This document shows positions 1 through 45,746 of a stretch of 45,746 nucleotides of DNA, one piece after another. The DNA comes from Acidobacteriota bacterium (GTDB lineage Bacteria > Actinomycetota > Acidimicrobiia > Spongiisociales > UBA5794). The stretch covers positions 1 through 45,746 of the forward strand of contig JADFQA010000026.1 in assembly GCA_022562055.1 (NCBI GenBank), read 5' to 3'. Both the position numbers and the translations under genes were made by a program. Position 1 is the first letter of the stretch; every line of letters starts with the position of its first letter. The notes beneath the pieces were generated by a model. That model did no database searches. It saw only the letters and a list, made by a program, of their open reading frames with translations, and had not been told where the DNA came from.

Positions 1-1
1 G

Positions 2-1285
2 AACTGGGTGACGACGCAGGCGTTCCCGGTCACTGGTGTTGATGATGCGATTGTTGATGGTCCCCAGACGTTCGATATCACGCATGTTGCGACGTCGGAT
101 GATCCGGCGTATAGCGATATTGGTGTGGCTTCGGTGTTGAATACGACGACTGACTTCGGTGATGCGGTTGGTGTGACGGTGACGGGTTCGCCGACTTCGG
201 TGTCGGAGTCGGGGACGACGGATACGTATTCGGTGGTGTTGGATTCTGAGCCGACGGCGTCGGTGACGGTGACTGCAACGTCGACTGATACGGATGAGGC
301 GACGGTGACGGTGTCGCGTACATTTACAACACTGAACTGGGAGACGCCGCAGAACTTCACGGTGACTGGTGTTGATGACTCGGTCGCCGAGGGTGATCAT
401 TCAGTGACGATCAGCCATACGGTCATATCGGGTGACCCCGAGTACAACGGTATCGCCGTGCTCAGCGTCACGGTGAACATCACCGACAACGATACGCTGA
501 GCGTGACGGTGGCAGGCCCCGAGGTGGGCGGCGAAAACCTCGCATCGACGTTTGTGGCGACCCTGAACGGACCTGTCGCATCCCCCACCTACGCCTGGGT
601 TGCCGTTTCCCCAACCGGATTTCCTGTGGCAGCCGGGACCGCATCGACCTTCAGTTTCACTCCAACCGGTGGCGGCAACTACTTCGTTTCCGTGATCGTG
701 ACCGACGCCGGTGAAACCAGTCCGGTGATCGGTGTGATCTTCAGGGTTCTGGGCGATCTCAATGGTTCGATATTCGCAAGCGACATTGTCTGGCTCGCAA
801 ACGAAGGGATCACTAAGGGCTGTAACCCGCCAGCGAACGACCAGTTCTGCCCGACGGACCAGGTGACCCGTGAGCAGATGGCTGCGTTCTTGGTCAGGGC
901 GCTCGGACTCACCGATGATGGCGGCGGAAACAAATTCACTGACGACGACGGCTCCATCTTCGAACTTGATATTGCGAAGCTCGCCGCTGCGGGGATCACC
1001 AAGGGTTGTAACCCGCCGACAAACAACCAGTTCTGTCCCAACGACAAGGTCACCCGTGCGCAGATGGCTGCGTTTTTGGTCAGGGCGCTTGGGCTCACCG
1101 ATGATGGCGGCGGCAACAAGTTTAACGATGACGACGGCTCCATCTTCGAACTTGACATAGCAAAGCTTGCTGCGGCGGGGATCACCAAGGGTTGTAACCC
1201 GCCGACAAACGACCAGTTCTGTCCCGACAACATTGTGACTCGTGAACAGATGGCTGCGTTCCTGCGTCGTGCTCTTGACAAATGA
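2..1285 (+). CDS. Secreted surface protein with Calx-beta-like, PKD-like and SLH-like domains (5' end outside window)
   Basis: The reading frame is open from base 2 and the residues before the first GTG (NW then VTTQAF) match an internal repeat (NWETPQNF), so the gene continues upstream. Two Calx-beta-like repeats (about residues 1-155) share the TGVDD...G(D/P)H/QT pattern, a PKD/Ig-like segment follows (about 160-245), and three SLH-like repeats form the C-terminus. Each SLH-like repeat carries GITKGCNPP and FCP, so two conserved cysteines that could pair. Such proteins are normally exported and wall- or envelope-bound; ligand and role cannot be read from the sequence. The first 0.4 kb is thymine-ending and repetitive (GTGACG-rich), unlike the rest. 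The stop overlaps the next start (ATGA). Confidence 0.85.
   Translation, partial: NWVTTQAFPVTGVDDAIVDGPQTFDITHVATSDDPAYSDIGVASVLNTTTDFGDAVGVTVTGSPTSVSESGTTDTYSVVLDSEPTASVTVTATSTDTDEATVTVSRTFTTLNWETPQNFTVTGVDDSVAEGDHSVTISHTVISGDPEYNGIAVLSVTVNITDNDTLSVTVAGPEVGGENLASTFVATLNGPVASPTYAWVAVSPTGFPVAAGTASTFSFTPTGGGNYFVSVIVTDAGETSPVIGVIFRVLGDLNGSIFASDIVWLANEGITKGCNPPANDQFCPTDQVTREQMAAFLVRALGLTDDGGGNKFTDDDGSIFELDIAKLAAAGITKGCNPPTNNQFCPNDKVTRAQMAAFLVRALGLTDDGGGNKFNDDDGSIFELDIAKLAAAGITKGCNPPTNDQFCPDNIVTREQMAAFLRRALDK
764..1282 (+). repeat. Tandem 186-bp repeats encoding SLH-like units
   Basis: Three consecutive units begin at 764, 950 and 1136; the last is cut short by the stop codon. The period is exactly 186 bp (62 codons). 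Units two and three are nearly identical at DNA level around the cysteine-containing core, whereas unit one has diverged. This points to recent duplication or gene conversion within the array. Confidence 0.9.
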
Positions 1286-2982
1286 CAATAGTCCCTGCCG
1301 ACGCAGTTCTCGCTAGCGCCAGAGCGTGGATCGACGGCGACCCTGATCCCGTAACCCGTGCCGAAATGCAGAGTCTGATCGACGCGGGCGCGGTTGCAGA
1401 AATCGCCGAACGGATGGACGGAACGATCACGTTCGGAACCGCAGGGCTGCGCGGACGCGTCGAAGCGGGTTCGAATCGGATGAACCGGGCGACCGTCATC
1501 CGTGTCACGAGAGGTCTCGCCGACTATCTCATTGGCCGAGATGGGGACAATTCCGACGCGCCGGTTGTCGTCGGCTACGACGCCCGTCTGTCGAGTAGAC
1601 AATTCGTTGAAGACACGGTTGGTGTGCTCGCAGCCGCCGGCCTGCCCGTCGTGATGTTCGACGAGTTTGTGCCGACGCCGCTCGTTGCTTACGCCGCCCT
1701 CGCCTACGGGGCGCGGGCCGCAATCGTGGTTACGGCAAGCCACAATCCCCCGCAGGACAACGGATACAAGGTGTTCGACAGCAACGGTGCGCAGATCGTG
1801 CAGCCCGTCGATCGGCTGATCGCAGACGCTGCCGATGCCGCTCCACCGGCCAACCAGATCGAAATTGCGGACCTCGATCACGCGGGCATCTCTGTGGCCC
1901 CGATGTCGATATTCGACGACTACCTAAACGACCTCGCCGACATTCGCACTCCCTTGGACGCCGCGCCCGACGTCACCATTGCATACTCTGCAATGCACGG
2001 TGTCGGTGGTGCCTTCATTGTGAAGGCACTGCGACATTTCGGCTATTCCGACGTTCACGTCGTTGCCGAGCAGTTTGAGCCCGACGGCAGATTCCCGACA
2101 CTTCCATTTCCAAATCCTGAAGAACCCGGTGCGATGGATCTCCTGCTTGCGCTCGCTGAAACGTGCAGCGCAGACGTGGCGTTGGCGAACGATCCTGACG
2201 CCGATCGGCTGGCGGTCGCAATACACGACGGCGCACGCTGGACACCTCTGACCGGTAACCAGATTGGGTGGATTCTGGGCGAATATTTGCTCAGCCACCG
2301 GCAGATCAGGAATCCGTTTGTCGGCATGTCGATCGTATCATCGCCCCTCTTGCGCACAATCGCTAAAAAACGCGGCACGCAATTGCACACAACCCTCACC
2401 GGTTTCAAGTGGATCTGGAACGCGGCCCTCGACATCGGCAGCCTCAAAGGGTCGCCGTTTCTCTTCGGATATGAGGAAGCGCTCGGATACTCGGTCGGGC
2501 CAGCGGTCCGCGACAAGGATGGATTGTCCGCCGCGGTTGTCATGGTTGACTTGGTCGCTCGTCTCAAGGCGACCGGCGAAACTCTTCACTCTTACCTTGT
2601 GACTCTGGGTGAGACATACGGGCGGTGGGTGTCGGTGCAGCGCTCCGTAAAGCGCCCCGGCGCCGACGGGGCGGAAGTAATTGCCGCAGCCATGGACCAG
2701 TTGCGTCGGTCAACACCCCGAGAGGTCGGCGGCATCGCTGTCGTCGGGTCCGAGGATTTCATGACCGGTGCGGATCAGCGGCCTCGATATCTGCCGTCGT
2801 CGAACCTCATCGAGCTGTCGCTTGGAAATCGTGGTCGGGTCCTGGTTCGGCCCAGCGGCACCGAGCCGAAGCTGAAGATCTATGTAGATTTGGCGGTGGC
2901 AAGTGCCGAAACGCTTGAGGTGGCTGAGGAAACCGCCAAAGTTGTCGCTGAGGAATTAGTTGGCCACATTGGTCTCGGCTGA
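1282..2982 (+). CDS. Phosphomannomutase/phosphoglucomutase (phosphohexomutase superfamily)
   Basis: Cytosolic enzyme that moves phosphate between C1 and C6 of a hexose through a phosphoserine. All four family motifs are visible: TASHNP with the phosphoserine at residue 153, the metal loop DPDADR at 304-309, the sugar loop GYEEALGY, and the phosphate-binding RPSGTEPK from 523. The N-terminus (FGTAGLRG) and 566 aa length fit the large bacterial PGM/PMM subgroup (PgcA/ManB-like). The ATG overlaps the upstream stop by 4 nt, suggesting translational coupling to an unrelated surface-protein gene. Glucose versus mannose preference cannot be decided; it would feed glycogen or cell-wall sugar nucleotide synthesis. 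Confidence 0.93.
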   Translation: MTIVPADAVLASARAWIDGDPDPVTRAEMQSLIDAGAVAEIAERMDGTITFGTAGLRGRVEAGSNRMNRATVIRVTRGLADYLIGRDGDNSDAPVVVGYDARLSSRQFVEDTVGVLAAAGLPVVMFDEFVPTPLVAYAALAYGARAAIVVTASHNPPQDNGYKVFDSNGAQIVQPVDRLIADAADAAPPANQIEIADLDHAGISVAPMSIFDDYLNDLADIRTPLDAAPDVTIAYSAMHGVGGAFIVKALRHFGYSDVHVVAEQFEPDGRFPTLPFPNPEEPGAMDLLLALAETCSADVALANDPDADRLAVAIHDGARWTPLTGNQIGWILGEYLLSHRQIRNPFVGMSIVSSPLLRTIAKKRGTQLHTTLTGFKWIWNAALDIGSLKGSPFLFGYEEALGYSVGPAVRDKDGLSAAVVMVDLVARLKATGETLHSYLVTLGETYGRWVSVQRSVKRPGADGAEVIAAAMDQLRRSTPREVGGIAVVGSEDFMTGADQRPRYLPSSNLIELSLGNRGRVLVRPSGTEPKLKIYVDLAVASAETLEVAEETAKVVAEELVGHIGLG

Positions 2983-3154
2983 GTGGCATAACCAGATGAG
3001 TGGTCGCCATAATGGGGTTATTCGGTGACTACGCCGATCGCGGACCGCGGTCGGCCAGAGCTCCGAATCCCATTGTCGGATTGTGTAGCGAAACGCGGCC
3101 TTGCCGCAAGATGTGGCAACGCCTGTGCCTTACCAGGCAGGAGGAGCGCCAACG

Positions 3155-4681
3155 ATGGCTTTTGAACTACCGCTCGCGAAATCAATCGCGGTAAACCCGT
3201 CGCAAGCCGAGATGCGGCGGTGGGTGCTAGAGCACATGCCTCGTGTGATCGAAACCGAGTTTGGCAACCTTAGTTACCAGGCTGAGGTGACCGCCCGCCT
3301 TGCCGGCTCGACGTTCTTTGTTGCGGACGAAGAAAATTTCCAGAATCGGATGAGCACAGAGGACGCCGCCGAATGGGCGGCGAAACAGGACTCCTACATT
3401 GCCGACAAGGACATGATCCTTATTGAGGGATACATCGGTCCCGATCCCGATTTTCGCACGGGGTGCCAGCTATTCATGGAGCGCACGAGCGCCAACATTC
3501 CAGCCATGCAGCAGCAGTTGTATTTCCCCAAGGATGCTGACTGGAAACCCGAATTCACTGTGATTTACACACCGGGTCTCCAAGCTCCCGGCATGCCTGA
3601 CGACTGCCTTATCACCGTCAATCTTGACAACTACGTGACTCGAGTCTTTGGATCGGACTACTTCGGAGAGTCGAAAATGGGAGGCCTCAGGATGTGGAAT
3701 CATCTTGTCTACCACCGCGGTGGCCTTGCCCTGCACTCAGGTCTCAAATCTTTCCCAGACGTAGACGGCGAGGAGAAAGTTGCGCTCATATTGGGTCTTT
3801 CGGGCACCGGCAAGACGACAACCACGTTTCGCCAACAGCTCGACTCACTTCCTGTGCAGGACGATTTCATGGCGCTCATGCCTGGTGGCACGGTCTACGC
3901 GTCGGAGAACGGTTGCTTCGCAAAGACCATCGGTCTCGACCCTGCCGACGAACCTACTATCCATGGAGGTACCACACACGCCGATGCCTGGTTGGAAAAC
4001 ACCCACACCGAACCAGATGGCACCGTAGATTTTTTCAACGATTCGTACACGGCAAATGGTCGTTCGACCTTTCCGCTCGCCAACATCCGCCACCGCGACC
4101 CCCGCGATTTGCCGAGCGCGAACTTCCTCTTTCTGCTCAACCGCAACGACACCATCATCCCCGCCGTCGCCCGTCTCAAACGGAAGCAAGCGGCGGCCTA
4201 CTTCATGTTTGGAGAGACCAAGGGAACGTCGGCCGGTGGGAAGGCCGAGGCAGGTTTCAATCTGCGCATACCGGGGACGAATCCGTTCTTCTTCAACAAC
4301 AATGCATGGCAAGGCAACCGGCTGCTTGACCTACTCGACACCATGCCCGACCTCGCCGTGTATCTCATGAACACCGGTCGCATCGGTGGGTCCGAAGACG
4401 ACGAGCGTTCGAAAAAGGTCAAAATCGCTCATAGCTCTGCCGTCGTTGAAGGCATCGTGTCCGGTTCGATCGAGTGGGAGGAAGATCCTGACTTTGGGTA
4501 CTGGGTTGCCATCAACCTTGCGGGTTTCCCCGATGACGAATTACTGCAACCCCGCCGACTCTACGAACGCCAGATGCGTTTGGAGGAATACGACTCGCTC
4601 GTGTCGAAACTCAAACAAGAACGCAAACAATACTTCGCTGGTTTTGTTGATCTTTCACCAGATATTATCGCCAGTGTGTAG
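3155..4681 (+). CDS. pckA: Phosphoenolpyruvate carboxykinase (ATP type)
   Basis: Converts oxaloacetate plus ATP to phosphoenolpyruvate, the entry step of gluconeogenesis. The frame is open further upstream, but I place the start at ATG 3155 because a strong GGAGGAG sits 8 nt before it. The 508 aa protein has the substrate region YFGESKMGG, the P-loop GLSGTGKTT from residue 214, and the downstream conserved block STFPLANI. The kinase-2 region reads QDDFMALM rather than the DDEHGW of the enterobacterial enzyme, so this belongs to a divergent subgroup, but the essential aspartates remain. It appears to be transcribed alone; 170 bp precede it. Confidence 0.92.
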   Translation: MAFELPLAKSIAVNPSQAEMRRWVLEHMPRVIETEFGNLSYQAEVTARLAGSTFFVADEENFQNRMSTEDAAEWAAKQDSYIADKDMILIEGYIGPDPDFRTGCQLFMERTSANIPAMQQQLYFPKDADWKPEFTVIYTPGLQAPGMPDDCLITVNLDNYVTRVFGSDYFGESKMGGLRMWNHLVYHRGGLALHSGLKSFPDVDGEEKVALILGLSGTGKTTTTFRQQLDSLPVQDDFMALMPGGTVYASENGCFAKTIGLDPADEPTIHGGTTHADAWLENTHTEPDGTVDFFNDSYTANGRSTFPLANIRHRDPRDLPSANFLFLLNRNDTIIPAVARLKRKQAAAYFMFGETKGTSAGGKAEAGFNLRIPGTNPFFFNNNAWQGNRLLDLLDTMPDLAVYLMNTGRIGGSEDDERSKKVKIAHSSAVVEGIVSGSIEWEEDPDFGYWVAINLAGFPDDELLQPRRLYERQMRLEEYDSLVSKLKQERKQYFAGFVDLSPDIIASV

Positions 4682-4856
4682 GGGCCATTGACCAAGGCGG
4701 TCCCACGCCGGGCCAGATGGGACTCTGAGCTTGCGCGAGGCGGTATTCGATCGTCTTTCGTCGCTAGTGGCACGTCGGAACTAGTGTGTTGGTTGACGCT
4801 CGAAATGGGGCTGGCGCACCCTTCAGAAATTCGTCGTCCGGACCGATAGTGGACTA

Positions 4857-6653
4857 GTGAACGACTCATCACAATTCTCCTCCTCGATCGACAAGGCAAC
4901 GTTTTCCGTTGCCAGACGCGGATATGCGAAGAAGGAAGTACGGGCATTTCTTGTCGAAGTCGAAGTCGCCTTTACGGACCTGGAGCGGCACACGCACGAC
5001 GCCTCAGCGCGCATTCGGGACCTTGAGCGGCAGCTCGAATCGATGAAGGCCGCGGAGTCCAAGACGATGGACAATGCCCTGTACTCGGTGTTTGATGCGA
5101 AAGACCGAATTCTCGACAAGGCCCGTCGGCGGGCGGAGAAAGTCGAATCCCAGGCCCAGGAGCGTGCAGCCGAGCTTGTTCAGGAGGCCGAAAAGAATCT
5201 CGCGGCCTCTCGTGCCGGCCGGGGAACTGTTGGTGGTGAAACATCGGCTGAGGTCATTGCGGATGCTCATGCTGAGGCAGCGAGAATCCGAGAAGACGCC
5301 GCTCGGTTCGCCGCGACGGTATCCGATGGTGATGTTGAGACAATTGCAGGGGAACTGGCGAAGTCTCGCGCGGACCTCATCGCCGAGCGCGCCCGCGCTG
5401 ACAAGGCAGAGGAAACCGCCCACCGAAAGGGCCAGGAACTCAATGATCTATTGCGTGACGCAAGCGAGGCGGAGAGCGTCGAAGACCTGAGTGAGGCACG
5501 CAGCCACGGGGCAACAATTGTGTCCCAAGCGCAGGAGGAGGCCGAGTCGATTCTCCAACGTGCGCGAGACGAGGCAAAGACTGTGCGAGAACTGGCACGC
5601 AAGCAAGGGGATCGGACAACGGCTGTCGCAGCGATGAGAGACCTTGCCTACGACACCGATCCCGCAGCCGCACTCGTTGCAGCCCGAAGCAAGATCGAGA
5701 CGCTCGAAGCAAAGCTCGCTGCCGCACCAGGGCCCGACGATGCTGACGCGACGGAAGACCATCTGCGCGCAGGCGTCGAAGAAAGATCCGCTGCGGTTCT
5801 CGCCACAGAGGAACGCAATGCTGACCTAGAGGGACACCTTGCCGCGGCCCTTGCGGACAGCGAATCGCTCGAGGCTGTCCGAGCTGAACTGGTCGAGGCC
5901 TTAGATTCGGCCGGCAAGCTGAACGCTGCAGAGACTGAAATTGTTGAGCTAACCGCTGCACTCGACGACCTCCGGACCGAGGTCACGGCAATGTCTGAGG
6001 CCGTCGATCTGGCTAACGGTCGCGCCACCGAGGCAGTAACCGATCGCGACAAGGCAGGCCATGCCGCGGCCGAGCTCGACGAGCGCGACGCTCTGGCGAC
6101 CCAACGTATAGAACTTGAAGAGAACGCCGCCAAGCTCGTCGAGGAGAATGAGCGGGCCGCCTCGGCTGTTGCCGCTGCGGGGGAGAGGGAGGCAGCCCTC
6201 GCTGACTTGCTCAAACAATCCGAGCAGACGCAAGCGGTCCTCACCGAGTCGCTCGAAAAAGCAGCGAGCGAACACGACCAAGTGGTAGCGGCGCTGGATT
6301 CACACATTCTTGACATGAAAGCCGCAGTCGCGGATGTGCAAGGTGAGCGCGATGCATTTGCACAGGCGAATACTGCGCTTGAGGCGAAGGTCGGACAGCT
6401 CCAGGATCGAACCCACGATCCGACACCAGCTACCGACACGGTCGTCAGCGAGATGCTGATCACGTCTGAAACTCGCGAAGATGTACCAGATTCTCCAGTG
6501 GATGCAGAGACCGACGAACTCGTCGCGACACCGTTTGTACGCGGTAGAAGCCGCTACGAACGCAACTCCGCAAAACTACCGAGGATCGGCGACCAGGGCG
6601 AGTCTGTGCTCGAATCGATGCGCAATCTCCGCGCATCGATGACCGACAAATAG
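4857..6653 (+). CDS. DivIVA-domain coiled-coil protein
   Basis: The N-terminus (about residues 10-45, TFSVARRGYAKKEVRAFL) matches the DivIVA/Wag31 membrane-curvature domain. The remaining roughly 500 residues are Ala/Glu/Arg-rich heptad sequence predicted to be long coiled coil, ending in a basic tail near RGRSRYERN. At 598 aa it is much longer than Wag31 (about 250-300 aa), which suggests a filament-forming scaffold for polar growth, septation or chromosome/pilus positioning. The start is GTG 4857, with no strong ribosome site. It stands alone between pckA and a protease remnant. The domain call is firm and the specific role is inference. Confidence 0.8.
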   Translation: MNDSSQFSSSIDKATFSVARRGYAKKEVRAFLVEVEVAFTDLERHTHDASARIRDLERQLESMKAAESKTMDNALYSVFDAKDRILDKARRRAEKVESQAQERAAELVQEAEKNLAASRAGRGTVGGETSAEVIADAHAEAARIREDAARFAATVSDGDVETIAGELAKSRADLIAERARADKAEETAHRKGQELNDLLRDASEAESVEDLSEARSHGATIVSQAQEEAESILQRARDEAKTVRELARKQGDRTTAVAAMRDLAYDTDPAAALVAARSKIETLEAKLAAAPGPDDADATEDHLRAGVEERSAAVLATEERNADLEGHLAAALADSESLEAVRAELVEALDSAGKLNAAETEIVELTAALDDLRTEVTAMSEAVDLANGRATEAVTDRDKAGHAAAELDERDALATQRIELEENAAKLVEENERAASAVAAAGEREAALADLLKQSEQTQAVLTESLEKAASEHDQVVAALDSHILDMKAAVADVQGERDAFAQANTALEAKVGQLQDRTHDPTPATDTVVSEMLITSETREDVPDSPVDAETDELVATPFVRGRSRYERNSAKLPRIGDQGESVLESMRNLRASMTDK

Positions 6654-6841
6654 CACCCGACAGGTACCGCCACCGTCCATGTTCGGCGCACCGCCCCGGT
6701 GGCCGTGCCTTCCATCTCATGGCGTTCGCGCGCTAGCGCCGGTTGCATTGCGCTGACTGCCATCTCACTAAGGCCTCATGCGTCTGCGGCTGCGCGGCCT
6801 TGAGATTGGGGTTCGCGGACGCCAAATAAAATGGAGCGAGA

Positions 6842-7149
6842 ATGAAACGATTCTCGCGTTTTGCCATGCTTGTCATGGCTCTATCGCTGCTGATTGTGAT
6901 GATTGCCCCAGCGTCAGCAATCACGGACGGGGAACTGGCCGGAGACGACCACCCCGAGGTGGTGCTCGTCCTTATGGAAGTCGACAGCGCCCCGGCATTT
7001 CGGTGCAGCGGCACGCTACTTTCGCCGACGATCGTCTTGACGGCCGGTCACTGCACCAACAACTTCCCGGGTTCCCCGTACACTGTGGTGTGTTCAGGAT
7101 GGATCGTCAGAACGTGCTCGACTTCGTCGAATCCTACCCGCACCCCTGA
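6842..7149 (+). pseudogene. Remnant of a secreted trypsin-like serine protease (S1 family)
   Basis: It begins with a good ribosome site (GGAGCGAG) and a signal peptide (MKRFSRFA...APASA). The N-terminal half of an S1 protease follows, including SGTLLSPTIVLTAGHC with the catalytic histidine. The catalytic Asp and Ser regions are absent. In the adjacent frame, from about 7090 to the TGA at 7147, the sequence reads VFRMDRQNVLDFVESY, which resembles the last helix-like stretch of secreted trypsin-like proteins. The simplest reading is an internal deletion of roughly 0.4-0.5 kb that joined the two ends out of frame. In the original frame a 111 aa product ending at 7177 could still be made, but it cannot be an active protease. 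Confidence 0.65.
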
Positions 7150-7177
7150 AGTAGTCGATCTCAGAAGCGCTGCCTAG

Positions 7178-7221
7178 CAAAGCGAGAACCCGTCCGGCCA
7201 GTCCGGCGGGTTTTCGCTTTG
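7178..7221 (+). terminator. Hairpin terminator after the protease remnant
   Basis: A 15-nt arm at 7178-7192 (CAAAGCGAGAACCCG) pairs with 7207-7221 (CGGGTTTTCGCTTTG) with one mismatch or bulge, and the intervening TCCGG...CCGG can extend the stem. The T run lies inside the 3' arm, giving a moderately typical intrinsic terminator. It insulates the sulfate-activation operon downstream. Confidence 0.6.
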
Positions 7222-7296
7222 CAGGCTTCAAAACAGGGCGGGACTAGTCCTGGCGCGCGCAGCCATTTACCCCCCGATTTCTGCGAATTGTGCTTC

Positions 7297-7334
7297 ACCG
7301 ATACCATCTCGCAGACCGATACTGTTCTGTATCG
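7297..7334. promoter_or_regulatory. Possible operator: repeated ACCGATAC box plus inverted copy upstream of sat/cysC
   Basis: The octamer ACCGATAC (7297-7304) recurs as GATAC within ACCGATAC around 7315-7322, and the second copy forms a 6-bp inverted repeat CGATAC-6-GTATCG (7317-7334). It lies 80-120 bp before the GTG of the sulfate-activation gene. Position and symmetry suggest a regulator site; no factor can be named. Confidence 0.3.
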
Positions 7335-7414
7335 ACGGCAGGCGTCCGGGACGGTCGTCTCAATTCTGTTTTTCTGGATTTACACCAACCCTTACTGACT
7401 GGCGAGGAGCCACT

Positions 7415-9139
7415 GTGTCTGACGATTTGATAACACCTCACGGCGGAACGCTCATTGATCTCATCGTCGATGAAACAAGAGCGGCCGAGCTCAGAGAGGC
7501 ATCTCGCAGTTACAAGTCTTGGGATCTCACCCCGCGCCAGATGAACGATATCGAGTTGCTCATAAGCGGAGCGTTCTCGCCGCTCACCGGATTCCTCGCA
7601 AAGGCTGACTACGAGTCCGTTCGAGACGACATGCGGCTCGTCGACGGCACCCTGTGGCCAATGCCGATAACGCTCGACGTCACCGCTGAGTTTGCCGAGA
7701 CGGTCACCGCCGGAGAGAAAGTTGCGCTGCGCGACCCCGAAGGCGTCATGCTTGCGGTCATCACTGTCAGCGACGTGTGGCAGCCAGACCTCGACGACGA
7801 GGCACAGAAGGTCTTCGGGACGACCAATGTTGAACACCCAGCGGTCGCGTACCTGAAGAACATCGGCAACTCTCACTACGTTGGGGGAACCGTCGAGGGC
7901 CTGCAACGCCCAACTCACTACGATTTCAACGACCTTCGGACCACGCCGGCGGAGTTGCGGGCGCAGTTCACCGCGGCTGGTGTCACCGATGTTGTCGCCT
8001 TCCAGACGCGCAACCCGATGCATCGCGCACATGTGGAACTCACGATGCGTGCGGCCGAGGAAACCGGCGCCCACCTTCTGATCCACCCGGTTGTGGGCAT
8101 GACCAAGTCCGGTGACGTTGACCATTACACCAGGGTCCGTGTCTACAAGGCGCTGATGTCACGGTACTCCCCAGGCTCCGCAAGCGTCTCGCTGTTGGGA
8201 CTTGCTATGAGGATGGGTGGCCCCCGCGAGGCCGTGTGGCACGCCCTCATCCGCAAGAACTACGGCGTGAACCATTTCATTGTCGGACGTGATCACGCCG
8301 GTCCCGGGTCGGACTCGAAAGGCAAAGCGTTCTATGGGCCGTACGAGGCGCAAGAACTCGTGATCTCCCTTGAGGAGGAGATGGGGGTGAAGCTGGTTCC
8401 GTTCAAGTTGATGGTGTTCGTGCCTGACCATGACACGTACATGCCCATCGACGAGGTGCCTGACGGAACAGATTTCCTTTCAATCTCGGGCACGGAGCTT
8501 CGTCAGATGCTCGCCGACGGGTCTGAGATTCCGGAGTGGTTCACATATCCGGAGGTCGTTAGTGAGCTCCGTAAGACCAGCCGGGCCCGTATCGACCAAG
8601 GTTTCACTGTCTTCTTCACCGGTCTGTCTGGCTCTGGTAAGTCGACCATTGCGAACGCTCTCATGGTGAAACTTCTTGAGCGTGGCGGCCGTTCTTTGAC
8701 GCTGCTCGATGGCGACATCGTTCGGCGGAATCTCTCGAAGGGCCTCGGGTTCTCGAAGGAGGATCGCGACACAAACATCATTCGCATTGGCTACGTTGCC
8801 TCTGAGATCACGAAGGCCGGCGGTATAGCCGTGTGCGCACCGATTGCTCCTTATGCCGGCCCGCGGGCGGCGAACCGTGAGGCGATCTCAGCCGTCGGCG
8901 GTTATATGCTTGTCCACGTCGCGACGCCGCTAGAGGTCTGTGAGCAGCGAGATCGTAAGGGTCTCTACGCCAAGGCGCGCGCCGGTATCATCAAGGAATT
9001 CACGGGAATTTCCGATCCGTACGAGGTGCCTACCGACGCCGAGGTTGTCGTGCAGACAACTGAGGTTTCGGCGGATGAGGCGGCGGAAACGATCGTCCAG
9101 TATCTCGTTGCCGAGGGTTACCTCAACAAGGGCGCATAG
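7415..9139 (+). CDS. Bifunctional sulfate adenylyltransferase / adenylylsulfate kinase
   Basis: Makes APS from sulfate and ATP, then PAPS by phosphorylation. The N-terminal PUA-like and ATP-sulfurylase domains (about residues 1-390) contain QTRNPMHRAH (197-206) and GRDHAG (from 291). The C-terminal APS-kinase domain starts with the P-loop GLSGSGKST (403-411), followed by LLDGD and the RxNL-type substrate loop. The 574 aa length fits a Sat-CysC fusion. The GTG start is supported by GCGAGGAG 5 nt upstream. cysQ follows 3 nt after the stop, so the pair makes PAPS and removes its by-product PAP. No PAPS reductase or sulfotransferase lies nearby, so assimilation versus sulfation is open. Confidence 0.95.
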   Translation: MSDDLITPHGGTLIDLIVDETRAAELREASRSYKSWDLTPRQMNDIELLISGAFSPLTGFLAKADYESVRDDMRLVDGTLWPMPITLDVTAEFAETVTAGEKVALRDPEGVMLAVITVSDVWQPDLDDEAQKVFGTTNVEHPAVAYLKNIGNSHYVGGTVEGLQRPTHYDFNDLRTTPAELRAQFTAAGVTDVVAFQTRNPMHRAHVELTMRAAEETGAHLLIHPVVGMTKSGDVDHYTRVRVYKALMSRYSPGSASVSLLGLAMRMGGPREAVWHALIRKNYGVNHFIVGRDHAGPGSDSKGKAFYGPYEAQELVISLEEEMGVKLVPFKLMVFVPDHDTYMPIDEVPDGTDFLSISGTELRQMLADGSEIPEWFTYPEVVSELRKTSRARIDQGFTVFFTGLSGSGKSTIANALMVKLLERGGRSLTLLDGDIVRRNLSKGLGFSKEDRDTNIIRIGYVASEITKAGGIAVCAPIAPYAGPRAANREAISAVGGYMLVHVATPLEVCEQRDRKGLYAKARAGIIKEFTGISDPYEVPTDAEVVVQTTEVSADEAAETIVQYLVAEGYLNKGA

Positions 9140-9142
9140 CTC

Positions 9143-9940
9143 ATGGCTCGGGTCACCAACACGGACGACCTTGAGCGTATCGAAGCAGCTCTTGATCGAG
9201 CAGAAGCTGTCCTAGAGGCCTTTACACCGGGTGCGGTCGAGGCGCAGATGAAGTCCGGTGATGATCCTCTCACCGCCGCGGACCTCGCCGTGGACAAGGT
9301 CTTGCGTGAGACACTGCCCCGTGTCGGTGAAGGTTGGTTGTCAGAAGAAACCGCCGACAGTCCTGGTCGACTGTCTTGCGAAAGAACATGGATTGTCGAC
9401 CCGATCGACGGTACCCGTGAGTTCGTGCTTGGTATCCCCGAGTGGTGTGTCTCGATCGCGCTTGTTGTGCACGGCGTGGCGGTGGCCGGTGGGGTTCTCA
9501 ACCCTGGTGCCGGCCACCGTATCGTCGGTTCGATCGATGATGGTGTAACTCTGAACGGTGTCGCGGTGAGACCGACGACACGAACTTCGATCGCCGGCGC
9601 CCTGGTGCTCGCTTCTCGTTCTGAGATGAAACGTCGAGAGTGGGAACCTTTTCTTGAGACGTCGATAGCGGTCAGAACCATGGGTTCGGTCGCGTACAAG
9701 ATCGCTTGCGTCGCTGCTGGGCTTGCCGACGCAACCTGGACCCTTGTGCCAAAGAACGAATGGGACGTCGCCGGTGGTGTCGCCCTCGTCCGCGCCGCCG
9801 GCGGATCGGTCACCGGGCCGATGTTTGAACCCGTCACTTTCAACAACCCCGACCCTCTAATGCCGGGCCTCATCGTCACCAACGGCGCCCTGCGTGGGTC
9901 CGTCGAAGCGCTCATCGAGCAGGTGCGCCCAACCGGCTAG
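9143..9940 (+). CDS. cysQ: 3'(2'),5'-bisphosphate nucleotidase CysQ (inositol monophosphatase family)
   Basis: Hydrolyses PAP to AMP and keeps PAPS metabolism from stalling. The metal-binding motifs are present in order: the EE pair in LSEET, WIVDPIDGT (83-91), and the C-terminal EWDVAGG. The 265 aa length is typical. Spacing of 3 nt after the Sat-CysC gene indicates one operon and supports CysQ over inositol phosphatase. It is probably cytosolic and magnesium dependent. Confidence 0.92.
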   Translation: MARVTNTDDLERIEAALDRAEAVLEAFTPGAVEAQMKSGDDPLTAADLAVDKVLRETLPRVGEGWLSEETADSPGRLSCERTWIVDPIDGTREFVLGIPEWCVSIALVVHGVAVAGGVLNPGAGHRIVGSIDDGVTLNGVAVRPTTRTSIAGALVLASRSEMKRREWEPFLETSIAVRTMGSVAYKIACVAAGLADATWTLVPKNEWDVAGGVALVRAAGGSVTGPMFEPVTFNNPDPLMPGLIVTNGALRGSVEALIEQVRPTG

Positions 9941-10028
9941 CGCAGTCGCGTTCGGTGGCAATGTTTCGTGTTTGTTCACGGGACATTGCCGTGGGGCTCT
10001 GCGATGCTTGGTGCGGAGGTACTTCGGT

Positions 10029-10724
10029 ATGAGATTGCTTGTTGGTGTCGTCGCCTTTGCTCTGGTTGTCACTGCGTGTGGTGGAGGATCGGTTGTCGAG
10101 TCAACGTCATCCGCGGCTTCGACTTCTGGTGGGTCGTTGCAGTCCGACGCCGCGGCTCCGAGTGTGACAGATTCTCCACAGGAATCCGGCGATGTTGCAG
10201 ATACACCAGTCGATGAGGCATCACCGTCGACCACCGAAGACGTGGTTCCTAGCCGGGTCGGCGCGCCACCCGTTCTCAGCGAGACCAATTTGGGGCTCGT
10301 TGATTTGGAAGGTTGGTTGCAGTCAGACTTCACGTCGCTCGAAGAGCTGCGGGGCAAGGTTGTAGTAGTTGATTTTTGGACGTTTGGATGTATCAACTGC
10401 AAACGCACCATTCCACATCTACAGAAGTTGTACGAGACCTACCGTGACAATGGTCTCGAGATCGTCGGTGTCCACGCACCCGAATTCTCATACGAGGCCG
10501 ACGTCGACAACATCAAGCAAGCACTCATCGATCTTGGTGTTGTCTGGCCTATCGCCCTTGATACCAACAAGAAGAACTTCCGGGCATGGCAGAAGGGCCG
10601 GGCGTTCTGGCCGAGAAAGTTTGTTCTCGACAAGCAGGGCAGGATCCGTTGGGACCACATCGGCGAGGGTGCCTACGACGACCTGTCAGCCACCGTTGCG
10701 TACCTGCTTGAGGAAGACGTGTGA
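10029..10724 (+). CDS. Membrane-anchored thioredoxin-like (TlpA/DipZ-type) lipoprotein
   Basis: An extracytoplasmic redoxin. The start is set at ATG 10029 by GGAGG 9 nt upstream. The signal peptide ends in a lipobox with Cys17 (VTAC), followed by a Ser/Thr-rich linker (18-90) and a thioredoxin fold carrying Cys121-Ile-Asn-Cys124 in FGCINCKRTIPHL. The GVHAPEF segment and the overall pattern resemble the C-terminal domain of mycobacterial DipZ. The stop overlaps the CcdA-like gene by 4 nt (GTGA). I infer that the neighbour supplies electrons, giving a split DipZ arrangement that keeps secreted thiols reduced or helps cytochrome maturation. Confidence 0.88.
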   Translation: MRLLVGVVAFALVVTACGGGSVVESTSSAASTSGGSLQSDAAAPSVTDSPQESGDVADTPVDEASPSTTEDVVPSRVGAPPVLSETNLGLVDLEGWLQSDFTSLEELRGKVVVVDFWTFGCINCKRTIPHLQKLYETYRDNGLEIVGVHAPEFSYEADVDNIKQALIDLGVVWPIALDTNKKNFRAWQKGRAFWPRKFVLDKQGRIRWDHIGEGAYDDLSATVAYLLEEDV

Positions 10725-11305
10725 GTTTCGGACTTGTCGTCGAGGGTGCCCAGTCTGTGGTGCTGGCGTGCTCTCTCGGTCTTCTCATCCCTGCGTTCGG
10801 CACGGTCCTCGGTGTTCGCGCGGGTGGCCGATTACAGGGCATTGTGGTGTTCGGTGTCGCTGCTGGTTTTGGAGCGTGGCTGACCGTTGCCGGATGGAAC
10901 GGTTGGGCGACCGGACGGTTCGTGCAGATTGCGATAGTTGGTGGTGGTGTTGCGGCGTTGTGGCGCGGTGGACACGTTGTTCGACTCGGTGGCGCTGGTC
11001 TCATCGGTGTGTTTGCCGGGTTGACGTGGACACCCTGTGTGGGTGAACATTTCGGCACTGTCCTTACCGGCGGGGTGCGCGATCCGTGGCCGGCATTGGT
11101 TCCACTCATCGCATACGTCCTCGCCGTGTTGCTGATTGCCCTCGTCGGGGCGGCGGTTGTCGACTATCTGCCCGGTCTGAAGAAGCGCACCGCCGGGCCA
11201 CGGTTGCGGTACATGGGCATTGGATTTCTCGTTGCGGTGGCATTGCTTGTGGGAGCCGGCAGGTACGACGCGGTGCAAAGCCAACTCGTGCGCTGGAGCC
11301 TGTAG
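10721..11305 (+). CDS. CcdA-like transmembrane thiol-disulfide electron carrier
   Basis: A small hydrophobic protein of 194 aa with about five or six membrane segments. It has one cysteine in the first segment (Cys17 in LACSLGLLIP) and a second after TWTP (Cys106 in TPCVG), matching the paired intramembrane cysteines of CcdA/DsbD proteins, which pass electrons from cytosolic thioredoxin outward. The GTG start overlaps the stop of the redoxin gene. The sequence is divergent from textbook CcdA, so the family call rests on topology, the two cysteines and the neighbour. Confidence 0.72.
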   Translation: MSFGLVVEGAQSVVLACSLGLLIPAFGTVLGVRAGGRLQGIVVFGVAAGFGAWLTVAGWNGWATGRFVQIAIVGGGVAALWRGGHVVRLGGAGLIGVFAGLTWTPCVGEHFGTVLTGGVRDPWPALVPLIAYVLAVLLIALVGAAVVDYLPGLKKRTAGPRLRYMGIGFLVAVALLVGAGRYDAVQSQLVRWSL

Positions 11306-11366
11306 CTGTTCGGCGGACGCCATCTGACGAGGTCGCATTTCGCCCGGTCTCGTGGAGTGCTGGGTG

Positions 11367-12134
11367 TCAGAAACCTGGATCGGGAGCAGTTGCCTCTGTC
11401 AGTGAGTCACGATCGATCACGGCGAGTGTGTCAAGGAACATCTGCAGCTCGTCCCACGAGAAACAGTTTCCGCCTCCGACGAGTCTGGCGTCGGAGGCAG
11501 AGCCGCAGGTATCCGTCACCGTCAGTGCGACAAAGTAGAAGTCGCCGTTGAACGCGAGGGTCATGGTGGAAGCTGTGTCTTTTCGATAAATGGGAGCGGA
11601 ACCGTCTGGTTCAAGGTTGATCGGGGCAAGTACCGGTTCGAGCCGAAATCTAATGTCCTCGTATGAGGCGGCGTTGATCGATTCCGCTTCCGGCGGAAAT
11701 TTGCCGACCGTGAGCTCGAGGACCACCGTCGCGCCTGATCCGTTCGCACCCGCTTGTTTGCCCCCGAGGCGGTAGACATACGTGCCATTGCTGGGAAATA
11801 CAGGCACCGTCGCCTTGCTCATGACAGACACCGACGGGGAAGCGATCAGCGGTGATATCAGCGGTGCCACCACCGCAATGTTGCTGTCGCCGCTCATTAC
11901 TGCAAGCTCGGCGGAAGCCTGCTGGACTTCTGCGCTGAACTCGGGGAGGGGTAGCAGTGGAAGAGATGGATATCCGTTGTCCTTGCTGGAGTTCGACAAA
12001 ACGCAGGCAGACAGCACCAGGGATAACAAAGCCAGCAGCGGGAACACCATCGTGGTACCTAAGACCCGCAAAGGAGTCCCAGAGCCGGCAGAGGATCCGT
12101 CCTGCGCGATGCGGTGGCGCCCTACATTGGCCAT
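11367..12134 (-). CDS. Putative lipoprotein of unknown function
   Basis: A hydrophobic stretch ending in the lipobox LSAC is followed by a Ser-rich linker and a roughly 200 aa beta-rich domain without a recognised family. A CGSASDARLVGGGNC segment near the C-terminus could form a disulfide. The start is uncertain. ATG 12134 lies 4 nt after the stop of the SnoaL-like gene and suits an operon, but places the lipobox at about residue 44; a TTG near 12083 or ATG 12050 would give a more normal signal length. It is likely surface-attached; no function can be assigned. Confidence 0.7.
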   Translation of the reverse strand: MANVGRHRIAQDGSSAGSGTPLRVLGTTMVFPLLALLSLVLSACVLSNSSKDNGYPSLPLLPLPEFSAEVQQASAELAVMSGDSNIAVVAPLISPLIASPSVSVMSKATVPVFPSNGTYVYRLGGKQAGANGSGATVVLELTVGKFPPEAESINAASYEDIRFRLEPVLAPINLEPDGSAPIYRKDTASTMTLAFNGDFYFVALTVTDTCGSASDARLVGGGNCFSWDELQMFLDTLAVIDRDSLTEATAPDPGF

Positions 12135-12138
12135 CGTC

Positions 12139-12520
12139 TCATTGGGGTATCGGTGTGCCCTGATGGAACACCATCTGCCAGGTCTCGCCTTTGCTCCGCC
12201 AGATCGAACTTCGTACCGTGTACGAGTCTGTGTCGAAGTCCGGCGATGAGTGCCGACAGCGGTAGGTCACCAGAATGAGGCCGTCGGCCAGCTCGTTGGT
12301 CTCGAAGTTGCTGACGGTTCGAGTGGCTTGCGAAGTCTCTGTCGATGCGACGAGGTGGGCAATGGTCTCCTGTTTGGTCCACACCCGGCCTGAGGCGCCG
12401 AATTCGGTGAAGTCGTCTGCGAGCAGGCGTTGCAAGCACCGGTGCCGACGATCGCGTGTCCGAGTCGAGCAGGCGCTCTTCTAGGACGAGGACGTGTGCG
12501 GCGATCTGGTCACTGTTCAT
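12139..12520 (-). pseudogene. SnoaL/DUF4440-like (NTF2 fold) gene with a frameshift
   Basis: The C-terminal 98 residues (RLLADDFTEFGASGRVWTK onward, ending FHQGTPIPQ) are a typical DUF4440/SnoaL-like domain but lack the first helix. That helix is found in the neighbouring frame from ATG 12520 (MNSDQIAAHVLVLEERLL...APVL). The two join smoothly as APVL-QRLLADDF if one base is removed near 12433-12437. So a single-base insertion, or a sequencing error, splits a gene of about 126 codons. These small domains are often ketosteroid-isomerase-like; no substrate can be inferred. It lies 4 nt upstream of the lipoprotein gene. Confidence 0.75.
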
Positions 12521-12615
12521 ACGAACAGACTGTCGGCTCATTGGATGGACTCGCCCAGGTGGGTTCGAACGTGACGCGCCGGCTACCGGACTCCAAGTTG
12601 CGTGAAGATGGCGCG

Positions 12616-13518
12616 TCATCGGGCAAGGTGGTGTTCGCCACGAGATTCGGCGAGTTTGATCTGCTTCTGTCGTTCAGCGAAACGACTCTTGCGGTTGTCC
12701 GTGATGGTGTCGAAACACGCCGGGCAGGTCACACCCACGGCGTAACGCGGGTCGTCTCGATCTTGTGGTGTAACCACGCTGTTGCAGCTTGGGCACTGAT
12801 CGTTGTCTCCAGGGATGAGACCATGCCCTACAGATACCCGTCGGTCGAAGACATAACACTCACCGCTCCACGTCGAGTTCTCCGCAGGCGTCGATTCAAG
12901 ATATTTCAGGATCCCGCCATCGAGTTGGTACACCTGCTCGAAGCCTTGATCTTTCATCCAGGCCGTAGCTTTCTCACATCGGATCCCGCCGGTACAAAAC
13001 ATGGCTACCGCCGGTTTGTCCGTGAGCTGGGGCGTCTCGGCCACCCAGGTGGGGAAGTCCCGGAAGGAGTCCGTTGCAGGGTTGAGCGCGTCGGTGAAGG
13101 TGCCAATGGCGAATTCGTAGTCGTTGCGGGTATCGATCACAACAACGTTTGGGTCGTTTATCAGCTCGTTCCACTCTGATGGTGGGACACGGATACCCGA
13201 GTTACCAACCGAGTTGACCGCGCCGACACCGAGGGAGACGATCTCGTCCTTGAGGCGAACCTTGAGCCTGAGAAATGGCGGTTCCTCCGCCGTTGAGCGC
13301 TTCTCTTGTATGTCAGCAAAACGGCGGTCTGCTCGGATGAAATTCATGACCGCGTCGATACCCACGTCAGGCCCAGCGATCGTCCCGTTGATGCCCTCGT
13401 CAGCGAGCAAGATCGTGCCAAGAACCCGGTTGTCTTCGCAGACGCGGCGAAGTGCATCCTGGAAATCTCCGAAATCAGAGAAATCAACAAATTTGTAAAA
13501 CGCTGTGATCAGGAACAT
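12616..13518 (-). CDS. trhO: tRNA uridine(34) hydroxylase (rhodanese family, YceA)
   Basis: Installs the 5-hydroxyl on wobble uridine-34 of tRNAs, the first step to cmo5U/mo5U. The protein has an N-terminal ferredoxin-like domain, a central rhodanese domain with the active loop FCTGGIRCEKA (catalytic Cys175, second Cys180), and a C-terminal zinc-type cluster formed by CPSC and CPAC. The 300 aa length fits the TrhO family. The nearest tRNA gene is tRNA-Lys about 0.7 kb away, but no operon link is seen. The ATG start is at the beginning of conserved sequence. Confidence 0.93.
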   Translation of the reverse strand: MFLITAFYKFVDFSDFGDFQDALRRVCEDNRVLGTILLADEGINGTIAGPDVGIDAVMNFIRADRRFADIQEKRSTAEEPPFLRLKVRLKDEIVSLGVGAVNSVGNSGIRVPPSEWNELINDPNVVVIDTRNDYEFAIGTFTDALNPATDSFRDFPTWVAETPQLTDKPAVAMFCTGGIRCEKATAWMKDQGFEQVYQLDGGILKYLESTPAENSTWSGECYVFDRRVSVGHGLIPGDNDQCPSCNSVVTPQDRDDPRYAVGVTCPACFDTITDNRKSRFAERQKQIKLAESRGEHHLAR

Positions 13519-13530
13519 GGCCCACCCGTG

Positions 13531-13948
13531 ATGTCAGCCGGTACGGTAGTACGCGCTCCTCGGAGGGAGCTTTCCGTGTCGGTCTGGCGGGTGCCGCCGT
13601 TCCAGCGGGCGGCTATCGACGGCTCAATCTGGGTATCGGGCAGTGACTTTGACGCTGCCCGAGCCGGCGCTGGTTACGTCCCCGCGTTGTGGAGTTCTAA
13701 GGATGGAACGGCCTGAATACGTGTGGCCCCGGACGACGTGACCACGGCGATCCCCTTCATCGTGATCGATACACCCGGCATCCGACTTGGTGTCTGGCCG
13801 CCGCCGTACAGCCTGATCGATGGACCCGTTCAGATCTTCATGGCCGACAGACTCCAACCAACTGGTTGATCTGCTCCTCAATGCAGGTCTCATCAACATG
13901 CTCGGCTCGATCGCGGCATATCGGCCGAGTGCGAAATACCGGTACTGA
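13531..13948 (+). pseudogene. Possible decayed gene fragment(s), unidentified
   Basis: No intact gene fills the roughly 700 bp between trhO and tRNA-Lys. Three protein-like pieces appear on the plus strand in changing frames. The first is GSIWVSGSDFDAA...ALWSSKDGTA up to 13716, reminiscent of BNR/beta-propeller repeats. The second is IPFIVIDTPGIRLGVWPPP from GTG 13723. The third is LVDLLLNAGLINMLGSIAAY ending at the TGA 13946-13948. The order and spacing look like one gene broken by two frameshifts, but I cannot name a family and the pieces could be chance. Confidence 0.3.
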
Positions 13949-14232
13949 AAGGTGGGGAGCCTTGCCTGAGAATCTGGAGGATTTTCAAAGCGACCCGTCG
14001 CCGACGGAGGAGGCGAAAGGGGCGTGACCGTCCAGCAACGCTGGGCCGCGGTTCCAAACGCACACGATGGGCGAGAGGCATACCTGAACCACACGGTACG
14101 ACTTGCCTTATTCCACACTGAAGTTGTGGAGCAACCGTGCCCGGGGACGCGAAATCGGAGGGAGGAGAGGTGGGTAGTGGTGTCGAGGCTCGGCAGAGAC
14201 TCGAAAGCCACGGGGAGACAGACCTTCTTTCG

Positions 14233-14305
14233 TGGGCCCGGTGGGAATCGAACCCACGACCTCCGGATTAAAAGTCCGCTGCTCTACCGATTGAGCTACA
14301 GGCCC
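14233..14305 (-). tRNA. tRNA-Lys (anticodon TTT)
   Basis: The minus strand reads GGGCCTG ... CGGGCCC plus discriminator A, giving a 7-bp acceptor stem with one G-U pair. The D-arm box (TAGCTCAATCGGTAGAGCA), the anticodon loop CTTTTAA and the T-arm GGTTCGATTCC are all standard. The length is 73 nt, and CCA is not encoded. Anticodon TTT reads AAA/AAG lysine codons. Confidence 0.97.
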
Positions 14306-14342
14306 GCGGCGGAAAGAGTAGTCGCTCACAGACCCCCCAGCT

Positions 14343-14398
14343 CCCTGTTCTGGCGTCCAATCGTGCCGGATACGGCACGATTGGACGCCAGAACAGGG
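14343..14398. repeat. Perfect 26-bp inverted repeat (hairpin element, copy A)
   Basis: Arms 14343-14368 and 14373-14398 are perfect inverse complements around the loop GATA. The inner 46 nt (14348-14393) start with TTCTGGCG and end with CGCCAGAA, the same ends and length as copy B at 44228-44273 and close to copy C at 38120-38168. It lies 17 nt downstream of the minus-strand gene ending at 14416 and before tRNA-Lys. There is no T run on either side, so it is not a standard intrinsic terminator; it is more like a REP/MITE-type extragenic element. Confidence 0.9.
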
Positions 14399-14415
14399 AT
14401 TTTGACGGGCGTCTG

Positions 14416-14943
14416 TCACGAACGTGGGGTTGGCTCCGGATCGGGGACCGCACGGATCCCGCGGGGGCGGGCGGCCACTTCCCACGGGCGAGCTATGACA
14501 TTCCAGGCGAGAATGACAGCGGCGAGGGGGACACCGAGATTCGATTCGACCGTCACCGTGTTGTACGAAACCAAGGATCCTCGGATCTCCGCGATCGGCG
14601 TACTACCGACGTTGATGTGCCACCTGCGAGGCCGTGGGTGCGAGATCAGCTCGTACGAAAACATCGGGCTGGAGATATTCCAACGCCGTCCGAACAGCGA
14701 CCTTCTCGTGATCCAAGCGAGCCGCGGGTCATCACTCGTGACAAGGTTGACGACACCTTCACCGTCGGGTTCGAGAAGCCAGCGATCACCGTCGATTGTC
14801 GACACGTCGGTCACGAACTGGCGTGGGTAGCGTCGCATTGTCGCAATCGTTTGGCCAGCGGACTCAAGCGACCATTCATTCGAGAAAGCGGCGCTTTTCA
14901 TCGCGGCCGTGCCCGTGATCATGCGCCGTGTTGGTGCGTGCAT
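14416..14943 (-). CDS. Conserved-looking protein of unknown function with C-terminal hydrophobic segment
   Basis: A 175 aa protein with a beta-rich middle (DRWLLEPDGEGVVNLV, RRWNISSPMFSYEL) and one hydrophobic stretch near the end (VPLAAVILAWNVIARPW) followed by a basic, proline-rich tail. The pattern is loosely like LURP-one/scramblase-like domains, but I do not recognise the family with confidence. Codon use is normal and the frame is uninterrupted. It is divergent from the exonuclease gene, with 55 bp between starts. An internal ATG (MKSAAFSNEW) is an alternative start. The 3' flank carries hairpin element A. Confidence 0.6.
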   Translation of the reverse strand: MHAPTRRMITGTAAMKSAAFSNEWSLESAGQTIATMRRYPRQFVTDVSTIDGDRWLLEPDGEGVVNLVTSDDPRLAWITRRSLFGRRWNISSPMFSYELISHPRPRRWHINVGSTPIAEIRGSLVSYNTVTVESNLGVPLAAVILAWNVIARPWEVAARPRGIRAVPDPEPTPRS

Positions 14944-14998
14944 ACCTCAACCGTAGCCCTCGCGGCGCCCAACTGTCGCCGGCGGTACGATTGTGGGC

Positions 14999-15874
14999 AT
15001 GAAGCTGCACCTCCTCGACGGCACCTACGAGCTGTTTCGTTCTCACTTTGGTGCGCCGTCGCGCAAGGCGCCCGACGGCCGAGAGGTTGGCGCCACCTAC
15101 GGGATCATTGCCTCGACGCTGTCGCTTCTCGACACCGCAGGCGTCACGCACCTTGGGGCGGCTTTCGACTCCGTGATTCGTTCCTTCAGAAACGACGTGT
15201 TTCCCGGGTACAAGGACGGCGAGGGGATTGACGAAGATCTCCTGGCGCAGTTCGCACTCGCTGAGCGGGCATTGAAATCAATCGGTGTTGTTGTCTGGTC
15301 GATGTACGAATTCGAAGCCGACGATGCGTTGGCGACGGCTGCGGCGCGCTGGGCTCCCGATGTTGAGCAGGTCGTCGTGTGTACTCCGGACAAGGACATG
15401 GCGCAGCTCTATTGGGATCCGAAGGTAGTTGGGTACGACCGTCGCCGAGAGATCTTCATGGACGCCGCGGGAGTTGTCGAGAAGTTCGGTGTCGACCCCA
15501 AGTCGATCCCCGACTACTTGGCCCTCGTGGGAGACACGGCCGACGCGATTCCGGGTCTGCGAGGTTGGGGGGCAAAATCGTCGTCCATCATCCTGGGCTG
15601 CTACAAGACGTTGGAGAATATTCCACTTGAGGCGTCACGTTGGGCGGTGAAGGTGCGCGGCGCGGAGAAGCTTTGTCTCACACTTCGTGAAAACATGGGT
15701 GATGCGGTGCTGTACAGATTTCTCGCAAAGCTCAGATACGATGTGCCGATACTCGAGACCCTTGAGGACCTTGAGTGGAAGGGTGCCCATCTGGAGCACT
15801 TCACCAAGCTTTGTGACGAACTCGGATTTGGTCGCTTGGTCGAACGTCCGAAACGGTGGCAGAACCCGTCCTAA
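14999..15874 (+). CDS. 5'-3' exonuclease (PolA N-terminal/FEN family)
   Basis: A free-standing flap/5'-exonuclease of 291 aa. Visible family features are the N-terminal LLDGTYELFR, the acidic metal-site motifs in FEADDALATA and VCTPDKDMAQL, and the helix-hairpin-helix segment GDTADAIPGLRGWGAKSS that binds DNA. It lacks any polymerase domain. It would remove 5' flaps, RNA primers or act in repair. ATG 14999 is preferred; a GTG two codons upstream is possible. Its last 4 nt overlap the convergent flavoprotein gene. Confidence 0.9.
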   Translation: MKLHLLDGTYELFRSHFGAPSRKAPDGREVGATYGIIASTLSLLDTAGVTHLGAAFDSVIRSFRNDVFPGYKDGEGIDEDLLAQFALAERALKSIGVVVWSMYEFEADDALATAAARWAPDVEQVVVCTPDKDMAQLYWDPKVVGYDRRREIFMDAAGVVEKFGVDPKSIPDYLALVGDTADAIPGLRGWGAKSSSIILGCYKTLENIPLEASRWAVKVRGAEKLCLTLRENMGDAVLYRFLAKLRYDVPILETLEDLEWKGAHLEHFTKLCDELGFGRLVERPKRWQNPS

Positions 15875-17280
15875 CCGCTTGATAAGCGATTGTCATGTAT
15901 TGCGGTGAGGGCCGCTCGGTACCCGGGCATTCCATGGAATCCTGGGCCCGGCGTCGCGGCTGCTGATGCTAAGTAGACGCCTTTCCCGATGCGATGTGGG
16001 TGGCGGATGAGACGTGGTCGCCGAATGACAGCGCTGACGCCGAACTGTCCCATCCCGAGGTCGCCACCGACAAGATTCGCGTTCGAGCGTTCCAGTTCCG
16101 CTGGTGACGACACTGTCCGACGTAGTATCAATTTGGAGAAACCTGGGGCGAATCGTTCAACCTGACTCTCGATCGCCTCGGTCACATCGCTCGCCCATCC
16201 GTTTGGCACGTGTGCGTATGCCCACGCTGTGTGTTTCCCCGCCGGGGCACGTGTAGGGTCAACAACGCTCGGTTGCGTCAAGATCACAAACGGTTGATCG
16301 GATACCCTTCCGTTCCACATTGCCAGCTCGCTCGCCTCGATCTCAGCAACGGTACCGCCGAGGTGCACCGTCGCTGAGGCAGCGCAGATTGGATCTGACC
16401 ACGGGATTGCGCCATCAAGAGCCCAGTCGAGCTTGAATATCCCGGGGCCGCGTTTCGACTTTGCTAGACGCCTACTGACAGACGGAAATAGGGTGTCGCC
16501 GGCAATCCTCCCGGCCGCGGGGCCGGATGTCGCCAACAGGATCGCTGACGATGGTACGAGATCTGAGATGCTTGTGATACGTGTGTCCACATGGATGGTC
16601 CCACCGCTGCCAACGACGATCCGCTCAAGTGCGTCGATGACAGACTGGGTTCCACCGCTGACAACCGGCCACCCGACCGTTCGAGCAGCGGCTGCCAGGA
16701 TGAGGCCCACTCCAGTCACGCCGCGGACGGTGAAGGGCGCAACGGCGTGGGCCGCTATCCCTGCAAACAACAGGCCGGCCTCGTCGGTGTCGAATCGTCT
16801 GGCGCGCAGGTCGGCTCGCCGAAGAGCTCGGAACGCAAAGGATACGGCACGGGGCAGGTCCCGCATCGCTGGAAATGGCGCGGAAAACGCGATCCGAGTT
16901 GTCGCATCGACGTGGGTGGCTGAGGACGCTAGCCATCGATCCCACAACGCATCATCGAGGCCGACAAGGCCCGTATCTGGAGCCAAGCCGACCGCGGGTG
17001 CGTTGTCGCGAGGATGTGCAACCGCGACGATTGGGTTGAGGTACTCGACTTGACCATTCACCCCGAGGTCCGAGAACGCTGGGGAGAGGACAGCCATCGG
17101 CACCACTGACGCCCCTACGTCGTGCACGAATCCCGGTCTTCCAAGGTCGACAGTGCGGCCGGCACCTCCAATCGTGCTGGTCGCCTCGTACAAGTTCACT
17201 ACCCAGCCGCGCTGGGCGAGAAGCGCGCCCGCAGTGAGGCCGTTCACTCCGCATCCAACAATTGTCGCCGTCCGGTTCAT
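15871..17280 (-). CDS. FAD-dependent oxidoreductase, phytoene dehydrogenase-like
   Basis: The N-terminal dinucleotide fold (TIVGCGVNGLTAGALLAQRG then the acidic end LYEA) and the GGAGRT segment are typical of the CrtI/amine-oxidase group. The C-terminal FAD motif is VYLASAAATPGPGFHGMPGY, matching the carotenoid desaturase tail. The 469 aa length fits. Start ATG 17280 gives MNRTATIVG, the usual family beginning; the frame is open 10 codons further. No phytoene synthase or other carotenoid gene is nearby, so the substrate is unknown. It is possibly membrane-associated. Confidence 0.85.
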   Translation of the reverse strand: MNRTATIVGCGVNGLTAGALLAQRGWVVNLYEATSTIGGAGRTVDLGRPGFVHDVGASVVPMAVLSPAFSDLGVNGQVEYLNPIVAVAHPRDNAPAVGLAPDTGLVGLDDALWDRWLASSATHVDATTRIAFSAPFPAMRDLPRAVSFAFRALRRADLRARRFDTDEAGLLFAGIAAHAVAPFTVRGVTGVGLILAAAARTVGWPVVSGGTQSVIDALERIVVGSGGTIHVDTRITSISDLVPSSAILLATSGPAAGRIAGDTLFPSVSRRLAKSKRGPGIFKLDWALDGAIPWSDPICAASATVHLGGTVAEIEASELAMWNGRVSDQPFVILTQPSVVDPTRAPAGKHTAWAYAHVPNGWASDVTEAIESQVERFAPGFSKLILRRTVSSPAELERSNANLVGGDLGMGQFGVSAVIRRPRLIRHPHRIGKGVYLASAAATPGPGFHGMPGYRAALTAIHDNRLSSG

Positions 17281-17520
17281 CCGTTGAGTATTGCAGCGGC
17301 CGAGCTTCACTCAACACGTTTTTGGAGGCCTCCGACGGAGGCGTTGTCTTGGCGATCCGGGCGTCTCGACAGAGACAAGTCCGCACCGCAGGTGGTACCT
17401 CTAGCTTTCAGAGAACCTCGCAGCGCCGGTCCGAATCGGCGTTTTGAAGAAGGCACCAACTGTTTTCTGTTTTGCGTGCTAGCTCGTACGAAATCCGCCG
17501 AGCTGTGACCTCGGGGCGGG

Positions 17521-18213
17521 TCAGGTGTGGTCGGCGTTGGCGAGTCGCTGAAGCCCCGGAACGTCGACCGGTGTTATGCGGCGGTAACCGGTGGTAATGA
17601 GTCCGGCTTCGCGCAGGTCCGAAATTGCCTCGTTCACCGCCTGGCGGCTCACCCCCATGAGCGCCGCGATGGTCGCTTGCGACAACTTGACCTCTTCACC
17701 CTCGTCGACAATCAGGTCGGCCACACGGGCCTTGACGGTTCTGTGCATCAGCCGAAGGACCCGACGTTGGGTTCGTTCAAGTTGGCGAAGACCGGCCACA
17801 AGCCAGCGCAGGCAAAGCGCCGGGTGGCGTGCCAGTTCGGCCAGCAGCGGCTCTCGATCAAAACGCAAGAGTTCAACGGGTCCGGCCGCCTGGGCTGATG
17901 AGATGTATGGCTCATTGCTAAAGAGTGCAATGTCTCCAATGACGCCCCCCGGAAGGACGCGGGTCACAACTCTGCGGCCTGCGCCAGATCCGCGGTATAA
18001 CTCGACCGTCCCTTTCACGACAACGTAGGCGGCGATTGCTTCTTCGCCCTCGCGGAACAAATGGCTGCGATCAAACTTCTTCAGCTTGATCGCCACGCGA
18101 TCAAGCATCTCTATATCGTTGGGGTGCAGAGGCGAGTAGTCAGCTCGTCCAAAGCTCCTGGCCAGCCAATCAAGATGCTGTCGGTCGGCAACTTCAGTGT
18201 TTATTGCGCGCAC
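17521..18213 (-). CDS. Crp/Fnr-family transcriptional regulator
   Basis: It has an N-terminal cNMP-binding-type beta roll (about 30-140) and a C-terminal winged helix with helix-turn-helix LSQATIAALMGVSRQAVNEAI (178-198). The phosphate cassette reads GDIALFSNEPYISSAQA, lacking the arginine that contacts cyclic nucleotide phosphate, and there is no N-terminal cysteine cluster, so neither cAMP nor an Fnr-type FeS cluster is clearly the signal. It is transcribed away from the two membrane-protein genes; the 118 bp between contain a 17-bp palindrome. It probably controls them and itself. 230 aa, normal length. Confidence 0.9.
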   Translation of the reverse strand: MRAINTEVADRQHLDWLARSFGRADYSPLHPNDIEMLDRVAIKLKKFDRSHLFREGEEAIAAYVVVKGTVELYRGSGAGRRVVTRVLPGGVIGDIALFSNEPYISSAQAAGPVELLRFDREPLLAELARHPALCLRWLVAGLRQLERTQRRVLRLMHRTVKARVADLIVDEGEEVKLSQATIAALMGVSRQAVNEAISDLREAGLITTGYRRITPVDVPGLQRLANADHT

Positions 18214-18243
18214 GCCATGCGTAGTTCTCGATCTGTGTTATGG

Positions 18244-18260
18244 ACCCCGAGTGTCGGGGT
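18244..18260. promoter_or_regulatory. Palindromic operator candidate between Crp-family gene and membrane-protein gene
   Basis: ACCCCGA-GTG-TCGGGGT is a perfect 7-bp inverted repeat with a 3-nt centre. It lies 31 nt before the start of the regulator gene and 72 nt before the start of the divergent membrane-protein gene. Position and symmetry suit a dimeric Crp-family protein, though the sequence is not the classical TGTGA...TCACA site. Confidence 0.5.
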
Positions 18261-18331
18261 TCCGACAGTTCGTGAATAACCATAGCGTTGAATCGTTTTA
18301 CGATGTGAAGCACCCTATAAAGGAGGACATA

Positions 18332-19279
18332 ATGGCGTTCGATGCGCTTGTTACGCCTGAGAAAGGCAGTTCGGCTAGCACCGAGATCCCGCACACGAAG
18401 GTGGGCCTTATCGTTGGTGTCGTGGGGGTCATGATTGCCATGATCGCCTTCGTGGCTAACTTTGTTGCAGTCAGCTCTCTCCAAGACGGAGATGTTGTCT
18501 CAGCAAGGGAAACACTGGCATGGTCGTTTGGGCTTACGACCCTTGCATTCGGCACGGTGAAGTTCGGAATCGCAATCGTGTTAGTTGGCATTCTGATTCG
18601 GATTTGGTTCCGACTCGAATCGATCAAGGAAACCCTTCCAAAACTGAAATCCGGAGGCGAAGACAGCTATCGAGTTGGCAGCGATACCGAAACCGCCCAT
18701 GGGGTGGCCACGGTGACGGCCGATATCCCGGAGCCTCTGCCTATCCACAAGATGGCAAAGACAATGTGGGCACCGATGCTCGCGATGGGATACATGGTGC
18801 TCATAGCAGGCACCGTCATGTCGTTTGTGTGGTCTTCAGACGTGGCAACCGACCCGGGAGCAGCGTTCGATGCGGCTGCCTGGACTCAAGGATTGCAGTT
18901 CCTCGGTGAAGCATTGCTTCTTTCAGGAATCAGCTTCCTCTTGGGCTCGATCCTTGCCAATCTGCGAAGCGGCGGCGCCGAGGTTCAGAAAGCACTTGGG
19001 CTACCAGTTGTGACTCTGAAGATGCCCGTGACCGCCAAGGCGTTCGTCGGACTCATGATGATGGGGCTCATGCTCGGCATTGTGCAGTTCGTGTTCTACA
19101 TCGTCGTAACCACATCGACCGATCCTGGCCAGATCGCTACCGCGACTGCTTGGCTCGGCCCAACACGCGAGCTGAGCCTTGCGTTCCTGCTGAGCGGCAT
19201 TGTGCTCGCTCTCGCGACCATTGCGAACGTGCTCGGATTCCAGTTCAGCCGAATCAAGGGAATTATTGCCGGTACGTGA
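18332..19279 (+). CDS. Six-helix membrane protein of unknown function (first of a homologous pair)
   Basis: The start is set by AGGAGG (18321-18326) 5 nt before ATG 18332. The 315 aa protein has about six membrane helices (near residues 23-48, 66-91, 145-165, 187-208, 236-258, 277-300) and a charged cytosolic linker between helices 2 and 3. Residues from about 138 to the end align with the whole next protein: KxxxxMWAPM, ANLRSGGAEVQ and TLKMPVTAKAFVGLMMMG all have counterparts. I recognise no family. Histidines at the IPHTK and PLPIHK positions are the only obvious candidate ligands. It is likely co-transcribed with the next gene and controlled by the divergent Crp-type regulator. Confidence 0.85.
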   Translation: MAFDALVTPEKGSSASTEIPHTKVGLIVGVVGVMIAMIAFVANFVAVSSLQDGDVVSARETLAWSFGLTTLAFGTVKFGIAIVLVGILIRIWFRLESIKETLPKLKSGGEDSYRVGSDTETAHGVATVTADIPEPLPIHKMAKTMWAPMLAMGYMVLIAGTVMSFVWSSDVATDPGAAFDAAAWTQGLQFLGEALLLSGISFLLGSILANLRSGGAEVQKALGLPVVTLKMPVTAKAFVGLMMMGLMLGIVQFVFYIVVTTSTDPGQIATATAWLGPTRELSLAFLLSGIVLALATIANVLGFQFSRIKGIIAGT

Positions 19280-19323
19280 TTGCGACCACCCCGGTTCGTC
19301 ACATTATCTAAAGGAGAAACACA

Positions 19324-19938
19324 ATGGCCGCAACACTTACTTCATCATTCGACACCGAGGAGTCGAAGGTCCAACCAGACCTGAATCTTCCTCAAAAGCT
19401 GGGGAACAAGCTCTGGCTGCCCATGTTCTTTATGGGTTTGATGGGATTCGTAATCGGATTTGGGCTGCATCTCGCCAAGACAAGCGAAGTGGCTGATGCA
19501 ACCGACCCTGAGAAGATTTCTCAACTCGCCCACCTGGCAACTGCCTTCATGTTCATTGGATTCACCGCAGTATTCTCGGCCATCGCATTTGCGATTGCCC
19601 GCATACTGGGTGCATTCCGAACGGGTGGCGCATCGATTCAGCTAGCCAGCGGAAGCGCGGCGAAAACCCTCAAGATGCCGATTGAAGGCAAAGCCTTCAT
19701 TGGCCTGATGGCGATGGGCATGATGCTCCTAATCGGGGGTGTCATCGGGCACTTCATCGTCGCCGGCCAGGTTGGTGACAGCATGAGCCTTGAAGACGCC
19801 GAACTCTGGTCGATTCGACTTGAGGCAATCCGTCGTCTTGGCGTAGCCATTTACCTGCTGTCCTTCTTGCAGGGACTGGCGACCATCATCCGGGTATTGC
19901 GGTTCCAATCGCTCCGTATGAGAGAACTCGTCGGGTAG
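19324..19938 (+). CDS. Four-helix membrane protein, homologue of the C-terminal half of its upstream neighbour
   Basis: ATG 19324 follows AAGGAG by 8 nt. The 204 aa protein has four predicted helices (about 32-50, 70-95, 121-145, 166-190). It aligns throughout with the preceding protein: KLWLPMFFMG with MWAPMLAMG, GAFRTGGASIQ with ANLRSGGAEVQ, and TLKMPIEGKAFIGLMAMG with TLKMPVTAKAFVGLMMMG. The two are therefore products of a duplication and probably form a heteromeric membrane complex. The gene ends at a strong terminator. Function is unknown; nothing enzymatic is visible. Confidence 0.85.
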   Translation: MAATLTSSFDTEESKVQPDLNLPQKLGNKLWLPMFFMGLMGFVIGFGLHLAKTSEVADATDPEKISQLAHLATAFMFIGFTAVFSAIAFAIARILGAFRTGGASIQLASGSAAKTLKMPIEGKAFIGLMAMGMMLLIGGVIGHFIVAGQVGDSMSLEDAELWSIRLEAIRRLGVAIYLLSFLQGLATIIRVLRFQSLRMRELVG

Positions 19939-19960
19939 TACCGCAGTCCAGTCGACGCAC

Positions 19961-19992
19961 GAAAAAGCCCCGCCATATGGCGGGGCTTTTTC
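19961..19992. terminator. Strong bidirectional intrinsic terminator
   Basis: A perfect hairpin with GAAAAAGCCCCGCC and its inverse complement around an ATAT loop carries an A run on one side and a T run on the other. It therefore terminates both the membrane-protein operon (+) and the convergent HU gene (-). Confidence 0.95.
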
Positions 19993-20012
19993 ATGATGGT
20001 TCAGCGTTTCGC

Positions 20013-20306
20013 CTAGACGGCTACGCGATCCTTGAGACCCTTCGCCGGACGGAACTTCGCATGTTTCTTGGCCGCGATCTGGATTGTTTCGCCGGTGGCC
20101 GGATTACGCCCTAAGCGGGCCTTGCTACGGCTGGTATAAAACTTGCCGAAGCCACCGATCGAGATCTCACGGTCAGCGTCGAGCTCAACCGCAATGATGC
20201 CCTTGCCCGATTCCGAGCTGAAAATGATATCGATTACCTCTGCTGCCTTGGCCAAGCTGAGGTCGGCCTTCTTAGCGAGCTTGCTCGCCATCTCCGTTTT
20301 GTTCAC
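20013..20306 (-). CDS. HU-family nucleoid protein
   Basis: A small DNA-bending histone-like protein of 97 aa. It has the HU core: N-terminal helices (VNKTEMASKLAKKADLS), ISIGGFGKF, and the beta-arm motif GRNPATGE, ending in a lysine-rich tail. I place the start at GTG 20306, giving the usual (M)NKTE beginning, with AGGAG 6-7 nt upstream; the frame is open 19 codons further but that part is not HU-like. It shares the terminator with the convergent membrane-protein operon. Confidence 0.92.
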   Translation of the reverse strand: MNKTEMASKLAKKADLSLAKAAEVIDIIFSSESGKGIIAVELDADREISIGGFGKFYTSRSKARLGRNPATGETIQIAAKKHAKFRPAKGLKDRVAV

Positions 20307-20532
20307 AAGAACTCCTGTCTCGGTGCGGTCCGGGCCCTTTCCGGCCGCCTTGCAAGCGCCCAAACTACACGTGTTTCGGGAGAAATCGCAGTTTTTCCGA
20401 AAATAGTGCTACCCGCGGCTCATGAATGGCGGCGGGGCCATGGTTGGATGTGTCGTCGACGGCGATATGAATGGCCGGTCGATAACTCCGGCCCGGCCAC
20501 TATTTCGTGTCCAGACCGGAGTCGTTCGACGA

Positions 20533-21729
20533 CTAGACATCCTGGAAGACGAACTCGGGATACACATCGATCCGGTGCTCCGAAAGATCGAGCCCGTGCA
20601 GTTCCTCTTCTCGAGATACTCTGACTCCTACGAGACGGTCGACCAGCTTGAACACTGCGAAGCTCGTGATGAACGTCCAGGTAACAATCGCTGCAATTCC
20701 GATGACCTGTGGCGCGATCGACACCTGCGAGTTGAAGATGCCGACGGCGAGTACTCCCCACATGCCGGCTGCTCCGTGGACGGCTATGGCACCGACCGGG
20801 TCGTCGAGGCGGACCTTCTCAAGCAGCAGGACCGCGCCGATCATGATGCCGGCGCCGATTGCACCGACCAGTATCGACACGCCAAAGCTGAGACTATTGG
20901 CACCGGCGGTGATGCTCACAAGGCCTGCGAGCACACCGTTGAGAGTGAAGCCGACATCAGGGTGCCCGAGGATCTTCCACGACATGAACATGGCGGATAG
21001 TGCACCCGCTCCCGCGGCGAGGGTTGTTGTCACCGCAGGTGTTGCAATGTCTGCACCGACTGCAACGAGAGTCGACCCGGCGTTGAAGCCGTACCAGCCG
21101 AACCACAGGATGAGAACACCCAAAGCACCTAACACGAGCGAGTGTCCAGGAATCGATTGCGGTGTGCCGTCCTCGGCAAATTTTCCGATGCGGGGCCCCA
21201 CAACAATGACACCGGCGAGTGCGGCGACACCACCGAGGAGGTGTACGACACCTGAGCCGGCGAAGTCAACGAATCCTAGGTCAGCAAGCCATCCTCCGTC
21301 GGTCCACACCCAGTGTGTCACGACCGGGTAGATGAGTCCGGTGATGAACGGGGTGATCATGAGGTACGCCTTGAACTTGGTCCGCCCGGCAATGGCGCCA
21401 GACATGATGGTTGCGGCTGTTGCCGCAAAGACGACTTGGAAGAACCATTCCGACGAGCGGCTTACGTCGTTGAAAAAGAACCCATCGCCCCAACCGAAGA
21501 ATCCACCGACATTCGTCCCGCCATACGCCAGGCCGAAGCCGACCGCCCAGTAGACGATGCCACCGATCGAGAAGTCCATCACGTTTTTCATGATGATGTT
21601 ACCGGCGTTTTTCGCCCGCGTGAAGCCTGCCTCAACGAGCGCAAAGCCCGCCTGCATGAACATCACCAGTATCGCTGCGATGACGATCCATACTTCATCG
21701 ATCGCTCGCGCAAGGTCTTGTATTTCCAT
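20533..21729 (-). CDS. amt: Ammonium transporter
   Basis: Channel-like transporter of ammonium with about eleven membrane helices. ATG 21729 is preceded by GAAGGA and yields MEIQDLARAIDEVWIVIAAI; the frame is open much further upstream but that part is not protein-like. Family motifs are present: FALVEAGFTRAKN, DFAGSGVVHLLGG with the first pore histidine, and HGAAGMWGVLAVGIF with the second. The 398 aa length is normal. No glnK/glnB regulator is adjacent, which is unusual because amt and glnK are commonly paired. It is divergent from the ABC exporter, with 175 bp between. Confidence 0.95.
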   Translation of the reverse strand: MEIQDLARAIDEVWIVIAAILVMFMQAGFALVEAGFTRAKNAGNIIMKNVMDFSIGGIVYWAVGFGLAYGGTNVGGFFGWGDGFFFNDVSRSSEWFFQVVFAATAATIMSGAIAGRTKFKAYLMITPFITGLIYPVVTHWVWTDGGWLADLGFVDFAGSGVVHLLGGVAALAGVIVVGPRIGKFAEDGTPQSIPGHSLVLGALGVLILWFGWYGFNAGSTLVAVGADIATPAVTTTLAAGAGALSAMFMSWKILGHPDVGFTLNGVLAGLVSITAGANSLSFGVSILVGAIGAGIMIGAVLLLEKVRLDDPVGAIAVHGAAGMWGVLAVGIFNSQVSIAPQVIGIAAIVTWTFITSFAVFKLVDRLVGVRVSREEELHGLDLSEHRIDVYPEFVFQDV

Positions 21730-21904
21730 CCGGGTTTCCTTCGGTAAGGGTGCTCGTGATGAACGTACGACATGGTCTTTTCTGTCTGGTTGCTGGCCGG
21801 TTACGGCAATGCGAACTTCGTGTTGCAGGAGTGTTTCGGACTCGTCGGCCGCTGGTGCTTCGGCGCATCTAGGATTGAGCGGTCGGCTGAGCCATGGAGG
21901 CGTT

Positions 21905-22801
21905 GTGGCGGCTGCGATAACCGTGGAAAACTTGACTAAGTCGTACGGCGACGTACATGCGGTGTGCGGCATAGATTTTGATGTAGCCGAAGGCGAAGTG
22001 TTCGCTCTGCTCGGCCCAAACGGTGCCGGCAAATCAACAACGGTCGAGATCCTTGAGGGACATCGTTCTCGAAGCGGCGGTTCGGTGACGGTTCTCGGTG
22101 TCGACCCCGCGACCGGCGGAGCTCGGTTTCGTGACCGCATCGGAGTGGTGCTTCAAGAAACCATCGTTGAGAAACAGCTCACCGTACTTGAGGCGATCCG
22201 GTTTCACGCTGATCCGTACACGAAACGGCGTGCCGCCGAAGAGCTCATCGAGATCGTTGGTCTACAAGAGAAGACCGATGCCAGGGTCGGGACGTTGTCC
22301 GGGGGGCAGCAGCGTCGTCTCGAGCTGGCGCTTGGTCTTGTTGGCGACCCGGACCTGATCTTTCTTGACGAACCGACCACCGGGTTTGACCCTTCGGCGC
22401 GGCGTCAAGCGTGGAGCATCATTGATAATCTTAGGTCGCTCGGCAAGACGATCTTGTTGACGACTCACTACATGGACGAGGCGCAGCATCTCGCCGATCG
22501 TGTCGCGGTGATCGCAAGAGGCAAGATCATCGCACAGGGGACACCTGACACTATCGGTGCCGACCGACGGGATATCACCGTTGTGCGATTTGTGTTCAAC
22601 GGCGCCGCGGCCGACCTGCCGGTCGATGCTGCGATCGGGGCGAACGGTGCAGTCGAGGTCAAAACCTCCGACCCCGTTGAGACGATGCACGCGCTCACGA
22701 CCTGGGCACTCTCGAACGGCGTTGCACTCGATGGCCTCACCATGTCAAAGCCAACTCTTGAGGACATCTACCTCGAGCTTGTTGGGGAGGTTGCCGAGTG
22801 A
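21905..22801 (+). CDS. ABC exporter ATP-binding protein (DrrA-type)
   Basis: Cytosolic ATPase subunit with canonical motifs in order: Walker A GPNGAGKST, Q-loop VLQE, signature LSGGQQRRLELALG, Walker B LIFLDEPTTGFD, and H-loop TTHYMDEA. A C-terminal extension of about 90 aa is typical of drug/lipid exporter subunits (DrrA/CcmA group). The start GTG 21905 has GGAGG only 4 nt upstream; the longer open frame is not protein-like. The stop overlaps the permease start by 4 nt. Substrate unknown. Confidence 0.9.
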   Translation: MAAAITVENLTKSYGDVHAVCGIDFDVAEGEVFALLGPNGAGKSTTVEILEGHRSRSGGSVTVLGVDPATGGARFRDRIGVVLQETIVEKQLTVLEAIRFHADPYTKRRAAEELIEIVGLQEKTDARVGTLSGGQQRRLELALGLVGDPDLIFLDEPTTGFDPSARRQAWSIIDNLRSLGKTILLTTHYMDEAQHLADRVAVIARGKIIAQGTPDTIGADRRDITVVRFVFNGAAADLPVDAAIGANGAVEVKTSDPVETMHALTTWALSNGVALDGLTMSKPTLEDIYLELVGEVAE

Positions 22802-23634
22802 CAGCCAGCATGAGCACCCTTCGCCTCGTCCGCAGGCAGATCAAGTACCAAAACCTTGTGTTCTGGAGGAACCCGGCCGCAGCTTTTTTCACCGTTGTTT
22901 TCCCGTTGATGTTCTTCTTCGTGTTCACCCTCATTTTCGGCAACGAGGAGATAGAGGGCCTCGGAGTCACCACGGCGCAGTTCTATGCACCAACCCTTGC
23001 AGTCTTCGCAGCGGTCTCAGCGACATACACAAACCTCGCCATAGGAACCGCGATTGCCCGTGACGAAGGGCTTCTCAAACGTGTCCGCAGCACACCTATG
23101 CCGCCGTGGGTGTACCTCGCCGGCCGGGTGGGGTCGGCCATAGCGATCTCGTTCATTTCGTCAGGCATCATGCTGAGCGTTGGTGTGGTCTTTTATGGGG
23201 TCAACGTTTATGCGGTCTCGCTGCCGGGGGCTTTGCTGACTTTCCTGGTGGGCATTGCTGTCTTCGCAACTCTCGGCTTGCTGCTCGCCGCGGTGTCTTC
23301 AAACGGCGCTACCGCACCGGCGCTCACTAACGCAACCCTTCTGCCACTCGCGTTTATCTCTGATGTGTTCATCCCACCATCTGCCAACGCTCCCGCTTGG
23401 CTGAGCACGGTCGCCGACTTGTTTCCCCTGCGACATTTCGCGACCTCGTTCGGCAAGGCCTTTAACCCGGTTGAGGTCGTCGGGGCGTCTGTCGGTGACT
23501 TCTTCGACCCGGTTTCACTCGGGGTCATGGTGTTGTGGGGCTTTGGCGGTGCACTGCTGGCCCTCAAATTGTTCAAGTGGAGTCCTCAGCCAGGTGGACG
23601 GTCGAAGCGCGGACGCCGGAGGAACAGGGGGTGA
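22798..23634 (+). CDS. ABC-2 type exporter permease
   Basis: Membrane partner of the preceding ATPase. A cytosolic N-terminal helix (RRQIKYQNLVFWRNP) precedes six predicted membrane segments, and the RVRSTPMPPWVYLAGR coupling region is typical of ABC-2 permeases (DrrB-like). It ends in a strongly basic tail (GGRSKRGRRRNRG). GTG 22798 overlaps the ATPase stop, and its own stop overlaps the crotonase start (GTGA). 278 aa. Confidence 0.9.
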   Translation: MTASMSTLRLVRRQIKYQNLVFWRNPAAAFFTVVFPLMFFFVFTLIFGNEEIEGLGVTTAQFYAPTLAVFAAVSATYTNLAIGTAIARDEGLLKRVRSTPMPPWVYLAGRVGSAIAISFISSGIMLSVGVVFYGVNVYAVSLPGALLTFLVGIAVFATLGLLLAAVSSNGATAPALTNATLLPLAFISDVFIPPSANAPAWLSTVADLFPLRHFATSFGKAFNPVEVVGASVGDFFDPVSLGVMVLWGFGGALLALKLFKWSPQPGGRSKRGRRRNRG

Positions 23635-24416
23635 GCGGTGAATTCGAGCATGTGGGAGTCACTGTCGAAGGTCATCTCGGTCGACTCGTTCTGAACCGCC
23701 CACCTCGTAACGCGTTGAGCTTGGACATGCAACGTGAGTTGGCTGATGCTGCCGTGTGGTTCGATGCGACTGATGCGCGGGTAGTGATCGTGTCGGGTGC
23801 AGGTGAGTCGTTCTGTGTCGGCGCCGACCTCAGCCTGCTGTCTGATTTGTTCGACGACGAGACAGTATTCGACCTAGCGCAAGCCGACGCAGGCCGTGTT
23901 ATGGGCGACGCCATTGCGGGGATGCGGGCCTTCACGATTGCACAGATTCACGGTCATTGCATTGGAGGCGGGTTGATCGTCGCCGCTGCCTGCGACCTAC
24001 GTGTGGCATCCCGTGGCACGATCTTTTCGATCCCCGAGGCTGCCATCGGCATCCCGCTTGCTTGGGGCGGGGTTCCCAGACTGGTACGTGAAATCGGCCC
24101 CGCCGCCACTAAGGAGCTCATCCTTACCTGTCGTCCTTTCGGGTCGGACGAAGCTGCCAGTCTGGGGTTTATTGGACGCGTCGTCGACACTGCCAATCTC
24201 GAGACGACCGCCGAGACCCTTGCTGAGCAGATCCTTGCGAGGCCGTGGTCGGTTATTTCGGCGACGAAAACGAGTGTCAATCGGGCGGCGGACGAGCTTG
24301 TGTCGACGTGTCATTCAGAGGGCGACGCGCAACTTCTTTTGGCAGCGTCGCAAGATCCCGAGTCGCGGGCTGCCGCAATGGCGTACCTCAAGAAGATGAG
24401 TGGCGACTCGTCCTGA
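23631..24416 (+). CDS. Crotonase-fold protein (enoyl-CoA hydratase/isomerase family), one catalytic Glu missing
   Basis: Acyl-CoA enzyme fold. Oxyanion-hole motifs are SFCVGADLSLL (60-70) and HCIGGGL (109-115). At the position of the first catalytic glutamate of true hydratases (GGGCE) this protein has Ile116, while the second glutamate is kept (Glu136 in IPEAAIG). This suggests an isomerase, thioesterase or other crotonase activity rather than classical hydration. GTG 23631 overlaps the permease stop and has GGAGG 8 nt before it. 261 aa. It is translationally coupled to an ABC exporter and followed by a thioesterase, so a fatty-acyl or lipid link is possible. Confidence 0.88.
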   Translation: MSGEFEHVGVTVEGHLGRLVLNRPPRNALSLDMQRELADAAVWFDATDARVVIVSGAGESFCVGADLSLLSDLFDDETVFDLAQADAGRVMGDAIAGMRAFTIAQIHGHCIGGGLIVAAACDLRVASRGTIFSIPEAAIGIPLAWGGVPRLVREIGPAATKELILTCRPFGSDEAASLGFIGRVVDTANLETTAETLAEQILARPWSVISATKTSVNRAADELVSTCHSEGDAQLLLAASQDPESRAAAMAYLKKMSGDSS

Positions 24417-24467
24417 CGGTATCGGTCCGCGTACACTGCCCTTCGTTATCCGGATCGGAGCTGTCTC

Positions 24468-24902
24468 GTGTCTACCTGTGCCGTCACCGTTGACGAGGTC
24501 AACGACTTCCTTGTCGAGCAACTCCCATTCTGCGTCGAGATGGGTATCACGTGTGTCAGCGTCAGCCGCGATGTTGCGGTGGTGCGTTTTTCGTACAGCG
24601 ACCGTTGGACACGACCGGGTAGAATGGTGTGCGGTCCTGTGCTGATGGCCCTTGCCGACGCCGCGGTGTATTTCGTCATCTTCACACGTCTTGGGATCGT
24701 TCCCCTCGCGGTAACAAATGAGCTGAAAGCGAATTTCCTCCGTCCCGCAATCGGCCGCGACGTTCTGGCGTCCGCCACGTTGCACAAGATCGGCCGGCGT
24801 GTTGCGTATGCGTCCGTCGCGCTTGCGGAGGAGCACAACCCTGATCGTCTGGTCGCTCACGCTACCGCCAGTTACGTTCTCCCCGACGTTTCGCCTATGT
24901 GA
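24468..24902 (+). CDS. Hotdog-fold thioesterase, PaaI-like
   Basis: A 144 aa single hotdog domain. The helix with GPVLMALADAAVYF corresponds to the central helix of PaaI/YigI thioesterases, and the strand ANFLRPAIGRDVLASATLHKIGRRV is characteristic. It probably hydrolyses an acyl- or aryl-CoA. The GTG start at 24468 is preceded by a CGGAG sequence. It follows the crotonase by 51 bp on the same strand, consistent with joint acyl-CoA metabolism. Confidence 0.82.
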   Translation: MSTCAVTVDEVNDFLVEQLPFCVEMGITCVSVSRDVAVVRFSYSDRWTRPGRMVCGPVLMALADAAVYFVIFTRLGIVPLAVTNELKANFLRPAIGRDVLASATLHKIGRRVAYASVALAEEHNPDRLVAHATASYVLPDVSPM

Positions 24903-24998
24903 TCTTTGCGGTCCCTGCTTAGGGTCCCGCACCGTAGTTGTCGGCATATCTAGAGTTACAACGGTGTTGTAGCAACGATGCAACTGGTTGGAGGAACC

Positions 24999-25502
24999 AT
25001 GACCCCATTCGACGTAGCCATGCTCATCCTGCGAATCGGGGTCGGATTCGTAATCTTGGTGCACGGCATCAATCACGCGCGCGGGCGCGAGAAAACAACC
25101 AACTGGTTCGGGGGCATGGGTTTTCGCCAAGCCGAACTGCAATGGTTCATGTCAACCGCGACCGAGATCGGCGTCGGAGTGCTCCTCATTGTCGGCCTGC
25201 TCGGTTCGCTTGCTGCGACGGGCCTCATGTCGGTGATGTTTGTTGCTTGGTGGTCAGTACACCGCAACAACGGGTTCTTCATTTTCCGACCCGGTGAGGG
25301 CTGGGAGTATGTCGCCACGTTGGGACTCACCGGTGTCGTGATGGCAATTGCCGGTCCGGGTGAGATCTCGATCGATGGTGCCTTAGAGATCGCAGAGGAT
25401 CTTGACGGGTGGGTCGGTGCGGGAATGCTTGCCGGTGGGTTGCTACTCGCGGTCGGTCAGCTTGCGGTGTTCTTCCGCCCAAGCGAAGCGGAAGACGCCT
25501 AG
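24999..25502 (+). CDS. DoxX-family membrane protein
   Basis: A four-helix membrane protein of 167 aa. The first helix pattern LRIGVGFVILVHGINHARG and TATEIGVGVLLIVGLLG match DoxX/DoxD-like proteins, some of which take part in thiosulfate oxidation or thiol-stress complexes; many have no known role. ATG 24999 is chosen because GGAGG lies 5 nt before it; an earlier ATG at 24978 lacks a site. Convergent with the next lipoprotein gene. Confidence 0.82.
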   Translation: MTPFDVAMLILRIGVGFVILVHGINHARGREKTTNWFGGMGFRQAELQWFMSTATEIGVGVLLIVGLLGSLAATGLMSVMFVAWWSVHRNNGFFIFRPGEGWEYVATLGLTGVVMAIAGPGEISIDGALEIAEDLDGWVGAGMLAGGLLLAVGQLAVFFRPSEAEDA

Positions 25503-25539
25503 CGAAAGACCGCGGCCGCGTTCCGTACGCATCAGACAT

Positions 25540-26181
25540 TTAGGGCCGTAGCGTGTCTTTCACGGCTGCTTTGATATCGTCAACGCGTGTTCCCGAGAGT
25601 CGGGTAGCCAGCCGGTTTTCGCCGACGATCTGCGTTGTCACGGTCCCGTCGGCCGCGATGTCGAGTCGGCCGTCGAGCGACGCAATGGAGTGCGTGGCCG
25701 CGCTTCCTGCTGGCGGGTTCGGGCGTGATCTGAAGAACCAAATTGCCTTGTCGCCTACCTTTGGTGGTGGCATGCCTTCGACAAGGAACTGCGGACCGGG
25801 GCTTCCGTCGTCTCCGATCTCCCAGCCCATCCATTCAATCGTGATCCTGTCCGCCGGTTCGCCGGCGAGCTGGTCGATGGAGACAATCGTCACATCAAGC
25901 ATCTGAGTGCCGGCGAAATCCTCGAGTTCAGGCACAACGCTGACGCGACCGCGGACAACGCTGACCACCTCGCCTTCCATTACCACCGAAGACGCTTCCA
26001 CAAGCTCGGCAATAGTCCCAAACGTTGCGATCTCAGCCACGTCGACGAACACCCCGTCAATATCGTCAGAAGCGGTGGAGCATGCAGCGATGAACACAAG
26101 CGAGGCGAGCGTGGCGGAAACGAGCTTCACCGCGTTGGGTTGGTGGTGTCGGCCAATTCTTCTCGGAGGAGACGGCGTCAT
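25540..26181 (-). CDS. Putative lipoprotein of unknown function
   Basis: ATG 26181 gives a basic N-region, a hydrophobic core and the lipobox FIAAC, so the protein should be a lipid-anchored exported protein of about 213 aa. The mature part contains VVMEGEVVSVV, LDVTIVSIDQLAG and GDKAIWFFRSRP, a beta-rich pattern that recurs in bacterial proteins of unknown role. The frame is open upstream of 26181 but that stretch is not protein-like. No functional residues recognised. Confidence 0.78.
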   Translation of the reverse strand: MTPSPPRRIGRHHQPNAVKLVSATLASLVFIAACSTASDDIDGVFVDVAEIATFGTIAELVEASSVVMEGEVVSVVRGRVSVVPELEDFAGTQMLDVTIVSIDQLAGEPADRITIEWMGWEIGDDGSPGPQFLVEGMPPPKVGDKAIWFFRSRPNPPAGSAATHSIASLDGRLDIAADGTVTTQIVGENRLATRLSGTRVDDIKAAVKDTLRP

Positions 26182-26377
26182 CAGTGGGGCCTCTTTGGTG
26201 GGTACACTGGCCGCCCCAGATTCTCGGGCGCGACCAGCGCGAGGTCGTCTGAACGTTAGTGGGGCCGATTCGTGCAATGGTTCCTACGTCCAGGTGCAGC
26301 AGGATGCCAGGAGTGTTGATTGGCGGGCGGTCTTCCCTGGCGTGCAGGGATCGCTTCGAAAGTGTCCGCGCGGGTAG

Positions 26378-27670
26378 TTATTCCGTGGTGGTTAGGTAGG
26401 CGACGGTTCCGTCGAGGGGTTGGCTTGAGGTGACTTCGTAGAGCGCAATGTGAGGGCGATCGTCTGCGTCGAGGACGAGTGATACGAGCTGTCCGAGTGT
26501 CAGGTCGCCTTGCACGATCTGCTGGACCTCCCAGCCGGAGTCTTCACGGACCGCAAACCACACACCCTTGACGTCCGAGAACACCACGTTGGGGCGGCCC
26601 TGGCTGTCGAAGGCGAGCGAGGAGTTGCGCCGAGCGTTCTGGTCCCTGAATTCGGTGAGTCCACCAACTGTTTCGACCGTCCAGCCGTCGTCACCCTTGG
26701 TCGCAAACATGATGTCACCAGTCAGGAAACCGGTCTTTGCGTAGTACGTGATTGCGGGTTGGTCGTTAGCGTCGAATGCGAGGGACGAGTACCGCCCAAC
26801 GTCGCCTTCGTCGGCAACCGTCTCAAGCGTCCAGGTCCCATTGGAAAGACTGGCGTATATGAGGTCTTGGTCAGTGTCGTTGTAATAGGTGAGGCCGGGG
26901 TTGCTGTTCGAGTCGACAGCCAAGCCTACGTTGAACTGATAGACAATTGGGCCGCTGCCGATCGGGGTTATCTCCCAACCGGAGCCATCATTTCTGTAGT
27001 ACTCGACACCGTCAGTTCCGCCGAACTGTGATGGATCGACCCCCGCCGCATGCACCACGCCGTCGCTCCCGATGGCGATAGTCGTATCCCATCCGTCGTG
27101 ACCGGCGTCGTTGGCGATGTCCTCGACCCAGGTGTCGCCGTCGAGGTATAGGCGCACGAGGTCACCCAGGTTGGGTTCGAAGGTGTCGGCCTGGTGATCG
27201 TGAATTGCGACGTTGGGTGTTCCGTCGGGCTCATACGCAAGACCAATAGGGCCGTAGAAGTACCCCTCCTTGACAAGCTGAGTCTCCCAACCGCTGGACG
27301 CTCCCGCTATGGCGACGAAACCATCGCCGATTTTCTCTGTGAGCCATGCGATCGCCGGCGAACCAGAACCATCGATCGCGATGACTGGCTTGATGCCAGG
27401 CCCCAGAGAAACCGCCTTCCAACCGTCGCTGACCGTGAATGTGAGGCCCGAGTCGTTCCCTGTTTGCGCAGGCGGTGCCGTCGTCGAAGACGGCGAAGCG
27501 GTTGTGCTCGAATCTGTCGACGGTGAAGCAGTGGTGGTTGTCGTGGTCGCACTCGTGGGCGCCGCCGTTGCGCCAGTTGCGTCGTCGCTGGTCGTGCTGC
27601 CGCACGCGCCAAGCACGAGTAGAAATGCAACGGTCCCGAGGCCAAATGATTTTGTTTGCCGCGTGCTCAT
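26378..27670 (-). CDS. Lipoprotein with repeat (beta-propeller-like) extracellular domain
   Basis: ATG 27670 yields a signal peptide ending in the lipobox LGAC. A Thr/Ser/Ala-rich linker (about residues 26-75) tethers a domain of about 350 aa made of repeats of 50-55 residues with the pattern GxVGRYSSLAFDxxxxPxITYY / SLAFDSQGRPNVVFSD. Seven such units can be counted loosely, which fits a propeller. It is exported and probably a binding or scaffold protein; ligand unknown. 430 aa. Confidence 0.82.
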   Translation of the reverse strand: MSTRQTKSFGLGTVAFLLVLGACGSTTSDDATGATAAPTSATTTTTTASPSTDSSTTASPSSTTAPPAQTGNDSGLTFTVSDGWKAVSLGPGIKPVIAIDGSGSPAIAWLTEKIGDGFVAIAGASSGWETQLVKEGYFYGPIGLAYEPDGTPNVAIHDHQADTFEPNLGDLVRLYLDGDTWVEDIANDAGHDGWDTTIAIGSDGVVHAAGVDPSQFGGTDGVEYYRNDGSGWEITPIGSGPIVYQFNVGLAVDSNSNPGLTYYNDTDQDLIYASLSNGTWTLETVADEGDVGRYSSLAFDANDQPAITYYAKTGFLTGDIMFATKGDDGWTVETVGGLTEFRDQNARRNSSLAFDSQGRPNVVFSDVKGVWFAVREDSGWEVQQIVQGDLTLGQLVSLVLDADDRPHIALYEVTSSQPLDGTVAYLTTTE

Positions 27671-27857
27671 CTCAGACCTTGAACCCATCGCGACCCTGAA
27701 CCATTCCACACTCCGCAATCGCCGCTGCCGTGGAAACACACCACTGCGTGCGGATTCGACTACCGGTCGGGTGCTGAGTAGCTCTGACTGTGCGGCCGCT
27801 GGAGGCTGGGCGTCGAGCGTGAGTTCAGTTTCCCGAGAACGGTCGGCAACGAGTTCG

Positions 27858-28682
27858 TTAGTTCTGCGAGCTGGTGCCGAGTAGGCGTTCGCGCTTTAGA
27901 CCGCGGCTTGTGACTCGTAGGACCACGAGGGCGACCACCCACGCTGCTGCGCCGATGCCGATTGCACCCCGGACCGGGTCGAGTGCAAGGCCTGAGGTGA
28001 CACCGTAGGCAAGGATTATGACGGGGAGGGTGACGAGAGTGGATGCCTGTTGGGCGGCAGGAGCGGACTGGACGCGGCCCGACGCCCACAGGATGACACC
28101 GAGGCTGAAGATGATAAACGGTGGCACCACCCAGAAGATCAGAATCCACCACTCAGGTGTCGGGAAAAACCAGCCGCCGAGGAGATGGCCGACCCTGGTG
28201 TTGACGATGAGGGCATACAGGCCGAAGCCGACGACCGTTGCGAGATACCCAGGGATGAAAGCCGCAATGAGCTTCCCGTAGAAGATCTCCGACGTGTGTA
28301 GCGGTGAGTGCGCGAGGTACTCGCCGGTGCCTTTTTCGCGGTCACCGATGAGTCCGTACGCACCGATCGCTGAAGATATGGTGAGCGGTACGACGATCGC
28401 CACCGGGGCGAGCAGGTACACCGAAAACGCATAGGCGGCTCTCGCCTGGGGGGTGTTACCGCGGACGTTGTTTTGGGCGATCTGGGGGAGTGATTCGAGG
28501 ACTCCTCCGATCTGCTGGATGAGGGCCGATCCACCAGCCTTGGAAACGACGCCGAGCATCACCCAGGGGATGATGACAAAAAATATTCCGGCGAGGATGA
28601 TGAGCGGCACGAGATAGTCCTTTGAACGCACGAGCCGTGCCAGGTCAAGTCTGGCGATGATCCACGCTCGCTTCAGCTTCAC
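27858..28682 (-). CDS. ABC-2 type transporter permease
   Basis: A 274 aa membrane protein with about six helices. The N-terminal LARLVRSKDYLVPLIIL and the coupling segment GLIGDREKGTGEYLAHSPLHTSEI are typical of ABC-2 permeases of the NatB/CcmB-like group. It starts within the stop of the ATPase gene (ATGA overlap at 28679-28682), so the two subunits are coupled. Substrate unknown. Confidence 0.88.
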   Translation of the reverse strand: MKLKRAWIIARLDLARLVRSKDYLVPLIILAGIFFVIIPWVMLGVVSKAGGSALIQQIGGVLESLPQIAQNNVRGNTPQARAAYAFSVYLLAPVAIVVPLTISSAIGAYGLIGDREKGTGEYLAHSPLHTSEIFYGKLIAAFIPGYLATVVGFGLYALIVNTRVGHLLGGWFFPTPEWWILIFWVVPPFIIFSLGVILWASGRVQSAPAAQQASTLVTLPVIILAYGVTSGLALDPVRGAIGIGAAAWVVALVVLRVTSRGLKRERLLGTSSQN

Positions 28683-29599
28683 GGCTGATCCCCAATCATG
28701 CGTTGCATCTCAAAGTAGAGATGTTCGAGGGTTTGTTTGTGTGGTTCGACCCGCGTGATGTCGGCGCCCTTGTCTGTCAGGGCTTTCACCAGACTCGGCA
28801 CGACGCTCATGTCTTCAATGGTCACATTCATCGGACCGTCACCTTCGATTCCCAGGACGCCAGGCATGTGTTGCAGGAGCGCAAGCATTGATCGGTCCAC
28901 AGCGTCAATCGTGACCCGCTTTTCGGTGGCATAGGTCTTCATCAGGTCGTGAGGGTTTCCGACTGCACGGGCCCGCCCCGACCCCATCAGCACGACGACG
29001 TCGGCGATGCCTTCGGCTTCATGGAGCAGATGTGTGCACATCACAATCGTGCGGCCCTTTCCCGCCATTTCACGTATTAACCCAAGCACCGCTCGCGACG
29101 ACTCCGGGTCGAGACCGGCTGTTGGTTCGTCGAGGAGCAACACTTCGGGGTCGTGCAGCACCGCCCGAGCCAAAGCAAGGCGTGTGCGCATGCCGGTCGA
29201 GTAGCCGTCGACCCGGCGGTCGAGTTCGTCGACTATCCCGAACCTCTCCGCAGCGGGTGTAATTGTCTGTGGTGACGCTCCAGCGATTTCGGCGGCGTAC
29301 CGTAGGTTGTCGAATCCAGAAAGGGTGTCGAAGAAAGCGGGTTTAGGTGGCACGACACCGCAAATCTTGCGGACCTCGTGTCCGTCCGTCGACGTGGAGA
29401 GTCCAAGCACGGTGATCTCGCCACTGTCGGCGGTGAGGGCTCCCGTGGTGAGGCGCACGGTGGTTGTCTTGCCTGCACCGTTCGGGCCGAGAAAGACTGT
29501 GACGCTACCCCGTGGAATACTGAGAGTGAGAGAGTCGACGGCAATGGTGTCACCAAAGCGTTTCGACACGTCATCAAACGTGATGGCGGGTTCGGTCAT
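28679..29599 (-). CDS. ABC transporter ATP-binding protein with atypical Q-loop and signature
   Basis: ATG 29599 starts the conserved domain (ITFDDVSKRFG). Walker A is GPNGAGKTT, Walker B VLLLDEPTAGLD and the H-loop CTHLLHEA. The Q-loop position reads GVVPPKPAFF, with no glutamine, and the signature is YSTGMRTRLALARA instead of LSGGQ. Related exporters with degenerate signatures exist, so it is probably functional, but its coupling to the permease may differ from the norm. 306 aa, paired with the ABC-2 permease downstream; 113 bp separate it from the divergent SRAP gene. Confidence 0.88.
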   Translation of the reverse strand: MTEPAITFDDVSKRFGDTIAVDSLTLSIPRGSVTVFLGPNGAGKTTTVRLTTGALTADSGEITVLGLSTSTDGHEVRKICGVVPPKPAFFDTLSGFDNLRYAAEIAGASPQTITPAAERFGIVDELDRRVDGYSTGMRTRLALARAVLHDPEVLLLDEPTAGLDPESSRAVLGLIREMAGKGRTIVMCTHLLHEAEGIADVVVLMGSGRARAVGNPHDLMKTYATEKRVTIDAVDRSMLALLQHMPGVLGIEGDGPMNVTIEDMSVVPSLVKALTDKGADITRVEPHKQTLEHLYFEMQRMIGDQP

Positions 29600-29712
29600 T
29601 GTGCAACTATCGGTCGCAACGTCCGAGTAATCAAGTCCCAATTCGTTGCCGGAGGCTGAGAGTCCTCGCGACAACTGAGAGATCGACATCCAAGAGGCGG
29701 TACGCTGTACGC

Positions 29713-30444
29713 ATGTGTGGACGGTTTGTGCAGAAGGAAGCGCCGGAGTACTACGCCGACTACTTCAAGGCTCAATTGATGCCGGTGTTTGAACAGCGCG
29801 TTCCCCAATACAACGTCGCACCGACGGCTCCAGTCATTGCGGTTGCGGTCCATGACGGTGTCCGCCGGCTTGAGTCGTTTCGATGGGGGTTGTTGCCCTT
29901 CTGGGCCAAGGACAGGCGCATCGGCGCAAAACACATCAACGCTCGGGTTGAGACAGCGGCCATGAAGCCGGCGTTTCGGGATTCGTTTTCCAAGCGCAGG
30001 TGTCTCATCCCCGCCGACGGTTTCTTCGAGTGGCAGGTGCGTCCACAGGGCAAGCTCCCGCACTACATCTACTCTGCAGACCAGCGGCCGCTTGCGTTGG
30101 CTGGTCTGTGGAGTATGTGGCGCGACCCCGAGACTGACGAACAGATTGTGACCTGCACCATCTTGACCGGTGACCCTATCGAGTCCGTCGCCACGGTCCA
30201 CGACCGAATGCCGGTGATCCTCAGCGCCGATATGTGGGGCACATGGCTCGATCGTGACCTCACCAACGTCGACGAGGTGCAAGAGATGCTGGCCGGTCGA
30301 CCTGATCCGTTGATGGCGCTGCACCCTGTGGCGACCCTCGTGAACAAGGTTGCCAACAATCTTGCGGAGAACATCGTGCCGCTCGACTCTTCGGTTGGTG
30401 AGGCACAGCAATCCCTGCTGGACCTGTCGACGTCTAGCGAGTAG
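29713..30444 (+). CDS. SRAP-domain protein (YedK/HMCES family) DNA abasic-site shield
   Basis: Forms a covalent thiazolidine crosslink with abasic sites in single-stranded DNA. The invariant Cys2 (MCGRF) becomes N-terminal after Met removal. Asn34 (PQYNVAPT), Glu106 (DGFFEW) and His163 (VHDRMPVIL) are all present. 243 aa, standard size. ATG 29713 is the only start that exposes Cys2. The 3' end overlaps the convergent DUF2332 gene by 11 bp. Confidence 0.95.
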   Translation: MCGRFVQKEAPEYYADYFKAQLMPVFEQRVPQYNVAPTAPVIAVAVHDGVRRLESFRWGLLPFWAKDRRIGAKHINARVETAAMKPAFRDSFSKRRCLIPADGFFEWQVRPQGKLPHYIYSADQRPLALAGLWSMWRDPETDEQIVTCTILTGDPIESVATVHDRMPVILSADMWGTWLDRDLTNVDEVQEMLAGRPDPLMALHPVATLVNKVANNLAENIVPLDSSVGEAQQSLLDLSTSSE

Positions 30445-31501
30445 GTCCTTGCCACGAGATCCACGTCCCGTGGTGGTGGACGTCAGCGAGGCCTTCGATT
30501 TGGTGGTCCCCGTTGGTGTGGCGGATGAGGTCGAGCTGGGTGGTGGCATGCGACAACCACTCGTTGGAGAGCCGCCATATTGGGCGGTGCGCTGAGAGCC
30601 GGTCGAGTTCGGCGACGAAGTCGTCCCGCGCTTCTTGTGTGAGTTGATTCAATATGTGCGAATGGTTGATGACGACTGTCGAGTCATCAGACGCCGCGGC
30701 GATCTGTTCCTCAAGGCATGCGATTGCGTCACCCTGCACGAGGGTCAACGGGTTCTGCTTTGCGACCGAGATCGCCGCCGCAAGACGGTCGTGGCGTTCT
30801 GCCTGGTTGGGCCAGAGGAGGCCTCGCAGCCACGACTCGTCCGCAGGGTCGGTGATGTCGATCGGGTCGAGGTCGACGCCGATGCGTGCCGCCACTTCGG
30901 GCATCGGGTCGGGAAACAGTGGGCGTTGCGGTCCCCGGATGGTGGTTGTCAGATGCACGGGTGACGTCGGGTCACCGACATCGATCGATGATGTGCCGTG
31001 GAGATACGTGTAGTGCCACTTGTCGAACAGCAGGTTGAGCCCGGCGCTTGCCCCGATCTCGATGATCCACAGCGGCCTGTTGGTACGCCGCGCGATGATC
31101 CGATACACCGGGAGGAACAGGCTCGACCGGCCGACCTCGTTCGTCTGTACTTGGCGTGTTGTTGCCCTGTCCAAGATGGTGTCGTAGTTGTCCATCACGA
31201 AGTCTCGAAATGCCGGGAAGGGGTCCGATTCCGTGTCCGGTTGATCGGTGCATGTCGGGTAGAAATCCCGCAGCGGGTGGTCGGCGCCGTTGAGCAGCAA
31301 TTGGTGAACAGCGCCGAACAGCAGCAGAGGCACGGGCTGCTGCTGGGGGATCTTGTCGAGCAGCGCCAGCAGATCGGCGTCGGTGCAGATACCCTCGCCA
31401 AGCGCCGCATACAGGGGCGAATCTTCTCGGGTGACCTGTTCGGTCCACGCAGCCATCTTCTCAGCTTGGTCAGAGGACGGTGTCTTTGGTGCCTGCGTCA
31501 T
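30434..31501 (-). CDS. DUF2332 family protein
   Basis: A 355 aa actinobacterial-type protein. The block RPLWIIEIGASAGLNLLFDKW is a hallmark of DUF2332 and resembles motif I of SAM-dependent methyltransferases; TVVINHSHILNQL and the N-terminal SPLYAAL also fit. The biochemical role of the family is not established; methyl transfer is inference from the EIGASAG loop. It is monocistronic, with its 3' end overlapping the SRAP gene. Confidence 0.85.
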   Translation of the reverse strand: MTQAPKTPSSDQAEKMAAWTEQVTREDSPLYAALGEGICTDADLLALLDKIPQQQPVPLLLFGAVHQLLLNGADHPLRDFYPTCTDQPDTESDPFPAFRDFVMDNYDTILDRATTRQVQTNEVGRSSLFLPVYRIIARRTNRPLWIIEIGASAGLNLLFDKWHYTYLHGTSSIDVGDPTSPVHLTTTIRGPQRPLFPDPMPEVAARIGVDLDPIDITDPADESWLRGLLWPNQAERHDRLAAAISVAKQNPLTLVQGDAIACLEEQIAAASDDSTVVINHSHILNQLTQEARDDFVAELDRLSAHRPIWRLSNEWLSHATTQLDLIRHTNGDHQIEGLADVHHHGTWISWQGPTR

Positions 31502-31577
31502 ACATCATTATGGCTCACAGTCGCTCGCTGCAATTCGGGCGACTCATCGCGACTTCATGGGTGTGTAATCGGCTATT

Positions 31578-32564
31578 ATGCCTTTGGTCCATTCAGGAGT
31601 CAATCCTTTGATAGCCCGGGCCTCTCGCCTTTCTCAGATTTTCCAAACGTTCGCGCAGCGTTCACCCACAACGATTGTCGGTCTTGCTGTGTTCCTCTAC
31701 GCGTCAAGCGCCGTTGTGGTTCGCGGCACCGACCTGTCTGCGAACGTCTTTGCGTTCTGGCGGATATGGCTCGGTGCAGCGATGTTCGCAATGGTGTTGT
31801 TCTGGCGGCGATCTCGTGGGCACCGTGTCATCCCGAGCACCGGGAAACTGTATGTGGTGACCGGCGGATTGATGTTTGGTGTGAATCATCTGTTCTACGT
31901 GGCGGCTCTCAAGGCAACGTCAGTGAACGACGTGACGCTCATCAACCGGCTGTCGCCCATCGTTGTTGGTGTCCTTGCGGCAAGGTTCTTCGGGGAGAAG
32001 CCGGGCGTTCGTTTCTTTCTTGGCGCCGCTGTTGGCATTGGTGGATCGGTGCTTGTCGTTCTCGGTGGCGCACGTACCGGGGGGAGCGACTTGTGGGGTA
32101 TGTCGCTCGCTGTGATGACCATGCTGACCTATACGGTGTTCTTTTTGATCTCAAAGAGGGCCCGCGATCACATGGATGCCACGACGTTTCTCTCAGGAGC
32201 ACTGCTGGTGGCTGCCGGCGGTGTGTCGCTGTTCGCGGCGGTTGAGGCCGTACCGATTTTTGACGTGACACCGCGCGCGTTGTTGCCTGTGGCGTTTGTC
32301 GCCCTTGTGCCCGGGGGGTTGGGCCATGTCGCGATGACATGGCCGTTGAAGTGGGTGCCCGCAAACCTGCCGCCGGTGCTGATGCTGGCGTTGCCGATCT
32401 TGTCGGGTGGTTTGGCGTGGATCTTCCTGGGCGAGACGGTAACCGGGGTGCAGTTCGTCGGTGGCGTGGTGACATTGTCCGGTGCTGCACTTGCAATCAT
32501 GTCGCGTGCTGGTCGCGCAATGGTTGCGAACAGGGAACCGGTTACAGCTACGCGCTCCGTCTAG
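31578..32564 (+). CDS. EamA/DMT-superfamily transporter
   Basis: Ten predicted membrane helices arranged as two EamA repeats (about 30-165 and 175-315). Typical segments are FAFWRIWLGAAMF, NHLFYVAALKATSVNDVTLI and PILSGGLAWIFLGETVTG. Such proteins move metabolites or amino acids; the substrate is unknown. ATG 31578 lacks a clear ribosome site, whereas TTG 31608 has AGGAG about 9 nt upstream and may be the true start. Confidence 0.88.
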   Translation: MPLVHSGVNPLIARASRLSQIFQTFAQRSPTTIVGLAVFLYASSAVVVRGTDLSANVFAFWRIWLGAAMFAMVLFWRRSRGHRVIPSTGKLYVVTGGLMFGVNHLFYVAALKATSVNDVTLINRLSPIVVGVLAARFFGEKPGVRFFLGAAVGIGGSVLVVLGGARTGGSDLWGMSLAVMTMLTYTVFFLISKRARDHMDATTFLSGALLVAAGGVSLFAAVEAVPIFDVTPRALLPVAFVALVPGGLGHVAMTWPLKWVPANLPPVLMLALPILSGGLAWIFLGETVTGVQFVGGVVTLSGAALAIMSRAGRAMVANREPVTATRSV

Positions 32565-32628
32565 GAGACGCCGTCCGAGAAGACCTCACCGCGAACCGGG
32601 CAGTAGCTGAGGTCACTAACCTCGGCGT

Positions 32629-33150
32629 ATGAGCACTTTGTATGATCACATCATGTCGCTGCGGGCCGTCCGCCAGTACAGCGACACCCCCCTGTCAGAC
32701 GAGCACCTCGACCAGATTCTTGAAGCGGCCCGATGGACGGGGAGCGCCAAGAACCTGCAACTCTGGTCGTTTATCGTCGTGACCGGCGAGCAGAAAGAAC
32801 GTCTGTGTGCGGCCGGTGACTTCTTGACACCGCTGCTCAACGCCACGGTTGGCATCGCGCTCGTCGAGGAGCCGGGAGGCTATGAGTTTGATACCGGACG
32901 TCTTGCCCAGAACATCATGTTGGCAGCCGCTTCCTTGGGCGTTGCTTCGTGTCCGCTGACCTTGCATCGTGAGGAGAAGGCGGCCGAGGTGCTTGGGTTG
33001 GCTGCGGGTTCTCGTGCGCGGTACGCAGTATCTCTTGGGTACTTGCCCGACGATGGCAAGGTCGCCAGGTTTGGTGGTCAAGGTGGCCGCAAGGGCCGGA
33101 CGGATGTCGTGTTCGACAACACCCACGGTGAACCCTTCGACGGCTCGTAA
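32629..33150 (+). CDS. Nitroreductase-family flavoprotein
   Basis: A 173 aa FMN-type fold. The start SLRAVRQYSDTPLSDEHLDQIL is the family signature, and the flavin-contact region RWTGSAKNLQLWSFIVV and AQNIMLAAASLGVASC follow. It reduces nitro or quinone groups with NAD(P)H in known members; here the substrate is unknown. A short inverted repeat GAGGT-5-ACCTC (32609-32623) lies just before the ATG and might be a local operator or hairpin. Confidence 0.88.
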   Translation: MSTLYDHIMSLRAVRQYSDTPLSDEHLDQILEAARWTGSAKNLQLWSFIVVTGEQKERLCAAGDFLTPLLNATVGIALVEEPGGYEFDTGRLAQNIMLAAASLGVASCPLTLHREEKAAEVLGLAAGSRARYAVSLGYLPDDGKVARFGGQGGRKGRTDVVFDNTHGEPFDGS

Positions 33151-33873
33151 CACCCCGCGTCTGGTGCCCACGTCGGCGCCGCGCTGGGGCGGAGCGATAG
33201 AAGCCTTCCTGCGAACCCGGTTCGCATGTCGCAAGAAGACTTCGTCGGAGCTGTGGTCAGGCAGCGACCACTCGGAAGCCGAAGCGGACTCGCAGTGCGG
33301 TGTAACTACCAAAGTCATGAGTCGCGAAGGCCTAGCCCTGTGGATGGGCAGCAGGTCTGACATCGCATGCATCGAAGTCACTGGTGATTCGAGAGGGGAA
33401 ATCGGCTGTAGCGCCGATACCACCGAACCGATCAGTTTCGGAGCTGGAGCCATATCTGGCAACGGTTCCGTTGCGTTCGGTGCGTCGAATTGGGAGGTAG
33501 ATCGGTCCGTTCCCAACGAGTAGACCACGCACGGTACGCGATTCTCGGTCCGGAGAGCGGGTCCGGTGCCGGCACACCCGAGATCGGCAGGCACGGGTCG
33601 ACATTGCGGCGACATTTCCGAGCGCAGGCGGTTTGCACTGTGGGCCACCTCTGAAGGCGAACCCACGCCCGGATATACCGAGGCCACATTCGATGCCAAC
33701 AAGGCAATTCCCATCGAGCGCGGCTCATGGATTGCTGATCGGTCGGTCCTCCTTACTGCCCATCTTAGAACAGGACCGGCGGCTGTTTCCCGCAGACCGG
33801 AAATTCACAGACCAACTATTGCTGCGAACGAGCCTGTCTCACGTATTGAACTTGAAGATCGGTGGCGCCTACC
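33151..33873. other. 723-bp stretch without a recognisable gene
   Basis: Long frames stay open on both strands, such as a plus-strand run to 33523 and a minus-strand run from 33714, but no ribosome site, signal peptide, domain or repeat is apparent. The amino-acid composition of each is not convincing. It may be a remnant of deleted DNA between the nitroreductase gene and the accessory region. Confidence 0.5.
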
Positions 33874-34410
33874 TCACGGGATGGTTTTGTCGAGTGCCAG
33901 ATACACCACCGGGAGGAAACCCCAGAATGCAGTGAACACGAGCGCGTACCCGAGCGTCTTGGCGGGAACTTTCCCGTAGGTGAATCCGGTGACCATGAGG
34001 AACACTACTCCCCACACGATCGTCGAAGACTGGAACAAGAACGTGTCGTTGAAGAGATCGAATGTCAGATACAAGGCTGCCAGGACACCTACTGGTACCG
34101 CCAGGTTGCCGACCGGTCGCAGATCCGATCCGGTCACTAATGCGATCCCGAGGGCCGTGAAGAACACTGCGAAGAGCAACACTAGGCCCGCTAGCGTGAG
34201 GATCAGGCTGTCTCCAGCTGCCTGTTGAACCAGTATGAAGACCTGGCTTGCCAGCATCACTCCGACTATGACTTCTATCCAACCGACGGTGATCGCAGGA
34301 TTCTTACTCTCCTCCGTCGGGTTGGCGCCTATACCAATTAGGTATAAACCGATCACCCACGCCCCCAGGGCAAACGTAAAGAAAACTACCGCTACAGAAA
34401 GCACTCTCAT
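33874..34410 (-). CDS. Six-helix membrane protein, AmiS/UreI-like
   Basis: A 178 aa protein with six predicted helices. The pattern FFTALGIALVTGSDLRPVG and the last part WGVVFLMVTGFTYGKVPAKTLGYA resemble AmiS/UreI amide and urea channels (compare LDxRPxxWY and KIPLGKFTPW in UreI). The identity is low, so this is a tentative family call, and no urease or amidase gene is nearby. The ribosome site AAGGAG abuts ATG 34410; GTG 34404, two codons later, has better spacing of 6 nt and may be the real start. Confidence 0.6.
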   Translation of the reverse strand: MRVLSVAVVFFTFALGAWVIGLYLIGIGANPTEESKNPAITVGWIEVIVGVMLASQVFILVQQAAGDSLILTLAGLVLLFAVFFTALGIALVTGSDLRPVGNLAVPVGVLAALYLTFDLFNDTFLFQSSTIVWGVVFLMVTGFTYGKVPAKTLGYALVFTAFWGFLPVVYLALDKTIP

Positions 34411-34472
34411 CTCCTTGGTCGAATTAATCCATAATACTCCCCCGGGTTCCGTCATCGCAACAGGCTCGGCAC

Positions 34473-34661
34473 ATGTCATCGCAGAACCAACTCCACACGC
34501 ACGCAAGACCCTGCAGCGCCGACGGTGCATCTACAACGAAGCGGGCCGTCAACCAGCTGATCGACGCCGACTTGCGCCGGAGACATCTCCTTCGACTTGA
34601 GACAGGAGAAGGCATCGACCTCTCGGATGACGAGCGAATGCGCGGTGCATGGGTTAGTTGA
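34473..34661 (+). pseudogene. VapB-like antitoxin remnant
   Basis: The C-terminal part (TTKRAVNQLIDADLRRRHL then DLSDDERMRGAW) resembles the helix and toxin-binding tail of VapB antitoxins. The expected N-terminal ribbon (IDDELLA-type) is missing or out of frame, and no PIN toxin follows in the next 180 bp. It is probably a decayed module; low confidence. Confidence 0.3.
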
Positions 34662-34843
34662 TGGCTTTACCCGGCGGTTCTTGCCGGTACCACTGATGTT
34701 GGCCGAGTGGTGCGCTGGCTGGTCGAGTGGGCGGTACCCCGCGAATCATTCTGAACCGGACACTTTCGCTGCCGAGAGTTTCTGCCGTCGTTTCCGAGGC
34801 ACCCGACCCAGTGGTTTTGGTCCGCGCTGGTGGAACCGCGTTC

Positions 34844-35104
34844 CTACCTGTTGTCCGCGATTGCCAATAGTCGAAACGTATGGAATTGCTCAGCTCTTAG
34901 GTACACAAGGGCCACTTTGGTGTTGAGAACCGCGAGCTGCCTCACCAGCGGGGATTCCCCGGGCACCCTGGAGTCAGCGAGGTCGTCGGGGTGCGCCGCC
35001 ATGGTGGCCATCGTGTTTAGGACCCGACTTCTCGTATCGTCGTGGGACTGAGACACGAACCACGGGTCGAGGACGCGTTCTAGGTTCGACCATTGCCAAG
35101 CCAT
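34844..35104 (-). CDS. Putative RelE/ParE-like toxin
   Basis: An 86 aa protein. The segment SRVLNTMATMAAHPDDLADS, then VRQLAVLNTKVALVYLRAEQ and FRLLAIADNR, follows the alpha-beta layout of RelE/ParE-type toxins, with a C-terminal strand ending in a short basic tail. It starts 4 nt after the stop of the small gene upstream, the usual antitoxin-then-toxin order. Similarity is by eye only; the catalytic residues of known mRNA interferases are not clear. Confidence 0.5.
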   Translation of the reverse strand: MAWQWSNLERVLDPWFVSQSHDDTRSRVLNTMATMAAHPDDLADSRVPGESPLVRQLAVLNTKVALVYLRAEQFHTFRLLAIADNR

Positions 35105-35108
35105 AGAC

Positions 35109-35336
35109 TCAGTCGAGGTACCGCTCGCGGAATGTATCGAGAGTCACGGAATCGCCGTAAGGTTCGTTCTCGCGAACTCTGTGTTGATAGTCCTCAACGG
35201 CTTGTGCGAAGGAACTTGATGCGAGTCTCTGTGATCGGCGCAGAAAGTGCCATACCGCGCTGTTGGTCATGGTCGGTATCGAATAGTCGTACGAGGCCTT
35301 CATTTCGGGGGCTTTTCTCTGATGAGTTGTGTCCAT
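35109..35336 (-). CDS. Small protein, candidate antitoxin
   Basis: A 75 aa hydrophilic protein with a helix-rich middle (AVWHFLRRSQRLASSSFAQA) and an acidic end (TLDTFRERYLD). No known antitoxin family is recognised, but size, charge and position directly before the RelE-like gene suggest it. Its ATG shares one base with the stop of the DUF3467 gene (TAATG), so it is translationally coupled to it; a GGGAGG inside that gene lies 12 nt before the start. Confidence 0.45.
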   Translation of the reverse strand: MDTTHQRKAPEMKASYDYSIPTMTNSAVWHFLRRSQRLASSSFAQAVEDYQHRVRENEPYGDSVTLDTFRERYLD

Positions 35337-35680
35337 TATGGCGTGCCACCTCCCGGGGGATAGTCTGGCGTAGTGTCGGGCTGGGGCGTGATCTGGCCGA
35401 AGCGTTTTTCGTACGTATCTACATTGTCGGCAATCGCCCTGGCGATATTGAATATCACATTCGTCGGAATCTTGAGGCGGGCAACGAGCGGTGCCGTGAA
35501 CGTTTGTTGGGAATTGTCGTCAGAGGCATCAGGCAGGCCGACAACTACGAAGTCCAACGTAAATTCGTGCTCGGTATGCCACACGCCGAGCAGATTCGCG
35601 TAGTTGCCGACGACCATATCGTCGGAGACGATGATCCGCAGATTCCGCTGGTCCTCCGTAGGTTCGCTTTCCATACCCAT
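35336..35680 (-). CDS. DUF3467 family protein
   Basis: A 114 aa protein. YANLLGVWHTEHEFTLDFVV and ADNVDTYEKRFGQI are the two conserved parts of DUF3467, a small family of unknown role. I choose ATG 35680; GTG 35698 and ATG 35674 are also possible, none with a good ribosome site. It is the first gene of a three-gene operon with the antitoxin-like and toxin-like genes. It starts 33 nt downstream of the broken beta-helix gene on the same strand. Confidence 0.75.
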   Translation of the reverse strand: MGMESEPTEDQRNLRIIVSDDMVVGNYANLLGVWHTEHEFTLDFVVVGLPDASDDNSQQTFTAPLVARLKIPTNVIFNIARAIADNVDTYEKRFGQITPQPDTTPDYPPGGGTP

Positions 35681-35713
35681 ACCGTAGGGGAACAACACTG
35701 TTGTAGTTGTCCA

Positions 35714-37207
35714 TTAAGCGTTTGTCCGCTGGGATAGATGTTCGCAGACCTTCCAACTGTCGAATCTGGGCTGCGGGGATTCGATGGCGCCCATCGTGGG
35801 GGTTGTTGTTGAGCGGAACATGCCGATTACGTCCTTTGCGACGTCGGCCAACGCTTGGGCCGCACCGAGGGTGGGGCTTCTGGTGGTGGGCTTGTATTTT
35901 GCAATTGCACTTGTGAGGCCGGTGATACCGCCGGTCGTCGGATCGACAACCACGGTTGCCAGTGCGCCCGAGCTGACAACGACATCGCCAGCCTGCGGGA
36001 ACATCGGAACGCCCGGCCCGGCGCTTCCAGCGTTGCGGAACAGACCTGCCCACAGTTGCGGGCCGAAGGTGATGGTTGCTGCGCCGCCGTCGTTGCGGGC
36101 GTATTGAGGGTTGCCGCCCGTCCCGATGATCAGGTTGCTCGAAATGTCGATGTTGTTATTGCCGCTCGAACCGCCCGAGGCATTGTTGCCGTTTTGGAGG
36201 CGGAAGATGGCAAACGTCGACTGGGTGACGATCGTGTTGTTGTACACCGTGGCCCCGTTCACGCCGCGAATCTCAATTGCCGAATCGTCAAAGTCGACAA
36301 TGATGTTGTTGCGCGAAATCTGGTCGACACCCTCCCACTGCGGGTACGCCGGGTTCCAGAACGAAGCCCCCGTGTTACCTCCGAGCTGCAGCGGAGCGTT
36401 GGCGCGGATCCCCCTGATGAGGCTGCTGTCGGTGAGGATGTTCGACGACCCGCCCTTGAAGAAGATGCCGTGGCTGCCAGCGGCATTGTCGTGGATGTCG
36501 CTACCGATCACCACTGCGCCGTCAACACCGACACCGTCGATGATGGCGTTGCTAATCGCCTCGCTCACATCGTTGTCTTCAATACACACGGTCCCCACGC
36601 CCGCACCCGTGCCGTCTTGATCTTGATGGCAGCACCGGGGCCGGGGGCGAGGTCGTGGATGGTGTTGTTCGCAATGTAGATCTGACGGATGTCCTCCGAC
36701 TCGGGTGCAATATGGAGGTTGTTGCCGCCGCCGTTGCTGATGTCGATACCGGTGAGGGAGATGTAGGAACCGCTGATGCGAAACTCGCCCGAGCCTCCAT
36801 GTCGAGGACGGGTGACGCCCCCGCATCCGCGACGACCCGGATCCAGTTGGTCGGTGTCCCGGACGTGGCGTAGCGGCGTCACGCCGTTGGGCGCACGGAT
36901 ACACGCCCCGACAGGCGACGGGGGAACCACCGGCGACAGGCTCAACGCTCGCGCCAGGAACGAAGCCATCTGGTCGCGTCTCACCTCGTCATCGGGGCAG
37001 TACTGTCGTTGGTTGGTGGATTGCAGCCCTTCGTGATCCCGGCTTCCCTGATGGCCTCAATGTTGCCCTCGTGGATGTTGCCGTCATCGTCAACAGACGA
37101 CCCTCCCGGCGGCACCCCGCAGACGCCGCAGTCGTCGAAACGACAGTCACCAACACAACAATTGCAAGCGGGGCAGACACCCAGCCCCGGTTTCGAATCG
37201 AACGCAT
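35714..37207 (-). pseudogene. Secreted right-handed beta-helix protein with SLH-like cassette, multiply frameshifted
   Basis: Signal peptide MRSIRNRG...TTAASA is followed, across frames, by one SLH-like cassette (EAGITKGCNPPTND / QYCPDDEV / RRDQMASFLARALSL), then YATSGTPTNWIRVVADAG, ISGSYISLTGIDISNGG and a long parallel beta-helix repeat region (NNTI, NNIIVDF, SSNLIIG) ending VIGMFRSTTT. Reading this continuous protein needs frame changes near 37095-37150, 37005, 36873, 36790 and 36617. Several fit loss of one base in a short homopolymer. The last about 900 bp are intact. It is either a decaying gene or a patch of poor sequence. The protein would have been exported; family members bind or cleave polysaccharides. 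Confidence 0.8.
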
Positions 37208-37327
37208 GAGTCAGTATGGCAGCGACAAGTGACTACTCACGGTGTCATTTGTGTAAGAGGCTGTCAGGGTACGAGGGCCAACGATCCGTCTCGTCTCTAT
37301 AAGAACTCCCGACTATTTGCAAGTGTG

Positions 37328-37340
37328 TATACTATGCGCA
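37328..37340 (+). promoter_or_regulatory. -10 box placing vapB as a likely leaderless transcript
   Basis: TATACT (37328-37333) is a near-perfect -10 hexamer, and the A of ATG 37340 is 7 nt after it, the normal start-point distance. No ribosome site precedes the ATG. Leaderless mRNAs are common in actinobacteria, and this would put the operator over the promoter for autorepression. Confidence 0.45.
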
Positions 37341-37567
37341 TGGCAAGAATTAATGTGTATCTTCCCGATGATCTCGCGTTGAAAGTGAAGGCGGCGGACT
37401 TGAACGTCTCAAGGCTTGCCCAAGAGGCGCTGCGCAGCGCCCTGGCAGCTAGCCGTGTGGACGACTGGCTCGACGATGTCGGCTCGCTGGGGTCCCTCGG
37501 CATCGATCCCGCCCTTGTTGTTTCCGCTGTTACTGCAGCGAAAGATGAGCTTGACGGTCGTGGCTAA
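37340..37567 (+). CDS. vapB: Type II antitoxin, VapB-like (ribbon-helix-helix)
   Basis: A 75 aa protein. The N-terminal MARINVYLPDDLALKVKAAD is a ribbon-helix-helix DNA-binding start, followed by a helix (SRLAQEALRSAL) and a flexible C-terminus that would wrap the toxin. The frame is open earlier, but ATG 37340 (or 37334) begins the domain and follows a -10 box directly. The 3' end overlaps vapC by 23 nt. Confidence 0.85.
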   Translation: MARINVYLPDDLALKVKAADLNVSRLAQEALRSALAASRVDDWLDDVGSLGSLGIDPALVVSAVTAAKDELDGRG

Positions 37568-37958
37568 GCAGACAATCGTTGATGCCTCGTCGATGGTCGA
37601 CATCCTTGTTGGGTCGCTGTCTGCTTCCGCTGTGCGAGACCGGCTACAAGGCTGCGAACTTCACGCACCGGCGCACTTCGACGCTGAAGTGCTCTCCGCC
37701 CTCGGACGTCTGCACCGCGCGGGGCACCTCACTGCGCAACAGGCGGAGGCTCGAGTCGAATACGCGGCTAACGCACCGATCGAACGTCACCCCCTCGCCC
37801 CACTGCTCGCGGGAGCCTGGAAGCTGCGTCACAATCTACGATTGGTCGATGCCCTCTACGTCGAGCTTGCCAACACTCTTAACGCTCCAGTCGTAACGAC
37901 GGACGCCGGGCTGGCAGCGGCATCTCAAATCGCCGAGTATGTCTCTGGCGATGCGTAG
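37545..37958 (+). CDS. vapC: Type II toxin, VapC PIN-domain ribonuclease
   Basis: A 137 aa PIN domain with the four acidic metal residues in place: Asp13 (IVDASSMVDIL), Glu48 (HFDAEVLSAL), Asp102 (RLVDALYVELA) and Asp120 (VTTDAGLA). Known members cleave tRNA or rRNA when freed from VapB. ATG 37545 lies inside the end of vapB; GTG 37560 is an alternative. It appears intact. Confidence 0.9.
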   Translation: MSLTVVAKQTIVDASSMVDILVGSLSASAVRDRLQGCELHAPAHFDAEVLSALGRLHRAGHLTAQQAEARVEYAANAPIERHPLAPLLAGAWKLRHNLRLVDALYVELANTLNAPVVTTDAGLAAASQIAEYVSGDA

Positions 37959-38119
37959 ATAACGTCGTGTCTCAGGAGTCGAGCACAGCGGTGGGTACCC
38001 CGACGCTCCTACCAGCTAGTCGAGCGGGACCGCAAGGCGCCCCGGGATACAGAAACTCAAGTCCGTGTCGAACACGCTCATGCGAATCTTCGTCTATGTC
38101 TTTCGTCGTCCCGAGTAAC

Positions 38120-38168
38120 GTCTGGCGCTTTGTGAGATCGGATGCGGTGGTCGTGGTTAGCGCCAGAA
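38120..38168. repeat. Hairpin element, copy C
   Basis: Begins (G)TCTGGCG and ends CGCCAGAA over 49 nt, with the centre GATGCGGTGG matching copy B (TATACGGTGG). The 3' flank AATCCATT also matches copy B (AATCCAATT). It lies 11 nt downstream of the stop of the minus-strand TadE-like gene. Confidence 0.7.
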
Positions 38169-38179
38169 TCCATTGGGGG

Positions 38180-38602
38180 TTAGCCGCGGGCGGGGGAGGC
38201 GCAGGCGGTGGCGGACACTTGCAACGAGCCGGCGCCAAAGAGGCCAAGCAGTGCGGAGGAGTATTCCTGGGCGACGTCCACGCAGATGGTGTCGGGGGAT
38301 ACAAGCGCCGCGGTGATTACCCGGTTGGGACGTGGCCGAGCGGCGTTCCCGGCTGCCACCGCTGACGGGACTGCAACATCCGGCGCCAGATCCACCGAAC
38401 CGGACCGCAACGTCGCCAGGTCGATCGTGGCTGCCCCTGCCTCGGCGGCTGCTTCGGCGACAAAGTTGGTTTCACGCCACAGCGACGCCCAAGACGACAG
38501 CTCGAACACCAATCCGACCATCAACAGCCCGACCATCATGAGACCAATCGTTGCCGGTAGTGCGGTCCCACGTTCGTCACGAAGCGCACGGTTACGGCGC
38601 AT
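38180..38602 (-). CDS. TadE/TadG-like pseudopilin, last gene of the tad operon
   Basis: A 140 aa protein starting MRRNRALRDERGTALPATIG and continuing into one hydrophobic helix (LMMVGLLMVGLVFELSSWA), the TadE-like pattern. The rest is an Ala/Ser-rich domain with a possible disulfide (TICVDV ... SATAC). It overlaps the preceding TadE-like gene by 11 nt. It is probably a minor subunit of the pilus. ATG 38602 is chosen because the long upstream frame is not protein-like. Confidence 0.75.
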   Translation of the reverse strand: MRRNRALRDERGTALPATIGLMMVGLLMVGLVFELSSWASLWRETNFVAEAAAEAGAATIDLATLRSGSVDLAPDVAVPSAVAAGNAARPRPNRVITAALVSPDTICVDVAQEYSSALLGLFGAGSLQVSATACASPARG

Positions 38603-38960
38603 AAGCAGTACTCCCGAATGGGCTGGCCGCCACCGTGGCCCGCCCGACAACTGTGTACATGATCGCGTCGCCGAGGATCGCAACGACGGGCACGTCGATC
38701 GACACCACCACGTCTGTGCCTGCGGCCGTGGTCTTGAGCGTGATCGTTGCCCCGGGTGCCGCATCGGCGGCAGCCTGCCTCGCGGCGGTTTCGTCGCCTG
38801 TACGGACCGCAATCGTCGCAGCGTTGAACGCCGCTTCGGCGGCCCTATCTCCGGCAGCCGACACGCTCGTGATGGCAAGCAACAACTGGATCACAACCAC
38901 CACGATGAGCGAGCCAACAATCAGCGTTTCGATCAGCGTCGTTCCCCGCTCGCCGGTCAT
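38592..38960 (-). CDS. TadE-like pseudopilin
   Basis: A 122 aa protein. ERGTTLIETLIVGSLIVVVV is the typical TadE/prepilin-like start, with Gly and Glu at the processing-site positions and one membrane helix; the remainder is Ala/Thr-rich and exported. The start overlaps the stop of the previous gene (ATGA) and its end overlaps the next start, so all three TadE-like genes are coupled. Confidence 0.78.
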   Translation of the reverse strand: MTGERGTTLIETLIVGSLIVVVVIQLLLAITSVSAAGDRAAEAAFNAATIAVRTGDETAARQAAADAAPGATITLKTTAAGTDVVVSIDVPVVAILGDAIMYTVVGRATVAASPFGSTAYAP

Positions 38961-39286
38961 GGCTCCACAACCAGCGGCGCCGAGGCTTCAACGACAACCG
39001 TGATAGCGGAAAACAGTGGGCCCGGTGGCGACCACAAATACACAACCCTGACCACTGCCGTGTCTCGTGTGCGCGATATCACTGTCGACTGAATAGTGGC
39101 TCCCGGTGCGGTGGCTTTGATTGCCGCATCGGCGTATGCGCTGAGGTCCGAGTCTGACGCTCCCACCAACGCCGCCCGGCGTGCGGTTGCGTCTACCGCT
39201 GTGGACGCGGCGTTGCGTGCGACTGCAAAAAACGCCACGTTGACAAGCAGCAGCAAGAACAAGAAGAACAGCGCCATTGCCGCCAT
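38957..39286 (-). CDS. TadE-like pseudopilin with no obvious start codon for its full domain
   Basis: The membrane helix MALFFLFLLLLVNVAFFAVA and following Ala-rich domain match TadE proteins. In-frame sequence upstream (GDEDGNAIIEGMAAM) looks like the conserved N-terminus, yet between the upstream TAG (39356-39358) and ATG 39286 there is no ATG, GTG or TTG. ATG 39286 has GAGGGG directly adjacent, and ATG 39277 has it 9 nt away. The full-length form would need a non-standard start (ATT at 39298) or readthrough of the UAG. At least 109 aa. Confidence 0.7.
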   Translation of the reverse strand: MAAMALFFLFLLLLVNVAFFAVARNAASTAVDATARRAALVGASDSDLSAYADAAIKATAPGATIQSTVISRTRDTAVVRVVYLWSPPGPLFSAITVVVEASAPLVVEP

Positions 39287-39355
39287 CCCCTCGATAATCG
39301 CGTTGCCATCTTCGTCTCCGAGAGACGCCCGGTGGTTACGAGAAACTGCTCTCTC

Positions 39356-39556
39356 CTAGGAAAAGAAGCCGGTGAGCTGGCCGACCACGTTGCCCCACAC
39401 GTCACCCGCTGTCGTACGCACCTGGGGCAGCAGCAGTGCAATGACGAGCACCGCAATGGTCGCAAGCCCGAGCCACTCGACGGTGGTCGATCCTCTTTGA
39501 TGCGTGAGCGTTTCCGTCTCGGTCATGTCTTGGTCGGGCGTGTCTTGGTTTGGCAT
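39356..39556 (-). CDS. Flp-like type IVb pilin
   Basis: A 66 aa protein with a short leader, then QRGSTTVEWLGLATIAVLVI: the prepilin-type site has Gly before the mature part and Glu at about +5, followed by a hydrophobic helix, as in Flp pilins. A strong AAAGGAG precedes ATG 39556, which suggests high expression as expected of a major pilin. It lies between tadC and the TadE-like genes and is in the same frame as the next one. Confidence 0.78.
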   Translation of the reverse strand: MPNQDTPDQDMTETETLTHQRGSTTVEWLGLATIAVLVIALLLPQVRTTAGDVWGNVVGQLTGFFS

Positions 39557-39569
39557 GTTGTCTCCTTTT

Positions 39570-40388
39570 CTAAGGGTTTCCTGCGAGTTGTTGTAAAGAT
39601 GTCAGCGTCGGGTATATGAGAAAGAGGAGGGTCACCGGGACCATCAACGCAAGGATCGGTGCGTACATCGCAAGTGCCTTCTTGCCTCCCTCCGATGTCA
39701 GCGACCGCTGCAATTCGGCGCGAAAGTCGCGGGCGAGTTCGTTAAGCGCCTCGCTGAGTCGGCCACCCGACTGATGGGCATGCCCGAGCAGTGAGTAGAG
39801 CCGTGACGACGCCGGGTTCACGGCGCTCTTTGCCGCAGCGTATAACGCTTCGGTGAGCGGGGCACCGCTGCTGTACTCGACGAATGCTTCACCTAGCTCG
39901 TCGGTCACGACACCGCGTGAGTTGGTGACCAAATCGTCGATTGCTGACGACAGGGACGCACCTGACAACACTGACAGCGCCAAAGCGTCGCTCACCGCCG
40001 GCAGCTCATGGATGGCCTGCCTCGAGCGACGCTCCGCTCGCGAAGTCATCCACATCCGCAGACCTAACAGACCGCTGAACGCACCGAGAATCACCAGCGC
40101 AGGTGTAGAGGCCTGTGGGTCCGCCAAGAACAGATCCCCTTGTCCGAGCAGGACGCCAATCGTTGCGCCTGCGATCCCGGCTGTCAGCCACCGCAGATGA
40201 AGGTCTTCCTTCGACCATGTGAGTCCCGCGTTGCGCGCTGCGGGCGGAGCGGTTGTGACCGGTGTCTGGCTGACGGTGCGGGTCAGCAGATGAGGGCCGA
40301 TTCTGTCACCGAGCGAGCGGACCGCAGATGGGCTGACGACCGTGTACGCAGCCCACCCAGCAACAACAGCGACGAATAGCCTCATCAT
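39570..40388 (-). CDS. tadC: TadC-like pilus assembly membrane protein (T2SSF family)
   Basis: Platform protein of the Tad pilus machine. It has the type II secretion F-domain with IHELPAVSDALALSVLSGAS, HAHQSGGRLSEALNELARDF and SEGGKKALAMYAPILALMVP, and four membrane helices. The start MMRLFVAVVAG at 40388 overlaps the tadB stop (ATGA). 272 aa. The stop is immediately followed by the Flp-like pilin's ribosome site. Confidence 0.88.
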   Translation of the reverse strand: MMRLFVAVVAGWAAYTVVSPSAVRSLGDRIGPHLLTRTVSQTPVTTAPPAARNAGLTWSKEDLHLRWLTAGIAGATIGVLLGQGDLFLADPQASTPALVILGAFSGLLGLRMWMTSRAERRSRQAIHELPAVSDALALSVLSGASLSSAIDDLVTNSRGVVTDELGEAFVEYSSGAPLTEALYAAAKSAVNPASSRLYSLLGHAHQSGGRLSEALNELARDFRAELQRSLTSEGGKKALAMYAPILALMVPVTLLFLIYPTLTSLQQLAGNP

Positions 40389-41188
40389 TGGAACAGCCTC
40401 GGTGGTCGTGACAATGTTGCCACCCGACGACCTATCGCATATCCACCCAAGGTGACGGCAAGGCCGATCGCGATGACGTTGGCGCCCTCTGCGGTTTTGT
40501 ATGCGTCCGCGGCGGCAGGGTTCGTCGAAATGGTGAGAGCGAGCAGCGCCCACGGTGCGACCAACGCCACCAGCGCGGTCATCCGCTGTTCTGTCAACGC
40601 GGCGTTGTGTGCGGCCCGGACTCGCAAGTCGTCGGCGACTGACATGCCGAGCGCGGCCACTATTTCGCCGACCCGTTGGCCCCCGACGCGTTGGGCCGTT
40701 GCCAGGGTCAACAAGATGTGGTCGGCGGTGGCGTCTGCGAGTTCGGTGCGCAACGTGGACAGGGCTCCGCTGAAGCCAAGCCCGTAGAACGTTTCCCTCT
40801 CAACAGCGGGGGCGTGTTTGGATAGCCGACCGTCGGACGCGTGCAACGCCGAGACGAAAGCATCGGGGAGCGGATCGCCTGACGCGAGGCGTCCTCGGAG
40901 CAACGCAAGCACGTCGGGCCATTCTTGAGCCGTTGCGTGCGCTTCGACTTGGGGTGCGGCCTGGGCGCGGGCGAGTGGGACCAACATTACGAGGATCGCA
41001 ATCGAGATGGCAGCGGCGGGGACCTGGAGTATGCCGAGGGTGGGGAGGAAGGTCAGCACTCCGAAGATGCCCGCCGCCACCAAGGCGCGGGGATCGAGCG
41101 ACAGTTTGGGAGTCCACAGGCGGATGTCGGGTCGAGCGACGAGCGCCCACGCCGAAAACCCAGCGAGGATTGCGGCGACACCCCTCAC
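40385..41188 (-). CDS. tadB: TadB-like pilus assembly membrane protein (T2SSF family)
   Basis: Second platform protein. It has the typical VLALLRGRLASGDPLPDAF, QRVGGQRVGEIVAALGMSVADD and TEQRMTALVALVAPW with flanking membrane helices. GTG 41188 overlaps the tadA stop, and its own stop overlaps tadC. 267 aa. TadB and TadC probably form the inner-membrane ring with TadA. Confidence 0.88.
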   Translation of the reverse strand: MRGVAAILAGFSAWALVARPDIRLWTPKLSLDPRALVAAGIFGVLTFLPTLGILQVPAAAISIAILVMLVPLARAQAAPQVEAHATAQEWPDVLALLRGRLASGDPLPDAFVSALHASDGRLSKHAPAVERETFYGLGFSGALSTLRTELADATADHILLTLATAQRVGGQRVGEIVAALGMSVADDLRVRAAHNAALTEQRMTALVALVAPWALLALTISTNPAAADAYKTAEGANVIAIGLAVTLGGYAIGRRVATLSRPPRLFQ

Positions 41189-42165
41189 GCCAGGATCCCC
41201 GTGTTCGAGTCGTCTGTTGAGCAGTACAGCATGCGACTTGTCCAGCGACCATCGGCCGGGGTCACCTCAATGAGTTCCTGGAGGATGCGTCTCGTCGGGG
41301 TCCGCTTGAGGAACACGACGTATCGCACAACAGAGGCCACAGTGCGCTCTGCAAACGCCACTGTGACATTCGACCCGGCGAGAATCGAGTACGACACCAT
41401 CTTCTCCAACGCGTCAACAGCAGAATTTGCGTGCAGTGTCGCGAGGCCCGCACAGCCGGTGTTCAGCGCCATCAACAGATCGAGTGCCTCAGGGCCACGC
41501 ACCTCCCCGACGACGATGCGGTCGGGTCGCTGTCGCAGGGCCTCACGCACCAGGTCGCGCAGGGTGATCTCCGCGCCACCGTCGAGACCGGCCTCGCGTG
41601 TTTGCATCTGGGTGATGTCTGGAAGATCGGACTGAATCTCGAAAACTTCCTCACAAGTGACGACTCGTCGGTCTGGCAGCACCTCCGATAGCAGGCAGTT
41701 CACAAGGGTCGTCTTTCCAGCACTGGGCGCGCCCGCAACGAGGATTGTCTCGTCATGGGTGATCGCGTCCGCGAGAAACTTGGCTACATGTTGGGGCATC
41801 GACCCTTTGTCAACGAGCGCCTGAAGATGGTTGACCCGCACCACGAACTTGCGGATCTGGATGTTGAGCCGGTCCGGGTGGGTCACTGGTGGGCCGGTGA
41901 TGTGCACCCGGGATCCGTCCTCAAGTTGCGCCGACACGATCGGATTAGCAAGGTCGAGCCGGCGACCTGTGCCGGCGAGTAGTTGGTCAGCAATACGTCG
42001 CACGTTGGCTGTAGTAGTGACAACTGGCAGCAGTTCTTTGCGGCCGTTGCGTACGACAAACGTGCGCGCTGAGCCGAGGATGATGATCTCCTCAACGTCA
42101 GGGTCGGCGAGGAGTGGGCCGACAAAGCCGAACCGGGCACTGTTGTCTGCAAGCGCAACAGTCAT
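41185..42165 (-). CDS. tadA: TadA/CpaF-type pilus assembly ATPase
   Basis: Cytosolic hexameric motor for Flp pilus extension. The P-loop is GAPSAGKTT (145-153), followed by the acidic CEEVFEIQSDLPDITQMQTR, the ALRQRPDRIVVGEVRGPEAL segment and the LATLHANSA histidine box. 326 aa, lacking the long N-terminal extension of CpaF. The start overlaps the tadZ-like stop by 4 nt (ATGA), and the stop overlaps tadB. Confidence 0.93.
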   Translation of the reverse strand: MTVALADNSARFGFVGPLLADPDVEEIIILGSARTFVVRNGRKELLPVVTTTANVRRIADQLLAGTGRRLDLANPIVSAQLEDGSRVHITGPPVTHPDRLNIQIRKFVVRVNHLQALVDKGSMPQHVAKFLADAITHDETILVAGAPSAGKTTLVNCLLSEVLPDRRVVTCEEVFEIQSDLPDITQMQTREAGLDGGAEITLRDLVREALRQRPDRIVVGEVRGPEALDLLMALNTGCAGLATLHANSAVDALEKMVSYSILAGSNVTVAFAERTVASVVRYVVFLKRTPTRRILQELIEVTPADGRWTSRMLYCSTDDSNTGILA

Positions 42166-43184
42166 TTCGGCACCACCGCGGTCAAAGCCTTGAGAAGGGA
42201 CCGGTGCGGTGGGCGGGCATGTCTCGCCGCGTAGCGGATTGCGGGATTGTCGGCGACGGTGGCTGTTGGAGTGAGTCCAGTCCACCGACGCACCGCGTCG
42301 GTGAGCTGGTCTTTGTCTCGACGCGGCACCCGGTTGAGGACGATCGTCGGTTGCGGACCAGACCAGGCCGCAATGAACTTGGCAACCCGTACGATGCCGA
42401 CCGCCGATGCGTCACACACGACAATTGCGTTGTCCGCCCGTTTCGTAATGGCCGCGATGGGGTTCGGTCCGGCGTCGACGATCACATGCTCGGTGATGAC
42501 CGCGACCCCTTCGAGCAGTGACGTTGCGCTGTCTGTTATGTACTCCTCGCTGGCAGCACCGACGATCACTCCGATGCCGCCGAAACGCTGCACACAAGAT
42601 GAAATGTCACCGTCCGCGTGGATAGCGTCGAGGGCGTCCTCGATGGTCGGCTCTGGTGAGAGGTTGAGCCGGACCGCAAGAACGGGGTCGGTGGCATCGG
42701 CGTCGACCAGAATTGTGTTTCGGTGTTTCGCGCTGATCGTTGCGGCACCGAGGGCGACTTCCGTGATACCCGGGGCGCCGCGAGGTCCCGTCACGACGGT
42801 AATTTGGGCCGTTGTCGTAGCTGCTGTAGTGGTCTCAGGGAGGGCTAGTCGCAGCCGGTGCAGCACGACTTCGGGCTCTTCGGTGTCCTTCATCACAATG
42901 TCGACACCCATTGAGGCGAGCTGGCCCGGCGCAACGGGGTCGTTTGCAGCGTGTATGCCGACTACAACAATCCCCCGTGCGGTCCACGAGCGCACGATCG
43001 ACGCCGAGAGCCACGGGGTTTCCGCCCCGACGACGATCGCGTCGATCTCGGTCTCGATGCCATATACATCGTCGGGCTGATACATTCGTGCCACGAGGCG
43101 GACCCGTGCAGTGTCGTGGGCAGATTGCACAAGGGCGGCTTCCCATTCACGCGCCGACAGGACCGTCGCGATCCGCGGGATCAT
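42162..43184 (-). CDS. TadZ/CpaE-like pilus localisation ATPase with a degenerate P-loop
   Basis: An N-terminal receiver-like domain (about 1-118) is followed by a MinD/ParA-like domain. The P-loop region reads GPRGAPGIT (133-141), with Ile140 where a lysine is expected, and there is no second lysine of the deviant Walker A. The later strand NTILVDADATDP and VIVDAGPNPIAA are preserved. It probably binds nucleotide weakly or not at all and acts as a polar anchor. 340 aa. Overlaps cpaB (stop) and tadA (start). Confidence 0.8.
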   Translation of the reverse strand: MIPRIATVLSAREWEAALVQSAHDTARVRLVARMYQPDDVYGIETEIDAIVVGAETPWLSASIVRSWTARGIVVVGIHAANDPVAPGQLASMGVDIVMKDTEEPEVVLHRLRLALPETTTAATTTAQITVVTGPRGAPGITEVALGAATISAKHRNTILVDADATDPVLAVRLNLSPEPTIEDALDAIHADGDISSCVQRFGGIGVIVGAASEEYITDSATSLLEGVAVITEHVIVDAGPNPIAAITKRADNAIVVCDASAVGIVRVAKFIAAWSGPQPTIVLNRVPRRDKDQLTDAVRRWTGLTPTATVADNPAIRYAARHARPPHRSLLKALTAVVPK

Positions 43185-43795
43185 CTGTCGACCTTGACCA
43201 GATCGATCTCCCCGCCATGGACAGCGTTGGCAAGGTCGATCGCCAGTTGATCGGTCACGGCCAGCAGGACCCGAACCTGGTCGCCAAAGGCGTTCGACTC
43301 GGCGAGCTGTGCGGAGATCACGAAGACGTCCGATGCAAGGACGACGGTCGTCATATCGGATGTGGCTGCGCTGCCCCTGGTGACGAGGATATCCACGGTG
43401 TCGCCAGCCTGGAGCAACCCGAGGACAGCCTGGGTAGCGGGAACTGTCAACGCCATCTGTTGCGGCGCAGAAAGCTGTTGTGGCGGTCTGATCAAAGATG
43501 TCAGAAGCGGCTCACCTGCGGCGAGCGGGGCGACCAGCGTCCAGGTTGCGAGCTCCCCGATGTCTGACCCGACGATCAGGCCCTCGGTGTTGTCAACATC
43601 GCGGTAGGAAATCTCTAGGTCCCCGAGGGGAGTACCCGCCGGGAGTGCTCCGTCTGCGACAAGGACCGGCGTCAGATCGGGAGATGCGGTCATCCCGAGT
43701 ACCAGGATCGCCGCCAGGAACCCAGCCCCGAGCGCTATGGCGGTTCTGCGGTCGATTGAAGGGATGGTCGCGAGGCGTTGCGCGATGGTTGTCAT
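43181..43795 (-). CDS. cpaB: CpaB/RcpC-like pilus assembly protein (SAF domain)
   Basis: One N-terminal membrane helix (TAIALGAGFLAAILVLGM) is followed by an extracytoplasmic SAF-type domain (LVADGALPAGTPLGDLEI) and a second beta domain with VPATQAVLGLLQAGDTVDIL. It is the periplasm-facing factor of Tad systems, thought to help pilin assembly or gating. 204 aa. The start overlaps the stop of the preceding small gene. Confidence 0.85.
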   Translation of the reverse strand: MTTIAQRLATIPSIDRRTAIALGAGFLAAILVLGMTASPDLTPVLVADGALPAGTPLGDLEISYRDVDNTEGLIVGSDIGELATWTLVAPLAAGEPLLTSLIRPPQQLSAPQQMALTVPATQAVLGLLQAGDTVDILVTRGSAATSDMTTVVLASDVFVISAQLAESNAFGDQVRVLLAVTDQLAIDLANAVHGGEIDLVKVDR

Positions 43796-44148
43796 TGGCG
43801 AACCTCGACCGAAACGATGCTGCGCAGCATGATGAGCCTGCTCGTTGCGTCATACCGAACAGTGATGTGGTCGGCGCCGACGCTTTCGATGATCCCGCGG
43901 TGCATATGCCCGTCGGTGGTCGCAACAAGCGCTGTGGCGGACGCATCTGCAAGGTTGAGCATGCGGTCCCGCAGAGTTGTGCGCCGCACCGCTGCAGCCC
44001 GTGCGGCGTGTTGTTCGGCGAGCAGCGTTGCGTCGAGCTGTCGTCGTAGCTCCCTACCGATCCCGACAAGGTCGGGGTGTGTACCAGCCTCCACCGTGTG
44101 CCTTCCTAATGGCCGTGATTCCATATAATCACTGTTAGTTGGAGACAA
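43792..44148 (-). CDS. Unknown small protein, first gene of the tad operon
   Basis: A 118 aa protein. The N-terminal half is an Ala/Arg-rich helix (RELRRQLDATLLAEQHAARA), and the C-terminal half has an LSm/SH3-like look (GHMHRGIIESVGADHITVRY). The TTG at 44148 or ATG 44124 (MESRPLGR) could be the start; neither has a clear ribosome site. The stop overlaps cpaB, tying it to the pilus operon. I do not recognise the family and give no function. Confidence 0.6.
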   Translation of the reverse strand: MSPTNSDYMESRPLGRHTVEAGTHPDLVGIGRELRRQLDATLLAEQHAARAAAVRRTTLRDRMLNLADASATALVATTDGHMHRGIIESVGADHITVRYDATSRLIMLRSIVSVEVRQ

Positions 44149-44222
44149 TCAAGGGACACGGGATTCTTTTTTTCGCGACCGGTCCAAACATGGGCATTGA
44201 TGGACTAGTGCGGTGGGTATAT

Positions 44223-44278
44223 TTGGATTCTGGCGCTAATCCAGCTCGTATACGGTGGTGTATAACGCCAGAATCCAA
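44223..44278. repeat. Hairpin element, copy B
   Basis: Arms TTGGATTCTGGCG (44223-44235) and CGCCAGAATCCAA (44266-44278) are perfect 13-bp inverse complements around 30 nt. The 46-nt core has the same ends and length as copy A. It shares TGGATTCTGGCGCTAA with the reverse complement of copy C. It lies 9 nt downstream of the PPOX gene stop (minus strand). Confidence 0.85.
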
Positions 44279-44287
44279 TTCGACGGG

Positions 44288-44722
44288 TCAGCCGGCGACG
44301 TTGACTTTGGCCACGATGTGGTCGATCTTTACGCGGACGACTAGCTCACCAGGGACCGCATTTCGTTTCCCAATCGCCTCGGCTACATCCGCACCCATGT
44401 AGCGACCACCGATGCGGGTGGCCCACTTGAGGAGTTCCTCGGGATCGGTCGATGTGGTTGTGGTACCCGAAATCGTCAGGAACGAAAACGGCGGTGCCTC
44501 GTCATCGAGACACAGCGAGACCCGTGGGTCGCGCAGGATTGCCTTCCCCTTGATCGTATTGGCCCCTGTCATAAAGATGACGTCGTCGCCGTCGAGATCG
44601 ATCCACACCGGGGCAATGTGGGGAGCACCGTCCTTGCGGACCACCGCAAGTTTTGCAGTGCGCGCCGGGAGCGCAGCAATGAACTCTTTCCACCACCCGG
44701 GTGGAGCTTCGTGATATCCCAT
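44288..44722 (-). CDS. Pyridoxamine 5'-phosphate oxidase-family protein (PPOX, possibly F420/FMN-dependent)
   Basis: A 144 aa split-barrel domain. ARTAKLAVVRKDGAPHIAPV, VWIDLDGDDVIFMT, ANTIKGKAILRDPRVSLCLD and a final FxFLTISGTTT fit the PPOX family, whose actinobacterial members often use F420 or FMN. ATG 44722 gives MGYHEAPPGWWKEF. It is divergent from the DUF4259 gene, with 102 bp between starts. The cofactor is inference. Confidence 0.85.
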   Translation of the reverse strand: MGYHEAPPGWWKEFIAALPARTAKLAVVRKDGAPHIAPVWIDLDGDDVIFMTGANTIKGKAILRDPRVSLCLDDEAPPFSFLTISGTTTTSTDPEELLKWATRIGGRYMGADVAEAIGKRNAVPGELVVRVKIDHIVAKVNVAG

Positions 44723-44824
44723 GATGAGCCGAACCGTAGCGCGCAACGCCGGGTCCGCGTATGGGAGGTTGCTACGGCGGGGTATGGTTGCAAGCTGGCA
44801 TTCCGGTGGCGAGAGGAGATCACG

Positions 44825-45220
44825 GTGGGCACGTGGGGCACGGGACCATTTGAAAACGACGACGCTGTCGACTGGGTCTCCGAGCTCTATGACGGTGGCG
44901 GCATCGACACGTGTCGCGAGGCGTTGCGTGCCGCGACCGTGGAGGGCTACCTGGAGATGTATGTGGGGGCTGCCGCGATCGCGGCTGCCGAAATCATTGC
45001 TGCCGCGGTTGGCAGAGCATCAAGCGATCTACCCGGTGAGTTCTTCGAATGGCTGATCGACAACGACGACGTCCCGACAAGTGCCGACATAACCCTGGCT
45101 CGCAATGCCGTGGAGCGTATTTCCGGCGAAGACTCAGAAGTCGCCGACCTGTGGCAAGATGCCAGGGATGCAAGTTGGGCGTCCCGAGTTGAAGAACTTC
45201 TCGTCCGGCTTGCGGACTAG
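44825..45220 (+). CDS. DUF4259 family protein
   Basis: A 131 aa protein. The start MGTWGTGPFENDDAVDWVSE (here VGTWG...) is the signature of DUF4259, a helical family of unknown function. GTG 44825 follows AGGAG by 6 nt; the longer open frame upstream is not protein-like. No operon partner. Confidence 0.88.
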   Translation: MGTWGTGPFENDDAVDWVSELYDGGGIDTCREALRAATVEGYLEMYVGAAAIAAAEIIAAAVGRASSDLPGEFFEWLIDNDDVPTSADITLARNAVERISGEDSEVADLWQDARDASWASRVEELLVRLAD

Positions 45221-45314
45221 CCACCCTAGGAAACCGCACCCGCCTCTGCGCGATGCCGAATGTCTGCCAGCTATATCGCCCGGGTGGGTCGCTGACGCCT
45301 CCCCTCTCGACATC

Positions 45315-45746
45315 TCAGCCTGCTGTGAGGGCCTTGCGAAAGGCCGTTACTGCAGCGGCGAAAAGCACGACCGCGAACACGCCGAGCATCGTGAGTTCGA
45401 TGACGATGTCGCTGACACCGCCGCCGCGCCGGACGATGTCGCCGAACGCGTCCAACGCCCAGGCGTGCGGGAGAAGGTGTGAGACGTTGCGCATTGTCGG
45501 GGAGAAGATCTCTGGGGGCACCATTGCGCCACCGAGGGCGGCGGCGGCCAACCCGATAAACACTCCCAGCGACCCAGCCTGTTGGTCGTTGTTGACTAGC
45601 GATCCGAGCAGCATCGACGCGCTGGCCGACACCAGGGCAAACAGCACGATGATGATCGTTGCCGGCAGCAGGGCGCCCCAGAAGACACCAAAGAGCAACG
45701 CTGACCCGATAGCTATGACGAGGGCCTGCAGCAGCGCGACTGCGAA
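45315..45746 (-). CDS. ABC-2 type transporter permease, C-terminal part (5' end outside window)
   Basis: The frame is open to the last base and begins inside a membrane helix (FAVALLQALVIAIGSALLFG), so the N-terminus lies beyond the window. Several hydrophobic helices, VSASASMLLGSLVNNDQQAG and the loop VPPEIFSPTMRNVSHLLPHA are typical of ABC-2 exporter permeases. The final part is IELTMLGVFAVVLFAAAVTA. At least 143 residues; the ATPase partner is presumably upstream outside the window. Confidence 0.85.
   Translation of the reverse strand, partial: FAVALLQALVIAIGSALLFGVFWGALLPATIIIVLFALVSASASMLLGSLVNNDQQAGSLGVFIGLAAAALGGAMVPPEIFSPTMRNVSHLLPHAWALDAFGDIVRRGGGVSDIVIELTMLGVFAVVLFAAAVTAFRKALTAG

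Follow-up and report, generated by a model that had tools for sequence, protein, structure and literature searches.

A membrane-protein pair built from two-helix hairpins beside a Cmr-type regulator and its predicted operator

The 45,746-nucleotide stretch of DNA analysed here (the window) contains a Crp/Fnr-type regulator, R, that is divergent from two adjacent genes, A and B, which encode paralogous membrane proteins. Our best overall explanation, which we hold with moderate confidence, is that A and B would form a heteromeric, R-controlled complex that is made under stress. The parts of this explanation differ in strength. That R, or a close relative of it, controls the pair is very likely and has strong comparative support; actual binding by R and the direction of control are what we infer from it. 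Assembly of A with B into a heteromer is reasonably likely, and a redox or stress role for the pair, drawn from association, is a tentative suggestion.

R (230 aa as called from a GTG start) occupies 17521–18213 on the minus strand, with its conserved part starting near 18195. The predicted operator, TGTCGGGGTTCCGACA (18252–18267), overlaps a palindrome marked in a preliminary description of this DNA and lies 39 bp upstream of R's start and 80 bp upstream of A's ATG. On the plus strand follow A, a protein of 315 aa with three helix hairpins (18332–19279, or 18332–19276 without the stop codon), and B, a protein of 204 aa with two (19324–19938, or 19324–19935 without the stop codon). Each is preceded by a ribosome-binding site on the same strand (AAGGAGG at 18320–18326 for A; AAAGGAG at 19310–19316 for B), and strong sites recur before both genes in relatives. 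A terminator hairpin (19961–19992; fold −29 kcal/mol, z −6.65) with a 14-bp stem and TTTTTC at its end separates B from the convergent HU gene; because it is symmetric, it could serve both strands. Thus, the strong ribosome sites and the strong terminator noted earlier are both present. A sigma-70 promoter scan found no promoter, and it also misses the terminator, whose T run is inside the stem. An Rfam search of 17000–20500 gave no match. A and B are the sole genes of their kind in their genome.

Residues 118–312 of A align with residues 10–203 of B at 35% identity (E = 4e-27), including the shared motifs TLKMPVTAKAFVGLM / TLKMPIEGKAFIGLM and LRSGGA / FRTGGA. Six transmembrane helices are predicted in A and four in B. 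AlphaFold2 models of the monomers (mean pLDDT 85 for A and 92.3 for B) are mainly long helices, six and four respectively, apart from short strands where the TLKMP loop lies, indicating that B corresponds to the last four helices of A. The duplication with a two-helix difference that had been read from the letters is borne out by this paralogy and by the models. When the family profiles were cut into hairpins and compared with hhalign, the corresponding hairpins matched at 99%: hairpin 2 of A (aa 137–221; 18740–18994, plus strand, as are all hairpins) with hairpin 1 of B (probability 99.3), and hairpin 3 of A (aa 233–313; 19028–19270) with hairpin 2 of B (99.5). In-register likeness extended to other combinations (A2–B2 95%, A2–A3 73%, A1–A3 66%, A1–A2 51% and B1–B2 31%), and A1 and A3 barely matched the non-corresponding hairpins of B (3–7%). 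Control hairpins from two unrelated transporter families gave 0.1–2.6% with one exception at 44%, which calls for care with the weaker internal values. The first hairpin of A (aa 20–105; 18389–18646), which supplies the extra two helices, is a separate gene in a Chloroflexi relative (locus L034, 1074–2842). There a stop codon closes hairpin 1, and AGGAGG and a fresh start codon (ATG) come next; A is accordingly represented by two genes, hairpin 1 with its own ribosome site, and the whole by a three-gene version. This split indicates that A and B differ by one hairpin unit, which either became fused to the rest in Actinobacteria or was split off in Chloroflexi. Judged by sequence, A and B are paralogues of a repeated two-helix hairpin, present three times in A and twice in B. 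The loops after each hairpin are basic and the short turns are acidic or neutral; by the positive-inside rule, both ends of A and of B would lie in the cytosol. Several conserved charged residues (K77, E193 and R279–E280 in A; R170–R171 in B) were considered as occupants of equivalent hairpin positions, an idea with which the hairpin alignment disagrees. The A and B proteins of this genome contain no cysteine and no recognised catalytic motif.

No A or B score exceeded a curated cut-off in Pfam or NCBIfam, the best curated match for B being DUF3169 (E = 0.18; 11.8 bits against a cut-off of 31.6). The family profiles matched no PDB sequence even at E up to 10, Foldseek returned no PDB match to A or B below E 0.05, and PADLOC gave no model match and PHROGs no useful one. 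The preliminary description, which had placed the pair in no known family, agrees with these empty searches and with a PDB fold comparison that gave no convincing match; Pfam, NCBIfam and PDB likewise held no match to a well-known transporter or enzyme subunit. We therefore describe A and B, at the level of sequence comparison, as a membrane-protein family absent from curated databases. The same searches weigh against the pair having, in diverged form, a known transporter or channel fold that escaped them. That reading, which we consider possible rather than probable, would draw on the structural comparison, in which only generic helical bundles were matched: the top VIA-align Z scores of 12.0 and 12.7 are of a size that long-helix models usually give, and VIA-align covers Foldseek's top ranks and is blind to folds ranked lower.

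Among relatives, a whole-genome profile search (a single-protein contig scan had reached three loci) detected A/B in 22 of 99 genomes; in the class the count was 27 of 296, in the phylum 10 of 296, and in the Chloroflexi relative's phylum 4 of 400. These counts take in partial and decayed copies. Nearly every locus that has both genes has them side by side, in the same order wherever the locus is complete. This adjacency is kept in about 30 scattered actinobacterial genomes, which bears out conservation of A with B. Both genes are under purifying selection (dN/dS 0.06–0.21). No complete locus among the relatives and the class and phylum genomes clearly had one gene without the other, and the gene order is held over wide divergence. 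These two observations argue against separate homo-oligomers of A and of B, for example channels, whose co-expression would stem merely from the duplication. The strong ribosome site that each gene has of its own would suit such an arrangement, which we regard as doubtful, and we favour a heteromer of the two.

Most branches of the A/B tree follow genome families. The A gene of locus L037 (genome G021, family f1) is nested with good support in the f8 clade, a placement that suggests transfer between families and hence some transfer besides loss. At L054, L103, L104, L107, L108 and L110 the pair survives as truncated or frame-broken remnants; we read these as signs of repeated loss. The patchy spread (27 of 296 genomes in the class), the decayed copies and at least one transfer-like placement could all be expected of a mobile or defence cassette. 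However, neither PADLOC nor PHROGs gave a worthwhile match for A or B, no A/B relatives were found in viral contigs or plasmids, and no conserved mobile genes lie alongside, which makes a cassette of this kind very improbable. Besides Cmr-type regulators, the pair has no recurrent neighbours beyond close kin.

R carries a cNMP_binding domain (PF00027, E = 2e-17) and an HTH_Crp_2 domain (PF13545, E = 4e-12), both above cut-off, so the Crp-type label given to it earlier stands, and it can be sharpened. The best PDB match is Cmr, a stress regulator of Mycobacterium tuberculosis (5w5b/5w5a), with E = 1e-29 over residues 12–223 and 31.6% identity, whereas the next best among other Crp-family structures reached E = 1.5e-14. 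Moreover, R and Cmr have in common the motif W[IL]A..xGR..xPL ahead of the nucleotide-type domain. On these comparisons R is a homologue of M. tuberculosis Cmr. Cmr binds less well once Cys36 and Cys131 are nitrosated or oxidised, and an Ala substitution at either residue fixes it in the binding form (PMC5499769). In R, by contrast, the two cysteines are replaced by Ser and Leu. Among 44 regulators, a cysteine occurs at the Cys36 position in three and at the Cys131 position in none, and many are cysteine-free. Because both equivalents are missing, a Cmr-type cysteine switch cannot operate in R, and we have classed R as a homologue of Cmr and not as a cysteine redox sensor. R may bind always, or it may respond to another input. 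The motif at its nucleotide pocket, checked for the phosphate-binding Arg of CRP in an alignment without an E. coli CRP row, is GDIALFSNEPYISSAQA.

The pair promoters have a common motif, TGTC[G/A]-N6-[C/T]GACA, mostly 73–112 bp before the start of A, and this site recurs in many environmental Actinobacteria. At least nine of its ten consensus bases are matched in 19 of 26 pair promoters against 0.25 expected from shuffles, and the palindrome noted earlier between R and A is thus real and conserved. A matrix threshold was passed by 23 of 27 pair promoters and by 16 of 517 control genes in the same loci; the former figure, which accords with the regulated unit proposed in the preliminary description, is partly circular, as the matrix was trained on most of those promoters, while the shuffle test uses the consensus only. 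Several of the 16 control genes are divergent neighbours sharing the pair's own site. An independent test was provided by scanning with the pair-trained matrix before R and DUF3179 genes: of 35 R loci, 19 had a site ahead of the R gene where 0.31 were expected, and of 15 DUF3179 genes next to R, 11 had one (0.20 expected), with weaker results for TlpA (2 of 9) and CcdA (3 of 10). Two loci, L092 and L097, have no good site, and in the Chloroflexi relative neither the operator nor a close Cmr-type regulator was found. A pattern search returned 23 relaxed sites in the genome studied here; among those whose surroundings were read, the site between R and A is the only well-placed promoter copy. In L040, L101 and L102, tandem operators occur upstream of A, the two copies being about 21–25 bp apart. 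A GGTTG[T/C] element, perhaps part of the promoter, also recurs in pair promoters, ~34 bp downstream of the operator centre and before the ribosome site.

The predicted operator has the same half-site as the published Cmr site, TGTCAGCGTGCTGACA (PMC5499769), both being palindromes of the form TGTC[A/G]-N6-[T/C]GACA. Half-site mutations abolished Cmr binding, and the one site serves both autoregulation by Cmr and activation of the divergent gene (PMC5499769). Members of the R subfamily were found in 55 of 99 relatives, with a single high-score copy each, and they are present in 19 of 22 pair-positive but 36 of 77 pair-negative genomes (Fisher p = 7e-4; p = 0.005 by genus, with kinship ignored in both values). 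This co-occurrence, the motif before R's own gene and a half-site unlike the E. coli CRP consensus TGTGA-N6-TCACA speak against another Crp-family protein, such as a general CRP, reading the operator with the Cmr-type regulator as a bystander near some pairs. Such a reader is conceivable, given that Crp-type regulators are numerous in these genomes and that three pair-positive genomes (G020, G037 and G087; 92, 73 and 86% complete) have the pair and its operator with R not detected, but we judge it improbable and retain R or a close relative as the regulator of the pair.

Only about 8 of some 40 loci have a Cmr-type regulator as the immediate neighbour of the pair, and its orientation varies: it may be divergent from the pair, convergent with it, or codirectional on either the upstream or the downstream side. 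In many relatives R is found elsewhere, typically in the order TlpA–CcdA–MFS, R, DUF3179. The trio seen in this genome is therefore conserved in part: A and B stay together, whereas the regulator is mostly at another locus and is linked to them by the operator and by co-occurrence, the earlier alternative that the relatives never co-occur being contradicted by the genome counts. Similarly, the view of the locus as self-contained suits this genome, whose sole well-placed site is at the pair and its regulator, but not other genera, in which DUF3179 and TlpA–CcdA–MFS genes join. Perfect operators precede the TlpA–CcdA–MFS operon (L219, 2586–5329) and the DUF3179 gene (L220, 2992–4344) of G094, and another precedes a thioredoxin-like gene of G005 (L233); these genes are further predicted members of the regulon. 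A further DUF3179 gene, containing a single in-frame TGA, lies beside the regulator in L166, L167, L168 and L169 (G032, G005, G014 and G022). The TGA probably encodes selenocysteine, since DUF3179 is a listed selenoprotein family. Some DUF3179 (PF11376) proteins are selenoproteins with UxxC, and the function of the family is unknown (PMC9312934, PMC13188914).

Based on these findings, we propose a plausible mechanism. R would bind the one palindrome in the R–A intergenic region and through it would control both its own gene and the A–B operon, as Cmr does at cmr/rv1676. Co-expressed A and B, with three and two hairpins and ten helices altogether, would most likely come together in the inner membrane as one heteromeric complex whose termini and conserved loops face the cytosol. 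The complex would probably be made under envelope redox or respiratory stress, a setting suggested by the DUF3179 and sometimes TlpA–CcdA genes that the same regulator and operator serve in relatives; as A and B have no cysteine or catalytic motif, a redox role would derive from this regulon company only. We further speculate that the pair is a bipartite assembly of five copies of one two-helix hairpin, distributed over two subunits (three genes in Chloroflexi), that could serve as a membrane arm of Cmr-type stress regulons; a channel or transporter with pseudo-symmetry is one form it might take.

Through this analysis, a family of membrane proteins that curated libraries lack is assigned to a regulon with a characterised founding member, and naming the regulator, the site and the target operon makes the function of A and B testable. 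The comparison further points to Cmr-type regulation, known from work on a pathogen, as an older actinobacterial circuit whose targets and inputs differ. Finally, the hairpin repeat, split in the Chloroflexi relative, indicates that multi-helix membrane proteins can grow by two-helix units.

The predicted circuit is reminiscent of the M. tuberculosis locus in which cmr (Rv1675c) is divergent from the redox genes rv1676 and dsbF (PMC5499769). As there, a single site lies between divergent genes, autoregulation is predicted, and thiol-redox genes are in the neighbourhood, here in relatives of this genome. The divergent target differs, being a peroxiredoxin-like protein and DsbF in M. tuberculosis and a membrane-protein pair in the window. 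DUF3179 proteins resemble the pair in regulation, with an operator common to both in relatives and a gene often next to the regulator, but they are unrelated to A and B in sequence. The TlpA/ResA–CcdA thiol relay is located in the relatives' usual regulator locus, with a perfect operator in G094; it performs known thiol-redox chemistry, whereas the A and B proteins described here are cysteine-free.
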